Shown here one piece after another: positions 1-64,000 of a DNA stretch of 64,000 nucleotides. The position numbers and the translations under genes are program-made. Positions within the stretch are counted from its first letter, which is position 1; each line of letters opens with the position of its first letter. The notes under the pieces were generated by a model. That model did not search any database and was not told the DNA's origin. It saw nothing but the letters and a program-made list of their open reading frames with translations. Source of the DNA: Arthrobacter mangrovi (GTDB lineage Bacteria > Actinomycetota > Actinomycetes > Actinomycetales > Micrococcaceae); NCBI RefSeq assembly GCF_026011795.1, contig NZ_BRVS01000028.1:1-64000 (forward strand), read 5' to 3'.

Positions 1-1
1 C

Positions 2-511
2 CAGGCCCTCGCGGAGCTGGCCGACGAAGGACTCGTGGAAACACTGCCGGATGGGTCCCGGCATATCGCCGTCGTCGATGAACTGCATGCCATCCAGCTG
101 CTCGATGTCCTCGAGGTGGTGCTCGTGGCCGTCTTCGAACGGGCCGCACCGAGGATCGGCAGTAGCGGCATCGCCGCGATGGAGGCCCGCGCCGTGGAAC
201 TGGAGGCCGCGCTCGATAGCGGGGACCTGCCGGGCTCCCGCGAGAGCCTGCTGGACCTCATCCGCATCATCGTCGAAGCCGCCGACCATGATGAGCTGCG
301 CGCGGTGAACGAGCACGTCCTGGAGCGATCACTGGGGCGGCTCTATCTGTACCCGCGCTCGGAGTTCTATTTCCTCTGGAGCGACGGCTGGAAGGAGTCG
401 GTGGCGCTGCTGAAAGCGGATGAGCCGGACGCGGCGGTGCAGCGGCTGCGGCGCATGTTCTGGGTCCTGACCGAGGAGCTGCGCGGCAGCGGCTCACCCG
501 CGGAAGCCTAG
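2..511 (+). CDS. GntR-family regulator with FCD domain, 5' end outside window
   Basis: The reading frame is open from the first bases, so the gene begins before the window. The first visible residues (QALAELADEGLVE) look like the end of a GntR winged helix, where the recognition wing follows a REAL..L..EGLV-type stretch. The remaining roughly 150 residues are mostly helical, with spaced Glu, His and Arg, as in the FCD effector domain that binds small carboxylates or metals in FadR-type regulators. It converges on the MFS gene at 531, with only about 20 bases between the two stops. The target and ligand cannot be read from the visible part. The family call is fairly secure from the junction sequence, but the DNA-binding half is unseen. 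Confidence 0.7.
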   Translation, partial: QALAELADEGLVETLPDGSRHIAVVDELHAIQLLDVLEVVLVAVFERAAPRIGSSGIAAMEARAVELEAALDSGDLPGSRESLLDLIRIIVEAADHDELRAVNEHVLERSLGRLYLYPRSEFYFLWSDGWKESVALLKADEPDAAVQRLRRMFWVLTEELRGSGSPAEA

Positions 512-530
512 GCGGACCCGGACAGCAGGT

Positions 531-2516
531 TCAAAGGAGGGTTTCCCGGGCGGCGCCGACCAGGTCGAAGCTGGCCACCTCCGATTCAGCCCTGAGCACG
601 AGCGTGCGGGACTGCGTGCGCTGCGTATCGGGCTCCACCACCGTCATCACGTAGCGGCCCGCGGGCGGCAGCCGCAGCTCGTACCTGCCCGCATCGTCGG
701 TGCGGGTCGAGGCGATGTATTCTCCGGAATGCGCGCTCAGCGCGACCAGGGCTCCTGGCAGGGCGGCACCGCCGCGCAGTACCCAGCCGGTGATGGTGAG
801 CCGCTGGGTCAGCCTGATCCGTTCGCCGCGTTCCGTCCCCGTGAAACGGACGACTTTCGACGTCGGGGCCCAGCCGTCGGCATTGGCCACCACCAGGTAT
901 TCCCCGGGGCCGGGGAGCGCGAGGGAGAATTCGCCGTCGTTGTTGGCCCGGCTCCAGTCCACGGGCTCCCCGGACGTCTTCATCACGGTGACCACCGCGT
1001 GGGCGATGGGTTGGCCGTCGGGGCGCTGCGTCGTCCCGCCGACCACCGTCTCGGCGCTCTCGCCCGCCTGCGTCACCGCCGCAGCCGTTTCCGCGGGCGC
1101 GCCGGCCCGCACCGGTTCCGCAACGGCGCGCGGGACGAACCAGACCACTGCACAGGACGCGAGGGAGGCCAGCGCCGCCAGCCAGAACACGTCCTGGAAC
1201 GCGGCCATGGAGGGGTAGACCGTGCCGCCGACGGTCACCGTCACACCCGCCAGGATGGCGGCGACGGCGGCGCTCGAGGACGAGGTGCCGATGGCCCGCA
1301 GCAACGCGTTGAGGCCGTTTGCGGAGGCGGTCTCCGTGATCGGGACGTTGGCCATGATCAGGCTGGGCATCGCGGCGTAGGCCACGGCCGAACCGATGCT
1401 CACGATCGTCGAACCAATGATGACCGCGCTGATGGAATCGCTGAAGAACACGCGGCCGATGTAAGCGGCGGCCATGATGGCCGAACCGGCGATCAGCGTG
1501 GCCCTTCCACCGTAGCGGTTGATCAGGGCACCGGAGACAGGGGAGAAGACCACCATCGCGAGCCCGGACGGAATCATGGCCAGCCCCGCGACCACCGGAT
1601 CCAGCCCGAAGCCGTATCCGGAGGCGGCCGGCAGCTGGAGCTGCTGGGTGCTCAGCAGCATGTTGGCGAAGAGCGCGAAGCCGACCATGATGGAGCCGAT
1701 GTTGGTCAGCAGCACCGGGCGCCGCGCGGAGGTGCGCAGGTCGACCAGCGGCTGGCTGACCTTCAACGAGTATGGAATCCAGAGCGCCAGCCCCACGGCG
1801 GTGACGACGAAGAGCAGGATCGTCGGCTCGCTGCCCCAGCCCCAGCTGCCGCCTTTCGAGATGGCCAGCAGCAGGGCGGTCAGGATCACCGAGAGCATCA
1901 CGGCACCGAGGAAGTCGAAGCGGCCGCGCGTCATGACATCCGATTCGGAGACGACGGCGAACACCGCCACCAGGATCGCCACGCCGACGGCGGCGGAGAG
2001 CCAGAAGACGGATTCCCACCCGGCCTGCTGGTACAGGATCCCGCCGAGCGGCAGTCCGAGTGCGCCGCCGATGCCCAGGGTCGCGCTCATCAGGGCGATG
2101 GCCGAGCTGACTTTTTCGCGCGGGAGCTCGTCCCGCATGATGCTGATGCCGACCGGGATCAGCGCGGACGAAAATCCCTGCAGGGAGCGGCCGGCCACGA
2201 TAGTGGCGAAGTTCCCGCCGAGGGCGGCGACGATGGAACCTGCCGTCATCAGCACGATGCAGACGAGCATCATGCGCCGCTTGCCGAACATGTCCGCCAG
2301 CCGCGCCACGATCGGGGTGGCGACGGCGGATGTCAGCAGCGTGGCCGTGACCAGCCAGGAAGCGTCGTCCGCGGTGACACCGAGCAGTTGCTGGAACGCC
2401 GGCAGGAGCGGGACCACCATGGTCTGCTGCAGCGACACCGTCGTGCCGGCGAGGCACAGGACGGTGATGACGGCCCAGATAGGCATGCGCTTGCGCGCGG
2501 CGGCAGACTCAGGCAT
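531..2516 (-). CDS. MFS drug-exporter-like transporter fused to two C-terminal carboxypeptidase-regulatory-like domains
   Basis: The protein has 661 residues. Residues 1 to about 460 form a DHA2-type major facilitator with about 14 hydrophobic segments and the family loop motif near residues 70-80 (ARLADMFGKRR), so it probably exports a drug or metabolite by proton antiport. After residue about 480 comes an Ala-rich linker and then two beta-sandwich modules of about 85 residues each. Each has the G-x-P-x-x-x-A-x-V, DDAGRYEL and GRYVMTV signatures of CarboxypepD_reg-like domains. Exporters of this family usually end soon after the last helix, so the tail is an added domain. It would face the cytoplasm or the cell exterior depending on the number of helices. 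The start ATG at 2516 is shared with the divergent protease promoter region. Confidence 0.85.
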   Translation of the reverse strand: MPESAAARKRMPIWAVITVLCLAGTTVSLQQTMVVPLLPAFQQLLGVTADDASWLVTATLLTSAVATPIVARLADMFGKRRMMLVCIVLMTAGSIVAALGGNFATIVAGRSLQGFSSALIPVGISIMRDELPREKVSSAIALMSATLGIGGALGLPLGGILYQQAGWESVFWLSAAVGVAILVAVFAVVSESDVMTRGRFDFLGAVMLSVILTALLLAISKGGSWGWGSEPTILLFVVTAVGLALWIPYSLKVSQPLVDLRTSARRPVLLTNIGSIMVGFALFANMLLSTQQLQLPAASGYGFGLDPVVAGLAMIPSGLAMVVFSPVSGALINRYGGRATLIAGSAIMAAAYIGRVFFSDSISAVIIGSTIVSIGSAVAYAAMPSLIMANVPITETASANGLNALLRAIGTSSSSAAVAAILAGVTVTVGGTVYPSMAAFQDVFWLAALASLASCAVVWFVPRAVAEPVRAGAPAETAAAVTQAGESAETVVGGTTQRPDGQPIAHAVVTVMKTSGEPVDWSRANNDGEFSLALPGPGEYLVVANADGWAPTSKVVRFTGTERGERIRLTQRLTITGWVLRGGAALPGALVALSAHSGEYIASTRTDDAGRYELRLPPAGRYVMTVVEPDTQRTQSRTLVLRAESEVASFDLVGAARETLL

Positions 2517-2628
2517 GCCACAAGAGTATCGGCCGGTGGTGTCCGAACGGGGGCCGGAACAGCCCTTGGCGGTGGAGCAAAATGCCGGACCCGAAGCCTA
2601 CGCTGAGGGTAGACGCAAGGAGGTCTGC

Positions 2629-3684
2629 ATGTACTGCTCGTTCGTCCCGCCTTATCTGCTCCGCCGCCTGTCCCTGCTGGAAGATGCGCCCGTCGCGGAG
2701 GCGGCGCAGCGTGCGCTTGGCAGGGATGCGCTCATCCGGCGGCGCCGGAACGCGGTCTGTGCCCGGATAGGGGAGCACCCGGGCATCCTGCCGCCGGCCG
2801 GACCGGGCGGCGAGGGCCTGCACCCGACGCGGCGGATCAGCGACGCGCAGCACCAGGAACGGCTGCCCGGCGTCCGTGTCCGCACCGAGGGCGAGGCCGA
2901 AGTGCAGGACCCCGCCGTCAACGAGGCTTACGACGGGCTGGGCTATACGTTCGACCTCTACGCTCAGGCGTACGGGCGCAATTCGCTGGACGGTGCCGGC
3001 GAGATCCTGCGTGCCACCGTCCACTACGGCGAGGATTACGACAACGCCTTCTGGAACGGGACCAGGATGGTGTTCGGCGACGGCGACGGCAAGGTCTTCC
3101 AGCGCTTCACCAAGTCGCTGTCCGTGGTCGGGCACGAACTGACGCACGGGGTGATGCAGCATACGGCCAACCTCGTGTACCAGGGCCAGCCCGGGGCGTT
3201 GAACGAATCGGTTTCGGATGTCTTCGCGGCGCTGGTCGAACAGCACCGGTTCGGACAGACCGCGGAGGAGGCGAGCTGGCTGATCGGCGCGGGCCTTTTC
3301 ACGGACCAGGTGAACGGCAGCGCCCTGCGGTCCATGAAGGCGCCGGGCACCGCGTACGACGACGACGTCATTGGCAAGGATCCGCAGCCGGCCACCATGG
3401 CGGGCTACGTGGACACCCGCGGTGACAACGGCGGCGTGCACCTGAACTCGGGCATCCCCAACCACGCCTTCTACCGGCTGGCGGTCCTGTTGGGCGGCAA
3501 TGCGTGGGAGCGCGCGGGGCAGATCTGGTACGACACGATCACCGGAACCCGGCTCGGCCGCGAGAGCGGCTTCGCCGCCTTCGCTGAAGCTACTGCGGCC
3601 GCCGCGGAAAGCCGCTACGGTAAGGACTCAGAAGAACTCAAGGCCGTCACGGCAGCCTGGACAGAGGTGGGCGTACTGGAATGA
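2629..3684 (+). CDS. Protealysin-type M4 family neutral metalloprotease
   Basis: The protein has 351 residues. Zinc-binding HELTH lies at residues 169-173, the downstream Glu ligand is in NESVSDVF (about 193), and the active-site His is in the GGVHLNSGIPNHAFY region (about residue 280); these define the thermolysin family. The first 50 residues are a short propeptide containing PPYLLRRL, as in protealysin, rather than the long FTP/PepSY propeptide of secreted thermolysins. No signal peptide is visible, so the enzyme is probably made in the cytoplasm. The ATG was chosen because AAGGAGG lies at 2617-2623. The stop overlaps the next start (ATGA at 3681-3684), so the protease and the following inhibitor-like protein are translationally coupled. 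Confidence 0.93.
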   Translation: MYCSFVPPYLLRRLSLLEDAPVAEAAQRALGRDALIRRRRNAVCARIGEHPGILPPAGPGGEGLHPTRRISDAQHQERLPGVRVRTEGEAEVQDPAVNEAYDGLGYTFDLYAQAYGRNSLDGAGEILRATVHYGEDYDNAFWNGTRMVFGDGDGKVFQRFTKSLSVVGHELTHGVMQHTANLVYQGQPGALNESVSDVFAALVEQHRFGQTAEEASWLIGAGLFTDQVNGSALRSMKAPGTAYDDDVIGKDPQPATMAGYVDTRGDNGGVHLNSGIPNHAFYRLAVLLGGNAWERAGQIWYDTITGTRLGRESGFAAFAEATAAAAESRYGKDSEELKAVTAAWTEVGVLE

Positions 3685-4160
3685 GGATCGACGTCAGGCG
3701 CACCGGCGGGTTCGCCGGACTGACCACGCAGTGGGCCGTGGACGTCGCCCAGCCGGAGCTGGGCGACGTCTGGATGCCGCTGATCGATTCATGCCCGTGG
3801 GATGACGTGCCGGACGACGCCAACGAACCCGACCGCTATGTCTACTCCATCAGCGCGGGGGAGCGCGAGGTGACGCTGCCGGAACACCATCTGACCGGCC
3901 CGTGGCGCGCTTTGGTGGACAGGACCAGGGACGCGGCCCGCACCGGGGGCCTGGGCGAAGCGGGGGCCCTCGGCGAAACAGCCGGGGGGTTCGAAGCCGC
4001 CGGGTCGGGACCGCAACCTCCCGTGGGCCGGGACGATGACGTCGACGATGACGTCCTGGAACCGGACCGGCCGGTGACGGACCCGTCCCGATGGGCCACC
4101 GAGCCTGGCCAGAGGCTGTTCCCGCCGCCGGCGGACGGCCCCGTCGAAGACGGCCGCTAG
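3681..4160 (+). CDS. Emfourin-like M4-protease inhibitor with acidic low-complexity tail
   Basis: The first 80 or so residues (MRIDVRRTGGFAGLTTQ, then a Trp/Asp-rich stretch and a YSISAGEREVTLPEHHL region) match the shape of emfourin, the small proteinaceous inhibitor encoded beside protealysin in Serratia; the GGFAG motif is the best marker. The start overlaps the protease stop by 4 bases, which is the known operon arrangement. Residues about 85-159 form a Gly/Pro-rich, Asp-rich extension (including RDDDVDDDVLEPD) without visible fold, which is longer than the roughly 110-residue family norm. Role inferred: blocking or delaying the neighbouring protease inside the cell. The family assignment rests on motif and context, not on an alignment. 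Confidence 0.75.
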   Translation: MRIDVRRTGGFAGLTTQWAVDVAQPELGDVWMPLIDSCPWDDVPDDANEPDRYVYSISAGEREVTLPEHHLTGPWRALVDRTRDAARTGGLGEAGALGETAGGFEAAGSGPQPPVGRDDDVDDDVLEPDRPVTDPSRWATEPGQRLFPPPADGPVEDGR

Positions 4161-4197
4161 GGGCCGCGGCTCCCCGGCGTCGTCGTACGCTAGCTCC

Positions 4198-4713
4198 ATG
4201 AAACTCAACGACCTGCTGATCGACGCGTACGGCCGCGCCCGGGAACGCGTCCACGACATCCTCGAAGGGCTGGAGCCGGAGCAGCTCGCGGTGCGGCCGG
4301 GCGGGGGAGGCAACTCCATCGGCTGGCTCATCTGGCACCTCTCCCGCGTGCAGGACGACCACATCGCCGACGTCGCCGGGACGGGGCAGCAGTGGACCGA
4401 GGGCGGGTGGGCTGCGAAGATCGGCCTGCCGCTGGAGACCGGGGACACCGGTTTTGGCCACAGCTCGGGGCAGGTCGACAAGGTGCGCGTCGCCTCGCCC
4501 GCGCTGCTCAGGGAGTACTTCGACGAGGTCCACGCCGCCACCGTGGACTACCTGCGCGGACTGGCCGAGGATGACCTGGACCGAGTTGTGGATACGCGCT
4601 GGAACCCGCATGTGACGCTCGGTGTCCGGCTGGTGAGCGTCCTCGATGACTGCCTGGAACATTGCGGCCAGGCGGCCTATGTGAAGGGCATGATCGGGCG
4701 CGGGGAAGCCTGA
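4198..4713 (+). CDS. DinB-like protein (DUF664, mycothiol-transferase type)
   Basis: The protein has 171 residues in a four-helix-bundle pattern. WLIWHLSRVQDDH near residues 44-56 and the late EHCGQAAYVKGM stretch place metal-binding His residues as in DUF664/DinB proteins, several of which are metal-dependent thiol transferases using mycothiol or bacillithiol. Actinobacteria make mycothiol, so a mycothiol-dependent detoxification step is the likely role; the substrate is unknown. A TACGCT box ends about 6 bases before the ATG, so the mRNA is probably leaderless. A palindrome (4757-4772) lies shortly downstream. Confidence 0.8.
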   Translation: MKLNDLLIDAYGRARERVHDILEGLEPEQLAVRPGGGGNSIGWLIWHLSRVQDDHIADVAGTGQQWTEGGWAAKIGLPLETGDTGFGHSSGQVDKVRVASPALLREYFDEVHAATVDYLRGLAEDDLDRVVDTRWNPHVTLGVRLVSVLDDCLEHCGQAAYVKGMIGRGEA

Positions 4714-4756
4714 TTCCGCGGCTGGTTTCAGATGCCGGTCGCCGCGCCCCGCCGGA

Positions 4757-4772
4757 CCGACCGAACGGTCGG
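4757..4772. promoter_or_regulatory. Perfect palindrome, candidate operator upstream of the cycA promoter
   Basis: CCGACCG-AA-CGGTCGG is a perfect 7-base inverted repeat with a 2-base centre. It ends 12 bases before the -35 box at 4785. The ACCGACCG/CGGTCGG type is common for TetR-family operators, but no TetR gene is nearby. It could also be part of the end of the DinB transcript. Confidence 0.35.
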
Positions 4773-4784
4773 CCCGAAAACGGG

Positions 4785-4814
4785 TTGCGCTGCACGGCCG
4801 AAAACCGCTAAGGT
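4785..4814 (+). promoter_or_regulatory. Promoter of the cycA riboswitch leader
   Basis: A -35 TTGCGC at 4785-4790 and a -10 TAAGGT at 4809-4814 are separated by 18 bases. The riboswitch begins about 30 bases downstream. The gcvP leader has the same 18-base spacing (TTGTGG/TACGAT at 6840-6869). Confidence 0.6.
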
Positions 4815-4846
4815 GTGAGTCGCGTCACTCGTGGCGCACCAGCTTG

Positions 4847-5050
4847 TGATCTGCGGCGGGAGAGTCCTGCCACGTGCAGGCGCCGAAGGAGCAAACCCTC
4901 CCCGGGAATCTCTCAGGCCCATGTACCGCCGCGGCGAGGCACCTCTGGAAAGCAGCCGCGCATCAGCGCGGCTCACCGTCGGGGCAAGGGCGCATGCAGC
5001 AATGCAGCACCCCGAATCTCTCAGGTTCCATACAGAGTGGGGAGGAACCC
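4847..5050 (+). ncRNA. Tandem glycine riboswitch upstream of cycA
   Basis: Two glycine aptamers lie in series. The first has GGCGGGAGAGTC, GGAGCAAACCCTCC, AATCTCTCAGGC and CTCTGGAAA. The second has GGGGCAAGGGCGC, AATCTCTCAGG and CAGAGTGGGGA. These are the conserved aptamer cores joined by a short linker. It is nearly the same as the copy at 6902-7103 in the conserved parts but differs in the variable stem loops. It is placed to make expression of the glycine carrier respond to glycine. Confidence 0.93.
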
Positions 5051-5096
5051 GAATCAACGTGGCGTGCCTGCGCCACCTGACGTGATGGAGTTCCAG

Positions 5097-5180
5097 ATGG
5101 CGATCCCGAGCGAGAGCGCCAAATCCCCCCAACCAGGGCGCAGCTGCGCCTACCCCCTCCATCCGGCCCTGGCCCCCTGA
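5097..5180 (+). CDS. Possible 27-codon leader ORF between the glycine riboswitch and cycA
   Basis: After the riboswitch, the sequence GGAGTTCC-AG-ATG mirrors GGAGTTCC-TTC-ATG in front of gcvP, as though the whole leader including ribosome site and start had been copied. The ATG at 5097 opens a 27-residue frame (MAIPSESAKSPQPGRS..., Pro-rich) ending in TGA at 5180; an in-frame ATG also occurs at 5085. The frame runs through a GC-rich segment with a palindrome at 5137-5150 and a CCAGGGC...GCCCTGG stem (5133-5172). It may be a regulatory uORF, a relic of a duplicated gcvP start, or untranslated. No protein function is proposed. Confidence 0.4.
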   Translation: MAIPSESAKSPQPGRSCAYPLHPALAP

Positions 5181-5297
5181 CTGGACCACTGCCGACCTCT
5201 ATTTCCGCGCGGACAAGGGCTGGGCTTTCGGCTGACATCCGGCTGCCCTGCATCGTGCCCAAGAGGAACGAAACCCTGTCAATTCAAGGAGCTGTAC

Positions 5298-6755
5298 GTG
5301 AAAACTGATGCCGTCTCGACTGGGAAGGCGCCCCACCTGGAGCGCCAGCTCAGCAACAGGCACATCCAGCTGATCGCCATCGGAGGTGCGATCGGTACCG
5401 GCCTGTTCATGGGTTCGGGCAAGACGATCTCCGCTGCGGGACCGTCCGTAATCTTCGTTTACATGATCATCGGCTTCATGCTGTTCTTCGTCATGCGGGC
5501 GATGGGCGAGCTGCTGCTGAGCAACCTCAATTACAAATCGTTCAGCGACTTCGCCGGCGACCTCCTCGGCCCGTGGGCCGGGTTCTTCACCGGCTGGACC
5601 TACTGGTTCTGCTGGGTGGTCACCGGCATCGCGGACGTTATCGCCATCGCCGGCTACGCCAATGAGCTGGTGCCGGGCATCCAGCTCTGGATCCCGGGCG
5701 TCTTCACCGTGGCCGTCCTGCTGATGCTGAACCTTGCCACCGTCAAGGCCTTCGGCGAGACCGAGTTCTGGTTCGCCCTGATCAAGATCGTCGCCATCGT
5801 GGCGCTGATCGTCACCGGCCTGGTCATGATCTTCACCGGTTTCGAGACCCCCGCCGGTACGGCCTCCTTCAGCAACCTGTGGAGCCACGGCGGCTTCTTC
5901 CCGCAGGAATTCATGGGCTTCGTGGCCGGCTTCCAGATCGCGGTCTTCGCCTTCGTGGGCATCGAACTGGTGGGAACGACGGCGGCGGAAGCCAAGGATC
6001 CGGAGAAGAACCTCCCCAAGGCGATCAACTCCATCCCCGTCCGCGTGCTGCTCTTCTACGTCGGCGCCCTGATCATCCTCATGGCCGTCACCCCGTGGAC
6101 CGAGTTCCAGGCCGGACACAGCCCCTTCATCGGCATGTTCTCGCTGGCCGGACTCGGGATGGCCGCCACGATCGTCAACCTCGTGGTGCTGACCTCGGCG
6201 ATGTCCTCGGCCAACTCCGGCGTCTACTCGACCTCCCGCATGGTCTTCGGCCTCTCCCAGGAAGGCGACGCTCCGTCCGTCCTCGGCAAGCTCTCCTCGC
6301 GCAAGGTTCCGCAGAACGCCCTGTTCCTGTCCTGCGTCCTGCTGCTCTCCGGCGTCGTCCTCCTCTACGCCGGCGACAGCATTGGCGAGGCGTTCGGCAT
6401 GGTGACCACGGTGTCCGCGGTCTGCTTCATGTTCGTCTGGTCGATCATCCTGGCCAGCTACCTGGCCTTCCGGAAGCGACGTCCGCACCTGCACAACGAG
6501 TCCAAGTTCAAGATGCCCGGCGGCATCGCGATGGTCTGGGTGGTGTTCGCGTTCTTCGCCTTCGTCCTCTGGGCGTTGACCACGCAGCCGGACACCCTGA
6601 TGGCGCTGCTGGTGACCCCGGTCTGGTTCGTCGTCCTCGGCGTCGCCTGGGCGATCCTGCGCCGGAGCCCGGTCCACATGGCCCGCGCGGAGATGTTCCG
6701 GAACCAGCTGCGCGAGCACGAGGCGCGGCAGGAAAGCCCCGCAGACGTGCACTAA
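5298..6755 (+). CDS. cycA: Glycine/D-serine/D-alanine permease
   Basis: The 485-residue amino acid permease of the APC superfamily has 12 hydrophobic segments. The stretch LSNRHIQLIAIGGAIGTGL at the N-terminus and later blocks such as FGETEFWFALIKIVAIVALI and FAFVGIELVGTTAAEAKDPE agree almost residue for residue with E. coli CycA, an inner-membrane proton symporter for glycine, D-serine, D-alanine and D-cycloserine. GTG at 5298 follows CAAGGAGC. A tandem glycine riboswitch about 250 bases upstream supports glycine as a real substrate. It sits just ahead of the glycine cleavage operon in the same direction, so uptake and breakdown are paired. A long GC hairpin follows the stop. Confidence 0.93.
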   Translation: MKTDAVSTGKAPHLERQLSNRHIQLIAIGGAIGTGLFMGSGKTISAAGPSVIFVYMIIGFMLFFVMRAMGELLLSNLNYKSFSDFAGDLLGPWAGFFTGWTYWFCWVVTGIADVIAIAGYANELVPGIQLWIPGVFTVAVLLMLNLATVKAFGETEFWFALIKIVAIVALIVTGLVMIFTGFETPAGTASFSNLWSHGGFFPQEFMGFVAGFQIAVFAFVGIELVGTTAAEAKDPEKNLPKAINSIPVRVLLFYVGALIILMAVTPWTEFQAGHSPFIGMFSLAGLGMAATIVNLVVLTSAMSSANSGVYSTSRMVFGLSQEGDAPSVLGKLSSRKVPQNALFLSCVLLLSGVVLLYAGDSIGEAFGMVTTVSAVCFMFVWSIILASYLAFRKRRPHLHNESKFKMPGGIAMVWVVFAFFAFVLWALTTQPDTLMALLVTPVWFVVLGVAWAILRRSPVHMARAEMFRNQLREHEARQESPADVH

Positions 6756-6770
6756 CCAGCGCACGCAGGC

Positions 6771-6810
6771 CCCGCCGGGCCGCCGCGGACACCCCGCGGC
6801 GGCCGGCGGG
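6771..6810 (+). terminator. Strong GC hairpin after cycA
   Basis: CCCGCCGGGCCGCCGCGG pairs with CCCGCGGCGGCCGGCGGG around an ACAC loop, giving an 18-base stem that is almost perfect. There is no U-tract, as is common in actinobacteria. It separates cycA from the gcv promoter. Confidence 0.6.
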
Positions 6811-6839
6811 AACGGGGCCGTCACCGGGCGGAAGCCTTC

Positions 6840-6869
6840 TTGTGGAGGCCGGTCCGGAACGGTTACGAT
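6840..6869 (+). promoter_or_regulatory. Promoter of the gcvP riboswitch leader
   Basis: A -35 TTGTGG at 6840-6845 and a -10 TACGAT at 6864-6869 are separated by 18 bases, about 30 bases before the first aptamer. The geometry is the same as that of the cycA leader promoter. Confidence 0.55.
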
Positions 6870-6901
6870 GCTCACATCGACAATAACTGAATCATGCCTT
6901 C

Positions 6902-7103
6902 GACATGCGGCGGGAGAGTCCTGCTGGTACTAGTCAGCAGGCGCCGTAGGAGCAATACCTCCCCAGGAATCTCTCAGGCACCTGTACCGCCGCGGAGAGG
7001 CAACTCTGGAAAGCAGCCGGACACATGAAACCGGCTCACCGACGGTGCAAGCGGATTCGTTCCGCGGAATCTCTCAGGTCCAATACAGAGTGGGGAGGAA
7101 CCC
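6902..7103 (+). ncRNA. Tandem glycine riboswitch upstream of gcvP
   Basis: Two glycine aptamers, with GCGGCGGGAGAGTCC, GGAATCTCTCAGGC, CTCTGGAAAGCAGCC, then GGTGCAAG, GGAATCTCTCAGG and CAGAGTGGGGAGG. The gcvP ATG is only about 50 bases beyond the second aptamer, so the expression platform is short and probably involves the GGAG ribosome site. By the known biology of this class, glycine turns the downstream gcv genes on. Confidence 0.95.
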
Positions 7104-7152
7104 GATCCACATGGCGTGCCGAGCATGCCAGCCCAAATAACGGAGTTCCTTC

Positions 7153-10026
<2,874 letters not shown>

Positions 10027-10047
10027 CGAAAAGGTTCCGTAGAGACC

Positions 10048-11184
10048 ATGAACGCTGAAACCACCACCCAGCGGTATACCGCACTGTACGAAGAGCACCA
10101 GAAGCTCGGCGCGTCCTTCACCGACTTCGGCGGCTGGCAGATGCCGCTGAAGTACAGCAGCGAGCTGGCCGAGCACCACGCCGTCCGCAAGACGGCCGGG
10201 CTGTTCGACCTCTCCCACATGGGCGAGCTGTGGGTCACTGGCCCGGACGCCGCGAAGTTCCTCGACTACGCCCTGGTGGGCAAGCTGTCGGCGATCGCCG
10301 TCGGCAAGGCCAAGTACTCGCTGATCTGCAACCAGGACGGCGGCATCATCGACGACCTGATCAGCTACCGGCGCGCCGAGGACCGCTACCTCGTGGTGCC
10401 GAACGCCGGCAACGCGGACGCGGTCTTCGAAGCGATGACCGAGCGCGCCAAGGACTTCGACGTCACCGTGGAGAACGCCACGGCCGCGACCTCACTCGTG
10501 GCCGTGCAGGGTCCGAACTCGGTGGAGATCCTGCACAAGCTGGTCCCGGCCGCCGAGGCCGGCGTCGTCGCCGACATGAAGTACTACGCCGCGGAGGACG
10601 TGACCTTCACCGTGGGCGGCGCCCCGGCCAAGCTGCTTCTCGCCCGCACCGGCTACACCGGCGAGGACGGCTTCGAGATCTACGTGCCGAACGAGCAGGC
10701 CGCCGCGCTGTGGACCGCGCTGCTGGAAGCCGGCAAGGAGCAGGGTCTGGTTCCGGCCGGCCTGGCCTGCCGCGACTCCCTTCGCCTCGAGGCCGGCATG
10801 CCGCTGTACGGCAATGAGCTCTCCCTCGAGGTCAGCCCGTACGACGCAGGCCTCGGCCCCGTCGTCGCACTGAAGAAGGAAGGCGAATTCGTCGGCCGCG
10901 CGGCGCTGGAGGCCCAGAAGGAGAAGGGCTCTGCCCGCAAGCTCGTCGGGCTCAAGGGCCTGGGCCGCCGCGCCGGACGCGCCCACTATCCGGTGCTGAA
11001 GGACGGCAAGGCGGTCGGCGAGGTTACCTCCGGCCAGCCGAGCCCGACCCTCGGCTACCCGGTTGCCCTGGCCTACGTGGACGCCGAGTTCGCGGAGCCG
11101 GGCACCAAGCTGGACATCGACCTGCGTGGAAAGGCCGAGCCCTTCGAGGTCGTCGGCCTGCCCTTCTACAAGCGCGAAAAGTAA
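10048..11184 (+). CDS. gcvT: Aminomethyltransferase, glycine cleavage T-protein
   Basis: The protein has 378 residues, a normal length. It moves the methylene group from aminomethyl-lipoyl-GcvH to tetrahydrofolate and releases ammonia. Family blocks visible are DFGGWQMPLKYSS near residue 30, HMGELWVTGPDA, RTGYTGEDGFEIY and CRDSLRLEAGMPLYGNEL. It starts 21 bases after the gcvP stop. About 120 bases, including a 14-base-pair stem loop, lie between its stop and gcvH, so the downstream genes may be tuned separately. Confidence 0.96.
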   Translation: MNAETTTQRYTALYEEHQKLGASFTDFGGWQMPLKYSSELAEHHAVRKTAGLFDLSHMGELWVTGPDAAKFLDYALVGKLSAIAVGKAKYSLICNQDGGIIDDLISYRRAEDRYLVVPNAGNADAVFEAMTERAKDFDVTVENATAATSLVAVQGPNSVEILHKLVPAAEAGVVADMKYYAAEDVTFTVGGAPAKLLLARTGYTGEDGFEIYVPNEQAAALWTALLEAGKEQGLVPAGLACRDSLRLEAGMPLYGNELSLEVSPYDAGLGPVVALKKEGEFVGRAALEAQKEKGSARKLVGLKGLGRRAGRAHYPVLKDGKAVGEVTSGQPSPTLGYPVALAYVDAEFAEPGTKLDIDLRGKAEPFEVVGLPFYKREK

Positions 11185-11202
11185 CAAACCCCCGCCCGGC
11201 GC

Positions 11203-11254
11203 GGGATCCGGCAACACGGCTGAACGCCGACGCGTAGCCTTGTTGCCGGGTCCC
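11203..11254 (+). other. Stem loop between gcvT and gcvH
   Basis: GGGATCCGGCAACA (11203-11216) pairs with TGTTGCCGGGTCCC (11241-11254) with one G-U wobble and a 24-base loop. It sits inside an operon, so it may be an attenuator, an mRNA-processing or stability element, or an internal terminator that lowers the distal genes. Confidence 0.45.
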
Positions 11255-11304
11255 GTCCGGTGCCACCCGTTTTCCACCACCTTCTGTCTGAAAGGGTTTC
11301 CCCC

Positions 11305-11685
11305 ATGAGCAAAGTCCTGTCCAGCCTGCGCTACTCCGCCGAGCATGAGTGGGTCGACGGCGCCAGCCCAGTCAAGGTCGGCATCTCCCAGATCGCGGCC
11401 GACGCGCTGGGCGACGTTGTCTACGTCGACCTGCCCGAGGCCGGCTCCACCGTCACCGCCGGCCAGACCTGCGGCGAGGTCGAGTCGACCAAGTCCGTCT
11501 CCGACCTCTACGCTCCGGTGACCGGAACCGTGGTCGAGGTCAACCAGGCCGCGATCGACGACCCTGCCCTGCTGAACTCCGACCCGTACGGCGAGGGCTG
11601 GCTCTTCACCGTCGAGGTCTCCGAAGAGGGCCCGCTGCTCTCCGCCGAAGAGTACGCTTCCGCCAACGGTGGTGAGGTCGCATGA
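11305..11685 (+). CDS. gcvH: Glycine cleavage H-protein (lipoyl carrier)
   Basis: This 126-residue lipoyl carrier shuttles the aminomethyl intermediate between GcvP and GcvT. The lipoylated lysine is K63 in [13 protein letters not shown], equivalent to K64 of the E. coli protein. The N-terminus [16 protein letters not shown] is typical. The ATG at 11305 was preferred over an upstream in-frame ATG at 11260 because the family starts here and GAAAGGG precedes it. The stop overlaps the glyA start (ATGA at 11682). Confidence 0.96.
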
Positions 11686-13007
11686 CCCAGGCATTGACCG
11701 CGGTCACCAGCGCCAGCCTGAACGCTGACCTGGGCGCCCTCGATCCCGAGATCGCCGCCCAGATCGACAACGAGCTGCGCCGCCAGCAGGGCGGCCTGGA
11801 AATGATCGCCTCGGAGAACCACACCGCCGTCGCCGTGATGCAGGCGCAGGGCTCGGTCGTCACGAACAAGTACGCCGAGGGCTACCCGGGCCGCCGCTAC
11901 TACGGCGGCTGCGAATACGTGGACGTCATCGAGCAGCTGGCGATCGACCGGGTGAAGGCGCTCTTCGGAGCAGACTTCGCGAACGTCCAGCCGCACTCCG
12001 GCGCGCAGGCCAACGCCTCCGTCATGCACGCGCTGATCAAGCCCGGGGACACCATCCTGGGGCTGAACCTGGCGCACGGCGGCCACCTGACGCACGGCAT
12101 GAAGATCAACTTCTCCGGCAAGCTCTACAACGTCGTGGCTTACGGCGTCTCCGAGCAGGACTACCTGATCGACATGGCCGAGGTCGAGCGCCTCGCGCAG
12201 GAGCACAAGCCGCAGCTGATCGTCGCCGGCTGGTCCGCCTACCCGCGGCAGCTGGACTTCGCCGAGTTCCGCCGGATCGCCGATTCCGTCGGCGCCTACC
12301 TCATGGTGGACATGGCGCACTTCGCCGGACTGGTCGCCACCGGCCTGCACCCGTCGCCGGTCCCGCACGCCCACGTCGTCACGTCCACCACGCACAAGAC
12401 CCTCGCGGGTCCGCGCGGCGGCCTCATCCTGACCAACGAGGCGGACATCGCCAAGAAGATCAACTCCGCGGTCTTCCCGGGCCAGCAGGGCGGACCGCTC
12501 GAGCACGTCATCGCGGGCAAGGCCGTGGCGTTCAAGATCGCCGCCTCGGAGGAATTCGCCGAGCGCCAGCGCCGGACACTGGCCGGTTCGAAGGCCCTCG
12601 CCGAGCGCCTGTCGCAGCCGGACGTGGCGGCGAAGGGCGTGACCGTCCTGACCGGCGGCACGGACGTGCACCTGGTCCTCGTGGACCTGCGCAACTCCGA
12701 GCTGGACGGGCAGCAGGCGGAGGACCTCCTCGCGGCGATCGACATCACCGTCAACCGCAACGCCGTCCCGTTCGACCCGCGGCCGCCGATGGTGACCTCG
12801 GGCCTGCGGATCGGCACGCCTGCCCTGGCTACCCGCGGGTTCAGCGAGGAGGCGTTCCGCGAGGTCGCCGACATCATCGCCGAGGCGCTCATCGCCGGTC
12901 CGGATGCGGACCTCTCGGGCCTGAAGGCCCGCGTTGAGGCGCTGGCGGAAGCACATCCCTTGTACCCGGACGTCGCTCCGGTCTCCAAGGAAACCGAAGG
13001 GCACTAG
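11682..13007 (+). CDS. glyA: Serine hydroxymethyltransferase
   Basis: The protein has 441 residues. It is a PLP enzyme that interconverts glycine plus 5,10-methylene-tetrahydrofolate and serine. The PLP lysine is K239 in [31 protein letters not shown] near residue 65 is the family signature. It overlaps gcvH by 4 bases and is followed after 9 bases by sdaA. In this operon it uses the one-carbon unit made by glycine cleavage to turn a second glycine into serine. It may be one of two glyA copies, since a housekeeping copy is often elsewhere; this cannot be judged here. Confidence 0.97.
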
Positions 13008-13016
13008 GAGGCCACC

Positions 13017-14432
<1,416 letters not shown>

Positions 14433-14501
14433 CGCAGCGCTAAGCGGCGCTAAGGGCGCTCACGGGCCCGTGTCCCGCAGCGGTCCCGGGCGGGGCCGGT
14501 C

Positions 14502-15503
14502 CTACCAGGCCTCGCCCGGGACCACGACTTCCCCGCTTGCCGTTCCGTCCGGATTGAGCATCCAGCCCACGCGCTTGGGAATCCTGGCGATGACGACGCT
14601 CTCGACCAGGTCCAGCCGCGGGATCAGCTCTCCGATGGAACGCTCCGCCGCCATGATGTCCGCCGGACCGCGCAGCCACATCATGAACATGAAGTTCGTG
14701 TCTCCGGTGGTGGAGGCGCACAGGCGCAGGCCGCCCAGGCCGGCCAGCACGCGGGCCGCATCATCGTGCTCACCGGCCGGCAGCCGGCCGGTCCATTCGC
14801 AGACGATCGGATAACCCGCCAGTCCCTGGGCCACCTCGCAGCGGAAGGCCATGGTCCGGCTGTTGAGGATCCGCTGAAGCTGCCGCCGCGCGGTTGCCTG
14901 GTGGAGCCCCGTGGCCTCGGCGATCTCCGCCGCCGTGGCCCGGCCGTTGCGTGCGAGCTGCCTGATGATATCCGGATAGCTGGCGGGAAGCGGCCCATGG
15001 TACTGCTCCGGCGGCGCGCTCAGCTCCCGCAGCTTCCGCACCTGCCCGGAGGACAGCGCGCCCAGCTGCCAGTCGGCCGCCCCAAAGTGGAGTTTCGTGC
15101 AGAAGGAAGACTGGTAGCGGATGAGGCCGGGGATGCGGTCCAGCTGGGGATAGACGGAGTCCGCCAGCCAGGTGGTGGTGGGCGTGATGACCGTGAGCAT
15201 CATGTCCCGGTTCCGGTGGCATTCCTCGATGCTAAAGACATCCGGCAGCCGGGCCAGCGCGGCGGACACTTCCTGGCGGCGGGCCGGATCGCACTGCACG
15301 TCGTGGAAGGACAGGGTCATCTGCTGCGGATCGCCCAGCGGGTGCGCGTTGATCCAGGCTGCCCCGGCCGATGTCAGCCGGTCCCACCGGGCCGCCAGCG
15401 ACGTCGGGTGCCGGTCCAGTACCTCGCCCAGTTGGGTCCACGGCAGCCGCGGCCCGATCTGCAGCGCGTTGATCAGCTGCAGGTCTTCCTCGTCCAGTTC
15501 CAC
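14502..15503 (-). CDS. Lrp/AsnC-family regulator with two HTH/ligand modules
   Basis: The protein has about 333 residues. It has two Lrp-like halves: one HTH near residues 3-50 (LDEEDLQLINALQIGPRLPWTQLGEVL) and a second around residues 165-215 (DIIRQLARNGRATAAEIAEATG), each followed by a RAM-like beta-alpha stretch. I chose GTG at 15503, which follows AGGGGGG; ATG at 15527 and GTG at 15584 are in-frame alternatives. A TATTAT -10-like box on this strand (15547-15552) argues against the longest form. It is divergent from the DUF5058 operon across 143 bases, so it probably controls that operon and responds to an amino acid or derivative. Confidence 0.85.
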   Translation of the reverse strand: MELDEEDLQLINALQIGPRLPWTQLGEVLDRHPTSLAARWDRLTSAGAAWINAHPLGDPQQMTLSFHDVQCDPARRQEVSAALARLPDVFSIEECHRNRDMMLTVITPTTTWLADSVYPQLDRIPGLIRYQSSFCTKLHFGAADWQLGALSSGQVRKLRELSAPPEQYHGPLPASYPDIIRQLARNGRATAAEIAEATGLHQATARRQLQRILNSRTMAFRCEVAQGLAGYPIVCEWTGRLPAGEHDDAARVLAGLGGLRLCASTTGDTNFMFMMWLRGPADIMAAERSIGELIPRLDLVESVVIARIPKRVGWMLNPDGTASGEVVVPGEAW

Positions 15504-15646
15504 GCGCCCCCCTGATCGTTTTCTCATTGTGATGGCATGCGAGTGAATAATATCAGCGATTTTCGGGAATGTGCTGTAGGTCACTGCAGACTGTAAGTCA
15601 GTTTCAAGTACATGGCCCTGAGCGGCTTCGCATAGAGAAGAGCATC

Positions 15647-16405
15647 ATGACACCTCTCGCCCTACCCCTGGACGGAAGCTCCACGGATATCCTGGCGGTC
15701 GCCAACTCGCCGGTCCTGTGGATCTGCGGCCTCGGCGTCTTTGCGGTCATCATCATCCAGTCCGTGATCTACATGCGCGCCGCGCGCAAGGCCGCGCCGG
15801 CCGCCGGCATGACGCAGGACGAGCTCAAGACGTCCTTCCGCTCCGGCGCGATCGCCGCCATCGGCCCTTCGCTGGCCGTGGTGCTGGTAGCCGTGGCGCT
15901 GCTGGCCCTGTTCGGCACCCCGGCAGTACTGGTCCGGATCGGCCTGATCGGTTCCGCCGCCTACGAGACCGGGGCGGCCAACGTTTCCGCCACGACGATG
16001 GGCGCCGCCTTGGGTGGCGACACCTACACCCAGCAGGTCTTCGCGGTGGCCTTCTTCGCCATGAGCCTGGGCGGCGCGATGTGGATGCTCGCCACGCTCG
16101 TCTTCACCCCGATCCTCAAGCGCGGCGGACACAAGCTGGCTAAGGTGAACCCGGCCATCATGACCGTAGTGCCCGCGGCCGCCCTGCTGGCTGCCTTCAT
16201 CTCGCTGGGCACCGCTGAACTGCCCAAGAGCGCCGCCCACGTGGTGACGCTGCTCTCCGCGGCGGCCGTCATGGGCCTGTGCGTCTTCCTGTCCAGGAAG
16301 CTCGGCAAGAACTGGCTGCGCGAATGGGGTTTGGGCTTCGCGATCCTCGCCGGCTTGACCGTCGCCTACTTTGCCCACGGTGCCGGCCTCAGTCCCGTCG
16401 CCTAA
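15647..16405 (+). CDS. DUF5058 family integral membrane protein
   Basis: The protein has 252 residues with about six to seven hydrophobic segments. The N-terminal region (ILAVANSPVLWICGLGVFAVIIIQSVIYMRAARKA) and the FRSGAIAAIGPSLAVV and GLIGSAAYETGAA blocks are those of the DUF5058 family, whose function is unknown. ATG at 15647 follows GAGAAGAGC. It is the first gene of a three-gene run with another membrane protein and an M20 amidohydrolase, divergent from an Lrp regulator. Inference: one subunit of a carrier for an N-substituted amino acid or peptide that the amidohydrolase then cleaves. Confidence 0.8.
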   Translation: MTPLALPLDGSSTDILAVANSPVLWICGLGVFAVIIIQSVIYMRAARKAAPAAGMTQDELKTSFRSGAIAAIGPSLAVVLVAVALLALFGTPAVLVRIGLIGSAAYETGAANVSATTMGAALGGDTYTQQVFAVAFFAMSLGGAMWMLATLVFTPILKRGGHKLAKVNPAIMTVVPAAALLAAFISLGTAELPKSAAHVVTLLSAAAVMGLCVFLSRKLGKNWLREWGLGFAILAGLTVAYFAHGAGLSPVA

Positions 16406-16431
16406 TCCACCGAACCGAAAAGGATACCTCC

Positions 16432-17154
16432 ATGTCCACATCGCTGACCGCCCGGACCGACACCGCCAGCACCGCCAGCCTCGATGAATTCGACCGCACC
16501 ACCTCGCGCTGGGGGCAGCTGACCATGATCGCCGGCCTCATCATCTCCCTCGCCGGCCCCATGTACCTGGTTATTTTCGGCAACCTGGATGTCGCAACGT
16601 CCCAGTTGTGGACCGCGTTCGCCGCCGTGGCCGGCACCTTCTTCGTCATCTGGCTCGTGGAGCCGCTGACCTACTTCCCGATCCTCGGGCCGGCCGCGAT
16701 GTACCAGGCGTTCATGATCGGCAACATTTCCAACAAGCTGCTGCCCTCGGCGCTGGTCGCGCAGACCAACATCGGCGCCAAGCCGGGGACCAAGCGCGGC
16801 GATCTTGCCGCCGTGATGGCCATCTGCGGTGCCGCCGCGGTGCACCTGACGTCCCTGCTGGTCTTCGTGGGCCTGTTGGGCACATGGCTGATCAGCGTCA
16901 TTCCCGAGGACCTTATTGCGGTGGCGCGCCTGTATGTCCTGCCCGCCGTCATGGGCGCCGTGATCGTGCAGGCCATCGTGTCCATGAAGCAGCTGCGGCC
17001 GACCCTGATCGCGTTCGGCGTCGTCCTGGTGGTCCAGTTCGTCCTGCTGCCGCTGGTGCCCGCGCTGAGCATGATGTCCACCGCAATCTCCGTCATCGGT
17101 ACGATCTTCATCGCGTGGTTTGCCCGCCGGCGCACCTCCGACGTCGTAGCCTGA
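16432..17154 (+). CDS. Uncharacterised membrane protein, partner of DUF5058 protein
   Basis: The protein has 240 residues, about six hydrophobic segments, and a hydrophilic 25-residue N-terminus. I do not recognise a named family. Notable features are a conserved-looking loop between the second and third segments (GPAAMYQAFMIGNISNKLLPSA) and the cytoplasmic-type loop GAKPGTKRGDLAAV. It starts 26 bases after the DUF5058 stop, and the amidohydrolase starts 35 bases after its stop, so the three are probably co-transcribed. Similar size and topology to its neighbour suggest a two-subunit membrane complex; this is inference. Confidence 0.75.
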   Translation: MSTSLTARTDTASTASLDEFDRTTSRWGQLTMIAGLIISLAGPMYLVIFGNLDVATSQLWTAFAAVAGTFFVIWLVEPLTYFPILGPAAMYQAFMIGNISNKLLPSALVAQTNIGAKPGTKRGDLAAVMAICGAAAVHLTSLLVFVGLLGTWLISVIPEDLIAVARLYVLPAVMGAVIVQAIVSMKQLRPTLIAFGVVLVVQFVLLPLVPALSMMSTAISVIGTIFIAWFARRRTSDVVA

Positions 17155-17189
17155 CTGCATTCCTTCCGTTCCGCCAGAGAGAGTCCTCC

Positions 17190-18416
17190 ATGCCCGCACT
17201 GCCCCAGCCCTTCCGACTGACCGCCGACCAGCAGGACCGCCTGCATGAGCTGTACCGGCACCTCCACGCGCACCCCGAACTGTCCATGCAGGAGCACGAG
17301 ACCGCCGCGCTGGTCGACGAGCGGCTTCGGGCCTGCGGGATCGAGACCTTCGCCTGCGGCGGCACCGGCGTGGTGGGTATCCTGCGCAACGGGGACGGCC
17401 CGACGGTTGCCTTCCGGGCGGACACGGACGGTTTGCCGATCCAGGAAGACACGGGACTGCCCTACGCCAGCGCCGCCACGGGCGTACTGGCGGACGGGAC
17501 CGAGGTTCCGGTGATGCATGGCTGCGGACACGACACCCATACGGCGGCACTGCTGACCGTTGCCGAGCTCTTCGCCGGGGCGACGGCGCACTGGTCGGGC
17601 ACCATCGTGTTCATTTTCCAGCCGGGCGAGGAGACCGCGGCCGGGGCCAAGGCCATGGTGGACGACGGACTGTGGTCCAAGGCGCCCAAACCGGAGGTGA
17701 TCTTCGGACAGCACGTGATGCCCGGCCGGGCCGGGACCATCCAGTACGCCGCCGGACACACCATGAGCCAAGCCGACTCCTGGAAGGTGACGCTGCATGG
17801 GAAGCAGTCCCACGGCTCGCAGCCGCAGGACGCCGTCGATCCCATCGTGCTTGGGGCCCACATGATCACCCGGATCCAGACGATAGTCTCCCGGGAAATC
17901 GATCCCCGGCGCGCCGCCGTCGTTACCGTGGGCACCTTCCACGGCGGACTGAAGGAAAACATCATTCCCGCCTCGGCGGAGTTCACGCTCAACATCCGGA
18001 CGTTCGACGACGACGTGCGCGGCCGGGTCCTTGGAGCGCTCCGCCGCATCATCAAGGCGGAGGCCGAGGCCTCGAACGCACCGGAGCCGACCATCGAGGA
18101 GCTCTACACCTTCCCGCGCAATTACAACGATCCTGCCGCCACCGCGGCGGCCGCGGAGGCTCTTCGCGGGGCGCTGGGGGAGGCGAACGTGAGCGAGGTC
18201 GAGCCGCTGATGGGCTCGGAGGACTTCGGCACCCTCGCCGAAGCCATCGGCGTCCCGTCGGTGTTCTGGTTCTTTGGCGGCCACTCCGACGAGACGCTGG
18301 CCGCGGGGACGGCGCCGGTCAACCACTCGCCCTTCTTCGGCCCCGTCATGGAGCCGACGCTGTCCACCGGAGTAGAAGCCGCCGCCGCGGCGCTCCTCTC
18401 GCGGGTCGGGGCCTGA
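17190..18416 (+). CDS. M20 family amidohydrolase (hippurate/N-acyl-amino-acid hydrolase type)
   Basis: The protein has 408 residues. Metal-binding signatures are HGCGHDTHTAAL (about residues 110-121), PGEETAAGA with the general-base Glu, and a late MGSEDFG. The dimerisation domain occupies roughly residues 195-310. Relatives hydrolyse N-acyl or N-aminoacyl amino acids such as hippurate, indole-acetyl amino acids or p-aminobenzoyl-glutamate. No signal peptide, so it acts in the cytoplasm on imported substrate. Position after two membrane proteins recalls the AbgB/AbgT pairing, but with unrelated carriers. The exact substrate is not readable. Confidence 0.88.
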   Translation: MPALPQPFRLTADQQDRLHELYRHLHAHPELSMQEHETAALVDERLRACGIETFACGGTGVVGILRNGDGPTVAFRADTDGLPIQEDTGLPYASAATGVLADGTEVPVMHGCGHDTHTAALLTVAELFAGATAHWSGTIVFIFQPGEETAAGAKAMVDDGLWSKAPKPEVIFGQHVMPGRAGTIQYAAGHTMSQADSWKVTLHGKQSHGSQPQDAVDPIVLGAHMITRIQTIVSREIDPRRAAVVTVGTFHGGLKENIIPASAEFTLNIRTFDDDVRGRVLGALRRIIKAEAEASNAPEPTIEELYTFPRNYNDPAATAAAAEALRGALGEANVSEVEPLMGSEDFGTLAEAIGVPSVFWFFGGHSDETLAAGTAPVNHSPFFGPVMEPTLSTGVEAAAAALLSRVGA

Positions 18417-18430
18417 TTCCGGGCCGGGCG

Positions 18431-18458
18431 TTGACAGCGGGACGGCTCCCTCTAGGCT
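18431..18458 (+). promoter_or_regulatory. Promoter of the SDR gene
   Basis: A -35 TTGACA (18431-18436) and a -10 TAGGCT (18453-18458) are separated by 16 bases, 44 bases before the ATG. It is one of the closest matches to consensus in the window. Confidence 0.65.
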
Positions 18459-18501
18459 GGTAAGTAAGCTTAGCAATTCCGACGCAGATTGGAGCCGTCC
18501 C

Positions 18502-19398
18502 ATGGCCCAGGACCAGTACACGTTCCAGGATCCCGTCAACCGGTACCCCAGCATCGAGCCGCCCGAGCAGGACCAGCCGGAACCGGGGCTGGACAAAGAG
18601 CTGGTCCCGCACACTGACCGCGGCGAGGACTCCTACCGCGGGACGGGCCGGTTGGAGGGGCGCAAGGCCCTGATCACCGGATCGGACTCCGGCATCGGCG
18701 CCGCGGTTGCCATTGCCTTCGCCCGCGAGGGCGCCGACGTGGCGATGTCCTACCTGCCGGAAGAGGAGGAGGACGCCAAGGTCGTCGCGGAGCTGATCCA
18801 GAAGGAGGGGCGCAAGGTCGTGCAGCTGCCGGGCGACCTGACGGATTCGCAGACCTGCCGCGACGTGGTCCAGAGTGCAGCCGAGGGGCTCGGCGGGCTG
18901 GACATCCTCGTGAACAATGCCGGACGGCAGATCGCCGTGAAGAAGCTCGAAGACCTGAGCGACGAGCAGTTCGACCGAACGTTCAAAACCAACATCTACG
19001 CGTTCTTCTGGATCACCAAGGCGGCGCTCGCGCACCTCAAGCCGGGATCCTCGATCATCAACACGACGTCGATCCAGGCGTACATGCCTTCGCCCACGCT
19101 GATCGACTACGCGGCGACGAAGGGCGCGATCAACAACTTCACCAAGGGACTGGCCCAGCAGCTGGCACCGCGCGGGATCCGCGTCAATGCGGTTGCGCCC
19201 GGACCGTTCTGGACGCCGCTGCAGGTCAGCGACGGGCAGCCCAAGGAGGAACTGCCGGAGTTCGGGAAATCGACGCCCATCGGACGCGCCGGGCAGCCGA
19301 CCGAACTGGCGCCGGCCTACGTGTTCCTCGCGTCTTCCGAGTCGAGCTACGTGATGGGGGAGACGCTCAACGTCAACGGCGGGATGCCGGCGCCGTAG
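18502..19398 (+). CDS. SDR family oxidoreductase (YghA/YhdF-like)
   Basis: The 298-residue short-chain dehydrogenase has a 50-residue N-terminal extension (FQDPVNRYPSIEPPEQDQPEPG) typical of the YghA-like stress-associated subgroup. The nucleotide site is TGSDSGIG (59-66), NNAG lies near residue 137, and the catalytic pair is Y203 and K207 in YAATKGA. It is probably NADP(H)-dependent; the substrate is unknown, but members are often linked to general stress. It is expressed from its own promoter at 18431. It has no operon partner: the next gene is on the opposite strand. Confidence 0.88.
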   Translation: MAQDQYTFQDPVNRYPSIEPPEQDQPEPGLDKELVPHTDRGEDSYRGTGRLEGRKALITGSDSGIGAAVAIAFAREGADVAMSYLPEEEEDAKVVAELIQKEGRKVVQLPGDLTDSQTCRDVVQSAAEGLGGLDILVNNAGRQIAVKKLEDLSDEQFDRTFKTNIYAFFWITKAALAHLKPGSSIINTTSIQAYMPSPTLIDYAATKGAINNFTKGLAQQLAPRGIRVNAVAPGPFWTPLQVSDGQPKEELPEFGKSTPIGRAGQPTELAPAYVFLASSESSYVMGETLNVNGGMPAP

Positions 19399-19410
19399 CG
19401 GCAGGGCCGT

Positions 19411-19752
19411 TCAGAAGCCGGCAGACTGCGGGATATATGCGGCCGCTTCCGTGAGGCCGAGCTGCTGGCCGAACTGGACCATGGCCAGCACGCCGCCGAC
19501 CATCAGTGCGCCCAGACCAGCGAAGGTGCCCGTCATGATGCCCAGCAGCTTGCGGTCGTCTGCGGTCAGACCCGTAATCCCCACCGGCTGCGGCATGTCG
19601 GGGGAGATCAGGTTCGGGGCCCGGTCCACCCGGCCGTCGTCCAGCAGCGCAACAACAGAGTTGGTGCGGCGGTCGAAGCGCATGCTGGTGATGGTGTTTC
19701 CGTGGCGGGCCAGCAGGATATCGTGGCCCACACGCTGACGGGTTCGAAGCAT
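19411..19752 (-). CDS. Hypothetical protein with one or two C-terminal membrane segments
   Basis: The protein has 113 residues. I do not recognise the family. The N-terminal 70 residues are polar and beta-rich (GNTITSMRFDRRTNSVVALLDDGRVDR). They are followed by a hydrophobic stretch, LLGIMTGTFAGLGALMVGG, and the tail AMVQFGQQLGLTEAAAYIPQ. GGGAG lies about 12 bases before the ATG. It converges on the SDR gene. Codon use matches its neighbours, so it is probably real, but no role can be assigned. Confidence 0.55.
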   Translation of the reverse strand: MLRTRQRVGHDILLARHGNTITSMRFDRRTNSVVALLDDGRVDRAPNLISPDMPQPVGITGLTADDRKLLGIMTGTFAGLGALMVGGVLAMVQFGQQLGLTEAAAYIPQSAGF

Positions 19753-19932
19753 AGGGGTCTCCCGGAAAATGTGTAAGAAAGGGGTGCCGGCCTAAATAGT
19801 GGGGGCACTCCAATTTTACGAGCCGCAACCGTCCGAAGGGCGCGAAAACGGGGTGAATCCTACCACCCGGGCCAGTGAAGTGTGCCGCATTCCGGTCGCT
19901 GCGTGGCGCCCGGCCCCGGTCCGGTCGCCGGC

Positions 19933-20766
19933 CTAGGATGCGATGCTGCCGCCGTTCCGGGCATTCCCGGCCGGTCCGATCCTCGGCGGGTAGCCGGGCG
20001 GCGCGGGCACGCGGGCGGGCTGCCCGGGCAGCCGGGCCGGTGGTGGAGGGATCGCGGCGGGCGCATGGGGCAGCCGGACCGGTGGTGCAGGAATCCCCGC
20101 GGGCGCACGGGTCGGCCGAGCCGGGACGCCGGTCCGGGGTGCGGCCGCGCCTGGGGTCGGTGCGGGAGCGGCCTCCGGAGCCGGCGGCGGGCCGGCCGGC
20201 GAGGGCTCCGTGGCTGGCCGGGGCAGCGGCAGGGTGGAGGGCCGGCGTGGCGGCATAAGCACCTGGGCCAGCGCGGGTAGGCGGGGCAGGGCCGGCAGGC
20301 GGACAACCACCAGACGGCGGGCAGCCGTCGCAAGGCTAAACAACGTCACGCGGGCCGAGGTCAGTGCCCGGGCCGAAATCCGGGCTAGCGTCGAACTACG
20401 GGCAAGAGCCGATCCCCGGGCCAGAGCCGTAACCGGATCCAGCGTCAAAACCCCGTCCAGTACCGATCCCCGGGCTCCGCCTGCCGACCGCTCGCTCCGC
20501 GGGGGCCATTCGGCCAGCATTACGGCGCCGGCTGTAAGCCCGGCGAGGGCAGATACGGGTACGACGACGGCGCCCGCGTAGAGCACCAGGACCAGCGCCC
20601 CCGGCGACGCGGCCAGGGCAGTGAGCCCGCTGGCCCCGCCCGTGAGCAGGCAGACCCAGAACAAGACGACCAGGATGAGCACGGCCCGGGCACGCCGGAA
20701 CCGAACCATCGACTTGGAGCCGGAGCGCTCCATCCAGCGAGTCCCCACGCGATCTTCCCCCAACAA
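19933..20766 (-). CDS. Hypothetical membrane protein with Pro/Ala-rich tail
   Basis: The protein has 277 residues. Two or three hydrophobic segments occur near the N-terminus (VLILVVLFWVCLLTGGASGL, then a second after residue 50). A central Ala/Arg/Ser/Leu stretch with repeated LARxS units follows, and from residue about 170 a Pro/Ala-rich tail of the PPAR-LP/PAxIPxPP kind. The start is uncertain; Met12 or Met20 are plausible alternatives. No family is recognised. The low-complexity tail may span the cell wall or be disordered. The region may be only partly coding, hence the modest confidence. Confidence 0.45.
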   Translation of the reverse strand: MLGEDRVGTRWMERSGSKSMVRFRRARAVLILVVLFWVCLLTGGASGLTALAASPGALVLVLYAGAVVVPVSALAGLTAGAVMLAEWPPRSERSAGGARGSVLDGVLTLDPVTALARGSALARSSTLARISARALTSARVTLFSLATAARRLVVVRLPALPRLPALAQVLMPPRRPSTLPLPRPATEPSPAGPPPAPEAAPAPTPGAAAPRTGVPARPTRAPAGIPAPPVRLPHAPAAIPPPPARLPGQPARVPAPPGYPPRIGPAGNARNGGSIAS

Positions 20767-20921
20767 CAGGTCCCCGCCGTGGGGACACGGTTCGATCCTA
20801 GACCTGCCGCCCTGCGAAACGCGGTAGCCGCCGCCGGGCGCGGTTCCAGCCGCGGCTGCCCGTGCGGGTAGCCTGCATAGCGGGGCAGCCCCGCTCCGCG
20901 AACCAGGAGAACCTCAGCACT

Positions 20922-22130
20922 ATGACCAAGCAGCCCGCCGGCGCCCTCTTGTTTGTCCTCACCTGCGCCATGGGGGTCGGGCCGCTGCTGAACTACGGGT
21001 TGAGTGCGACGAGCCCGCTGATCATCGAGGACCTGGACATCAGCGAGGGCCAGTTCGGCCTGCTGGCCACGGCGATCTTCGCCAGCGCCGCCCTCTCCAG
21101 CATGTGGCTGGGCCGGCTCAGCGACCGGATCTCCAACCGCGCCCAGCTGATCCTGATCTTCGCGGGCACCGCGCTGGCCCTGGTGGTCGGCGCGCTGGCC
21201 CACGACTACTGGGTGCTGCTGGTCGCGGCCGTGCTCGCGGGCCCCGCGCAGGCAATCTCGAACCCCACCACCAACCGGATCATCATCCACAACGTGCCGC
21301 CGCACAAGCGGCCGGGCTGGATCGGGGTCAAGCAGTCCGGGGTGCAGGGCAGCCAGCTCTTCGCCGGCCTGTTCTTCCCCGCGATGTCGCTCTGGCTCGG
21401 GTGGCAGGGCGCCACGGGGCTGGCCGCCGTCGTCGCACTCGCCCTCCTGTTCTACGGACTGCGCCGCCTTCCGGATGAAAAGCCCGTAACGACGGCGGCA
21501 CCTCCCGCCGGCCGGGCGGCTCCTCCCGCCGAGCCGGGCAAGGGATTCCCGCTCGCGGTCTGGCTCTTCGCCGGCTACGCCTTCCTGTCCGGCCTGGGAA
21601 TGCAGGCGACCAACGTCTACCTGCCGCTCTTTACGGTTCGCGAACTGGGTTTTTCGCTGCTGTTGGGCGGCATCGCCGCCGGCGTCTCCGGCATCGTCGG
21701 CGTCACGTCCCGCATCCTCTGGGGCCGGCAGATGGCCAAAGGGGTGCGGGCCTCAACACTGCTGATCTTGCTGGGGGTCGGCGCCGTGCTCGGAGCCGCC
21801 GCACTGCTGTCCGCGGGAGAGTTCGGTGCGCCTGCGCTGCTCTGGCTGGGTGTGGCGCTGCACGGGGCGACCATACTTGGCACCAATGTCGTCATCATGG
21901 CCGGCGTGATGAAAGTTGTTCCTGCCGCCCGCGTCGGAGCGGCCACCGGCGTGATTTCGATGGGGATGTACGCCGGCTTCGCCACCGGGCCGCTGCTGAC
22001 CGGCCTGCTGCTGGAATTGACGGGCGACTTCAATACCGGCTGGATCTTCGTCGGCACGGGTTACGCGCTCTGCGTCGTGCTCGCCCTGTTCCTGCGGCGC
22101 CACGGCAACCGCTCGGGGGTGCCGCGCTAA
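20922..22130 (+). CDS. MFS transporter, CynX/NarK-like small-solute carrier
   Basis: The protein has 402 residues and 12 hydrophobic segments with a central polar loop (about 205-225, Pro/Ala-rich). The start ATG at 20922 follows CAGGAGAACC. The first-helix block LLNYGLSATSPLIIEDLDISEGQFGLLATAIF and the loop GRLSDRISNR are MFS signatures. It is likely a plasma-membrane exporter or anion/metabolite carrier; the substrate is not readable. It is monocistronic between a divergent hypothetical gene and the PRC-barrel gene. Confidence 0.8.
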   Translation: MTKQPAGALLFVLTCAMGVGPLLNYGLSATSPLIIEDLDISEGQFGLLATAIFASAALSSMWLGRLSDRISNRAQLILIFAGTALALVVGALAHDYWVLLVAAVLAGPAQAISNPTTNRIIIHNVPPHKRPGWIGVKQSGVQGSQLFAGLFFPAMSLWLGWQGATGLAAVVALALLFYGLRRLPDEKPVTTAAPPAGRAAPPAEPGKGFPLAVWLFAGYAFLSGLGMQATNVYLPLFTVRELGFSLLLGGIAAGVSGIVGVTSRILWGRQMAKGVRASTLLILLGVGAVLGAAALLSAGEFGAPALLWLGVALHGATILGTNVVIMAGVMKVVPAARVGAATGVISMGMYAGFATGPLLTGLLLELTGDFNTGWIFVGTGYALCVVLALFLRRHGNRSGVPR

Positions 22131-22163
22131 GGCAGAACGCTGACAAGTGCCGGGGCCAAACCG

Positions 22164-22191
22164 TTGACAAGTGCCGACCTGCTGCTAGGTT
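22164..22191 (+). promoter_or_regulatory. Promoter of the PRC-barrel gene
   Basis: TTGACA (22164-22169) and TAGGTT (22186-22191) are separated by 16 bases. A near copy of the -35 region, TGACAAGTGCCG, occurs about 25 bases earlier (22141). A small GCTTCC/GGAAGC stem follows in the leader. Confidence 0.6.
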
Positions 22192-22263
22192 CGTTACTAA
22201 GCAGGCTTCCTAGTGGGAAGCGCCGATGCGGTCAATGATGCGGTTATTCTAAGGAGCACTCGA

Positions 22264-22572
22264 ATGAACGAAGACATCCACGAGCTGCAGGACGCCACCG
22301 CGTGGGACAGCGAAGGACATAAGCTCGGGCAGGTCGGCCAGGTGCACCGTGACCGCGGCTCGGGCCGGATCGCCTGGATTACCGTCGCACTGGGGCTGCT
22401 GGAAACCAAGCCCCGCTTCGTGCCCATGGCCGGAGCCCGGGTCGAGGGAACCGACGTCCATGTGGCCTACGACGGCGAAACGATCAAGGATTCGCCGGAC
22501 CTCGACCTCGAGGCCGAGCAAGGTCTCTCTCCCGAGCAGGAAGCGGAGCTGGCCGCGTACTACCGCCTCTGA
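22264..22572 (+). CDS. PRC-barrel domain protein
   Basis: The 102-residue protein matches a single PRC-barrel: DATAWDSEGHKLGQVGQVHRD begins the barrel, and the RIAWITVALGLLETKPRFVPM strand pair follows. The C-terminus is acidic (LDLEAEQGLSPEQEAELAAYY). PRC-barrels are small beta domains found in RNA processing (RimM) and as stand-alone stress-associated proteins; the specific job is unknown. The ATG was chosen for AAGGAG six bases upstream. A strong promoter at 22164 suggests high or stress-inducible expression. Confidence 0.8.
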   Translation: MNEDIHELQDATAWDSEGHKLGQVGQVHRDRGSGRIAWITVALGLLETKPRFVPMAGARVEGTDVHVAYDGETIKDSPDLDLEAEQGLSPEQEAELAAYYRL

Positions 22573-22612
22573 TTCTTCCTGGCTGCCGAACTGCCCGAAG
22601 ACGCGGAATCGG

Positions 22613-23467
22613 TCAGGGCAGATAAGCGTGCGCCGTCCAGAGGTGGAAGACGGCATAGGCGCGCAGCGGTGACCAGGCCGAGCCATGGGCCCTGACTTCC
22701 TTGTCGGACTCCAGCCCGAGGGCCCGCCGGAGCACCCGGTCGCCCGCGGGGAAGGCATCGCGGTCATGCAGCGCCCGCATGGCGAGATAGTCGGCCGTCC
22801 ACGGGCCAATGCCCGGGAGTTTCAGCAGCTCGCGCCGGATCAGGCGGTGGTCGCCCTCCGGCGAGATATCCAGCCCCGCCGCGCAGGCCTCGGCCAGGGC
22901 GTGGACGGTCCGGGCGCGGGATCCGGTCAGGCCTACCGCGGCCCGGACTGCGTCGGGTCCGGCTGCGGTGAGTCGCTCCGGCGAGGGGAACGCCTGGAGG
23001 CCGGAGGAGTGGCCGGTGCCGAAGGCGGCGACCAGCCGTCCGGCAAAGGTCCGGGCCGTGGCGAGCGATACCTGTTGGCCCAGGACCGTACAGGCGGCCC
23101 CCTCGAAGCCATCCGCGTAGCCAGGAATCCGCAGGCCGGGACGGGCTGCCACCAAAGGCCCGATCCGCGGGTCCGCTCCCAGGACCGCGGACACCGCAGC
23201 CGGCTCAAGGTCCAGGTCCAGCCAGCGGCGCACCGCAGACGTCACAGCGGCCGCGGTGGCAGGATCCGGGGTTTCCAGTTCCAGCTCTGCGCCGGCAGGA
23301 CCGAACGACACAGTCCCGAGGACGGGTCCCGCGGGCGAGGCAAACAGGCGGGTGCAGGTGCCCGCCGCCACGTCCACCGACTCGAGGCCGGGAACGGCAT
23401 GCGCGTCCAGGGCGGCCAGCATGGCGGGCCGGTCGAACGGGGCGCTGAACGGGAGCGGCAGGCGCAA
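22613..23467 (-). CDS. alkA: DNA-3-methyladenine glycosylase II (AlkA type)
   Basis: The 284-residue protein has an N-terminal AlkA-N-like beta domain (about 1-95) and an HhH-GPD domain with LPGIGPWTADYLAMRAL, followed by the Asp-containing FPAGDRVLRR loop. It removes 3-methyladenine and other alkylated bases from DNA. In many actinobacteria this activity is fused to an Ada regulatory domain; here it stands alone. It is the last gene of a leftward alkylation-repair run and starts at the base next to the usp stop. Confidence 0.9.
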   Translation of the reverse strand: MRLPLPFSAPFDRPAMLAALDAHAVPGLESVDVAAGTCTRLFASPAGPVLGTVSFGPAGAELELETPDPATAAAVTSAVRRWLDLDLEPAAVSAVLGADPRIGPLVAARPGLRIPGYADGFEGAACTVLGQQVSLATARTFAGRLVAAFGTGHSSGLQAFPSPERLTAAGPDAVRAAVGLTGSRARTVHALAEACAAGLDISPEGDHRLIRRELLKLPGIGPWTADYLAMRALHDRDAFPAGDRVLRRALGLESDKEVRAHGSAWSPLRAYAVFHLWTAHAYLP

Positions 23468-23860
23468 CTAGCGGGCTTTGACGGCCAGCACGGGGCAGTC
23501 CACGGTCAGCAGGATCTGCTGGGCGGTGCTGCCCATGATCAGCTTGCCGACCGGGGAGCGCTTGCGCAGGCCGATGATCAGCAGGGACGCTGGCAGGCTT
23601 TCGGCCAGCTCCTGGATTTCCTCCACGGCGTCCTTGCCCCGGACCAGTTGCCTGAACTCGGCGTCCAGGCCGGAGCTCCTCAGCTCGCGCCTGACCCAGT
23701 CCGTGTCATGCCCGTCGGCCAGGGCCGGGTCCTTGTGCGGCCCGCCGGTGCTGGCATTGACGACCAGGAGCTTCTCGTTCTGGGTGGTGGCCATCTGGAT
23801 GCCCTTGGCGAGGGCGGCGCGGCCTTCCGGGCGCGGGGCGTAGGCAACGAGAATGGTCAC
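23468..23860 (-). CDS. Universal stress protein family
   Basis: The 130-residue UspA-like fold begins with the beta1 strand TILVAYAPRPEG. The ATP-binding signature G-2x-G-9x-G-S/T is represented by LIIGLRKRSPVGKLIMGSTAQ near residues 93-113 and the final strand CPVLAVKAR. It lies inside the repair cluster between tag and alkA, with no gap to alkA. A link between Usp and alkylation repair is suggested only by position. Confidence 0.85.
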   Translation of the reverse strand: MTILVAYAPRPEGRAALAKGIQMATTQNEKLLVVNASTGGPHKDPALADGHDTDWVRRELRSSGLDAEFRQLVRGKDAVEEIQELAESLPASLLIIGLRKRSPVGKLIMGSTAQQILLTVDCPVLAVKAR

Positions 23861-24008
23861 GTCTTCTCCTTAACGGCGGAACGTTCAGCGTCACCGGGAC
23901 GGCCTCTTTGCCGCGCCGGAGAAGGCCGGGTCCGTTCCCGGCGCATCTGCCACTCATTGTGGCATGCCTCACCAGCGCCCGATGGAATGGCTGCCCCTTT
24001 GTGACAGG

Positions 24009-24611
24009 TCAGGCCCAGAGGCCCGAGCTGCCGCGGCGGTGGCTGTCGATAAGGTGGGTGTCGATCATACCGATCGCCTCCATCAGGGCGAACATCGTCG
24101 TCGGGCCGACGAACGCGAACCCGCGCTTGCGCAGCGCCTTGGACAGCGCCACGGACTCCTCGGACGTCGTTGGAATTTCGCCGATGTGCCGAGGCGCCGG
24201 GGTGCTGGGCGGCTGGAACGACCAGACGAAGTCGCTGAGGCCTCCCTCGGCGCGCAGGTCGATGGTGGCGCGGGCGTTCGTGATGACAGCGCGGATCTTG
24301 GCCCGGTTGCGGACGATGGAAGCGTCCTCCATCAGCCGTTCGACGTCGTCCTCGGTGAAGGCCGCGACCTTGTCGACCTGGAAATCGTGGAAGGCGGCGC
24401 GGAAGGCGGGGCGCTTGCGCAGGATGGTCGCCCAGGACAGACCTGCCTGGAATCCTTCAAGGCTGATCCGTTCGAAGACCCCCTGTTCGCCGCGCACCGG
24501 CACGCCCCACTCGGTGTCGTAGTAGTCCCGCATGAGCGGGTCCGTCGCGGCCCAGGCCGGCCGCGCCAGCCCGTCCTCGCCGAGCATAACGCCGGAAACG
24601 GTCTTCTCCAT
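24009..24611 (-). CDS. tag: DNA-3-methyladenine glycosylase I, zinc-ligand-poor variant
   Basis: The 200-residue protein follows E. coli Tag along its length: DPLMRDYYDTEWGVP, catalytic Glu52 in ISLEGFQAGLSW, DASIVRNRAKIRAVITNAR, and ALRKRGFAFVGPTTM. Tag enzymes hold the N- and C-termini together with a zinc bound by Cys4, His17, His175 and Cys179. Here the equivalents read Pro18, Tyr31, His186 and Ser190, so at most one ligand remains. An extra 14 residues precede the alignment. The base-excision function is probably kept, since the active-site Glu and aromatic residues are present, but without the zinc snap. Confidence 0.9.
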   Translation of the reverse strand: MEKTVSGVMLGEDGLARPAWAATDPLMRDYYDTEWGVPVRGEQGVFERISLEGFQAGLSWATILRKRPAFRAAFHDFQVDKVAAFTEDDVERLMEDASIVRNRAKIRAVITNARATIDLRAEGGLSDFVWSFQPPSTPAPRHIGEIPTTSEESVALSKALRKRGFAFVGPTTMFALMEAIGMIDTHLIDSHRRGSSGLWA

Positions 24612-24642
24612 GTCCTTGATTCTCCTTGGTTCCTTCGGACTG

Positions 24643-25305
24643 TCAGGACAGCCCGGTGACGCGCATGGTCAGGTTGAGCCGGCCCCCGGTGAGCCCGCAT
24701 TCCGGGTCCGCGGTGCCGGGGTAGATCCGGGGTACGCCGTGGTAGGCGAACCGCGCGGGCCCGCCGAAGACGAAGAGGTCCCCCGAGCGCAGCCGGATGT
24801 CGGTGTACGGCTTCGTCCTCGTCTCCGTGTTGCCGAAGCGGAACAGGCAGTCGTCCCCGACGCTGAGTGAGACCACGGGGAAGTCGGCCCGCTCGTCCTT
24901 GTCCTGGTGCATGCCCATTTTCGCGGTGTCTTCATAAAAGTTGATTAGCGCCGTATCGGGCTCGTAGCTGTCTTCCCGTTGATCCCCGTAGGCGTCAGCC
25001 AGGGCCCGGCGGCCCCAGTCCGCCAGCCACCCGGGAAAGCCAAGCACGCGGGCGCCGTTCACGTCGTCGGCGGTCCGGGTGTATTTGTAGGGCGCCCAGT
25101 GCCAGCCCAGGCAGAGGGTCCGCACGCTCATCTCGTGGCCGCCGGGCAGGCTGGCGGCGCGGTACGGTACCGGGCCCCGGCCGAACTCCCGGCACGCTTC
25201 CACCAACGTGCGCTGCTGCTGGAGGCTGAGCCAGCCGGGGATGTGCACGGCGCCGGGGGATACCTCGCGCGGTCCGCCGGGGCCGGTTTCGAAGAGCGCG
25301 GTCAT
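24643..25305 (-). CDS. alkB: AlkB-type alpha-ketoglutarate-dependent DNA dealkylase
   Basis: The protein has 220 residues. The iron ligands are His133 and Asp135 in MGMHQDKDE and His189 in AYHGVPRI, and the 2-oxoglutarate arginines are Arg209 and Arg215 in RLNLTMR, matching E. coli AlkB residues 131, 133, 187, 204 and 210. It oxidatively removes methyl groups such as 1-methyladenine and 3-methylcytosine. It overlaps the ogt-type gene by 4 bases and lies 31 bases before tag, so it is part of one transcript. Confidence 0.94.
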   Translation of the reverse strand: MTALFETGPGGPREVSPGAVHIPGWLSLQQQRTLVEACREFGRGPVPYRAASLPGGHEMSVRTLCLGWHWAPYKYTRTADDVNGARVLGFPGWLADWGRRALADAYGDQREDSYEPDTALINFYEDTAKMGMHQDKDERADFPVVSLSVGDDCLFRFGNTETRTKPYTDIRLRSGDLFVFGGPARFAYHGVPRIYPGTADPECGLTGGRLNLTMRVTGLS

Positions 25306-25958
25306 GCGGCGGCCTCCAGGCCGAGCAGCCAGGCCTTGGCCCGCGGCCCGCCGAGGTACCCGCCCGGGGAACCGTCCGAGCGCAGGACCCGGTGGCAGGG
25401 GATGACGACGGGCAGCGGATTGGTGGCGCAGGCGCTGCCGACCGCCCGTACGGCCCTGGGGTTCCCGACCGCCGCCGCGACCTGCGCGTAGCTCTCCGTG
25501 CTGCCGTACGGGATCAGCGGCAGGTGCCGGTGGACGCTGAGCCGGAAGCCTTTGGACAGCCGCCGGTCCAGCGGCAGGTCGAACGTGCGCCGGTGCCCCG
25601 CGAAATACTCCTCCAGCTGGCCGGTTGCCTCTGCCAGCCGCTCCGGCGCGCGCAGGATCCGCGGGCTCACGGCGGCCGCCAGCGCGGCGAGGACAACGCC
25701 GTGGTCCTCGTTGGCGAAGGCCACGCGGACCAGGCCCTGGCTCGTCGCCGCCAGCAGCAGGGGACCGAGGGGGCTGTCGATCGTCGTGTAGGCGACGTCC
25801 AGCAGGTCGGCTTCGCGGGCGGCGGATTCCAGCCTTCCGTGCAGCTGTTCGAGGAGTGCACCCTCAAAGATGCTGAGCCGTTCCAGCGGCTCGGGCAGTG
25901 CCGGCCTTACCCCTTCCGTCCGGGCGGGCAGCAGGTCGGGCGAGGACGGGGAAGTCAT
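25302..25958 (-). CDS. Methylated-DNA--protein-cysteine methyltransferase (Ogt type), first copy
   Basis: The protein has 218 residues. The acceptor cysteine is C188 in VVIPCHRV, followed by the GGYLGG binding-loop motif. An N-terminal 50-residue helix-rich extension precedes the usual TTIDSPLGPLLLAATSQGLV beta domain. It repairs O6-alkylguanine by suicide transfer. Both ends overlap neighbours by 4 bases: the start with the sigma factor stop (25955) and the stop with the alkB start (25302). A second copy is at 26501. Confidence 0.93.
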   Translation of the reverse strand: MTSPSSPDLLPARTEGVRPALPEPLERLSIFEGALLEQLHGRLESAAREADLLDVAYTTIDSPLGPLLLAATSQGLVRVAFANEDHGVVLAALAAAVSPRILRAPERLAEATGQLEEYFAGHRRTFDLPLDRRLSKGFRLSVHRHLPLIPYGSTESYAQVAAAVGNPRAVRAVGSACATNPLPVVIPCHRVLRSDGSPGGYLGGPRAKAWLLGLEAAA

Positions 25959-26458
25959 GGCAGGGCTCCTTCCGGGGAGTTCTGGAGGACGCGGTAGCGG
26001 GCCCGCAGCTTGGCAATACCGTCCGACGCCGCGCGCCGGACCGCATCGGCGGAGGAGCCGGTCAGTTCCGCGGCCTCCGCATAGGGCAGGCCGGCAAGGT
26101 AGTGCAGGGCGACGGCCTCGCGTTGGCGCAGGGGCAACGCGGCGACGGCCTGGCGCAGTTCGTCGTCGTTATGTCCCGGGATCCCCAGCGTGGACGGCCG
26201 CTCGGGCAGGTGTTCCGCGGGGAGCGGGATCCTGGACCGTTTCCGGAGCAGGTCGATGGCCTTGCGCCGCGCGATCGTCGCCAGCCACGCTTCGTGGTTG
26301 GCGTCGAGGGGCAGGAGCGGGTAGGCCTTCAGGGCGGATAGGAACGTCTCCGACCAGGCGTCCTCGGCATCCGCGCCGGGACCGACCAGCAGCCGGCAGA
26401 CGCGCAGCACCATGGCGCCGTGGTCCGTGACCAGCTGCTCGAACGGTTTCATCTGCAC
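25955..26458 (-). CDS. ECF-like RNA polymerase sigma factor within the alkylation-repair operon
   Basis: The 167-residue sigma-70 family protein has region 2 at about residues 6-70 (MVLRVCRLLVGPGADAEDAWSETFLSALKAYP, then RRKAIDLLRKR) and region 4 at about 100-155 (VAALPLRQREAVALHYLAGLPYAEAAELTGSS). There is no anti-sigma gene nearby. Translational overlap with the following ogt-type gene is tight. Inference: a repair-linked sigma factor that could switch the alkylation genes on, or a co-transcribed regulator of a wider response. The trigger is unknown. Confidence 0.87.
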   Translation of the reverse strand: MQMKPFEQLVTDHGAMVLRVCRLLVGPGADAEDAWSETFLSALKAYPLLPLDANHEAWLATIARRKAIDLLRKRSRIPLPAEHLPERPSTLGIPGHNDDELRQAVAALPLRQREAVALHYLAGLPYAEAAELTGSSADAVRRAASDGIAKLRARYRVLQNSPEGALP

Positions 26459-26500
26459 ATCCTGTAGACGTTCTTCGGCGCGGTTGCGTGAGGTGCCGGG

Positions 26501-27001
26501 CTAGAAAAGCCTGGCGGCCTTCGCCTCCTCCGACTCCTCCAGCTCCAGCAGGAAGCGCTTGCGCTCCAGTCCGCCGGCGTAGCCGGTGAGCGAGCCGTCC
26601 GCTCCCACCACGCGGTGGCAGGGCACCACGATGGACAGCGGGTTCCGCCCGTTCGCGTTGCCGACGGCCTGTGCCAGGCGCGGATCGCCGAGTTCGGCCG
26701 CCAGCTGGCCATAGGAACGAGTCTGACCGTACGGGATGGCGCGCAGCAGGGCCCGGACCTTCTGCTGGAAGGCATCACCCTTCGGCGCCAGCGGAAGGGA
26801 AAAAACCCTGCGTTCGCCGGCGAAGTACTCGGCGAGCTGGGCCTTTGCCTCTTCGAAGCCGTGCTCGGTCCGTGCGCCGAAATCCGAGGGGTCCGGCAGC
26901 CGTTTATGCGAGGGGAAGTAGATGGCCGTCAACGCGCCGTCCTCGGCGACGATGGTCAACTCGCCGACCGGCGTTTCCATGGTGGTGTGCGTGCGGCTCA
27001 T
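26501..27001 (-). CDS. Methylated-DNA--protein-cysteine methyltransferase, second copy
   Basis: This 166-residue Ogt/MGMT protein has acceptor Cys128 in VVPCHRV, preceded by PYGQTRSYGQLAAELGDPRLAQAVGNANGRNPL and followed by GYAGGLERKRFLLE. The start ATG at 27001 (MSRTHTTMETPVGELTIV) is the normal family start; a longer open frame upstream has no coding look. It lies 42 bases before the sigma gene in the same direction and is probably the first gene of the repair operon. Divergence between the two copies suggests different substrates or regulation. Confidence 0.92.
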   Translation of the reverse strand: MSRTHTTMETPVGELTIVAEDGALTAIYFPSHKRLPDPSDFGARTEHGFEEAKAQLAEYFAGERRVFSLPLAPKGDAFQQKVRALLRAIPYGQTRSYGQLAAELGDPRLAQAVGNANGRNPLSIVVPCHRVVGADGSLTGYAGGLERKRFLLELEESEEAKAARLF

Positions 27002-27034
27002 GGTCCTGATACTCCCTGATTCCTGCTTCCGGGC

Positions 27035-27748
27035 TTGTCCCATTCTCTCCCAGTACAACGACGGCGGGTCGGTGCCCTGCTCTGCGCCGTCATGCTCAGG
27101 AAGGATGAGGACCGTTCCGCCCGCCAGCCCATCCGCCTCATCGATCCGCTGCGGGCCCTGCGCAACCGCAACCTGCTGCTGACCTCGATCGGCTCCGCCT
27201 TCCATACGGCCGCCTTCTTCACGATCATTGCATGGGCGCCCTTCGTGCTGGGCGAGGGGGCGATCGCCATCGGGTTCATCTTCTTCGGCTGGGGCGTCTG
27301 CGTAGCCTTCTCCGGCGTTGTGCTGGCGCCGAAGATGGCCGCCTGGCTGGGCGAGCGCGGAGGTGCGATCGCCGCCGTCGTTCTTTACGCCGTCCTCCTG
27401 CTGGCCGTGGCGACCGGCATCAAGTCCGTCGTCGTGGTGTGCGTGGTGCTCTCCGGACTCGTGTCGGGAGTGCTCAACACGTTGTTCACGGGCAGTGCGA
27501 TGAGTGCGGGAACGGGCCTTCGGGCGGTGAACAGCGCCGGCTACAACTTCCTGCGCTGGCTGGGCGGTGCCGCCTCCGCCATCCTGGTCGGACATATTGC
27601 CGCCTGGCTGGGAAGCATGAGTGCCCCGTTCTTCGTGGCGGCTGGCTGCTGCATCGTTGCCGCGGGCCTGCTCCTCTTCCGGCAGGCGGAGGCTGCAGCC
27701 GACCCGCACGCTGTGCCGGCCGAGGCCGCGGCCATCGGCGCGGACTGA
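27035..27748 (+). pseudogene. Remnant of an MFS transporter (C-terminal half only)
   Basis: The frame encodes about 238 residues with only six hydrophobic segments. It begins in the central loop (RLIDPLRALRNRNLLLTSIG), the usual start of the second half of a 12-helix drug-efflux MFS protein. No N-terminal half exists upstream: the ogt-type gene starts, on the other strand, 33 bases away. The likely history is deletion of the 5' half, leaving a fragment. No convincing start site with a ribosome site is seen. It could still be translated as a half-transporter, but I consider it decayed. Confidence 0.7.
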
Positions 27749-27812
27749 ATCCGCGTCCGGCCGGACAGGAGTCGGCGACCCAATACGCAACAAAACGTTT
27801 CCCTAATGTGGC

Positions 27813-27831
27813 TGAGTGTAGGCTACCCTTA
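27813..27831 (+). promoter_or_regulatory. IdeR/DtxR-like iron box before the siderophore-binding protein
   Basis: TGAGTGTAGGCTACCCTTA matches the DtxR/IdeR consensus (TTAGGTTAGSCTAACCTAA) at 14 of 19 positions, including the GGCTA core. It lies about 35 bases before the TTG start, where repression by iron-loaded IdeR would block transcription. Confidence 0.65.
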
Positions 27832-27866
27832 CTTTGTTCCTGTCACTCTAGCCAAGGAGGCCTCCG

Positions 27867-28919
27867 TTGGCCCTTTCCAGATTGCGGGCAGCTGCGGCGG
27901 CTGCCGCCGTCCTGTTGTCCCTCACCGCCTGCTCCACCGGACCCGCGGGAGGCTCATCGGAGGGCGGCACCGCAGCCGCGTCCGACGGTGCCTTCCCCGT
28001 GACGATCAAGCATGCCTACGGCGAAACCGTCATTGACGAACAGCCGGAACGAGTCGCGACCGTCTCCTGGGTGAACGACGACGTTTCCCTGGCCCTCGGC
28101 GTCGTGCCCGTGGGTATGCCGAAGGTGGAGTGGGGCGGCAACGACAACGGGTCCACCCCCTGGAAGGACGCCAAGCTGGAGGAACTCGGCGCGGGCGCCG
28201 GATCCGAAAAGGCGCCGAAGCAGTACTCCGAAGCGGACGGCATCGCCTTCGACGAGATCGCCGCCACGGAGCCGGACGTCATCCTGGCCGCGTATTCGGG
28301 CCTGACCCAGGAGGACTACGACAAGCTGTCCAAGATCGCGCCCGTCGTCGCCTACCCGAAGACGGCCTACGGCACCGACTGGCAGACCTCGACCGAGATG
28401 ATCGGCAAGGCCCTGGGCAAGGGCGCCGAAGCCGAGGAGCTCATCGCCAGCACCGAGGCCACGGTCGAGGAGAAGGCCGCGCAGTACCCGGAGCTGGCCG
28501 GCAAGACCTTCATCTACGGCAACCTCGACCCCGCCGCCAGCGATGCCGTTAACGTTTATACGGCCAACGACAACCGGCCGAAGTTCCTGAGCAGCATCGG
28601 GATGAAGCAGGCCGACGTGGTCACCGAGGCCACGGGCGACTCCGAGGAGTTCTTCCTTCCGTGGTCGGCCGAGAAGGCCAACGAGCTGGATTCCGACATC
28701 TTCGTGACCTGGGTTCCCAGTGACAAGACCAAGCAGCAGGTACTGGACGATCCGCTGCTCGGCCAGATTCCCGCCGTCGAGAAGGGCGCGCTCGTGGCTG
28801 ACTCGGACAACACCCTGACGCTGTCCATCTCCGCCGCATCGCCGCTGAGCCTGCCGTGGGCGCTGGACACCTTCCTGCCGATGCTGGCCGAAGGGGCGGA
28901 GGCCGCCGACGCGAGCTAA
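27867..28919 (+). CDS. Iron-siderophore ABC transporter substrate-binding lipoprotein
   Basis: The 350-residue protein has a lipoprotein signal: positive start, hydrophobic run and lipobox LTAC with Cys22. The rest is a FepB/FhuD-like class III binding fold: VTIKHAYGETVIDEQPERVATVSW at the start, then EPDVILAAYSGLTQEDYDKLSKIAPVVAYP. TTG at 27867 is used, after AAGGAGG. The IdeR-like box directly upstream indicates iron repression. No permease is adjacent; the two FecCD permeases and ATPase at 42254-45303 lack a binding protein and carry a similar box, so this is their probable partner. Confidence 0.93.
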   Translation: MALSRLRAAAAAAAVLLSLTACSTGPAGGSSEGGTAAASDGAFPVTIKHAYGETVIDEQPERVATVSWVNDDVSLALGVVPVGMPKVEWGGNDNGSTPWKDAKLEELGAGAGSEKAPKQYSEADGIAFDEIAATEPDVILAAYSGLTQEDYDKLSKIAPVVAYPKTAYGTDWQTSTEMIGKALGKGAEAEELIASTEATVEEKAAQYPELAGKTFIYGNLDPAASDAVNVYTANDNRPKFLSSIGMKQADVVTEATGDSEEFFLPWSAEKANELDSDIFVTWVPSDKTKQQVLDDPLLGQIPAVEKGALVADSDNTLTLSISAASPLSLPWALDTFLPMLAEGAEAADAS

Positions 28920-28930
28920 GCCATTCCGAC

Positions 28931-28972
28931 GGAGGGCGTTCCGTGCACCACCGGGTGCGCGGGACGCCCTCC
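28931..28972 (+). terminator. Hairpin after the siderophore-binding protein
   Basis: GGAGGGCGTTCCGTGCACC pairs with GGTGCGCGGGACGCCCTCC around a short CACCGG-type loop, with a small internal mismatch. It lies 12 bases after the stop. Confidence 0.6.
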
Positions 28973-29062
28973 TGCGTTGAGCGCGCCGGCTGGCCTGCCG
29001 GCTGCGGCAATGTTCGGCGCGCTGCGGCCAGGGCGCCGGTACCGGCCAAGGACGGGGCGGGG

Positions 29063-30433
29063 CTACCCCGCCCCGACGATCAGCAGCGTGGCGGCGAAAA
29101 CCAGCCCCGAGGCGATCAGCGTGACCGTGGTGTAGCCGAGGATGTCGCGCATTTTGAGCCCGGCGATGGCCAGCAGCGGCAGTGCCCAGAACGGCTGGAT
29201 CATGTTGGTCCACTGGTCGCCGTAGGAAACGGCCATGATCGGCACGGACGGGTCCACCCCGAGCCGCTCGGCCGCATCGAGCATGATCGGAGCCTGCACG
29301 GCGAACTGGCCGCCGCCGGAGGGCACGAAGAAGTTGACCAGGCCGGCCGAGAGCAGTGCCAGCACGCCGAAGGTCTGCGGGGTGGAAATGCTGACGAAGA
29401 AGTCGGAAAACACCGTGATGAGGCCGGACGCGGTCATGATCCCGAGGATGCCGGCGTAGAGCGGGAACTGCAGCAGGATGTCGCCGACGTTGGATGCCGC
29501 GTTCTTGACCAGCGCCATCAGCTCGAACGGGTTGCGCACCAGCAGGAAGATCAGCGCCAGGAAGGACCAGTTCACGATGTCCAGCGTCAGCGACCCGCCC
29601 TGGGCGAAGTGGATTGCGAGGTAGGCGACCAGGGCCAGGCCGACGACGGAGGTCAGGATGCGGCTCGCGTCCAGCCGGTCCGCGGGGGTCACCACATCCT
29701 CGTCGATGTCGACGCCGGTGTCCCGGGCGTCGATCCCGAGTTCGATGATCTTGTCTTCGCCCCGGGGTGCGACGGCGGCCAGCGCCAGCCCGACGGCAAC
29801 CACGGTGGCGAGCGCGGCCGCGATGTTCCACGGGGAGAAGGTCGTCTCGCTGATCGGCACGGTGCGGCCCAGCTGTTCGGCGATGAAGGACCCCTCGGTG
29901 GCGGCGGTCAGCGGGCCGGAGCCGGAGTAGCCCATGTGCCAGACCACGAAGCCCGAGAAGCCGGCGGCCACCAGCATCGGGAAGTGCAGCCGGACGCCCT
30001 TGGCCCGCAGCTGCGCCGCCACCTCCTTCGCGAGCAGGGCGCCGACCACCAGCCCGAGGCCCCAGGTGATCAGCGAGGCGACCGCCGCCACCACGAACAC
30101 GAAAACGTAGGCCTGGACCGGGCCGCGCGGCAGCCCGCCGAGGAAAGCCAGCAGCCGCCGGACCGGGCGGGTGTTGGCAAGCGTGTGCCCGAGCAGCAGG
30201 ACCAGCGCCATCTGGGTCATGAAGGCCAGCAGCCCGGAGAGTCCATCGCCCCAGCCCTTCACCACTTCCACCGGGCCCGCGTCGGTCAGGGCCAGCGCGA
30301 GGGCCGCGACAATCAGGGTCAGGACGATGCCGAAGACGAGGGCGCTCGGGATGAAACGTTCCACCAGGCTGTTGACGGGCCGCATCATGGCCGAAACCGG
30401 GTTGCGGCGGCCCTGCTGGTTCACCGTGGACAT
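29063..30433 (-). CDS. Short-chain fatty acid transporter (AtoE family)
   Basis: The protein has 456 residues and about 12 hydrophobic segments. Blocks RFIPSALVFGIVLTLIVA, GFSGFVVWHMGYSGSGPL, NFFVPSGGGQFAVQAPIM and MAVSYGDQWTNMIQPFWALPLL are those of the AtoE/short-chain fatty acid carrier family, which imports butyrate or acetoacetate-type acids. ATG at 30433 follows GAAGGAG; a longer open frame upstream to 30523 lacks a ribosome site. No beta-oxidation or CoA-transferase gene lies next to it, although an acyl-CoA dehydrogenase occurs at 35403. Confidence 0.88.
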   Translation of the reverse strand: MSTVNQQGRRNPVSAMMRPVNSLVERFIPSALVFGIVLTLIVAALALALTDAGPVEVVKGWGDGLSGLLAFMTQMALVLLLGHTLANTRPVRRLLAFLGGLPRGPVQAYVFVFVVAAVASLITWGLGLVVGALLAKEVAAQLRAKGVRLHFPMLVAAGFSGFVVWHMGYSGSGPLTAATEGSFIAEQLGRTVPISETTFSPWNIAAALATVVAVGLALAAVAPRGEDKIIELGIDARDTGVDIDEDVVTPADRLDASRILTSVVGLALVAYLAIHFAQGGSLTLDIVNWSFLALIFLLVRNPFELMALVKNAASNVGDILLQFPLYAGILGIMTASGLITVFSDFFVSISTPQTFGVLALLSAGLVNFFVPSGGGQFAVQAPIMLDAAERLGVDPSVPIMAVSYGDQWTNMIQPFWALPLLAIAGLKMRDILGYTTVTLIASGLVFAATLLIVGAG

Positions 30434-30620
30434 GCAGAATCTCCTTCGAGGTGCGAGTAGTGCCGGCTGGGCCGGCGGCGCGGACGGGGACCCCAACGCC
30501 CCCACTCTAGCGATCCAGCTCACACTTGTGCGCCGTCAGCAGGGTCCCGCGTGGCGGGGATCGCTGACCGGAAGCCGGACATCCCGGCGGACCATCCCCG
30601 GCGGGCGCTAGGCTGAAGCC

Positions 30621-31681
<1,061 letters not shown>

Positions 31682-31685
<4 letters not shown>

Positions 31686-32431
31686 GCACCGGCGCAGAGC
31701 GGCCGCGGATCGCCGTCAGCTACGCCCAGGACGCGCCGTCGCATGCGGCCTGGTTCTCCGAAGAGCTGGCCGGACTGGCCCGGAATGCGGTGGCGGGACT
31801 TGAGGCGGCCGGGGCGGATCCCGTCCTCATCAATGCCGCCTCCGGCCACGTCTTCAGCGCGGTGGATTACGACGGCGTGCTCATCCTGGGCGGCGGGGAC
31901 GTGGACCCGGCGCGCTACGGCGGCGACACCGCGGAACCGACGGTGCATGCCGTGGACACCACCGCAGACGAGACCGAGATCGACCTGGTCATCGGCGCGG
32001 TGGAGAACGGCCGGCCGGTGCTCGGCATCTGCCGCGGGCTGCAGCTGATCAACGTGGCCTTCGCCGGATCGCTGATCGAGGACCTTGGACCGGAGTCCGT
32101 GCACAAGGTCCACAAGGAGCGTCCCCCGATGGCCGGACATTCCGTCTCCGTCCAGCCAGGTTCGCTGCTGGCCGATGCGCTCGGGACCGGCGAGATCACC
32201 GTGCAGTCCGGGCACCACCAGGCCGTCCGCCGGCTCGGCGACCGGCTGCGCGTGGTTGCCACGGCCTCGGACGGCGTGGTCGAGGGCGTGGAACTGGCGC
32301 GTCCGGATGAGGGCTGGCTGCTGGCGGTGCAGTGGCATCCCGAGGAGCCCGGCTCGCCCGACGGCCAGCTCGCCGACCTGCTGACCCCGTTCGTCGAGGC
32401 CTGCCGCTACATCGCCGCCGCCCGCAGCTGA
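31682..32431 (+). CDS. Class I glutamine amidotransferase-like, gamma-glutamyl-GABA hydrolase family
   Basis: The 249-residue PuuD-like protein has nucleophile Cys117 in LGICRGLQLINV and catalytic His/Glu in QWHPEEP near residue 219. It probably cleaves a gamma-glutamyl amide bond. Translational overlap with the thiol reductase suggests a shared thiol or gamma-glutamyl detoxification step. No puuA, puuB or puuC is nearby, so a polyamine pathway is not supported here. Followed by an inverted repeat at 32425-32460. Confidence 0.85.
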
Positions 32432-32460
32432 CTCCGCGAGGCCGCCGCGGGAGTCAGCTG
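32425..32460. terminator. Inverted repeat between convergent genes
   Basis: CAGCTGACTCC (32425-32435) pairs with GGAGTCAGCTG (32450-32460) around a 14-base GC-rich loop. It starts inside the last codons of the amidotransferase and lies between convergent genes, so it may terminate transcription in both directions. Confidence 0.5.
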
Positions 32461-32502
32461 CACACCGCGGCGAGGCCGCCGCGGGAGTCAGCTGCACACC
32501 GC
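32436..32502. repeat. Tandem 33-base direct repeat (two copies)
   Basis: A 33-base unit beginning GCGAGGCCGCCGCGGGAGTC occurs at 32436-32468 and 32470-32502, identical apart from one spacer base. The second copy duplicates the right arm of the hairpin and ends at the stop of the TipAS gene. Confidence 0.85.
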
Positions 32503-32909
32503 TAGGCCAGGTGCCGGTCCGCGTAGACCTTCATCGCATCGCGCACGAACGAGGCTCCGGCTTCACCGCCGTAGTTGGCGGCGAAGCGCGGATCCGCCAC
32601 GTACATCCCGCCGAGCCCGGTGAAATAGCCGTAGGACACCTCCTGCCCGCCATTCGCCCCGGCCAGCCACTCGAACTGCCGCCGCGCCAGGTCCTGCGCC
32701 TCCTCGCTGTCGGCCGCCGCGCCCGCGCCGGCGGCGGTGACCCAGTCCTGAATCAGGCGCCGGCTCCGTTCCTGCCAGGCCGACCGCTCCGCCTCGGGCA
32801 AGCCGCGCCACCAGCGGTCGCCCTTGGCATAGGCGTCCTTGCCCCAGCGCTCCTCGACCTCCTCCTTGTACTGCGTGTGGTCGAACCCCTGGAACATTTC
32901 CTCGGCCAT
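32502..32909 (-). CDS. TipAS antibiotic-recognition domain protein (MerR HTH lost)
   Basis: The 135-residue protein is a TipAS domain: MAEEMFQGFDHTQYKEEVEERW at the start and the FVRDAMKVYAD-type end. Such domains normally form the C-terminal half of MerR-family TipAL regulators and bind thiopeptide or other antibiotics. In-frame codons upstream still encode the MerR coiled-coil linker (AEALRGHLDLLLQERDRLERRIE), but a stop follows at about 33079 and the winged helix is absent. ATG at 32909 has GAGGAACTC upstream, so the domain could be made alone. It can be read as a decayed gene or as a free drug-binding protein. Confidence 0.75.
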   Translation of the reverse strand: MAEEMFQGFDHTQYKEEVEERWGKDAYAKGDRWWRGLPEAERSAWQERSRRLIQDWVTAAGAGAAADSEEAQDLARRQFEWLAGANGGQEVSYGYFTGLGGMYVADPRFAANYGGEAGASFVRDAMKVYADRHLA

Positions 32910-33069
32910 GAGTTCCTCGCCCCTCTCTGTCTTCCTGATCGTCGTCCGGACGGATTCGATCCGCCGCTCAAGACGGTCCCGTTCCTGCAGCAGCAGGTCC
33001 AGATGTCCGCGCAGCGCCTCGGCCGTGTCCGCGCCACTCGGCGGTGCCTGCGTCCCGTCGTGTTTCCAT
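32910..33069 (-). pseudogene. Remnant N-terminal part of the MerR/TipAS gene
   Basis: The ATG at 33069 has leaderless spacing to the MerR-type promoter (33077-33107) and opens METRRDAGTAEW..., which is out of frame with the coiled coil and ends near 32968. The coiled-coil frame (HDGTQAPPSGADTAEALRG...) reads back only to a stop at about 33079. About 70 residues of winged helix are missing, as expected from an out-of-frame deletion just after the start codon. Confidence 0.6.
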
Positions 33070-33076
33070 GGGTTCC

Positions 33077-33107
33077 ACTATGGAGGTTGACGCAGCGTCA
33101 AGGTCAA
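33077..33107 (-). promoter_or_regulatory. MerR-type promoter and operator of the TipAS gene
   Basis: On the minus strand, TTGACC (33107-33102) and CATAGT (33082-33077) are separated by 19 bases, the over-long spacing used by MerR activators. The spacer carries the inverted repeat TTGACG-ctg-CGTCAA (33087-33101). This is the expected autoregulatory site of the lost DNA-binding domain. Confidence 0.65.
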
Positions 33108-33178
33108 GGGCGGGCGGACGACGGCGGACTGCGGCCCGGCGGGGACGCTTTGCCGCGGCGGCGGGTAGCGTTGGGCTC

Positions 33179-34201
33179 GTGCAATCCGAGCGTTCCCGAG
33201 CGAAGCCCGCGCGCGAGGGCATCCGGCTGCCGGCGCCGCTGGCGTTGGGGCTGGCACTGCTGGGCGGGTCCGGGCTGGCCGTGCAGAGCCGGGTGACCAG
33301 CGAGCTCGGCATCGTGCTCCAGGACCGGCTGGGCGCGGCGCTGGCGAGTTTTGCCACCGGGCTGGTCGCGGTGCTGGCCTTTGCGCTGCTGCGGCCGGGC
33401 ACCCGGGCCAGGCTCCGTGCGGTTCCGGCGGTCCTTAAACGCCGCGAGTATCCGCGCTGGTGGCTCGTGGCCGGCACGATCGGCGCCTTCTACATTTTCG
33501 CCCAGGCCGCCACGGTCGGCCCGATCGGACTGTCCCTGTTCACCATCGCGATCGTCACGGGCCAGATGGTCTCGAGCCTCGCCGTCGACCGGATCGGGCT
33601 GGGACCGGGGCGCAAGATCGGCGTCAGCGGTGCCCGGGTGGCGGGAGCCGGGCTGGCCTTGGCTGCCGCGGTGGTCGCGGCGAGCGCCCACTTCGCGGCG
33701 GACGGCCGGCCCGGCGGCAGCGGGCAGGCCGGCGGTGCGGTGATCCTGCTCATGCTGATCCCGCTGTTCTCCGGGCTGCTGCAGAGCGTGCAGCAGGGCA
33801 TGCTCGGCCAGATCGGGACCGTGCATGGCAGCCCGGTCGTCTCCACGTTCCTGAACTTCGCCGCCGGGACGGCCGCACTGCTGGTCCTTTGGGCGGTGCA
33901 GGCGGTGCTGACGGGGCGGGCGGTGCTGCTGACCGGGCCATGGTGGCTCTACGTCGGCGGCCCGCTTGGGGCGCTGGTCCTCGCCACCGCGACAATCAGC
34001 GTGGCCAGTACCGGCGTCCTGCTGACCAGCCTCACGGTGATCTGCGGCCAGCTGGTCGGTTCGGTCGTGCTGGACATCGCCTGGCCCTCGGCCGGGAGCA
34101 CGGTGGGCCCGCTGACCCTCGCCGGGATTGCACTCACGGCGGTGGCCATGCTGGTCGCAACCGGACGGCCCGGCGCCTGGCTTCGCCGCCGCAGGGGCTG
34201 A
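33179..34201 (+). CDS. DMT family transporter (duplicated YdcZ/DUF606 type)
   Basis: The protein has 340 residues and about ten hydrophobic segments in two halves, with GLALLGGSGLAVQSRVTSEL opening the first half and FSGLLQSVQQGMLGQIGTVHGSP opening the second. GTG at 33179 was preferred because a TAGCGT box lies about 7 bases upstream (leaderless style); frames starting earlier would cross the MerR-type promoter region. It is likely an exporter of small metabolites. The substrate is unknown. Confidence 0.8.
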   Translation: MQSERSRAKPAREGIRLPAPLALGLALLGGSGLAVQSRVTSELGIVLQDRLGAALASFATGLVAVLAFALLRPGTRARLRAVPAVLKRREYPRWWLVAGTIGAFYIFAQAATVGPIGLSLFTIAIVTGQMVSSLAVDRIGLGPGRKIGVSGARVAGAGLALAAAVVAASAHFAADGRPGGSGQAGGAVILLMLIPLFSGLLQSVQQGMLGQIGTVHGSPVVSTFLNFAAGTAALLVLWAVQAVLTGRAVLLTGPWWLYVGGPLGALVLATATISVASTGVLLTSLTVICGQLVGSVVLDIAWPSAGSTVGPLTLAGIALTAVAMLVATGRPGAWLRRRRG

Positions 34202-34236
34202 GGCGCGCCGGCCGATTCCTGCGCGGCGCCCCGGCC

Positions 34237-35340
34237 TTAGGCGTCGTCCTCGTGGGCCTGCCGGTACGCCTCCATCTGGCGGTGCCGCCGGAGCAGGCTC
34301 TCGCGCCGATGATTGTCGTCCCCGGCGGTGAGCTCGATGTGCCGCTTGCCGAAGCGCCAGAGCAGGACGTCGTCCAGGAGCCGGTCGGGTCCGGGGGAGT
34401 AGCGGTGCTCCAGCGCCCGGCGGACCTTGGTGATCGCGTCGGCCTCGAGCAGGCCCGCAAGTTCGATCGTCCGGCGCAGCCCGTGGGCGGCGAGCAGTTC
34501 GGCCGCCCAGCCCCAGTCGTCGTCCGCCTTCCGGTCCACATGCGGCAGCAGCGTCTGCCACACCTCGCGGATCCGGTTGGGCGTCAGGGGCGCGTCCCCC
34601 TCGCCGTCCTCGTCCCAGTAGCCGGTCACCGCCTCGTAGCGCTCGTGCAGCTCGGAGAAGACCGTCTCCACGGACTCCAGCATTGCCGCCGTCGCAATGA
34701 ACTGGCGGTCGAAGTACGGGCTCCAGGCACGCGGGTCCGCCGCCTTGAACCGGATGCCGTGCTCGATCTCGGACCACGCGTGCGCCAGGATCGTGCGGAT
34801 CTGGACCTCGAAGATGTAGCTGCCGTTCGGCTTGGCCGGCTCCCCGAGCACGCGCTGGTACTCCTTGACCACGTCGTTCTGGATGGTCCGCATGATCAGG
34901 TGCCGGCTGGAGTAGCCGTAGGTGCCGGACTCGATGTAGCCGATGTCCTTCTCGCGGTCGCTGCGGCAGTCGAACTCGCGGCGCTGGCGCTTGAGCAGGT
35001 GCGCGGCCTCGCGGATCTCGTGCGGCAGGCTGACGATCACGCGCACGCCGACCAGGTCGTTGAGCTGCCGCAGCGGGTCCGGGAACTCCAGCACCGGCGG
35101 GTGGCCCGGTTCCTGCGCGGGCATGGTCCGTGCGGCCTTGTCGCGGAAGGACTCAAGGCTCTTGGTCCGGGCGGCGACGAACAGCGGAGCGGGTTCGGCG
35201 TCCCTGAACACCTCCCGGATGGTCGACTGCATCTCCCGGGTGACCTTCTCGAGTTCCGGGCGCACGCGCGCGAACTCCTCGGTGCTGGCCTGCACCTGCG
35301 GGCGCAGGCTCTCGTCGAGCCGGTCCCAGTGCCTGCCCAT
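34237..35340 (-). CDS. RelA/SpoT synthetase-domain protein (small alarmone-synthetase-like)
   Basis: The 367-residue protein has a (p)ppGpp synthetase fold: RTKSLESFRDKAART, FPDPLRQLNDLVGVRVIV, SGTYGYSSRHLI and FEVQIRTILAHAWSEIEHGI. The Glu of EVQIRT and the substrate-loop Tyr are present. There is no HD hydrolase, TGS or ACT domain, so it cannot be the main Rel protein. About 150 residues C-terminal to the core are helical and of unknown role. ATG at 35340 follows TAAGGAG. It may make alarmones, or modify tRNA as toxic relatives do; no antitoxin-like gene is adjacent. Confidence 0.85.
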   Translation of the reverse strand: MGRHWDRLDESLRPQVQASTEEFARVRPELEKVTREMQSTIREVFRDAEPAPLFVAARTKSLESFRDKAARTMPAQEPGHPPVLEFPDPLRQLNDLVGVRVIVSLPHEIREAAHLLKRQRREFDCRSDREKDIGYIESGTYGYSSRHLIMRTIQNDVVKEYQRVLGEPAKPNGSYIFEVQIRTILAHAWSEIEHGIRFKAADPRAWSPYFDRQFIATAAMLESVETVFSELHERYEAVTGYWDEDGEGDAPLTPNRIREVWQTLLPHVDRKADDDWGWAAELLAAHGLRRTIELAGLLEADAITKVRRALEHRYSPGPDRLLDDVLLWRFGKRHIELTAGDDNHRRESLLRRHRQMEAYRQAHEDDA

Positions 35341-35402
35341 GCGCAACTCCTTAACGACGACGGCGGGGCCTGGGTCCACTGTATCGGCCGGGGCGGGCGC
35401 GG

Positions 35403-37355
35403 CTAGCGATAGCGGCGGTGCAGGTCCTCCCTCGCGGGAGCACCCTCGGCCGGCTCCGCGATCCACGGCCCGGTGCCCTCGGACGGATCGAGCACGCCGC
35501 TTTCCAGCCAGGTGTAGTTCCCGCCGAGCACCCGGTCCGCCAGGCGCTTGTCCGCCGCGTCGGAATTGTGCCACAAGTCCGCGAACAGCGTCCGCACGCG
35601 CTCGCGCGACTGCACGCAGAACGTGTCCGCCAGCTGGCAAGCGGCCTTGCCGCGCTCCGGGTGCTGGGACAGCAGCAGCTGGGCGCGGCTGCAGCAGGCG
35701 GCCATGGCGAAGAGCTCGGCCCCGATGTCCACGATCCTCCCGAGGAAGACCTGGTGGTGCTCCAGCCTGGCCTGCCAGCGGCCCATGCCCGCGAAGGTGT
35801 GCCGGGCCAGCTTGCGGCTGCTCCGTTCCACAAAGCGGAGATGGCCGGCCAGCTCGCCGAAGTCCCGATAGGCGGTCGGGTTCATGCCCTCCCCGGCGAA
35901 CAGGCCGGGCAGCCAGCGCGCGTAGAAGCCGCTCGCGCCCATCGCGGCCTTGGCCTTGGCCGCGAGGTCGGCCTCGGCGGAGGCCAGCTCCCCGGCCGCG
36001 GCCAAGTGGGCATCGACGGCCTCCCTCGCAATCAGCAGGCGCATGATCTCGCTGGAGCCCTCGAAAATGCGGTTGATCCGCAGGTCCCGCAGCTGCTGTT
36101 CGGCCGGAACCGCGCGTTCGCCGCGCGCCGCCAGCGAAGCCGCCGTCTCGTAGCCGCGGCCGCCGCGGAGCTGGACGAGATCGTCGGCGATGCGGCAGGA
36201 CATCTCGCTCGACCAGAGCTTGGCCAGCGCGGCCTCGATCCGGATATCCCGCGCCCCGGCATCGGCCATCGACGCGGACAGCTCGAACACCGCCTCCAGC
36301 GCAAAGGCCGTCGCCGCGATGAACGCGAGCTTCTGGCTGACCGCCTCATGCTTGCCGATCGGCCGGCCCCATTGCACCCGCGCGCCGGACCATTCGCGCG
36401 CGATCTTCAGCGACCACTTCCCGGATGCCGCGCAGAGGGCCGGGATGGACAGCCGGCCCGTGTTGAGCGTGGTGAGCGCGATCTTGAGGCCCTCGCCTTC
36501 CTTGCCCAGCCGGTTTTCCGCCGGAACGCGCACGTTGTCGAACCGGGTCAATCCGTTCTCGATCCCGCGCAGCCCCATGAACGCGTTGCGGTTCTCCACC
36601 GTGATGCCGGGCGAATCGGCCTCCACGACGAATGCCGTAATGCCGCCGGGACCATCATTATGCGGCGGGACCTTGGCCATGATCACGGCGAGTTCGGCGA
36701 TGACGCCGTTGGTCGTCCAGAGCTTCGTCCCGTTCAGCAGGTAGGCCGCGCCGTCGGCCGTAGGCACCGCGGTGGTGCCGAGGCGTGCCGGATCGGAACC
36801 GACATCGGGCTCCGTGAGGAGGAACGCCGAAACGGCCCCGGCCGCGCAGCGCGGGAGGAACTTCCGTTTCTGCTCCTCGGTGCCGAAGACCTTGACCGGC
36901 TCCGGCACGCCGATGGACTGGTGCGCCGAGAGCAGTGCGCCCAGGCTGGGGTGGACGGAGCCCAGCAGCATCAGCGCCCGTCCGTAATGCAGCAGCGATA
37001 GTCCCAGTCCGCCGTATTCCGCGGGAATCTTCATGCCGAAGGCGCCGAGCCGGGCCAGCCCCGCCAGGTACTCGTCCGGAATGAGGCTCTCGCGTTCGAT
37101 CCGCGCCCCGTCCATGGTGCGGGCGTATTCCTCGAGACTGACCAGGAAGGACTCGCCCGCGGCCTCCGCGTCCGCCGAGGGTACGGGATGCGGGTGGATC
37201 AGGCCCAGGTCAAAGCGGCCCAGGTACAGGTTCTTGGCAAAGCTGGGCCGCCGCCACTCGGATTCGCGCGCCTGTTCGGCGACCTCCCGGGCTTCGCGCT
37301 CGCTGACGTTCGCCCCTCCGCCGGCGGCCACGTGACGATCGGTTCCAGTGCTCAT
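35403..37355 (-). CDS. Acyl-CoA dehydrogenase, long VLCAD/ACAD9-like
   Basis: The protein has 650 residues, longer than the usual 380-400. Residues about 40-440 are the flavoprotein core: FGMKIPAEYGGLGLS, FLLTEPDVGSDPARLGTT, FMGLRGIENGL and the catalytic Glu in NRIFEGSSEIMRLLIA. About 200 more residues form a helical C-terminal domain as in VLCAD/ACAD9 enzymes, which in eukaryotes binds membranes. It oxidises acyl-CoA in beta-oxidation; chain length is not readable. No electron-transfer or thiolase gene is adjacent. It is divergent from the LLM flavoenzyme across about 180 bases. Confidence 0.9.
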   Translation of the reverse strand: MSTGTDRHVAAGGGANVSEREAREVAEQARESEWRRPSFAKNLYLGRFDLGLIHPHPVPSADAEAAGESFLVSLEEYARTMDGARIERESLIPDEYLAGLARLGAFGMKIPAEYGGLGLSLLHYGRALMLLGSVHPSLGALLSAHQSIGVPEPVKVFGTEEQKRKFLPRCAAGAVSAFLLTEPDVGSDPARLGTTAVPTADGAAYLLNGTKLWTTNGVIAELAVIMAKVPPHNDGPGGITAFVVEADSPGITVENRNAFMGLRGIENGLTRFDNVRVPAENRLGKEGEGLKIALTTLNTGRLSIPALCAASGKWSLKIAREWSGARVQWGRPIGKHEAVSQKLAFIAATAFALEAVFELSASMADAGARDIRIEAALAKLWSSEMSCRIADDLVQLRGGRGYETAASLAARGERAVPAEQQLRDLRINRIFEGSSEIMRLLIAREAVDAHLAAAGELASAEADLAAKAKAAMGASGFYARWLPGLFAGEGMNPTAYRDFGELAGHLRFVERSSRKLARHTFAGMGRWQARLEHHQVFLGRIVDIGAELFAMAACCSRAQLLLSQHPERGKAACQLADTFCVQSRERVRTLFADLWHNSDAADKRLADRVLGGNYTWLESGVLDPSEGTGPWIAEPAEGAPAREDLHRRYR

Positions 37356-37487
37356 GGCAGTCCCCTTTGACTCCAGGTTCGTGCCAAGGTCCGGCAGAAC
37401 CTTCTAGCTGTCACCCAATGTTACTCCCGGGTAGGGCCTTTGGGGAGGAATAATCGCCATTGGATGAAGCTTCAAGTATCAGCAGCA

Positions 37488-37513
37488 AATCTTCGACGAC
37501 AATCTTCGACGAC
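37488..37513 (+). repeat. Tandem 13-base repeat in the LLM gene leader
   Basis: AATCTTCGACGAC occurs twice in a row (37488-37500 and 37501-37513), 20 bases before the GTG start. It may be a small duplication or a repeated regulator half-site. Confidence 0.7.
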
Positions 37514-37533
37514 AGTCTTTAAGGAGCAGATCA

Positions 37534-38574
37534 GTGGACTTCGGCATCTTCACCTTCGGCGAGCTGACCCGGAACCTCACCACCGGGGAGGCGCTTTCCC
37601 CGCACCGGCGGCTGAAGGAGCTGATCGAACTGGCCAAGCTCGCGGACCAGGCCGGCATCGGCTTCATCGGGCTGGGGGAGCACCACCGCAAGGACTTCGC
37701 CATCTCCGCGCCGGAGGTCGTGCTGGCCGCCATCGCGCGCGAGACGAAGAACCTCCGGCTGGCCACCGCCGTCACGGTCCTCTCCACCCAGGACCCGGTG
37801 CGCCTGTTCGAGCAGTTCGCCACCCTGGACCTCATCTCGGACGGCCGCGCGGAGATCATTGCCGGCCGCGGCGCCTTCACGGAGTCCTACCCGCTGTTCG
37901 GCTACGACCTGGCCGACTACGACGGCCTCTTCGAGGAGAAGCTGCAGCTCCTGCTGGCCGCCCGTGCGCAGGAGCAGCTGACCTGGCGCGGCACCCACCA
38001 CCACAGTATCGACGGGATGGACGTCGCCCCGCGCCCGCTGCAGGAGAGGCTGCCCGTCTGGGTTGGCGTCGGCGGCACGCCCGCGTCCTTCGAGCGTGCC
38101 GGCCGCCTCGGCCTGCCCCTCTATATCGCGCTGCTCTCCGGTCCCCAGCACTTCGCCCGGCACGTGGAGTACTACCGCCAGACCGCCGCCGCGCACGGGC
38201 ATGACCCGCAGGCCCTGCCCATCGGCACCGGCGGCCACTTCTTTGCCGCCCCCACGTCCCAGCAGGCCCGCGACACCTTCTACCCGTACTACCGCGCCTA
38301 CTTCGAGCAGAACATGCCCCGCCCCGCCGGACACTTCCCGCGCGAGACCTTCGAGACCTGGGCCGGACCCGGCGGCGGCCTACTCGCCGGCAGCCCGCAG
38401 GAGATCATCGACAAGCTCATGGTGCAGTACCAGACCTTCGGCCACGACCGCTACATGGCCCAGGTCGGCCTCGGCGGCCTGCCCTTCGCCGAGACCGCCA
38501 AGTCGATCGAGCTGCTCGCCACCGAGATCATGCCCGTCGTGCAGCAAGAAACCCATCCTGCCCGGCGGCCGTAG
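37534..38574 (+). CDS. LLM class flavin-dependent oxidoreductase
   Basis: The 346-residue luciferase-like monooxygenase fold starts DFGIFTFGELT, then GLGEHHRKDFAISAPEVVLAAIA, TAVTVLSTQDPVRLFEQFATLDLIS and GRAEIIAGRGAFTESYPLFGYDL. It uses FMNH2 or F420H2; the substrate is unknown. GTG at 37534 follows TTTAAGGAGC. It is monocistronic. The alpha/beta hydrolase beyond is on the other strand. Confidence 0.88.
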   Translation: MDFGIFTFGELTRNLTTGEALSPHRRLKELIELAKLADQAGIGFIGLGEHHRKDFAISAPEVVLAAIARETKNLRLATAVTVLSTQDPVRLFEQFATLDLISDGRAEIIAGRGAFTESYPLFGYDLADYDGLFEEKLQLLLAARAQEQLTWRGTHHHSIDGMDVAPRPLQERLPVWVGVGGTPASFERAGRLGLPLYIALLSGPQHFARHVEYYRQTAAAHGHDPQALPIGTGGHFFAAPTSQQARDTFYPYYRAYFEQNMPRPAGHFPRETFETWAGPGGGLLAGSPQEIIDKLMVQYQTFGHDRYMAQVGLGGLPFAETAKSIELLATEIMPVVQQETHPARRP

Positions 38575-38648
38575 CCGACCGCCTGCCCGGCGGCGGTAGC
38601 GGAGCCACTTCCCGGTAGCCGCGGCAGCCCGCTGCGCTGCAGTCGTCG

Positions 38649-39413
38649 TCAGCCCCGGCCCGCCTCGGGCCCGGGCGGCACCTGCCCTTCGGCCAGCCCG
38701 ATGTGCCGCAGGATGGCCCCGGCGCAAGCCTCCGGCCGCTCCCAATGCACCATGTGTCCGGCATCCGTGACGAGTTCATGCGACCAATCGGGGTGTGCGC
38801 GCAGGAATTCCTTTACCGCGTCGGGTGTCCGGATGCCGTCCCGCGTTCCCGTCACCACGAGCGTGGGTGCGGTAACCAGTGCGGGCACGTCAGTGGCGGC
38901 GCCGGTGATCCCGGCCTCCATGCTTTGGCGTACGACGGCGGGCGGCAGCGTGAAGGGGGCCAGGAACCTCCCGCGGTCCTCGCCCCGGGGTTCTTCGCCA
39001 CCGCGGAACCAGGCCGCGAGCATTTCATCGGCCGCTTCTCCATCCGGCGCCTCCGGACCGCCGAAAAGCCGGCGCAGCTTTTCCTCCGCCGCCGCGGACG
39101 GCGCCACCGGCACCATGCCCACCAGGGTGAGCGACGCCGTCGTCCGCGGGTAGCGCGCCGCGATGGTGGCGGCGATGCTGCCGCCGAGCGAATGCCCCAC
39201 CCAGTGGACGGGCGAGCGGCCGGAGAGCTCGAGCGCGAACAGGGCCGCGACGTTCTCCACCGTCCACTCGAAGTCGGGCTCGAGCGGCGCGCCGTAGCCC
39301 GGCAGGTCGAGGTTCAGCACCTGGCGCCCGGCATCCCGGAGCAGCCCGGCCACCGGGTTCCAGTAGCTCGCCGGGCACGCCCAGCCGTGCAGCAGGACAA
39401 TGGGAGCGCGCAT
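38649..39413 (-). CDS. Alpha/beta fold hydrolase
   Basis: The 254-residue protein has the oxyanion motif LLHGWACPASYW at the start, the nucleophile elbow GHSLGGS at about residues 79-85 and the catalytic His in DAGHMVHWERPEA. Its size, the early GW motif and the overall pattern resemble BioH-like carboxylesterases, but no biotin genes are present. ATG at 39413 (MRAPIVLL) is the normal start. It is divergent from the Pls-like gene across 87 bases and could be a trans-acting thioesterase for it; that is speculation. Confidence 0.82.
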   Translation of the reverse strand: MRAPIVLLHGWACPASYWNPVAGLLRDAGRQVLNLDLPGYGAPLEPDFEWTVENVAALFALELSGRSPVHWVGHSLGGSIAATIAARYPRTTASLTLVGMVPVAPSAAAEEKLRRLFGGPEAPDGEAADEMLAAWFRGGEEPRGEDRGRFLAPFTLPPAVVRQSMEAGITGAATDVPALVTAPTLVVTGTRDGIRTPDAVKEFLRAHPDWSHELVTDAGHMVHWERPEACAGAILRHIGLAEGQVPPGPEAGRG

Positions 39414-39500
39414 AGACCGATTATGCCAAGCCGCCCACTCCACAGCAGGTTCACAGTTACGCCACAGTAGGGGCTTACGGCCGGGCCCAACCGTGGAGAC

Positions 39501-42176
39501 ATGACAACTAACCTTGAAAAAGCCCCCCGTTTCCCTCATCGTCCCCCGGCTGGCGCGGCTACCACGGCTCCGGCCGGGAACGGTTCTCCAGGTACGCCCG
39601 CTTCGGGTACCCCCGCCGACCTTGAGCGCCGACTGGCGGATCTTCTCGCCTCGGTGGTGGACATGGCTGATGTCCCCTTGGACGCCGACTTCTTCCAGGA
39701 CCTGGGCGCGGATTCGCTGGTGATGGCGCAGTTCTGCGCCCGGGTGCGCAAGCAGCCTGACCTGCCCAAAGTGTCCATGAAGGACATCTACGGCAGCCCG
39801 AACATCACCGCCCTGGCGGCGGCTCTGCAGGCCCCCCTGCAGCAGGACGCGTCGCAGGCTCCCTCGCCGGCCCAAGCCTCCGTCCCGGAGGCGCCCGCGC
39901 CGATGGACGCACGGACATGGGAGTACTTTCTGTGCGGCGCTTTGCAGACGCTCGTCTACCTCGGCTACTGCGTAGTCCTCGGACTGCTGACGGTCGTGTG
40001 GTACCAGTGGGTGTTCCCGGAGTCGGGGCCGGGCAACCACCAATGGATGGACCACGGCCTGAGCTTCTTCGAGATCTACCTGCGGTCGACCGCCTACGCG
40101 GCGGCGGTGTTCCTGATCCTCTGCATCCTTCCGGTGGCAGGGAAATGGATCATCATCGGGCGCTTCCGTCCCCAGGAGATCCGCATCTGGAGCCTGGCCT
40201 ACTTCCGCTTCTGGCTGGTCAAGACCCTGATGCGCACCTCCCCCCTGTTGTTGCTCAGAGGCTCCCCGCTGACCACCTTCTATCTGCGGGCCATGGGGGC
40301 CAAGGTGGGCCGCAACGTCACGATCCTGACCAACCGGCTGCCCATCACCACCGACCTGCTCACGATCGGGGAGGGGACGGTGATCCGCAAGGACGCGGTT
40401 TTCAACGGCTACCGCGCCCACGGCGGCGTCATCCAGCTCGGCACGGTGACGCTGGGCCGGGACGTGATCGTGGGCGAGGGAAGCGTCCTGGACATCAACA
40501 CGGCCATGGGGGACGGCTCGCAGCTGGGCCACCGGTCCACCCTGTACAGCGGCCAGTCCGTTCCTACGGGCGAGCGGTGGCATGGATCCCCGGGCAGGCG
40601 CACGGACGTGGACTACGGCGGAGTCGAGGCCAGGCCCTACCGGCCGTGGCGCCGCGGTTGGTTCGCCACGTCCCAGGTCGTCAGCATGATCGGGTTGGGC
40701 CGCATCCTGCTGGGCCAGGTGGTCATGCTGGTCGTCCTGGCGGATCCGAACGTGGCGGCGCTTCTGGAGCCTCAGGATCTGTCGTTCACCAGCTGGATCT
40801 TCTATGCCGATGCCCTTTTCTACGCCGGCCTTTCCGTCTTCGGCGGGACGATCGTGTCATTGCTCATCGTCGCTACCGTGCCGCGGGTGCTCCAGCTCGC
40901 CGTCAAACCCGACATGGTGTATCCGCTGTTCGGGCTGCGGCACGCCGCCGAGCAGGCAGTATCGAAGATGACCAACAGGCCCATGCTGACGGGGTTGTTC
41001 GGCGACAGCTCGTACGTTGTGGATTACGTAGCGGCCATTGGGTACAAGCAGCCGCAGGTCGAACAGACCGGCTCGAATCTGGGTACCGGCTTCAAGCACG
41101 ACAACCCGTACCTGTCGGAGATCGGCACCGGCACGATGATCGCTGACGGGTTGTCCTTCATGAACACTGACTACTCGGCGACGTCGTTCAAGGTCAGCCG
41201 GGCGGCTATCGGCGCACGCAATTTCCTGGGCAACGCCGTTCTATACCCCGCGGGTGCAAGGACCGGGGACAACTGCCTGCTGGCCACCAAAGTGATGGTG
41301 CCCCTCGACGGCCCGGTCCGGCACGACATGGGCCTGCTCGGTTCGCCGCCGTTCGAGATCCCGCGCTCGGTCCTGCGGGACGCCCTTCCCGAGGAGCATA
41401 GGGGCCGCGCCCGACTCCGCCGGGACCTGGCGGCCAAGAACAGACACAACCTGCGTTCGATGGCCCTCTTGATGCTCGTTCGATGGCTGAACGTATCGCT
41501 GGCCATGCTGATCATGTTTGCCGCCCTCGAGCTGTCCGACCAGTTCGGTTTCCTTGCGCTCAGCACGGGCTTCGTCATGACGCTTGTGGTCGGGTCGCTG
41601 GTCCCGATCGGCATCGAGCGCCTCACCACCGGGTTCCGGCGGCTGAAGCCCCGGCTCTGCTCCATCTACGACCCCTACTTCTGGTTCCACGAGCGGTACT
41701 GGAAGATGTCGCTGCAGCACCGGTACGCGACAATTTTCAACGGAACACCGTTCAAGCCGCTGGTCTGGCGCCTGCTGGGCGTGCGGATCGGTTCCCGGGT
41801 CTTCGATGACGGCTGCGGAATCATCGAGCGGACCCTGGTCACGGTAGGCTCCCGCTGCACGCTGAACAACGGCACCACGATCCAGTCCCATTCCCAGGAG
41901 GACGGGATGTTCAAGTCCGACTACGACGTCATCGGGGACGACGTCACGCTCGGAGTCGGTGCCTTTGTCCACTACGGCGTGACGATCGAAGACGGCGCCG
42001 TCGTCGCCGCGGACTCCTTCGTGATGAAGGGGACGACGCTCACCCAGGGAACCCTGTGGGGCGGCAACCCGGCGGAAGAAGCCCGAGCGGCCATCACAGG
42101 AGGTCCTCGGCCGCGTGACGACGAAGGCCCCGCGCAGCCGCTGCCTTGCCGCACCGGGGCCGACGCCGGAGATTAG
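39501..42176 (+). CDS. Pls/PosA-family NRPS-like protein lacking the adenylation domain
   Basis: The 891-residue protein opens with a carrier domain (about 35-110) whose phosphopantetheine serine is Ser72 in LGADSLVMAQF. It continues with the membrane-embedded terminal region of poly-lysine synthetase type. About six hydrophobic segments alternate with three left-handed beta-helix blocks: near 265-370 (VGRNVTILTNRLPITTDLL), 530-610 (IGTGTMIADGLSFMNTDYS) and 760-870 (IGSRVFDDGCGIIERTL). Known Pls/PosA proteins carry an N-terminal adenylation domain of about 500 residues; none is here or next door. The aminoacyl group must be loaded by another protein. Product unknown. Confidence 0.85.
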   Translation: MTTNLEKAPRFPHRPPAGAATTAPAGNGSPGTPASGTPADLERRLADLLASVVDMADVPLDADFFQDLGADSLVMAQFCARVRKQPDLPKVSMKDIYGSPNITALAAALQAPLQQDASQAPSPAQASVPEAPAPMDARTWEYFLCGALQTLVYLGYCVVLGLLTVVWYQWVFPESGPGNHQWMDHGLSFFEIYLRSTAYAAAVFLILCILPVAGKWIIIGRFRPQEIRIWSLAYFRFWLVKTLMRTSPLLLLRGSPLTTFYLRAMGAKVGRNVTILTNRLPITTDLLTIGEGTVIRKDAVFNGYRAHGGVIQLGTVTLGRDVIVGEGSVLDINTAMGDGSQLGHRSTLYSGQSVPTGERWHGSPGRRTDVDYGGVEARPYRPWRRGWFATSQVVSMIGLGRILLGQVVMLVVLADPNVAALLEPQDLSFTSWIFYADALFYAGLSVFGGTIVSLLIVATVPRVLQLAVKPDMVYPLFGLRHAAEQAVSKMTNRPMLTGLFGDSSYVVDYVAAIGYKQPQVEQTGSNLGTGFKHDNPYLSEIGTGTMIADGLSFMNTDYSATSFKVSRAAIGARNFLGNAVLYPAGARTGDNCLLATKVMVPLDGPVRHDMGLLGSPPFEIPRSVLRDALPEEHRGRARLRRDLAAKNRHNLRSMALLMLVRWLNVSLAMLIMFAALELSDQFGFLALSTGFVMTLVVGSLVPIGIERLTTGFRRLKPRLCSIYDPYFWFHERYWKMSLQHRYATIFNGTPFKPLVWRLLGVRIGSRVFDDGCGIIERTLVTVGSRCTLNNGTTIQSHSQEDGMFKSDYDVIGDDVTLGVGAFVHYGVTIEDGAVVAADSFVMKGTTLTQGTLWGGNPAEEARAAITGGPRPRDDEGPAQPLPCRTGADAGD

Positions 42177-42202
42177 GGTAGTAAATCGTTTCGTAATCAT
42201 GG

Positions 42203-42221
42203 TCACCCTAGGCTAGCCTTA
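42203..42221 (+). promoter_or_regulatory. IdeR/DtxR-like iron box before the siderophore permease operon
   Basis: TCACCCTAGGCTAGCCTTA matches the IdeR consensus at about 13 of 19 positions, with the TAGGCTA core intact. It lies 33 bases before the permease start. A second box of the same kind precedes the binding-protein gene at 27813. Confidence 0.65.
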
Positions 42222-42253
42222 CTTAAGCTTTGTTGGGCCGTCCGGAGGTGAAC

Positions 42254-43396
42254 GTGGGAGCAGAGGCGCATCTGCCCGTCCGCGCTGTGCCGCGCCCGCC
42301 AGCAGACGGCGCCCCGGACACTCACTACCCGATTGCCGCACGCGGCGACGAGGCGGGGCTGTTGGCGCCTTCCACCCTCGCGGCCTCCCGGGAAAGGGCC
42401 GGGATCGGGCGCATGGTTTCCGGGCTGGTGCTGGCCCTCGGGGTGCTGGCGCTGGTGTGCCTGGCATCGCTGGCGTTCGGGGCGCGGCAGATTCCGTTCG
42501 AGACTCTGGTCCAGGCGCTGACCAATTTCGACCCCGCCAACGGTGACCATGCCGTAGTGCATGCCCGCATCCCGCGGACGGTCACCGGGCTGCTGGTCGG
42601 TGCCGCGCTCGGAGTGGCGGGCACGGCGATGCAGGGCGTGGCACGCAATCCGCTGGCGGACCCGGGCATCCTGGGCGTCAATGCCGGCGCCGCGCTGGCC
42701 GTGGTCACCGGAATCTACCTCTTTGGCGTAGCGGAGCTGACCGGGTACATCTGGTTCGCGTTTGCGGGCGCGGCGCTCGCGGCAGCCGTCGTCTACGGGA
42801 TCGCAGCCATCGGCCGGGAAGGTGCGACGCCGATCAAGCTGGCGCTGGCCGGGGCGGCGCTGACCGCGGGATTGAGTTCGCTGATGAACGGCGTGCTGGT
42901 CAGCAGCCAGGACACGCTGGACGCCTTCCGGTTCTGGCAGATCGGCAGCGTGGGCGGCCGCGGCTGGGACGCGATCGGGGCCGTGCTGCCCTTCATCGCC
43001 GCCGGATTGCTGCTGACCTTGTTCACCGGCCGGCTCCTCAACAACTTCGCGCTCGGCGACGATGTGGCCCGGGGGCTGGGCCAGCGGGTCGGGCTCAGCC
43101 GTGCCTTTACCGCGCTCGGCGTCGTGGTGCTCTGCGGCGCCGCCACTGCGCTGGCCGGCCCCATCGCCTTCGTCGGGCTGGTCATCCCGCACCTGGTGCG
43201 CTCGTTCACGGGCCCCGACTACCGGTGGATCCTGCCGTACGCGCTGCTGCTCGCGCCGGTGCTGCTGCTCGGCGCGGACATCGTCGGCCGGCTCGTCGCG
43301 CTGCCCGGCGAAATCCAGGCCGGGATCATGACCGCGGTCATCGGGGCCCCGGTGTTCATCTGGATTGTCCGGCGGCGGAAGACGGCCGGGCTGTGA
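42254..43396 (+). CDS. FecCD-type iron-siderophore ABC permease, subunit 1
   Basis: The protein has 380 residues. A polar 60-residue N-terminus precedes about ten hydrophobic segments. FecCD signatures are ARIPRTVTGLLVGAALGVAGTAMQGVARNPLADPGILGVNAG and GPIAFVGLVIPHLVR. GTG at 42254 was chosen because GGAGG lies 5 bases upstream; TTG at 42230 and GTG at 42248 are in-frame alternatives. It is first in a four-gene operon and its stop overlaps the next start (GTGA at 43393). It imports a ferric siderophore together with the other subunits. Confidence 0.93.
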   Translation: MGAEAHLPVRAVPRPPADGAPDTHYPIAARGDEAGLLAPSTLAASRERAGIGRMVSGLVLALGVLALVCLASLAFGARQIPFETLVQALTNFDPANGDHAVVHARIPRTVTGLLVGAALGVAGTAMQGVARNPLADPGILGVNAGAALAVVTGIYLFGVAELTGYIWFAFAGAALAAAVVYGIAAIGREGATPIKLALAGAALTAGLSSLMNGVLVSSQDTLDAFRFWQIGSVGGRGWDAIGAVLPFIAAGLLLTLFTGRLLNNFALGDDVARGLGQRVGLSRAFTALGVVVLCGAATALAGPIAFVGLVIPHLVRSFTGPDYRWILPYALLLAPVLLLGADIVGRLVALPGEIQAGIMTAVIGAPVFIWIVRRRKTAGL

Positions 43397-44493
43397 GCGC
43401 CCCCGCGGGCGCCCTCGCCGGCCGGGCCGTTGCCTCGACGCCCGCCGTGGCCAGCATGCCCCGCCACCGGGCCCGGCACCGCCGGCGCCTCGTGTGCGCT
43501 GCCCTCGCGGGCGCCGTCGTCGTCCTCTTCCTCATCAACGTCCTCCTGGGCACGTACACGGTGACGATTCCGGACTTCGTCAGGCTGCTGGCGGGGGAGC
43601 GGATTCCCGGGGCGAGCTTCATCGTGATGGAGAGCAAGCTGCCGCGGGCGGTGGTCGGCACGCTGATCGGGATCGCCTTCGGCATCGCCGGCTCGATCTT
43701 CCAGACGATGCTGCGCAACCCGCTGGCCAGCCCGGACATCATCGGCATCAGCTACGGGGCCAGCGCCTCCGCCGTCGCGGCGATCGTGGTCTTCGGGGCC
43801 ACGGGCCTGGCCGTGTCGGCGTCCGCGATGCTCGGGGCCCTCGGAATCGCGCTGCTCATCTACCTGCTGTCCTATCGGCGCTCCGGGCGCTCCGGGCATT
43901 CGGCGGCCGGCGCGCGGCTGGTGCTGGTGGGCATCGGGTTCGCCGCGATGATGCAGGCCCTGGTCAGCTACCTGATGACGCGCACCGACATCCGGACCGC
44001 GCAGGACGCATTGGTCTGGCTGAACGGCTCGCTCAACTCCAGCAACTGGGACCGGGTGCTCATCCTCGCGGCGAGCCTGGCGCTGCTGCTGCCCGCCACG
44101 GCCCTGCTCGCCCGCAGCCTGCGCGGGCTGGAAATGGGTGACGACGCCGCGGCCGGGCTGGGCGTCCGCGTGGCCCCCTCACGGCTGGGACTGGTGGTGA
44201 CCGCGGTGCTGCTGGCCGCCGTCGCCACTGCCGCCGCGGGCCCGGTGGCGTTCGTGGCGTTCCTGTCCGGTCCGATCGCGCGCCGGCTGCTGCGCGGGGC
44301 CGGCTCGCTGGCCGTCTCGGCGCTGGTCGGCGCGGTCATCGTGCTCGCCGCGGACTTCACCGGCGCCAACCTGTTCCCCCTGTACCTGACCGACGGCACG
44401 TCGCTGCCGGTTGGAGTCGTGACCGGCGCGCTGGGAGCGCCGTTCCTGCTCTGGCTGCTGGTCACCGCCAACCGCGTCGGCCGAGGAGGCTAA
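43393..44493 (+). CDS. FecCD-type iron-siderophore ABC permease, subunit 2
   Basis: The protein has 366 residues with a basic N-terminus (MPRHRARHRRR) and then about ten hydrophobic segments. The family block is KLPRAVVGTLIGIAFGIAGSIFQTMLRNPLASPDIIGISYGAS, with AAGPVAFVAFLSGPIARRL as the late signature. GTG at 43393 overlaps the stop of subunit 1. It forms the heterodimeric pore with the preceding protein. The ATPase start follows directly on its stop. Confidence 0.93.
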   Translation: MSAPAGALAGRAVASTPAVASMPRHRARHRRRLVCAALAGAVVVLFLINVLLGTYTVTIPDFVRLLAGERIPGASFIVMESKLPRAVVGTLIGIAFGIAGSIFQTMLRNPLASPDIIGISYGASASAVAAIVVFGATGLAVSASAMLGALGIALLIYLLSYRRSGRSGHSAAGARLVLVGIGFAAMMQALVSYLMTRTDIRTAQDALVWLNGSLNSSNWDRVLILAASLALLLPATALLARSLRGLEMGDDAAAGLGVRVAPSRLGLVVTAVLLAAVATAAAGPVAFVAFLSGPIARRLLRGAGSLAVSALVGAVIVLAADFTGANLFPLYLTDGTSLPVGVVTGALGAPFLLWLLVTANRVGRGG

Positions 44494-45303
44494 ATGCGCA
44501 CCCTTCAAGCCCGCGACGTCACCCTCGCCTACGACCGCCGTACGGTGGTGCGGGACCTGAGCGTGGCCCTGCCGGCGGGCAAAGTCACGATCATCGTCGG
44601 CGCCAACGCCTGCGGCAAGTCGACGCTGCTGCGCGGGCTGGCCAGGTTGCTCAAGCCGGCCGGCGGCTCGGTGCTCCTGGACGGGAAGGACATACACGCC
44701 CAGTCCACCCGGGACGTGGCCAAGGTGCTCGGGCTGCTGCCGCAGACCCCGGTGGCGCCGGACGGCCTGACCGTGGCCGAACTGGTGGGCCGCGGCCGCT
44801 ACCCGCACCAGGGCTGGTTCCGCCAGTGGACCGCCCGCGACGAGGACGCCGTCAACACCGCGATGGCGGCCACCGACACCCTGGAGCTCGCGGGCCGGGA
44901 CGTCGACGAGCTTTCCGGCGGACAGCGGCAGCGCGCGTGGATCGCCATGGCGCTCGCGCAGGAGACCGACATCCTGCTCCTCGATGAGCCGACCACCTTC
45001 CTCGACGTGACCCACCAGATCGAGGTGCTGGACCTGGTCACCGACCTCAACCGGCGCCGCGGGACCACGGTCGCGATCGTGCTGCATGACCTGAACCTGG
45101 CCGCCCGCTACGCCGACCACCTGATCGCCATGAAGGCCGGATCCGTCGTCGCCCAGGGCACGCCCGCCGAAGTCGTGACCGGGGCCCTGGTCGCCGAGGT
45201 CTTCGGCCTCGAATCGCACGTCATGCCGGACCCCGTGTCCGGCACGCCGATGGTCATCCCCGTCGGCCGCCACCACAGCCAAATCGAACGGAGCACATCA
45301 TGA
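44494..45303 (+). CDS. Iron-siderophore ABC transporter ATP-binding protein
   Basis: The 269-residue FepC-like ATPase has Walker [10 protein letters not shown] at residues 36-44, the signature [10 protein letters not shown] at 140-149, Walker [14 protein letters not shown] and the H-loop HDLN. It powers import by the two FecCD permeases encoded just upstream. It overlaps the siderophore-interacting protein by 4 bases. No binding protein is in this operon; the lipoprotein at 27867 is the likely one. Confidence 0.95.
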
Positions 45304-46292
45304 CCGCTGTTGCCACCGAGACCGCCGCCGTTACCCCGGTGCTGGCCTTCGACGTCGAGGTCGCCGCGGTGCGCGCGCTGTCGCCGAGCTTCCGCCGCGT
45401 GACGTTCGCGGGGGAGGGGCTGCGCCAATTCGGCGTGGGCGGTCCCACCCTTGACCTGCGGATCAAGGTGGTCATCCCGGCCACGGACGACGGCGGGGCA
45501 ACGGTTCCGCTGCCGGAGTTCGGGGTGCCCGGGGGCGTCAGCGGTGCGCGGGAACTCACAGGCGGGTGGTACCAGCACTGGCTCTCGTTGGACGAGCGCA
45601 CCCGCGGCTCCATGCGCACCTACACGGTCCGCGAGCTGCGTGGCGGCGACCGGCCCGAGCTGGACGTTGATTTCGTGATGCACTTCGACGCGGACGGCAA
45701 CGGCGGGCCGGCGTCCGTCTGGGCCAGCGCCGCGGTTCCGGGGGACCGGGTGACGATCATCGGCCCGAACCTCGAGGCCGCGACCTGCCCCACCGCCAAG
45801 GCCTACGGCGGGATCGAGTGGCGGCCCGGCCTGGCCTCGCACGTATTGCTGGCGGGGGACGAAACGGCGGTGCCTGCCATCGCGGCCATCCTGGAGGCGA
45901 TGCCGGCGGACATGAGCGGCCATGCCATCCTTGAGGTCCCGGCCGCCACCGATTTCCAGCCCCTGGTCCACCCGGCTGGTGTGCAGGTCAGCTGGCTGGC
46001 CCGGGGCACCCGGCCGCACGGCGAGCTGCTGGACGCCGCGGTCCGCACCGCCGTCGCCGTTCCCGCCGCGGGCCTGACCCCCGAACGCGGGACGGAACCG
46101 GAGGACGTCGACATCGACCAGGTCATCCTCTGGGAAACCACCACCGGCTCCACCCGCCCGTTCTACGCCTGGATCGCCGGTGAGGCGGCCGTGATCCGCG
46201 AACTGCGCCGTTACCTGGTCCGCGACGTCGGAATCGACCGTAAGCAGGTGGCCTTCATGGGCTACTGGCGCCGGGGCAAGGCCGAGCTCTGA
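45300..46292 (+). CDS. Siderophore-interacting protein (FAD ferric-siderophore reductase)
   Basis: The 330-residue SIP-family protein has an N-terminal FAD-binding barrel ([17 protein letters not shown], then RTYTVRELR) and a C-terminal NAD(P)H-type domain ([20 protein letters not shown], then a late [19 protein letters not shown]). It reduces the imported ferric siderophore to release iron in the cytoplasm. It starts inside the ATPase stop (ATGA) and ends the operon. Confidence 0.92.
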
Positions 46293-46347
46293 GCCGCCGG
46301 TCCGCCGCCGGGCCCGCACTGCGCGTGCCGCGGGCGAGAATGGAGCC

Positions 46348-46686
46348 ATGACCCTGGCCAAATCCGCCCTCCTGTTTGCCCTTGCCGCGCTGGCCGAGAT
46401 CGGCGGCGCCTGGCTGATCTGGCAGGCGGTGCGGGAAGACCGCGGCTGGTGGTTCGCCGGCCTCGGCGTCATGGCGCTGGGAGCCTACGGCTTCATCGCC
46501 GCGCTGCAGCCGGATGCCAACTTCGGCCGCGTGCTGGCCGGCTACGGCGGGGTCTTCATCGCCGGCTCGCTGGCCTGGGGCATGGTCGTGGACGGCTTCC
46601 GGCCGGACCGCTGGGACTACCTTGGCGCCGGTATCGCCCTCGTCGGCGTGGCCGTGCTGATGTACGCCCCGCGCAACGCCAGCTGA
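46348..46686 (+). CDS. YnfA/UPF0060 family small membrane protein
   Basis: The protein has 112 residues with four hydrophobic segments: [21 protein letters not shown], then [22 protein letters not shown] and the [17 protein letters not shown] loop, which is the family signature. The family resembles small multidrug transporters; its physiological substrate is unclear. It lies alone between the iron operon and the SGNH hydrolase. Confidence 0.9.
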
Positions 46687-46725
46687 CCGGCGGAGGCGGG
46701 GACCGCCGTCGTCCATTAGCCTGTG

Positions 46726-47502
46726 ATGGTGACTTTTACGCACCGTTATGTTGCCCTGGGGGATTCCTTCACCGAAGGCGTCGGCGACCGGGATCCGAAG
46801 CTGCCCAACGGCGTCCGCGGCTGGGCGGACCGGGTGGCCGAGCAGCTGATGCTCGCCGACGCGGACTGGGGCTACGCCAACCTGGCGATCCGCGGCCGGA
46901 AGCTGCGCCAGGTTATCGAGGAGCAGCTCGAGCCCGCGCTGGCGCTGCGGCCGACCCTCGTGACGCTCTACGCCGGCGGCAACGACATCCTGAGGCCCAG
47001 CGTGGACATTGACGCGCTGATGGGAATGTACGACGGCGGCGTGGCCCGGCTGGTGGATTCCGGCGCGGACGTGGTGCTCTTCACCGGCTTCGATTCCGCC
47101 GGGTCCGCCGTCTTCGGGAAGACCCGCGGCCGCACCGCAATCTACAACGAGTGGGTCCGCGAGATCGCCGACCGGCGCGGCGCAAAGATCGTGGACTACT
47201 GGCGGCTGCGTGAATTCCAGGACTGGCGGTACTGGGACGAGGACCGGCTGCACATGTCCGCGGCCGGCCACACGCTGATGGCCAAGCGCGTGCTCGAGGT
47301 GCTGCAGCATGACGACCTGATCGAGCTGCCGGAACTGCCGGCCCTGGCCACGCTGTCACGGCGGGAGTCGCTGGCGGCCAACGCGCGCTGGGCCCGCGAA
47401 CACCTCGGCCCTTGGCTGGGCCGCCGGCTGCGCGGGGTTTCCTCCGGCGACAGCCTCCGGCCGAAGTACCCCGAGCTGACGTCGCTCGCGCCGCGCAGCT
47501 GA
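46726..47502 (+). CDS. SGNH/GDSL-family hydrolase
   Basis: The protein has 258 residues. Block I is ALGDSFTEGVGD (nucleophile Ser about 14), block III is YAGGNDILRP and the catalytic Asp-His is in DRLHMSAAGHTL. No signal peptide, so it is an intracellular esterase or lipase-like enzyme. The ATG at 46726 is preceded by a TTAGCCT -10-type box 6 bases away (leaderless). About 60 C-terminal residues after the catalytic His are basic and of unknown role. The substrate is unknown. Confidence 0.88.
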   Translation: MVTFTHRYVALGDSFTEGVGDRDPKLPNGVRGWADRVAEQLMLADADWGYANLAIRGRKLRQVIEEQLEPALALRPTLVTLYAGGNDILRPSVDIDALMGMYDGGVARLVDSGADVVLFTGFDSAGSAVFGKTRGRTAIYNEWVREIADRRGAKIVDYWRLREFQDWRYWDEDRLHMSAAGHTLMAKRVLEVLQHDDLIELPELPALATLSRRESLAANARWAREHLGPWLGRRLRGVSSGDSLRPKYPELTSLAPRS

Positions 47503-47589
47503 GGTGCGTCCCGCCCCGGTGCCAGGCCCGCGCTGAGGCTTGGCTTTCCTCGCTGGAACCGGCCGCGGAATGATGGTTCGCTAGGAACC

Positions 47590-48333
47590 ATGGGCAGCCA
47601 ACCTGATTTTTCCGCGACGGCCAGCGGCCAGCACGACGACGAGCCGCACGGCGGCGGCATCGCGACCAGGCTCAATTGGCTCCGGGCCGGCGTGCTCGGC
47701 GCCAATGACGGCATTGTGTCCGTGGCCGCCATCGTGGTGGGCGTGGCCGGTGCGACCACGGACATCGGCACCCTGCTCACGGCCACGCTCGCCGCGGTCA
47801 TCGGCGGCGCCATTTCCATGGCCCTGGGCGAGTATGTCTCGGTTTCCAGCTCCAGCGACAGCCAGAAGGCGCTGATCGCCAAGGAGACATGGGAACTGGA
47901 GACCATGCCGGAGGAGGAGCTCGCCGAGCTGGCCGCGATCTACGAGGCCAAGGGCGTCAGCTCCGCCACCGCGCAGCAGGTGGCCAAGGAGCTGACCGAA
48001 CACGACGCGCTCGGGGCGCACCTGGAAGCGGAGCTGGGCATCGACCGGCACGAGGTGGTCAGCCCCTGGCACGCCGCCTTCGCCTCCTTCGTGGCGTTCA
48101 TCGCGGGCGCGGCGCTGCCGGCCCTGGCCATCCTCCTGCCGCCCGAGGGGCTGCGTGTACCGATCGCCTTCGCGGCGACGCTGATGGCGCTCGCCGGCAC
48201 GGGCGGACTGGGCGCCTACCTCGGCGGGGCGCGCATCATGCCCGCGGTGGTCCGGGTGGTGCTCGGCGGACTGCTGGCGCTGGTGGCCACCTACCTGATC
48301 GGCAGTTGGCTGGGGGCCGCGGGAGTCGTCTGA
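47590..48333 (+). CDS. VIT1/CCC1-family iron/manganese transporter-like protein
   Basis: The protein has 247 residues with hydrophobic segments at both ends and a hydrophilic middle (about 85-150) rich in Glu, as in the metal-collecting helical domain of VIT proteins. LNWLRAGVLGANDGIVSVAAIVVGVAGA is the family start block and GGAISMALGEYVSVSSSSDSQ the second. It would move ferrous iron or manganese out of the cytoplasm. The nearby siderophore importer makes a link with iron balance plausible. No iron box is seen before it. Confidence 0.88.
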   Translation: MGSQPDFSATASGQHDDEPHGGGIATRLNWLRAGVLGANDGIVSVAAIVVGVAGATTDIGTLLTATLAAVIGGAISMALGEYVSVSSSSDSQKALIAKETWELETMPEEELAELAAIYEAKGVSSATAQQVAKELTEHDALGAHLEAELGIDRHEVVSPWHAAFASFVAFIAGAALPALAILLPPEGLRVPIAFAATLMALAGTGGLGAYLGGARIMPAVVRVVLGGLLALVATYLIGSWLGAAGVV

Positions 48334-48730
48334 TCCCCGGCGTCCGGCGCGTTCCAAACCTTCAAGCGGGGACCGGCCGAGGCGTTCCGGCGGTCCGGTT
48401 TCGGTCTCGAAAATGCCGCTCGCCGGCGCGGTGTGACGCATGCAACAAAATTCATTCCGGACGGCGGACGGTTCCGGGGCATTTCCATGCGTCGGCGGTT
48501 TGTGGATCTGCCGCGGAATAACAGGGATAAACGGGCAATCGCTGCGGCAGTGCAGCCGCTGCTTTGCGAGCCGCCGGAGACAGGACTTTCGGCCCTGTCC
48601 AAGCGGCCGATTTTGGCCCTCCAACTGTGACGGACACGTCAAGGTCGGTAAAGTACTGGGCTTGTCCGGCGCCGTCAGCGGTCCTGGACAGGGAAAGTCC
48701 CGTGCAAATGACCTCTGAGAGAAGGCCCAA
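48334..48730 (+). other. 397-base intergenic region before the MHS/ProP-like carrier
   Basis: No coding frame with family support is seen. Notable content: a -10-like TAAAGT at 48649-48654 with TGTGAC 17 bases upstream, and the inverted repeat TGACG-gaca-CGTCA at 48628-48641 overlapping the -35 and spacer. This leaves a leader of about 70 bases before the ATG. The rest (48334-48620) shows nothing I can name. Confidence 0.5.
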
Positions 48731-50380
48731 ATGCCGAAAGACGTCCACCACGATTCTGCCGCCGCGCAGCCGGGCTCGCCGTCCGGGGCGCACGGCACCG
48801 GACGTGCCGCGAGGCCCGCCGGCAAGTCCTCCCTGCGGTTCCGGAAGCGGCGCCTGCGCGTCGACGACGTCAACGTCGTCGAGAAGCCGATGCTGCGCAA
48901 GGCCGTCGGCGGCACCGTCGTCGGGAACGGCATGGAGTGGTTCGACTTCGGCATCTACGGCTATCTGGCCGTCACGATGGGCCAGCTCTTCTTCGCCGGC
49001 GGTGCGGAGGGCGAAGGCCTGATCGGCAGCCTCGCGGTCTTCGCGGTCAGCTTCCTGGCCCGCCCCATCGGCGGCCTGGTGTTCGGCCGCCTCGGCGACC
49101 GCGTCGGCCGCCAGCGCACCTTGGCCCTGACCATGATCATGATGGCCGCCTCCACCTTCGCCATCGGCCTGCTCCCGACCTACGCGGCCATCGGCGGCTG
49201 GGCCACCGTGCTGCTGGTCCTCTGCCGCCTGGTCCAGGGCTTCTCCACCGGCGGTGAATATGCCGGCGCCACCACCTTTGTCAGCGAATACGCTCCGGAC
49301 AAGCGCCGCGGCTTCCTGGCCAGCATCCTGGATACCGGCAGCTACCTCGGCTTTGCCCTCGGCGCCGCCGTGGTGTCCGTGCTGCAGGTAACCCTCGGCG
49401 ACGAAACCATGCTCGAGTGGGGCTGGCGCGTGCCGTTCCTGCTGGCCGGACCGCTGGGCCTGGTCGGCCTGTACTTCCGGATGCGGATCGAAGAGTCGCC
49501 GGCCTTCCAGGCGGCCCAGGACGCGCAGGAGGACAAGGCCAAGGCGGCAGCCGTCGAGGGGCCGATGACCTACCGCCAGATCATCGCTCGCTTCTGGCGA
49601 ACCATCGTCATGGCGATGCTGCTCGTCGCCGCGGCCAACACGGTTGGCTACGCCCTGACTTCCTACATGCCCACGTACCTCCAGGAAACCATGGGCTACG
49701 ACGCTTTCCAGGGCACGCTGCTCACCATCCCCGTGCTGATCCTGCTCGCGGCGGCGATCCCGCTGACCGGCCGGCTGTCGGACCGGATCGGGCGCCGGCC
49801 CGTACTCATGGTCGGCTCGCTGATCACCATTGTGCTGGGTATTCCCGCGTTCCTCCTGATCGGCATGGGCAACATCATCGCGACCTTCGTCGGCCTTGCC
49901 ATCCTGGGCGCCGCCACCTCCTTCTATGTCGGCAACCTGGCCTCGGCACTCCCGGCCCTGTTCCCGACGGCCGGACGCTACGGATCCATGGGCATCGCGT
50001 ACAACTTCGCCGTGGCGATCTTCGGCGGCACGACGCCGCTGATCACCCAGGCGCTGATCGAGGCCACCGGCGATGACCTGATGCCGGCCTACTACCTGAC
50101 GCTGATGTCCGTGCTGGGCCTGCTCGCCATCCGGCGCATGCCGGAGAGCGCCAAGCGCCCGCTGCCCGGAGCCTTGCCGTCGGTCGATACCCAGGCAGAG
50201 GCCCGCGAACTGGTCGCGGGGCAGGACGGCAACCCGCTCCTGAACATCGGCGACATGCCGCTGGACCTTGTGCCCGCCGGCCACGCCACCGCATCGCCGT
50301 CCGCCGACCCGGTGGCGCTGCCCGCCGGCGTGGAAATCCCCGAGGTCCGCGAGCCCGAGGCGGCCGGAGCCCGCAGCTAG
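48731..50380 (+). CDS. MHS-family MFS transporter (ProP-like)
   Basis: The protein has 549 residues. A basic, disordered N-terminus of about 55 residues precedes 12 hydrophobic segments. Signatures are VVGNGMEWFDFGIYGYLAV, FLARPIGGLVFGRLGDRVGR and FSTGGEYAGATTFVSEYAP, which are metabolite:proton symporter hallmarks shared with ProP (proline/betaine). A hydrophilic tail of about 60 residues carries no coiled coil like that of E. coli ProP, so osmoregulation is not certain. The ATG follows AGAGAAGG. A clear hairpin (50404-50437) ends the unit. Confidence 0.88.
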   Translation: MPKDVHHDSAAAQPGSPSGAHGTGRAARPAGKSSLRFRKRRLRVDDVNVVEKPMLRKAVGGTVVGNGMEWFDFGIYGYLAVTMGQLFFAGGAEGEGLIGSLAVFAVSFLARPIGGLVFGRLGDRVGRQRTLALTMIMMAASTFAIGLLPTYAAIGGWATVLLVLCRLVQGFSTGGEYAGATTFVSEYAPDKRRGFLASILDTGSYLGFALGAAVVSVLQVTLGDETMLEWGWRVPFLLAGPLGLVGLYFRMRIEESPAFQAAQDAQEDKAKAAAVEGPMTYRQIIARFWRTIVMAMLLVAAANTVGYALTSYMPTYLQETMGYDAFQGTLLTIPVLILLAAAIPLTGRLSDRIGRRPVLMVGSLITIVLGIPAFLLIGMGNIIATFVGLAILGAATSFYVGNLASALPALFPTAGRYGSMGIAYNFAVAIFGGTTPLITQALIEATGDDLMPAYYLTLMSVLGLLAIRRMPESAKRPLPGALPSVDTQAEARELVAGQDGNPLLNIGDMPLDLVPAGHATASPSADPVALPAGVEIPEVREPEAAGARS

Positions 50381-50403
50381 CTGTCGGATGTGACGTACGA
50401 CGG

Positions 50404-50437
50404 CGGCCGGTACCTGCTTCAGTGCAGGTGCCGGCCG
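50404..50437 (+). terminator. Hairpin after the MHS carrier gene
   Basis: CGGCCGGTACCTGC pairs with GCAGGTGCCGGCCG around a TTCAGT loop, a 14-base perfect stem, 24 bases after the stop. Confidence 0.7.
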
Positions 50438-50497
50438 TTGCCGCTTGTGTCTCTCGTCGTGGCGAAAAGCGACACGAAATACCCGCGGCGTTTGAAA

Positions 50498-50511
50498 GTT
50501 GAAGCCTCAAG
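50498..50511 (+). promoter_or_regulatory. Candidate MarR operator before the MarR gene
   Basis: GTTGAAGCCTCAAG holds an imperfect inverted repeat (TTGA-agcc-TCAA) of the kind bound by MarR dimers, 20 bases before the ATG. The AAAATAGG box between it and the start looks like a -10 region, so the regulator probably represses its own leaderless promoter. Confidence 0.45.
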
Positions 50512-50531
50512 TTCTGTGGCAAAATAGGTGC

Positions 50532-51023
50532 ATGACTTCCGCACGTTGGCTAGATCCCGAAGAACGCCAGGCCTGGCTCGCGCTGCTGGCCGTGACCACC
50601 CTCCTGCCGGGGAACCTCGATGGTGTCCTGCAGCAGGAGGCCAAGGTTACGCTCTTCGACTACACCGTCCTGGCGATGCTCTCGGAGGCCGAGGATCGGA
50701 CCCTGCCGATGAGCGAGCTGGCGTCGCGGACCTACTCGTCCCTGTCCCGGTTGTCCCACGTGGTCAAGAAGCTGGAGCAGCGCGACTGGGTCACCCGCAG
50801 TCAGTGCAAGCAGGATGCCCGCGTGACTATGGCAACCCTGACGGAGCAGGGTTTCAAGACCATCGAAGAGTCGGCGCCGGCACATGTGGAGTCCGTGCGG
50901 AAGGTTGTCTTCGACGGGTTGGATCGCCGCGACGTCGCGGATCTGGAGCGGATCGGAAAGAAGATCGTGCAGTTGCTGGAGCCCGCCAGCTGGGTGCTGC
51001 GCGAGCCCCGGCTGAACAGCTGA
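50532..51023 (+). CDS. MarR-family transcriptional regulator
   Basis: The 163-residue winged-helix protein has FDYTVLAMLSEAEDRTLPMSELASRTYSSLSRLSHVVKKLEQRDWV as the HTH with recognition helix and RSQCKQDARVTMATLTEQG as the wing. The N-terminal helix (residues 5-25) and the last helices form the dimer interface. ATG at 50532 is chosen because a -10-like box lies just before it. It follows a carrier gene in the same direction but with a terminator between. Ligand unknown. Confidence 0.88.
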   Translation: MTSARWLDPEERQAWLALLAVTTLLPGNLDGVLQQEAKVTLFDYTVLAMLSEAEDRTLPMSELASRTYSSLSRLSHVVKKLEQRDWVTRSQCKQDARVTMATLTEQGFKTIEESAPAHVESVRKVVFDGLDRRDVADLERIGKKIVQLLEPASWVLREPRLNS

Positions 51024-51037
51024 GCGGCCATCCCCGA

Positions 51038-51120
51038 CCCGCTGCGCGAGCAACGGCCGACCGATGCGCGAGCAACGGCCGACCCGATGCGCGAGCCTCC
51101 GCCGGCCCGCTGCGCAGCCC
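51038..51120. repeat. Tandem 22-23-base intergenic repeat, three and a half copies
   Basis: Units at 51038-51060, 51061-51082 and 51083-51105 share the pattern CCGATGCGCGAGCAACGGCC with substitutions, and a partial copy runs 51106-51120. They lie 15 bases after the MarR stop. Spacing and lack of unique spacers rule out CRISPR. Confidence 0.8.
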
Positions 51121-51241
51121 TTCCACTCCGAAACAATGCCCTGGCCCGGTTTGGCGGCACCGCCGTCGGACCTTAAACTGGGAAGGCGTTGAGTCACGCA
51201 GCCGCAGCCGTCCCGCCGATCTTCGGCGGGAGCGGACCAAG

Positions 51242-51270
51242 TTGCGTGAATTGCCGTGTTTACCTAGAAT
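51242..51270 (+). promoter_or_regulatory. Promoter of the rpmB-rpmG-rpsN operon
   Basis: TTGCGT (51242-51247) and TAGAAT (51265-51270) are separated by exactly 17 bases. Transcription from here gives a leader of about 230 bases before rpmB. No Zur-type palindrome is evident around it. Confidence 0.65.
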
Positions 51271-51276
51271 TTAAGG

Positions 51277-51506
51277 CTGTTGCTGGGTCGGTTCCTTCGG
51301 GAATCAGCATCAAGCAGCGCCTGGACTTCACCGTCTTCCCCGCGGCGAGGAACTTCGGCTGGATCTCACCCCGCCTGGTCAACCTCCGGAAAGTCGCAGT
51401 AATAACGGTGTCAAAACTGGTGACGGGCGCTCTTACACGCAGATTAGGCAATACAGCTGCATCTGTGCAGGTCCGTCAATATTTACTAAAACTGGAGGAG
51501 AGATCA
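51277..51506 (+). other. Long untranslated leader of the rpmB operon
   Basis: About 230 bases lie between the predicted start of transcription and the rpmB ATG. A frame in phase with rpmB is open but looks noncoding. Local complementarity (for example GGTTCC-ttc-GGGAATC near 51291) suggests structure. It may hold autogenous ribosomal-protein control; I do not recognise a known motif. Confidence 0.45.
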
Positions 51507-51743
51507 ATGGCAGCACACTGCCAGGTGACCGGAGCCAAGCCCGGCTTTGGCCACAGCATTTCGCACTCGCACCGCCGCAACAAGCGCCGGTTCGATCCGA
51601 ACATTCAGAAGAAGCGCTACTGGGTTCCGTCCCTGCGCCGCAACGTCACGCTGCAGGTTTCAGCGCGTGGCATCAAGACCATTGACGTCCGCGGCATCGA
51701 CGCTGTCGTCACCGAGCTCCTTGCGAAGGGTGTGAAGCTCTAG
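51507..51743 (+). CDS. rpmB: 50S ribosomal protein L28, zinc-independent form
   Basis: The 78-residue L28 starts [32 protein letters not shown]. Zinc-binding L28 proteins carry two CxxC pairs; here only one Cys is present, so this is the zinc-free type. The ATG follows ACTGGAGGAGAG. The stop overlaps the GTG of rpmG by one base. In other actinobacteria this group of zinc-free paralogues is controlled by zinc through Zur. Confidence 0.95.
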
Positions 51744-51910
51744 TGGCAAAGGACAAGGACGTACGTCCGATCATCAAGCTCAAGTCCACTGCTGGCACCG
51801 GCTTCACTTACGTGACCCGTAAGAACCGTCGTAACGATCCGGACCGCCTGGTCCTGAAGAAGTACGACCCGAAGATCCGCAAGCACGTCGAATTCCGAGA
51901 GGAGCGCTAA
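51743..51910 (+). CDS. rpmG: 50S ribosomal protein L33, zinc-independent form
   Basis: The 55-residue protein starts at GTG 51743, which shares a base with the rpmB stop. Sequence begins [20 protein letters not shown] and ends EFREER; there is no cysteine, so it lacks the zinc ribbon of the other L33 type. It is placed between rpmB and rpsN with a 3-base gap to rpsN, clearly one transcript. Confidence 0.95.
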
Positions 51911-51913
51911 GAC

Positions 51914-52219
51914 ATGGCTAAGAAGTCAAAGATTGCTCGCAACGAGCAGCGCAAGGTCATCGTCGAGCGCTACGCCGAAAAGCGCCTCGAACTGAAGAAG
52001 ATCCTGGTTGACGAGAACGCGTCCGACGAGGCCCGCGAGGCCGCCCGCGTGGGCCTGCAGAAGCTGCCCCGCAACGCTTCTCCGGTCCGCCTCCGCAACC
52101 GCGACCAGATCGACGGCCGCCCGCGCGGTACGTTCCAGAAGTTCGGCATCTCCCGCGTTCGCTTCCGCAACATGGCGCACGCAGGCGAACTGCCCGGCAT
52201 CAAGAAGTCCAGCTGGTAA
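51914..52219 (+). CDS. rpsN: 30S ribosomal protein S14, long zinc-independent form
   Basis: The protein has 101 residues: [23 protein letters not shown] at the start and [33 protein letters not shown] at the end. The long form without cysteines contrasts with the 61-residue zinc-binding S14 of the main ribosomal operon. It is the last gene of the rpmB-rpmG-rpsN cluster and is followed by a clear terminator. Confidence 0.96.
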
Positions 52220-52255
52220 GAGCCTTCCGCGCTCTGCCGGCCTGACAGCTGGCTC

Positions 52256-52286
52256 AAGGCGGCAGCCCCTCGGGGCTGCCGCCTTT
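52256..52286 (+). terminator. Rho-independent terminator after rpsN
   Basis: AAGGCGGCAGCCCC-tcg-GGGCTGCCGCCTTTT gives a 14-base perfect stem with a short T-run, 37 bases after the stop. It is one of the best terminators in the window. Confidence 0.9.
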
Positions 52287-52467
52287 TGCGTGTCCGGAGA
52301 GCGGACCGTCCTGCCAAAGCGGCAAAAACGCCCGAATTACCGGAAAAATCGCCCAGATCACGCGGAATTTGCCGGTTTCGCGCGGGCAAGCTGGTAAGTT
52401 TTCGCGAAGAAGCTTTGCACGCCCGTGCGAAGCTCGGACAAACCGACGAAGTCCAGGAGGACATAAA

Positions 52468-52752
52468 TTGGCTATCAACCGAAGTGAACTGGTCGCAGCT
52501 GTCGCCGAAAAGGCCGGCACGAGCCAGACTGCTGTCAACGGCGTCCTGGATGCCGTTTTCGACATCTTCGCGACTTCCGTTGCCAAGGGCGAGAAGATCA
52601 CCATCCCCGGCTGGCTCGCCGTCGAGCGCACCGACCGCGCTGCCCGCACCGGCCGCAACCCGCAGACCGGCGAGACCATCCAGATCGCTGCCGGCCACAG
52701 CGTCAAGCTGACCGCCGGTTCGAAGCTGAAGGCCGCTGTCTCCAAGAAGTAA
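52468..52752 (+). CDS. hup: HU-type histone-like DNA-binding protein
   Basis: The 94-residue HU/IHF fold starts at TTG 52468 after CCAGGAGGAC. AINRSELVAAVAEKAGTSQT is the dimer helix region and ARTGRNPQTGETIQI the DNA-binding arm. There is no Lys/Ala-rich C-terminal tail as in mycobacterial HupB, so it is the short type. It is transcribed alone between two strong terminators and acts in nucleoid packaging. Confidence 0.95.
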   Translation: MAINRSELVAAVAEKAGTSQTAVNGVLDAVFDIFATSVAKGEKITIPGWLAVERTDRAARTGRNPQTGETIQIAAGHSVKLTAGSKLKAAVSKK

Positions 52753-52767
52753 CCACCGCTGACTTCT

Positions 52768-52803
52768 GCAAAGCCGCCGCCGGATTACCGGCGGCGGCTT
52801 TGC
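52768..52803 (+). terminator. Terminator after hup
   Basis: GCAAAGCCGCCGCCGG and CCGGCGGCGGCTTTGC form a 16-base perfect stem with an ATTA loop, 15 bases after the stop. Confidence 0.88.
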
Positions 52804-52871
52804 AGCTTAACCCAAGCCTTGCCGCCTAGCGTGGTGCTTCTGATTCGCCGAATTTCTACTGGGGGTAGAGA

Positions 52872-55040
52872 ATGGATAGCGTGCCAGCACCATCAGTACA
52901 GCAGTCTTCACCGCGGCCCAGTGCGGGACCGGGGGCCGCAATCTCTGCCGAAGGAATAGGCAAGGCGTGGCTCCTGGCTGGCGCCGGCGCCGTCGTACTC
53001 GGATTGGTGGGCGCGCTGATCTTCTCCGGTGCCGCCGCCACCCGCCAGCTCTCCGACCCGGGCGCGCTGACGCGCTGGGGGCTGCCGGTCGCGAAGGCCG
53101 TCCACAACCTCTCCATCGCCGCCGTGATCGGCGCGCTGGTGTTCGCCGTCGGTATCCTGCCCAAACGGCTGCGGCCCTCGCGCAAGGCCGACCGGGAGGA
53201 CGACGGACCGGAACATCCGGCGTTCGCGCGGACCATGGCGCTGGCCTCCGTCGCGGCGATCGTCTGGACGCTGTCCGCGGTGGCGGTGCTGGTCCTGACC
53301 TTCTCCGACGTCGCCGGCATGCCCCTGAACGGCAGCCAGGCCTTCACCTCCGCGCTGGTCGGTTTCATGACCGGGATCGGGACCGGCCAGGCCTGGCTTT
53401 CGATCACGATCGTCGCCGCCATCACCGCCACCTTGACCTTCGGGGTCCGCTCGCTCAGCGCCTTGGGCTTCACCCTCGCCCTGGCCACCGTGGGCGGGCT
53501 GCTGCCGATGGCACTCATCGGCCACTCCGCCGGCGGCGACGACCACTACGGGGCGGTCAACTCCATCGGCCTGCACCTGCTGGGCGTCTGCCTCTGGGTG
53601 GGCGGACTCATCGCGCTCGGCTTCGTCTCCCGGACCCTCGGCACCAAGGAGACCGTCGCCAAGGTGCTGCAACGCTATTCCGCGCTGGCGCTGGTGAGCT
53701 TCGGCCTGGTGTTCTTCTCCGGCCTGATCAACGCCGGCATCCGGATCACCTCCCTGGACCAGGTCGCCTCCGACTACGGCGCGCTGGTGGTAGCCAAGGC
53801 GCTGGCGACGCTGCTGCTCGGCGCCATCGGCTTCATGCACCGCCAGTGGGTCATCCCGCAGCTGTCCTCCAGGTCCGCCGCCCGCGTGCTATGGCAGCTG
53901 GTGGCCGTCGAGCTGCTGATCATGGCCGCGGTATCCGGCGTCGCCGTCGCGCTGGCACGTACGGCACCGCCGACCCCGGAAGAACTGCCCACCGACGCCT
54001 CGCCGGCGCGCATCCTCACCGGCTACGAGCTGCCCCCGGAACTGGCCGGCTCCGCCTGGGTCACGCAGTGGCGCTGGGACTGGCTGTGGGTCGCTTTCGC
54101 GCTGATCGCCGGCATCGCCTACCTGGTCGGCATGGTGCGGGTGCGCCGCCGCGGCGACAAGTGGCCGCTGGCCCGCGGCGCCTGCTGGGTGGTGGGGCTG
54201 CTGGCCCTGACCTACGTGACGTCCGGCGCTCCGGCCGTCTACGGCATGGTGCTCTTCAGCGCACACATGCTGGACCACATGGCCCTCACCATGGTGGTGC
54301 CCCTGTTCCTGGTGCTCGGTTCCCCGGTCACCCTCGCCCTGAAGGCGCTGGCGCCGCGCGGCGACGGCAGCCGCGGCCTGCGCGAGTGGATCCTCTGGGC
54401 GGTGCACTCGAAGTATTCGGCGGTGATCACGAACCCGCTGTTCGCCGCGGCCAACTTCGCCGGATCGATCATCATCTTCTACTACACGCCGCTGTTCGGC
54501 TTCGCGCTGCACGAGCATGTGGGCCACGAGCTGATGAACCTGCACTTCCTGCTCACCGGCTACCTGTTCATCCTCACCATGATCGGAGAGGATCCGCTGC
54601 CGCGCCGCGCACCGTATCCGCTGCGGCTGGTGCTGCTGTTCGCCACCATGGCCTTCCACGCGTTCTTCGGCGTCGCCCTGACCAGTTCCACCTCGCTGAT
54701 CCAGGCCTCCTGGTTCGGCAGCATGGGCCGTGACTGGGGCGCCTCCGCGATGGAGGACCAGCAGCTGGGCGGCGCCATCATGTGGGGGATCGGCGAAATA
54801 CCCACCCTTGCGGTCGCCGTCGGCGTCGCCCTGATGTGGTCCCGCTCCGACGCCCGGGAAACAAAGCGTAAAGATCGGGCGGCCGACAGGAATAACGATG
54901 CGGACCTCGCGGCTTATAACGATATGTTTGCCAGATTGGCGGAACGGGACGCGCGCCTTGAGCGGTCCCCGCGCCAGCAGGCCACAGCCCGGTCCGCGGA
55001 CCAGGCGCCAGCAGATTCCAGCCGGAACCAAGGAGATTGA
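52872..55040 (+). CDS. CopD-CtaG fusion: copper transport / cytochrome c oxidase assembly protein
   Basis: The 722-residue membrane protein has a CopD-like first half (about 30-350, eight segments, with VGGLLPMALIGHSAGGDDHY and the following HLLGVCLWVGGLIALGF) and a CtaG/Caa3-assembly second half (about 385-660) with the His-rich loops MVLFSAHMLDHMALTMVVPL and FALHEHVGHELMNLHFLLTG. It probably imports copper and delivers it to the Cu sites of cytochrome oxidase. The ATG follows GGGGGTAGAG. The tail of about 60 residues is polar. The thioredoxin-NHL gene begins 4 bases after the stop. Confidence 0.9.
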   Translation: MDSVPAPSVQQSSPRPSAGPGAAISAEGIGKAWLLAGAGAVVLGLVGALIFSGAAATRQLSDPGALTRWGLPVAKAVHNLSIAAVIGALVFAVGILPKRLRPSRKADREDDGPEHPAFARTMALASVAAIVWTLSAVAVLVLTFSDVAGMPLNGSQAFTSALVGFMTGIGTGQAWLSITIVAAITATLTFGVRSLSALGFTLALATVGGLLPMALIGHSAGGDDHYGAVNSIGLHLLGVCLWVGGLIALGFVSRTLGTKETVAKVLQRYSALALVSFGLVFFSGLINAGIRITSLDQVASDYGALVVAKALATLLLGAIGFMHRQWVIPQLSSRSAARVLWQLVAVELLIMAAVSGVAVALARTAPPTPEELPTDASPARILTGYELPPELAGSAWVTQWRWDWLWVAFALIAGIAYLVGMVRVRRRGDKWPLARGACWVVGLLALTYVTSGAPAVYGMVLFSAHMLDHMALTMVVPLFLVLGSPVTLALKALAPRGDGSRGLREWILWAVHSKYSAVITNPLFAAANFAGSIIIFYYTPLFGFALHEHVGHELMNLHFLLTGYLFILTMIGEDPLPRRAPYPLRLVLLFATMAFHAFFGVALTSSTSLIQASWFGSMGRDWGASAMEDQQLGGAIMWGIGEIPTLAVAVGVALMWSRSDARETKRKDRAADRNNDADLAAYNDMFARLAERDARLERSPRQQATARSADQAPADSSRNQGD

Positions 55041-55043
55041 CCC

Positions 55044-57074
55044 ATGACCGAGGCAGCCGAGGCCGCTATCCGCAGCAACTACCGGGTGCGGGCTTCCGAA
55101 CTGATCGGCCGCAACTGGCTTAACACCGGAGGCAAGCAGCTCGGCCTCGAGGACCTGCGCGGCAAGATCGTGCTGCTCGACTTCTGGACCTTCTGCTGCA
55201 TCAACTGCCTCCACGTGCTGGACGAGCTGCGTCCGCTGGAGGAGAAGTACAAGGACGTCCTGGTCACCGTCGGCGTCCACTCGCCGAAGTTCGAACACGA
55301 GGCGGATCCGGTGGCCCTGGCCGCCGCCGTGGAGCGCTACGAGATCCACCACCCCGTGCTGGACGATCCGGAGCTGGACACCTGGCAGGCCTACACCGCG
55401 CGGGCCTGGCCGACGCTGGTGGTCATCGATCCCGAGGGCTACATCGTGGCGCACCTGTCCGGCGAGGGCCATGCCGGCGGCATCGGATCCCTGGTCGAAG
55501 AGCTGATCGCGGAGCACGAAGCCAAGGGCACGCTGCACCGCGGTGACGGCCCCTACGTGCCGGCCGAATCCACGGCGGGTGACCTCCGCTTCCCGGGCAA
55601 GGTCATCACCCTGCCCGACGGCGTTGGCAGCGCCGGCGAAACCTTCCTCGTCGCCGACACCGGCCACCACCGCATCGTTGAGCTGGCACCTGACCTGTCC
55701 ACCGTCCTGAACACGTTCGGCTCCGGCCGGAAGGGCTGGCAGGACGGCGCGGCGGACGAGTCCGGCTTCAACGAGCCCCAGGGTCTTGCCCTGCTGCCGG
55801 AAGACATCCGCGCCAAGGCGGGGTACGACGTCGTTATCGCCGATTCCGTGAACCACCGGTTGCGGGGACTCACCCTGGCGACCGGCGCCGTGGTGACCGT
55901 GGCCGGCAACGGCGTGCAGCGGCTGCTCGACGCGGAGAACCAGCGTGCCGCGGCCGCGACGGCGGAAGCCGGTCCGGGTTCCGTGGCGGACGAAGCCGGT
56001 GCGGGCGAAGACCTCGGCGAGGAGCTGGCCGAGGCGCTGGCCACGGCCTCCCACCTTGGCAACGAGCCCCTGAAGGTCTCGCTCAGCTCGCCCTGGGACG
56101 TGCTGTGGTCCTCGGCGCTGGGCAAGGTCGTCGTGGCCATGGCCGGCGTGCACCAGATCTTCTCCTTCGACCCCGTCAGCGGCGAGCTGGCCGTGCTGGC
56201 CGGAACCGGCCTCGAGGGACTGCAGGACGGCGAGGCCAATGCCTCCTGGTTCGCGCAGTCGTCCGGGCTGGCCGAGGATGCCAACGGCAGCATCTGGATC
56301 GCGGATTCGGAAACGTCGGCCCTTCGCGTGCTGTCCTTCCCCGAGGCCGGGCACGTCCAGGTGACGACGGCGATCGGCACCGGACTGTTCGACTTCGGCT
56401 TCCGCGACGGTGACGCCGCGCAGGCCCGCCTCCAGCACCCCCTCGGCGTGACCGTGCTGCCCGACGGCTCGGTGGCAGTGGCCGACACGTACAACGGTGC
56501 CGTCCGCCGCTACGATCCGGCCACCCGCACCGTCTCCACCCTGACCCGCGGCCTGTCCGAACCCTCCGACGTCCTGGTCGACGCCTCCGGCGTGGCCGGG
56601 GGCGGCGAACCGCTGCTGATCGTGGTCGAGGCCAACAAGCACCAGCTCGTCCGCATCCCGATTCCCAAAGACGCCCTGACAGTGGACGAAGGCGCCTCCC
56701 AGACCCAACGGCCCAAGACCGAGGTCTCCGCTGGCCCGCTGGCCCTCACCGTCCGTTTCGCGGCGCCCAAGGGGCAGAAGCTCGATGACCGGTGGGGCGA
56801 TCCCACGCAGCTGAAGATCTCCGCCTCGCCGGAGAACCTGCTGGTCTCCGGCGGCGGCACCTCCGTGGGCCTGGTGCGAGAGCTCGTGCTCTCACCCGAC
56901 GTCCCCGAAGGCGTCCTGCACATCACCGCCCGCGCCGCCGCCTGCGACGGCGAGCCCGGCGGCGAGATCCCGGACCACGCCGCCTGCCACCTGTACCAGC
57001 AGGACTGGGGAATCCCCGTCGTCCTCGGCAGCGGTTCCGGCGAGCTGACCCTGGACCTCCGCGGCCTCGACTAA
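55044..57074 (+). CDS. Thioredoxin-like domain fused to NHL-repeat beta-propeller
   Basis: The protein has 676 residues. Residues 25-160 are TlpA/thioredoxin-like with the active site FWTFCCINCLHV (C52-I-N-C55, with an extra Cys51 before it). Residues about 180-520 form six or so NHL-type blades, for example FLVADTGHHRIVELAP, VIADSVNHRLRGLTL and VAVADTYNGAVRRYD. About 110 C-terminal residues form another beta domain. This matches the NHLRC2 layout. No signal peptide. It is co-transcribed with the CopD-CtaG gene, so a redox role in copper or oxidase assembly is possible but unproven. Confidence 0.88.
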   Translation: MTEAAEAAIRSNYRVRASELIGRNWLNTGGKQLGLEDLRGKIVLLDFWTFCCINCLHVLDELRPLEEKYKDVLVTVGVHSPKFEHEADPVALAAAVERYEIHHPVLDDPELDTWQAYTARAWPTLVVIDPEGYIVAHLSGEGHAGGIGSLVEELIAEHEAKGTLHRGDGPYVPAESTAGDLRFPGKVITLPDGVGSAGETFLVADTGHHRIVELAPDLSTVLNTFGSGRKGWQDGAADESGFNEPQGLALLPEDIRAKAGYDVVIADSVNHRLRGLTLATGAVVTVAGNGVQRLLDAENQRAAAATAEAGPGSVADEAGAGEDLGEELAEALATASHLGNEPLKVSLSSPWDVLWSSALGKVVVAMAGVHQIFSFDPVSGELAVLAGTGLEGLQDGEANASWFAQSSGLAEDANGSIWIADSETSALRVLSFPEAGHVQVTTAIGTGLFDFGFRDGDAAQARLQHPLGVTVLPDGSVAVADTYNGAVRRYDPATRTVSTLTRGLSEPSDVLVDASGVAGGGEPLLIVVEANKHQLVRIPIPKDALTVDEGASQTQRPKTEVSAGPLALTVRFAAPKGQKLDDRWGDPTQLKISASPENLLVSGGGTSVGLVRELVLSPDVPEGVLHITARAAACDGEPGGEIPDHAACHLYQQDWGIPVVLGSGSGELTLDLRGLD

Positions 57075-57108
57075 GCCCCTACTGCACGGTCTAAGTAAGA
57101 ACTGCACG

Positions 57109-57140
57109 TAGCGGCCCGCCCGACTCCGGACGGGCCGCTA
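57109..57140 (+). terminator. Hairpin after the thioredoxin-NHL gene
   Basis: TAGCGGCCCG (57109-57118) pairs with CGGGCCGCTA (57131-57140) around a 12-base CG-rich loop, followed by TTG. It lies 35 bases after the stop. Confidence 0.6.
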
Positions 57141-57248
57141 TTGTCCGTGGCCGTCGTGTGGCGGGTACCTGCGGGTTGGCGGCAGGCTGCCATCCTTTTC
57201 CCGAAGGGTGCTGCGAATACTGTCGGTGGCGGCTTGTAGCGTGGGGTC

Positions 57249-59483
57249 ATGGAGTTCAAGGAGGAAGGCTCAGCGGAGTGGCGGGACGTTTCGTTCCCGT
57301 CCGGCGCTGGCCTGTCCCTGCTTGAGTATCGCCTCTATCAGGCGATCGCTGAGGAGTACGGCCGGCTGATGCGCGAGGACGGGCGGTCCGGTCCGGCTCC
57401 GGGGCTTCGCGGTCAGCGCCAACGCAGAGGCCTTGGTCTCGTGCACTTTGCACCGCCTCCCGTAGACGCTGTTGTCGTGGCTCCAGAGCTCCTGTTTTCG
57501 GCACCGGCCGCTGGCGAGGATGCCGCAAGCGCCTCTGCCCCCGCTCCCGCGGATCCGAAGCTCCCTGCTGTTTCCACGTCGGGTTCATCCGATGCCAATG
57601 CCACGCCGGAGCACCCGGACGCCTCCCCAGCTTCTACCCCTGTCGTTCCCGATCAGGAGGACACCCCGGCCAAGCCGGAGGGGACCGAAGAGCCGGTTGC
57701 CGCTGGTCCCCACGCTGCCTCCGGGGCAGGGGACCCGGTTGCCGCTGATCCCGAGACCGTGTTCGGGCCGGTTGAGGATGAGGGTGAGGACGGGATACCG
57801 GATTGGGCGTTGTCTCCGGCACAGCGGGCCAAACGGGAGAAAGCCAGGGAAGCGGCGAAGCCGCGGCCGCCGGCGCTGGTGGAGCACGGGCCGGTGGAAT
57901 GGTTCCAGGCCTGGCGGGACATCACACCGGCGGACCTGGCCGCCGTGCTCGCCCGGCAGAACGTCAAGCAGCTGGCGGACGGGGTGCTGCTGGAATACCT
58001 GGCCGCAGTGGAAAAAGTCACCGCGTCCTGGCAGGCGGCCCGCGTGCGGGGGCTGGACGAGTTCGCTTCCCGCCGCACCGAACCCGGCTCCTTATTGATG
58101 GGGCCGGAGGGCCATGACCGGGGCACCGTGCGGGAACTGGCCGCGCACCTGCACCAGTCCCAGAAAACCCTCCACACGGACCTCGCGGACGCGGTCCAGC
58201 TCTGCGCGCACTTCCCGGCCACCCTGGAGGCGATGGACGAGGGGCGGGTGGACCTGGGGAGGGCGACCGCGATCGTGCGCGGCTCCCGCGACCTGCCCGC
58301 CGCGGTCCTGCCCGAGTACGAGGCGCTGGTGCTGCCCGGGGCGGAGCACGTGGTGAGGGAGACCGTGCAGGACCGCGCCCGGGCGGCCCGGCACCGGCTG
58401 CACCCGCAGACACTGGATGAGCGGCATACGACGGCGATGGAGCACCGCGGCGTGTGGTTCCGGCCGCAGGACGACGGCATGGCCGAACTGACCGTGCAGA
58501 CCGGCGCGGACACGGCGATGAGTGTCTATAACCTGGTGCAGGAGCACGCGAAACACCTCAAAACCCTCGACGGGGAAACCCGCACCCTCGCCCAGCTGCG
58601 CGCCGACGTCTTCACCGACCTCTGCCTCCAACCCCGGGTCCCCGCGCCCGTCGGATCCGGGGCCGCCGCCGCCAACGGTGGAATCCAGTTGCCTGGCTCT
58701 GAAGGCTCCGGGAATGCCCCGTTCGGCGGAAGCGGCCTCGGCGCGCTTGGGGACGCCGCCGGCGCCGCCTTCGGTCCCGCCGCCAGCGACGCCGGGTCCG
58801 GCCCGTTCAACGGACAGGGCGCCGCATTCGGCCTTACCGCCGATACTGCCACTGCCGGGCAGGACGGCGGCTCCGCGACCGGGAACGGGATGGCAGCGGG
58901 GCGGGGCGCCGGTGCTGTGAGTGAGGTGTGGGGCGGCGGGAACGTGAAGGCGTTCGTCGCGGTAACGATCCCGCTGGCCACCGCCGCCGGCGGCGACGAA
59001 CCCGGCGAACTGGCCGGGTACGGGCCGATCCCGCCCGACATGGCCCGCCGGATCGCCGGACTCGCGAAGTCCTGGCTGCCGGTCATCACCGACGAACACA
59101 ACCAGGCCGTGATCGTCGCCCGCGAAATGCGCCACCCGCCCGAATGGCTCAAACGAGAAATCCGCCTACGCGATCAAACCTGCCGCGGGCTGGGCTGCCG
59201 CACCCACTGGAAGCACTGCGAACTCGACCACACCCTGGCCTGGGAACACGGCGGCAAAACCGAACTCGATAACCTCGCCCTGCGCTGCAAGCCGGACCAT
59301 CTGGCCAAACACAACGACGACTGGCACATCACCCAGGAGCCTCACGGCGTCATCCGCCACCAGACCAGGACCGGCCAAACCTACACCAGCTACCCCGACG
59401 GCTCCTGGATCAACAACGGCCTCCAACCACCCCCGCCCCCGCCACCAGACCCCTACAACGACACCACCCCACCACCCTTCTGA
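57249..59483 (+). CDS. DUF222/HNH endonuclease-signature protein (13E12-like)
   Basis: The protein has 744 residues. Residues about 80-190 are low-complexity Pro/Ala/Glu. A DUF222 helical domain occupies about 210-430. A Gly/Ala-rich low-complexity insert follows (about 460-560), and a C-terminal HNH motif is near 635-690 (CRGLGCRTHWKHCELDHTLAWEHGGKTELDNLALRC, with the zinc-type Cys residues). Actinobacterial genomes carry many such genes; the true function is unknown, and they are not simply mobile. A TAGCGT box precedes the ATG by about 8 bases (leaderless). The Pro-rich C-terminus ends PPPPPDPYNDTTPPPF. Confidence 0.9.
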   Translation: MEFKEEGSAEWRDVSFPSGAGLSLLEYRLYQAIAEEYGRLMREDGRSGPAPGLRGQRQRRGLGLVHFAPPPVDAVVVAPELLFSAPAAGEDAASASAPAPADPKLPAVSTSGSSDANATPEHPDASPASTPVVPDQEDTPAKPEGTEEPVAAGPHAASGAGDPVAADPETVFGPVEDEGEDGIPDWALSPAQRAKREKAREAAKPRPPALVEHGPVEWFQAWRDITPADLAAVLARQNVKQLADGVLLEYLAAVEKVTASWQAARVRGLDEFASRRTEPGSLLMGPEGHDRGTVRELAAHLHQSQKTLHTDLADAVQLCAHFPATLEAMDEGRVDLGRATAIVRGSRDLPAAVLPEYEALVLPGAEHVVRETVQDRARAARHRLHPQTLDERHTTAMEHRGVWFRPQDDGMAELTVQTGADTAMSVYNLVQEHAKHLKTLDGETRTLAQLRADVFTDLCLQPRVPAPVGSGAAAANGGIQLPGSEGSGNAPFGGSGLGALGDAAGAAFGPAASDAGSGPFNGQGAAFGLTADTATAGQDGGSATGNGMAAGRGAGAVSEVWGGGNVKAFVAVTIPLATAAGGDEPGELAGYGPIPPDMARRIAGLAKSWLPVITDEHNQAVIVAREMRHPPEWLKREIRLRDQTCRGLGCRTHWKHCELDHTLAWEHGGKTELDNLALRCKPDHLAKHNDDWHITQEPHGVIRHQTRTGQTYTSYPDGSWINNGLQPPPPPPPDPYNDTTPPPF

Positions 59484-59781
59484 TATGCAGCTTGGAGTTG
59501 TCTGTTGTCATAGGTGGGCGGGTCCGGTTCTTCGGGTCAGCGGCCGCTCAGGGAATTTCCGTCTAACGGTGGATTCTCGGCGGCGTCTAAGACCGCGGTG
59601 GCGCCCAACCGCAGCTGAACCCGGCCCGCGGCGCCGCCGTTGAAATTTCTTAGGACCGGCCCCCGGCTCAGGTGAGGTCGGGCCGCGGCGCATTCGGCAA
59701 AGACGTCCCTGTAGAGCAACGTCCCGTTTCGAATGTCATCGGAAGTGGTGAAGAAGCCCCGGCTAGGCAGACGGCTCCGGC
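59484..59781. other. 298-base region between convergent genes with no visible gene
   Basis: Neither strand shows a frame with family features, and no RNA gene or strong terminator was found by eye. It may hold weak termination signals for the HNH gene and the leftward hypothetical gene. Confidence 0.4.
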
Positions 59782-60774
59782 TCAGTATTCGACGACAGGC
59801 GTCAGGGTGACGTTGCCGTCATTGACGGAGAGGCTACCCGTGAAGTTGAACTCTTCCTCCAGCTTCTGCGGTTCTGCGGCTCCAGTAAACAGGTCGATCT
59901 CAACGACGTTGAGCTCTGCCGTACCGGTCAGCGGCTCCATGACCCAGGTGCCGTTGCTGGGGTTGATGGCCACCTTGGGATACTTGGTGACCTCCCAGTC
60001 GATGCTGTCGTCCTTGACCCGATCCATTGAGGCGCTGAAGGGGCAGCCGGCCGGTTGCAGCACGGCCTGCTCTGCACATCCGTCCAGGAAGCCGCGGACC
60101 TGCTTGTCCACCTCGTCAACCAGCTTCTTTGTAGCCTTGGTCTCCAGAGACAGCCGGGCCTCGCCTTCCTGCTCGGGGTCCGTGAGCACCGACTCCTCCA
60201 CGGGGGCAGCAAAGAACTCGCTCGTAAAGTGCGCCTCGAACGAGCCGGGGTAGAACACGGCGAACTTGTTCTTGCCCTCGGGGAGCGAAACCCGCGTGCC
60301 GTTCAGCGATGCCTCGTTTTCATTGACCACGCCGACCTCGACCGTGGGCAGCTCCGCCGGAACGAACCGCCATCGGTCGAAGAACAGCCAGCTCGTGCCG
60401 GACTTCTCCAGTTCGAACGACGTCGTGTGGAGCGTCCCCTCAATCGTGTAGGTCGCCGGTACCTCGACCCGGTCGCCGTCCAGTTGCACGGGAGCGCCGA
60501 CTTCAAGGTCGCTGATGTCCGCGACGGATTGCTTCAACGGCGCGCCGTCGAGCAGCGCGGCGTTAGCGTCCGGAACCTTGGCACGGAGCAGCCCGAGCGC
60601 CTTGGCGCCGTCACCGTCCCGGAGCGCATCGAAGTACGCGCGGACCTGGTGCTGAGGGCTGTAAACCTTGGCATTCACAATGACAATAGTGACGACGGCG
60701 GCGGCTACAGCGAGCATGAGGCAGAGCAGCCACGCAGCTGCCGTCCGAAGGACCGTCGAATTTCCCACTCTCAC
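59782..60774 (-). CDS. Membrane-anchored hypothetical protein
   Basis: The protein has 330 residues. One hydrophobic segment at residues 12-35 (AWLLCLMLAVAAAVVTIVIV) acts as signal anchor, so the rest lies outside the membrane. The exported part begins HQVRAYFDALRDGDGAKALGLL, an NTF2-like pattern, followed by beta-rich stretches (SLNGTRVSLPEGKNKFAVFY with PEGA-like spacing). No enzyme motif. Cysteines occur as C22 and a late pair. I do not recognise the family; a cell-envelope role is suggested by topology only. Confidence 0.7.
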   Translation of the reverse strand: MRVGNSTVLRTAAAWLLCLMLAVAAAVVTIVIVNAKVYSPQHQVRAYFDALRDGDGAKALGLLRAKVPDANAALLDGAPLKQSVADISDLEVGAPVQLDGDRVEVPATYTIEGTLHTTSFELEKSGTSWLFFDRWRFVPAELPTVEVGVVNENEASLNGTRVSLPEGKNKFAVFYPGSFEAHFTSEFFAAPVEESVLTDPEQEGEARLSLETKATKKLVDEVDKQVRGFLDGCAEQAVLQPAGCPFSASMDRVKDDSIDWEVTKYPKVAINPSNGTWVMEPLTGTAELNVVEIDLFTGAAEPQKLEEEFNFTGSLSVNDGNVTLTPVVEY

Positions 60775-60948
60775 ACGTTACCTGTTGGGCCGAAGGAAGC
60801 CTTGGCGGGGGTGAGCTACATTACGACGGCGATGGCAGGTTGCGTGACAGCGGTAGTTCGGGCCGGGACGGGAGTGCGACGGCGGCGGCGGGCCTGCGCT
60901 GGGGCCATCAGCGGCGGCGGCCTGGGTGCGCTGGGTGTAACGGGGGCG

Positions 60949-62727
60949 TCAGCGGCGGCGCCGGCGGCGGGTGCCGAAGAGGCCGCGCATGAGTTCGCGC
61001 CCGAGTACGGTTGCGGCCTGCATGGCGACGTCCTTGATCATGTCGGCCGTCTCCTCCTGCTTCGGTGCCTGGCGAGGCTCTGCCTGCCGCGGCGCACCGG
61101 AGCGGCCTCGTGAACCTCGACTTGGCTCGGCGGGATCAGCCGTCGGGACCGGGGGAGCGGGCCGGGGCAGCGGGGTCGGAGCGCCGGACTGCGGGTATGG
61201 CGCCGGGCGGCTTGAGGGACGGCCAAGGATGTCTTCTTCGATCCTGCGGGCCTCGGCATCGATCTCGGCCGGCGTGGGCTGGCGGGCGCCCGCGGAACCA
61301 GCAGCTCCGGAACGGGAGGCGTCTGCCGGAGGCGGCTCCGACGCCGTCGTACTTCCCGTGGCGTTGCCGGAGACCGGTATTCCACCCAGTTTCTCGTACG
61401 CGGAGTGGCTGTCCACGGCCGGACCGTAGACCGGCAGCAGCGGCGAATTCCGGATCAGGCCGTCGACGGTCTCGGCGGGGGAAGGGCCGATGGTCGATTG
61501 CGGCGCACGCATGCGGGTCAGGGCCACCGGGGTCGGCGCACCCCGCTCGTTCATGACGGTCACGACGGCTTCGCCGATGCCGGCGCTGGTGAGTACTTCC
61601 TCGAGGTCGTAGTCGCTCATGGGGAAGGTCGAGACGGTGGCCTTGAGCGCCTTGGCATCGTCCGGTGTGAAGGCGCGCAGCGCGTGCTGGATGCGGTTGG
61701 CGAGCTGCCCGAGCACTTCGGAGGGCACGTCCTTGGGCGTCTGGGTCACGAAGAAGATGCCGACACCCTTGGACCGGATCAGGCGAACCGTCGTCGTGAC
61801 GGACTCCAGGAAGGCCTTGGACGCGCCGCGGAACAACAGATGCGCCTCGTCGAGGAAGAAGACCAGCTTCGGCTTGTCCAGATCGCCCGCCTCGGGGAGC
61901 TCGGTGAACAGGTCGGCCAGCAGCCACATGAGGAAGGTGGAGAAGAGGGCCGGCTTGCCCTGCAGCGTCGGCAGTTCCAGGCAGGAAATGATGCCGCGGC
62001 CGTCCTGGGCGGTGCGCAGCAGCTCGGCCGTTTCGAACTCGGTCTCGCCGAAGAATTTGTCCATGCCCTGGGCCTCGAGCATGACGAGTTCGCGGAGGAT
62101 GACCCCGGCGGTGGATTTGGAGAGCCCGCCGAGCGACTCGAGCTGCTCCTTGCCGTCGTCGGACACCAGGAACTGGATGACCGCGCGAAGGTCCGCCAGA
62201 TTGTAGAGCTCCAGATCGTTCTTGTCCGCGTAGTGGAACACGAGCTGCAGGCTGGACTCCTGGGTCTCGTTCAGGTCCATCACGCGGGCCAGCAGCAGCG
62301 GGCCGAAATCCGAGACACGGGCTCGCACCGGGACGCCCTTGCCGTCGCCGCCGAGGCTAAAGTACTCCACCGGGAATGCGGCCGGCGCCCAGTCCTGCCC
62401 CACGCTCTGCGTCCGCTCGGTGAGCTTGGCGCTGCCGGCCGCGGGTGTGGAGAGCCCGGTCAGGTCGCCCTTGATGTCGGCGAGGAAGACGGCCACGCCT
62501 TGGGCGCTGAGCTGCTCGGCGATCACCTGCAGCGTGACGGTCTTGCCTGTTCCGGTGGCCCCGGCCACCAGCCCGTGCCGGTTCATCATCGCCAGCGGCA
62601 GCCGGACAGGAGCATCTGCGTAGGGGACGTCGCCTACCATCGCCACGCCAAGGTGCACGGTCGGCCCCTCGAACCGGTAGCCCTGCCGGATCTTTTCCAC
62701 GTGGCCGGCAGCCTCGAGTTTCGCCAT
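60949..62727 (-). CDS. HerA-like ATPase (DUF853 family)
   Basis: The 592-residue HerA/FtsK-superfamily ATPase has Walker A GATGTGKT at residues 56-63, Walker B LVFFLDEAHLLF near 290, and a following sensor/arginine-finger region (FVTQTPKDVPSEVLGQL). The last 160 residues are Pro/Ser/Ala-rich and end in a basic RRRRR tail, consistent with nucleic acid or membrane contact. No nuclease (NurA-like, Sir2 or other) partner is adjacent, so a defence role is not supported. ATG at 62727. Function in vivo unknown. Confidence 0.88.
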   Translation of the reverse strand: MAKLEAAGHVEKIRQGYRFEGPTVHLGVAMVGDVPYADAPVRLPLAMMNRHGLVAGATGTGKTVTLQVIAEQLSAQGVAVFLADIKGDLTGLSTPAAGSAKLTERTQSVGQDWAPAAFPVEYFSLGGDGKGVPVRARVSDFGPLLLARVMDLNETQESSLQLVFHYADKNDLELYNLADLRAVIQFLVSDDGKEQLESLGGLSKSTAGVILRELVMLEAQGMDKFFGETEFETAELLRTAQDGRGIISCLELPTLQGKPALFSTFLMWLLADLFTELPEAGDLDKPKLVFFLDEAHLLFRGASKAFLESVTTTVRLIRSKGVGIFFVTQTPKDVPSEVLGQLANRIQHALRAFTPDDAKALKATVSTFPMSDYDLEEVLTSAGIGEAVVTVMNERGAPTPVALTRMRAPQSTIGPSPAETVDGLIRNSPLLPVYGPAVDSHSAYEKLGGIPVSGNATGSTTASEPPPADASRSGAAGSAGARQPTPAEIDAEARRIEEDILGRPSSRPAPYPQSGAPTPLPRPAPPVPTADPAEPSRGSRGRSGAPRQAEPRQAPKQEETADMIKDVAMQAATVLGRELMRGLFGTRRRRRR

Positions 62728-62771
62728 GAGTGCAGACTACACAGCATCGTCCCGAAGGACACCGGGTTTGT

Positions 62772-63698
62772 TCAGGCGAGCAGCCCGGCCAGCACCATCA
62801 TCGCCGGCACCGCGGCAATCGTGGTCAGCAGCACCGTGTCCTTGGCGATCACCACTCCGCTTTCGTAGCGCTGCGCGGTGACAAAGACGTTCTGGGCGCT
62901 GGGCAGGGCCGCGAGGACGACGGCGGAGAACAGCAGGTGCCCCTCCATCCCCAGCGCGTAACGCGCGACGACGTAGGCGACGGCCGGCTGCAGGAGCAGC
63001 TTCAGCGCTGAGCCCAGCAGGACATCCTTGCGGCGGCCGCCGTTGGCCTGCAGCGGCTTTGACCCGTTGAGGGAAATTCCGAAGGCCATCAGCATGGCCG
63101 GGACTGCGGCGCCGCCGATCAGCCGGATCGGTTCCATCACGACCTCGGGCAGCTGCCATCCGGTGGCGGCCAGGACCAGGCCGATCGCCGTGCCGATCAG
63201 GATCGGATTCCGCACGATCTGGAGCAGGAAGCTGAAGACCGTGGTGCGGTGCCGGCTAGTGGTGGAATCCAGCGCCATCAGGAACAGCGGCGAGAAGAAC
63301 GCCAGCTGGAAGATCAGCACCGGCGCGACCAGCGTCGCATCGCCCAGCACGTAGGCCGCGACCGGGATGCCCAGGTTCGCGGAGTTCACCAGGGACGCCG
63401 ACATGGCCCCGATGAGCCCCTCGGAAATGCCGCGCTTGAACCAGAGCCGGACCACCGCAAGGTATACCAGGGCCACCGCGACGGCGCTGGCGGCGGCCAC
63501 GATGAGCGTGCTGGAGAAAATGACTTCGAGATCGGATTCGCTCAGCGTCTCCAGCAGCAGGCACGGGCTGGCCACGAAGAAGGCGAGCCGGCTCAGCGCC
63601 AGGCTGCCGCCCGGTCCCAGCAGGTTGCCCCGGCCGACGGCAAAGCCGACGAGGATAATGGTCCAGACAACGGAGAACCCGGCGATGACCCCCAGCAC
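62772..63698 (-). CDS. AEC-family transporter (auxin efflux carrier type)
   Basis: The 308-residue protein has about ten hydrophobic segments. It starts VLGVIAGFSVVWTIILVGFAVGRG at GTG 63698; an upstream open extension would run into panD and lacks membrane character. Signatures are SASLVNSANLGIPVAAYVLGD near the middle and PSAQNVFVTAQRYESG near the end. Relatives export auxin, malate or malonate; the substrate is not readable. It begins 19 bases after the panD stop and is probably co-transcribed with it. Confidence 0.88.
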   Translation of the reverse strand: MLGVIAGFSVVWTIILVGFAVGRGNLLGPGGSLALSRLAFFVASPCLLLETLSESDLEVIFSSTLIVAAASAVAVALVYLAVVRLWFKRGISEGLIGAMSASLVNSANLGIPVAAYVLGDATLVAPVLIFQLAFFSPLFLMALDSTTSRHRTTVFSFLLQIVRNPILIGTAIGLVLAATGWQLPEVVMEPIRLIGGAAVPAMLMAFGISLNGSKPLQANGGRRKDVLLGSALKLLLQPAVAYVVARYALGMEGHLLFSAVVLAALPSAQNVFVTAQRYESGVVIAKDTVLLTTIAAVPAMMVLAGLLA

Positions 63699-63717
63699 GG
63701 CGCGGCGTTCGCAGCCG

Positions 63718-64000
63718 CTACTTGACGGCGAACGGCGGGCGCAGCAGCCCTTCCGTAATGGCCTCGGCGGGATCCGACCCGAGTTCGACGATCTTGTTCC
63801 CCGCGTCCACATGCACGACCTTCGGCACGTAGGCCTTCGCCTCGTCCGTGGTCATATCCGCATAGGTGATCAGGATGACGATGTCCCCCTGGTGGACCAG
63901 GTGGGCCGCGGGACCGTTGATGCCCAGCACGCCGGACCCGCGTTCGCCCGCGATCGTGTAGGTCTCGAGCCGGGCGCCGTTCGTGACGTCCACGATGGAA
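63718..64000 (-). CDS. panD: Aspartate 1-decarboxylase, C-terminal part (5' end outside window)
   Basis: The visible 93 or so residues read [20 protein letters not shown], then [45 protein letters not shown], which are PanD. The enzyme makes beta-alanine for pantothenate. The Gly-Ser self-cleavage site that yields the pyruvoyl group lies upstream, beyond the window edge. The last residues ([17 protein letters not shown]) extend slightly beyond the usual end. Confidence 0.93.

Follow-up and report, generated by a model that had tools for sequence, protein, structure and literature searches.

The window analysed here, a 64-kb stretch of DNA from Arthrobacter mangrovi, contains a gene for a Pls/PosA-type protein without an adenylation (A) domain. 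The gene is a relocated orphan paralogue of a Pls subunit, and its product is probably the polymerising subunit of a two-protein Pls-like synthetase, loaded in trans by an A protein encoded on another contig (C2) of the same genome. The substrate is most likely 2,3-diaminopropionate (Dap) or an oxidised form of it. The features are listed in Table 1.

Table 1. Features of the A-less Pls gene and its site; positions are those of the window
Feature	Position	Strand	Basis
A-less Pls/PosA-type protein, 891 aa (carrier and polymerisation domain)	39501..42176	+	ORF and profile matches
Single carrier, PF00550, residues 44-109	39630..39827	+	N-terminal part resembles first carriers, C-terminal part last carriers, of relatives' 2-4-fold arrays
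Codon of Ser72, expected phosphopantetheine attachment residue	39714..39716	+	Motif and alignment
NRPS_term_dom (TIGR02353), three membrane-segment pairs and three soluble blocks	39933..42074	+	Profile and hydropathy
Stretch absent from the syntenic site of six congeners; nearly the whole gene, stop codon in flank-like sequence	39428..42165	+	Flank comparison
IdeR/DtxR-like box ahead of the downstream importer, not of the window gene	42208..42226	+	Pattern search; similar sequence in congeners without the insert

The open reading frame was confirmed at full length with an ATG start. Its product matched the NCBIfam profile TIGR02353 (Pls/PosA) with 667 bits against a cut-off of 423, over profile positions 2-695 of 695, and the carrier was recognised by PF00550 with an E-value of 9e-9. 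An earlier note on this DNA had named Ser72 as the carrier serine, and this residue was indeed invariant in an alignment of the window protein with 28 relatives. Judging by the motif, Ser72 would be phosphopantetheinylated; two PPTase genes are present in the genome. The note had also described alternating membrane segments and three beta-helix blocks. Hydropathy analysis showed pairs of hydrophobic segments at residues ~142-173/189-223 and 391-423/436-470 and a third, merged pair at 653-709, with soluble blocks separating the three pairs. Hexapeptide signals were seen in the third block, the only one with Pfam hexapeptide repeats, and in the first, which is similar in sequence to the solved hexapeptide transferase 3ixc (E 4.5e-5), but the second block gave no beta-helix or hexapeptide signal by sequence. 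That all three would be beta-helices is carried over from the published PosA model (PMC10522769). The absence of an A domain from the protein and its surroundings was borne out: Pfam gave no AMP-binding match within the protein, and hence no N-terminal A domain of its own, and an A-protein seed matched none of the ORFs of at least 150 aa in the 64-kb window.

A profile search of the genome revealed five TIGR02353 proteins over the cut-off. Two of them, on contigs C3 and C13 (L053 and L054), are fused A-T-Pls proteins with the pocket codes DAESIGTV(V/I). Lys-type enzymes have alanine at the second code position (PMC10522769), and these two proteins with Lys-like codes are possible epsilon-poly-lysine producers; a PPTase gene lies about 1.5 kb from the C3 one. 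The other three are A-less and are encoded on C2, on C7 and, in the window, on C28. The C2 protein (L051 8356-11475) has three tandem carriers and belongs to an operon with the order SbnA homologue, Pls, A protein (851 aa), TauD-type oxygenase, SbnB homologue and LuxE homologue. Since SbnA (TIGR03945, 397 bits, cut-off 350) and SbnB (TIGR03944, 413 bits, cut-off 327) are both over curated cut-offs, L-2,3-diaminopropionate is the likely monomer; TIGR01733 scored 376 bits (cut-off 317). SbnA and SbnB are absent beside the window gene, and the C7 copy similarly has no operon-type neighbours; by eye, this second orphan (L052 7313-10429) lies between cytochrome-oxidase-like genes. The TauD-type protein has its HxE motif. 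A carrier is also built into the A protein itself, with the serine intact in 30 of 30 sequences, which means that direct loading of the Pls carrier by this protein is not required. SolG (solanimycin) was considered as a functional relative of the A protein and rejected: the NCBIfam score was 394 against a model cut-off of 2200, and PMC10204066 describes a Ser module.

Matches to the window protein at E 1e-50 were found in 40 of 395 Micrococcaceae genomes. When the best two candidates per genome were taken, A-less Pls proteins at 69% identity or more were present in 19 of the 395, and the A protein at 71% identity or more was found in exactly those 19; the C2 Pls of the window's own genome lies outside these candidates. 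Fused or broken Pls copies below 69% identity (including G273, G136 and G150:C275) and A-like matches at 58% identity or less (including G146, 41% with internal stops, and the second G150 copy) were left out. The A gene directly follows Pls in 18 of the 19 genomes, and in the remaining one (G017) the locus is broken over two contigs. The usual company of the pair is SbnA, SbnB and the TauD-type oxygenase, often with LuxE. At least seven Pls genes, in six of the 19 genomes, were without an adjacent A gene (the window copy, L052, L064, L065, L067, L135 and L136), a minimum given the two candidates per genome; L135 has a contig end upstream and 8 kb without an A gene downstream.

Similarly, we surveyed 189 genomes of a second genus, probably Streptomyces, with the best five candidates per genome. 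A-less Pls proteins were found in 62 of them and all 62 hold the A protein, which is encoded immediately downstream of 67 of the 71 A-less Pls genes. The four Pls genes without an adjacent A gene are all in genomes with the A protein, and around three of them at least 6 kb are free of operon genes. Behind the A-less Pls gene of G924:C87 (L224 2-5772) lie a TauD gene and a different kind of AMP-binding gene, perhaps for a second activating partner, and this is not a clean orphan. Thirteen counted genomes had the A protein without an A-less Pls. Four fused-type Pls matches with 52-54% identity (G930, G945, G878, G846) and six A matches that were partial or below 50% identity (G900, G889, G803, G822, G930:C581, G945) were left out. 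In G887:C1:27795-32957 the Pls and A matches share an open frame of 2327 codons, possibly a fusion with Pls ahead of A, opposite to the usual arrangement. In the two surveys together, the 11 Pls genes without an adjacent A gene (seven in Micrococcaceae, four in the second genus) were all in genomes holding the A protein; genomes of one genus are not independent, and the co-occurrence is therefore given without a probability. Trans loading had been proposed in the earlier note together with a search for a co-occurring stand-alone A domain, and with such a protein in 19 of 19 and 62 of 62 genomes, it is the best reading.

The orphan might also be loaded by some other enzyme, either a Lys-type fused Pls (C3, C13) or, with an acyl group, a CoA ligase or a LuxE homologue. 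The genome has 26 AMP-binding matches, and the arrangement in G924, where the AMP-binding gene has only 26% identity to the A seed, fits such a reading. However, only three places in the genome exceed the amino-acid A-domain cut-off, and the two besides C2 are fused to their own Pls; in addition, Pls genes without an adjacent A gene were seen in both surveys only in genomes that hold the A gene. We regard loading by another enzyme as improbable. It is also improbable that the protein is a carrier-dependent membrane transferase that places single acyl or aminoacyl residues on an envelope component without polymerisation. Two of its soluble blocks match hexapeptide transferases, and of the 18 intact Micrococcaceae operons 14 come with a LuxE-like gene (of the other four loci, two reach contig ends). 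Against this, the domain matches its profile over the full length and above the cut-off, and the family members tested (Pls, PDAP synthetase and PosA) polymerise, as reported in PMC4668381 and PMC10522769.

Outside these groups, Pls and A genes were found side by side in Amycolatopsis (all five genes), in an alphaproteobacterial MAG (all five, with SbnA truncated where the contig ends), in Filomicrobium (no SbnA, on a 13-kb contig) and in a Ktedonobacteraceae MAG (no SbnB, the contig ending inside the A gene). At E 1e-150, the A protein was present in 8 of 396 Actinomycetota genomes, six of them outside Micrococcaceae, and in four of these six a non-fused Pls adjoins the A gene (one cut by a contig end). 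The other two (L188 and L189, of the second genus) carry an A/TauD/SbnB/SbnA cassette with no A-less Pls in 19 kb and other A-domain ORFs instead; the cassette is thus not dedicated to Pls, and the charged monomer may feed other products there.

The earlier note had taken a nearby upstream A gene in relatives as the mark of a simple gene split, in which an ancestral A-T-Pls gene was broken in two and its A half kept next door or lost. An A gene does lie directly beside the A-less Pls gene in relatives, but it is encoded after Pls, not before, and belongs to another A lineage. Identity between the C2 A domain and those of fused Pls proteins is only 28-34%. A quick tree of 32 A domains (SH-aLRT only) placed all 13 trans domains together (99), among the 7 modular NRPS controls; the 12 A domains of fused Pls proteins stood apart (96). 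The pocket code DIWQSTADD was found in 28 of the 30 distinct readable trans A domains (the exceptions are L134 and L186; L099 was unreadable), whereas the fused domains have DFECLSVVT, DFEPLSAVS or DAESIGTV(I/V); the modular control L168 has a similar code, DIWELTADD. The A protein also opens with a partial condensation domain (PF00668; E 4e-10 in L100, 5e-9 in L090 and 9e-9 in L089), although in the window's own species (L051) this match reaches only E 0.21. We therefore rejected the simple split as very unlikely on the grounds of A-domain lineage, pocket code and partial condensation domain. Rather, it appears from these comparisons that the Pls domain swapped its own A domain for a fragment of an NRPS module. 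The Pls-domain tree leaves the order of the fused and distant A-less lineages open, including a single or multiple A-less origin, and the A-protein tree is too poorly resolved for testing Pls swaps at the operon. A plasmid of Pseudonocardia autotrophica (L192 7153-12416) encodes a fused A-Pls that has three tandem carriers and is immediately followed by a TauD-type gene, possibly an intermediate between the fused and split forms.

The same pocket code bears on the substrate. According to PMC10522769, all homopolymer synthetases conserve a glutamate in the A domain, and the trans A domains have tryptophan in its place; at code positions 2 and 3 the readable ones have isoleucine and tryptophan, not the phenylalanine and glutamate of the poly-Dap type. 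Five spellings of DIWQSTADD gave no match in the open-licence literature, and we rejected the naming of the A substrate from the code. Because the code is unmatched in this literature and is without the conserved glutamate, Dap is proposed from gene context only.

Orphan Pls copies are not confined to one branch of the Pls tree, where orphan and operon copies are scattered (6 changes, against a mean of 6.3 after shuffling). Six Micrococcaceae genomes have more than one close copy; five of them hold members of both Pls subtypes, and the remaining one (G189) has two sister copies. The operon slot is held by one subtype in four of the five two-subtype genomes and by the other in the window's genome and in the single-copy genomes G259 and G367. 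The place next to the A gene can thus be taken by either subtype, in favour of an A partner that both share. Orphans also occur on plasmids, where NCBI names such proteins as Pls/PosA family. The plasmid of Arthrobacter sp. FW305-BF8 (L190) encodes an A-less Pls with three carriers and, just upstream, a shortened SbnA-like frame (7931-8356), as if the gene had been excised from an operon; the A-less Pls on the plasmid of Streptomyces sp. CdTB01 has one carrier and that on the plasmid of S. mirabilis P16B-1 has two. No A-protein match was found within 9 kb of these three genes. Plasmid copies (L190, L191, L193) lie among genes for metal and ion transport and resistance (ZIP, CDF, CopC, ArsR); no conserved neighbourhood was seen by eye among the orphans inspected.

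Of the nine other genomes of the genus, six were compared with the window at the flanks of the gene. Each of them was syntenic there, and none had a Pls gene at the site; in G003 and G001 the flanks are 88 and 99 bp apart. At the same position, G009 has a different 2.6-kb stretch (a DUF1801 protein by Pfam and an alpha/beta hydrolase by eye), and G005 has a gene that is FecB-like by eye. With other DNA in two congeners (L162 8480-11047; L164 5734-7062), the site may be an insertion hotspot. A relaxed IdeR-like pattern gave two sites against 0.44 expected by chance and none just ahead of the window gene; as had been noticed earlier, no iron box precedes it, and the IdeR-like site at the gene lies only behind it, before the importer. 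The hint of a link to the siderophore importer was not supported, because the synteny of the importer and the iron-box-like sequence are kept in congeners without the window gene there, and iron regulation via the neighbour was rejected for this reason.

The single carrier of the window copy is composite. At positions -27 to -11 from the LGADS motif its residues match 71-100% of 24 first carriers and 0-12% of 25 last carriers (48% at one position), and from +25 on it is mostly last-carrier-like; positions +9, +27 and +49 follow the opposite trend. By make-up alone an ancestral single carrier would be alike, but the window copy nests with support among multi-carrier proteins in the Pls tree and collapse of a tandem array is therefore the simplest reading, which is what the carrier looks like. 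Operon copies with one carrier exist in other lineages (L090, L099, L185), so that a single carrier is no defect.

A new 5' junction, a replaced C-terminal tail (about 24 non-homologous residues), the single carrier and a site empty of the gene in six congeners might together indicate an unexpressed or decaying, inert relic. We think this unlikely. The frame is open, and the 28 relatives show 127 columns without variation (counting those filled in at least 25), every one of which the window copy retains. Among 330 columns invariant in 16 close A-less relatives it deviates at 5; put through the same test, these relatives deviate at 1-24. The terminal-branch dN/dS was 0.20-0.23 at dS 0.19-0.26, within the 0.14-0.31 of five operon copies, and pairwise values against six relatives were 0.17-0.28; the branch of the window copy is under purifying selection. 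Besides, one carrier is enough in the three operon copies mentioned, and other orphans recur, those on plasmids included. A promoter search at the new 5' end gave no match, which says little with only 0.3 expected by chance.

Taken as a functional subunit, the window protein would act in the following way. The SbnA- and SbnB-like enzymes of the C2 operon would make Dap, and the stand-alone A-carrier protein, with its condensation-domain remnant in front, would activate the amino acid and load the carrier or carriers of the A-less Pls in trans. The TauD-type oxygenase probably modifies the carrier-bound residue, and the three-block membrane domain would link the residues by isopeptide bonds to form an oligomer or polymer. 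The window copy would be an extra Pls subunit with its carriers collapsed to one, most likely drawing charged monomer from the C2-encoded A protein. Loading in trans, the Dap substrate, oxidation and polymer formation are all steps that we infer. A wider proposal is tentative, and we hold it to be possible rather than probable: that this is a widespread two-component synthetase, made of a Pls domain without its own A domain and an NRPS-derived half-C/A/T protein, in which the carrier-bound monomer is oxidised to give an undescribed oxidised Dap homopolymer, tandem carriers raise throughput, and orphan Pls proteins, also those on plasmids, share the monomer supply to give a second product or another chain length.

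In PMC4668381, PMC10522769 and PMC8225329, Pls-type homopolymer synthetases are single polypeptides; PddA is presented as a single-module NRPS-like enzyme (PMC8225329), and A-T-C1-C2-C3 architectures appear in PMC8117764. A literature search restricted to titles and the beginnings of abstracts of open-licence papers, so that absence from print is not established, gave no description of an A-less or trans-loaded Pls. The similarity network in PMC10522769 kept only proteins of 1100-1800 residues, a limit that would omit the window protein with its 891 residues and the majority of the tandem-carrier relatives, whose longest frames mostly span 950-1065 residues. If the two-protein reading is true, its presence in 62 of 189 genomes of one large actinomycete genus would mark an overlooked source of polymers, and the separation of loading from polymerisation would make the mechanism of the three-block domain testable with any chemically loaded carrier.

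Among known systems, the Dap enzymology of the dapdiamides (DdaA/B, DdaD, DdaC) is presumably alike in its SbnA/SbnB-type Dap synthesis, its A-T protein for Dap and its Fe/alpha-ketoglutarate oxygenase acting on a carrier-bound residue; unlike the present system, it is not known to have a Pls domain or to form a polymer. Epsilon-poly-L-lysine synthetase (Pls) and PosA share the TIGR02353 domain and a serine carrier with the window protein, and their three pairs of membrane helices have a counterpart in its three pairs of hydrophobic segments, but the window protein is without an A domain, and its partner A domain has tryptophan instead of the conserved glutamate (PMC10522769). Fused proteins whose Pls domain has 46-49% identity to that of the window carry the Phe/Glu A code assigned in PMC10522769 to PDAP/PDAB enzymes. 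In Streptomyces albulus PD-1, PDAP is synthesised by a fused enzyme, with Dap supplied by homologues of cysteine synthase and ornithine cyclodeaminase (PMC4668381). This poly(L-diaminopropionic acid) synthetase resembles our system in having a carrier followed by the three-block membrane domain and in receiving Dap from enzymes of the SbnA and SbnB kinds; it differs in carrying its own A domain within a single polypeptide (PMC4668381), whereas here the A domain acts, by our reading, in trans, is of another lineage and has a TauD oxygenase alongside, and 2-4 carriers are usual among close relatives of the window gene.
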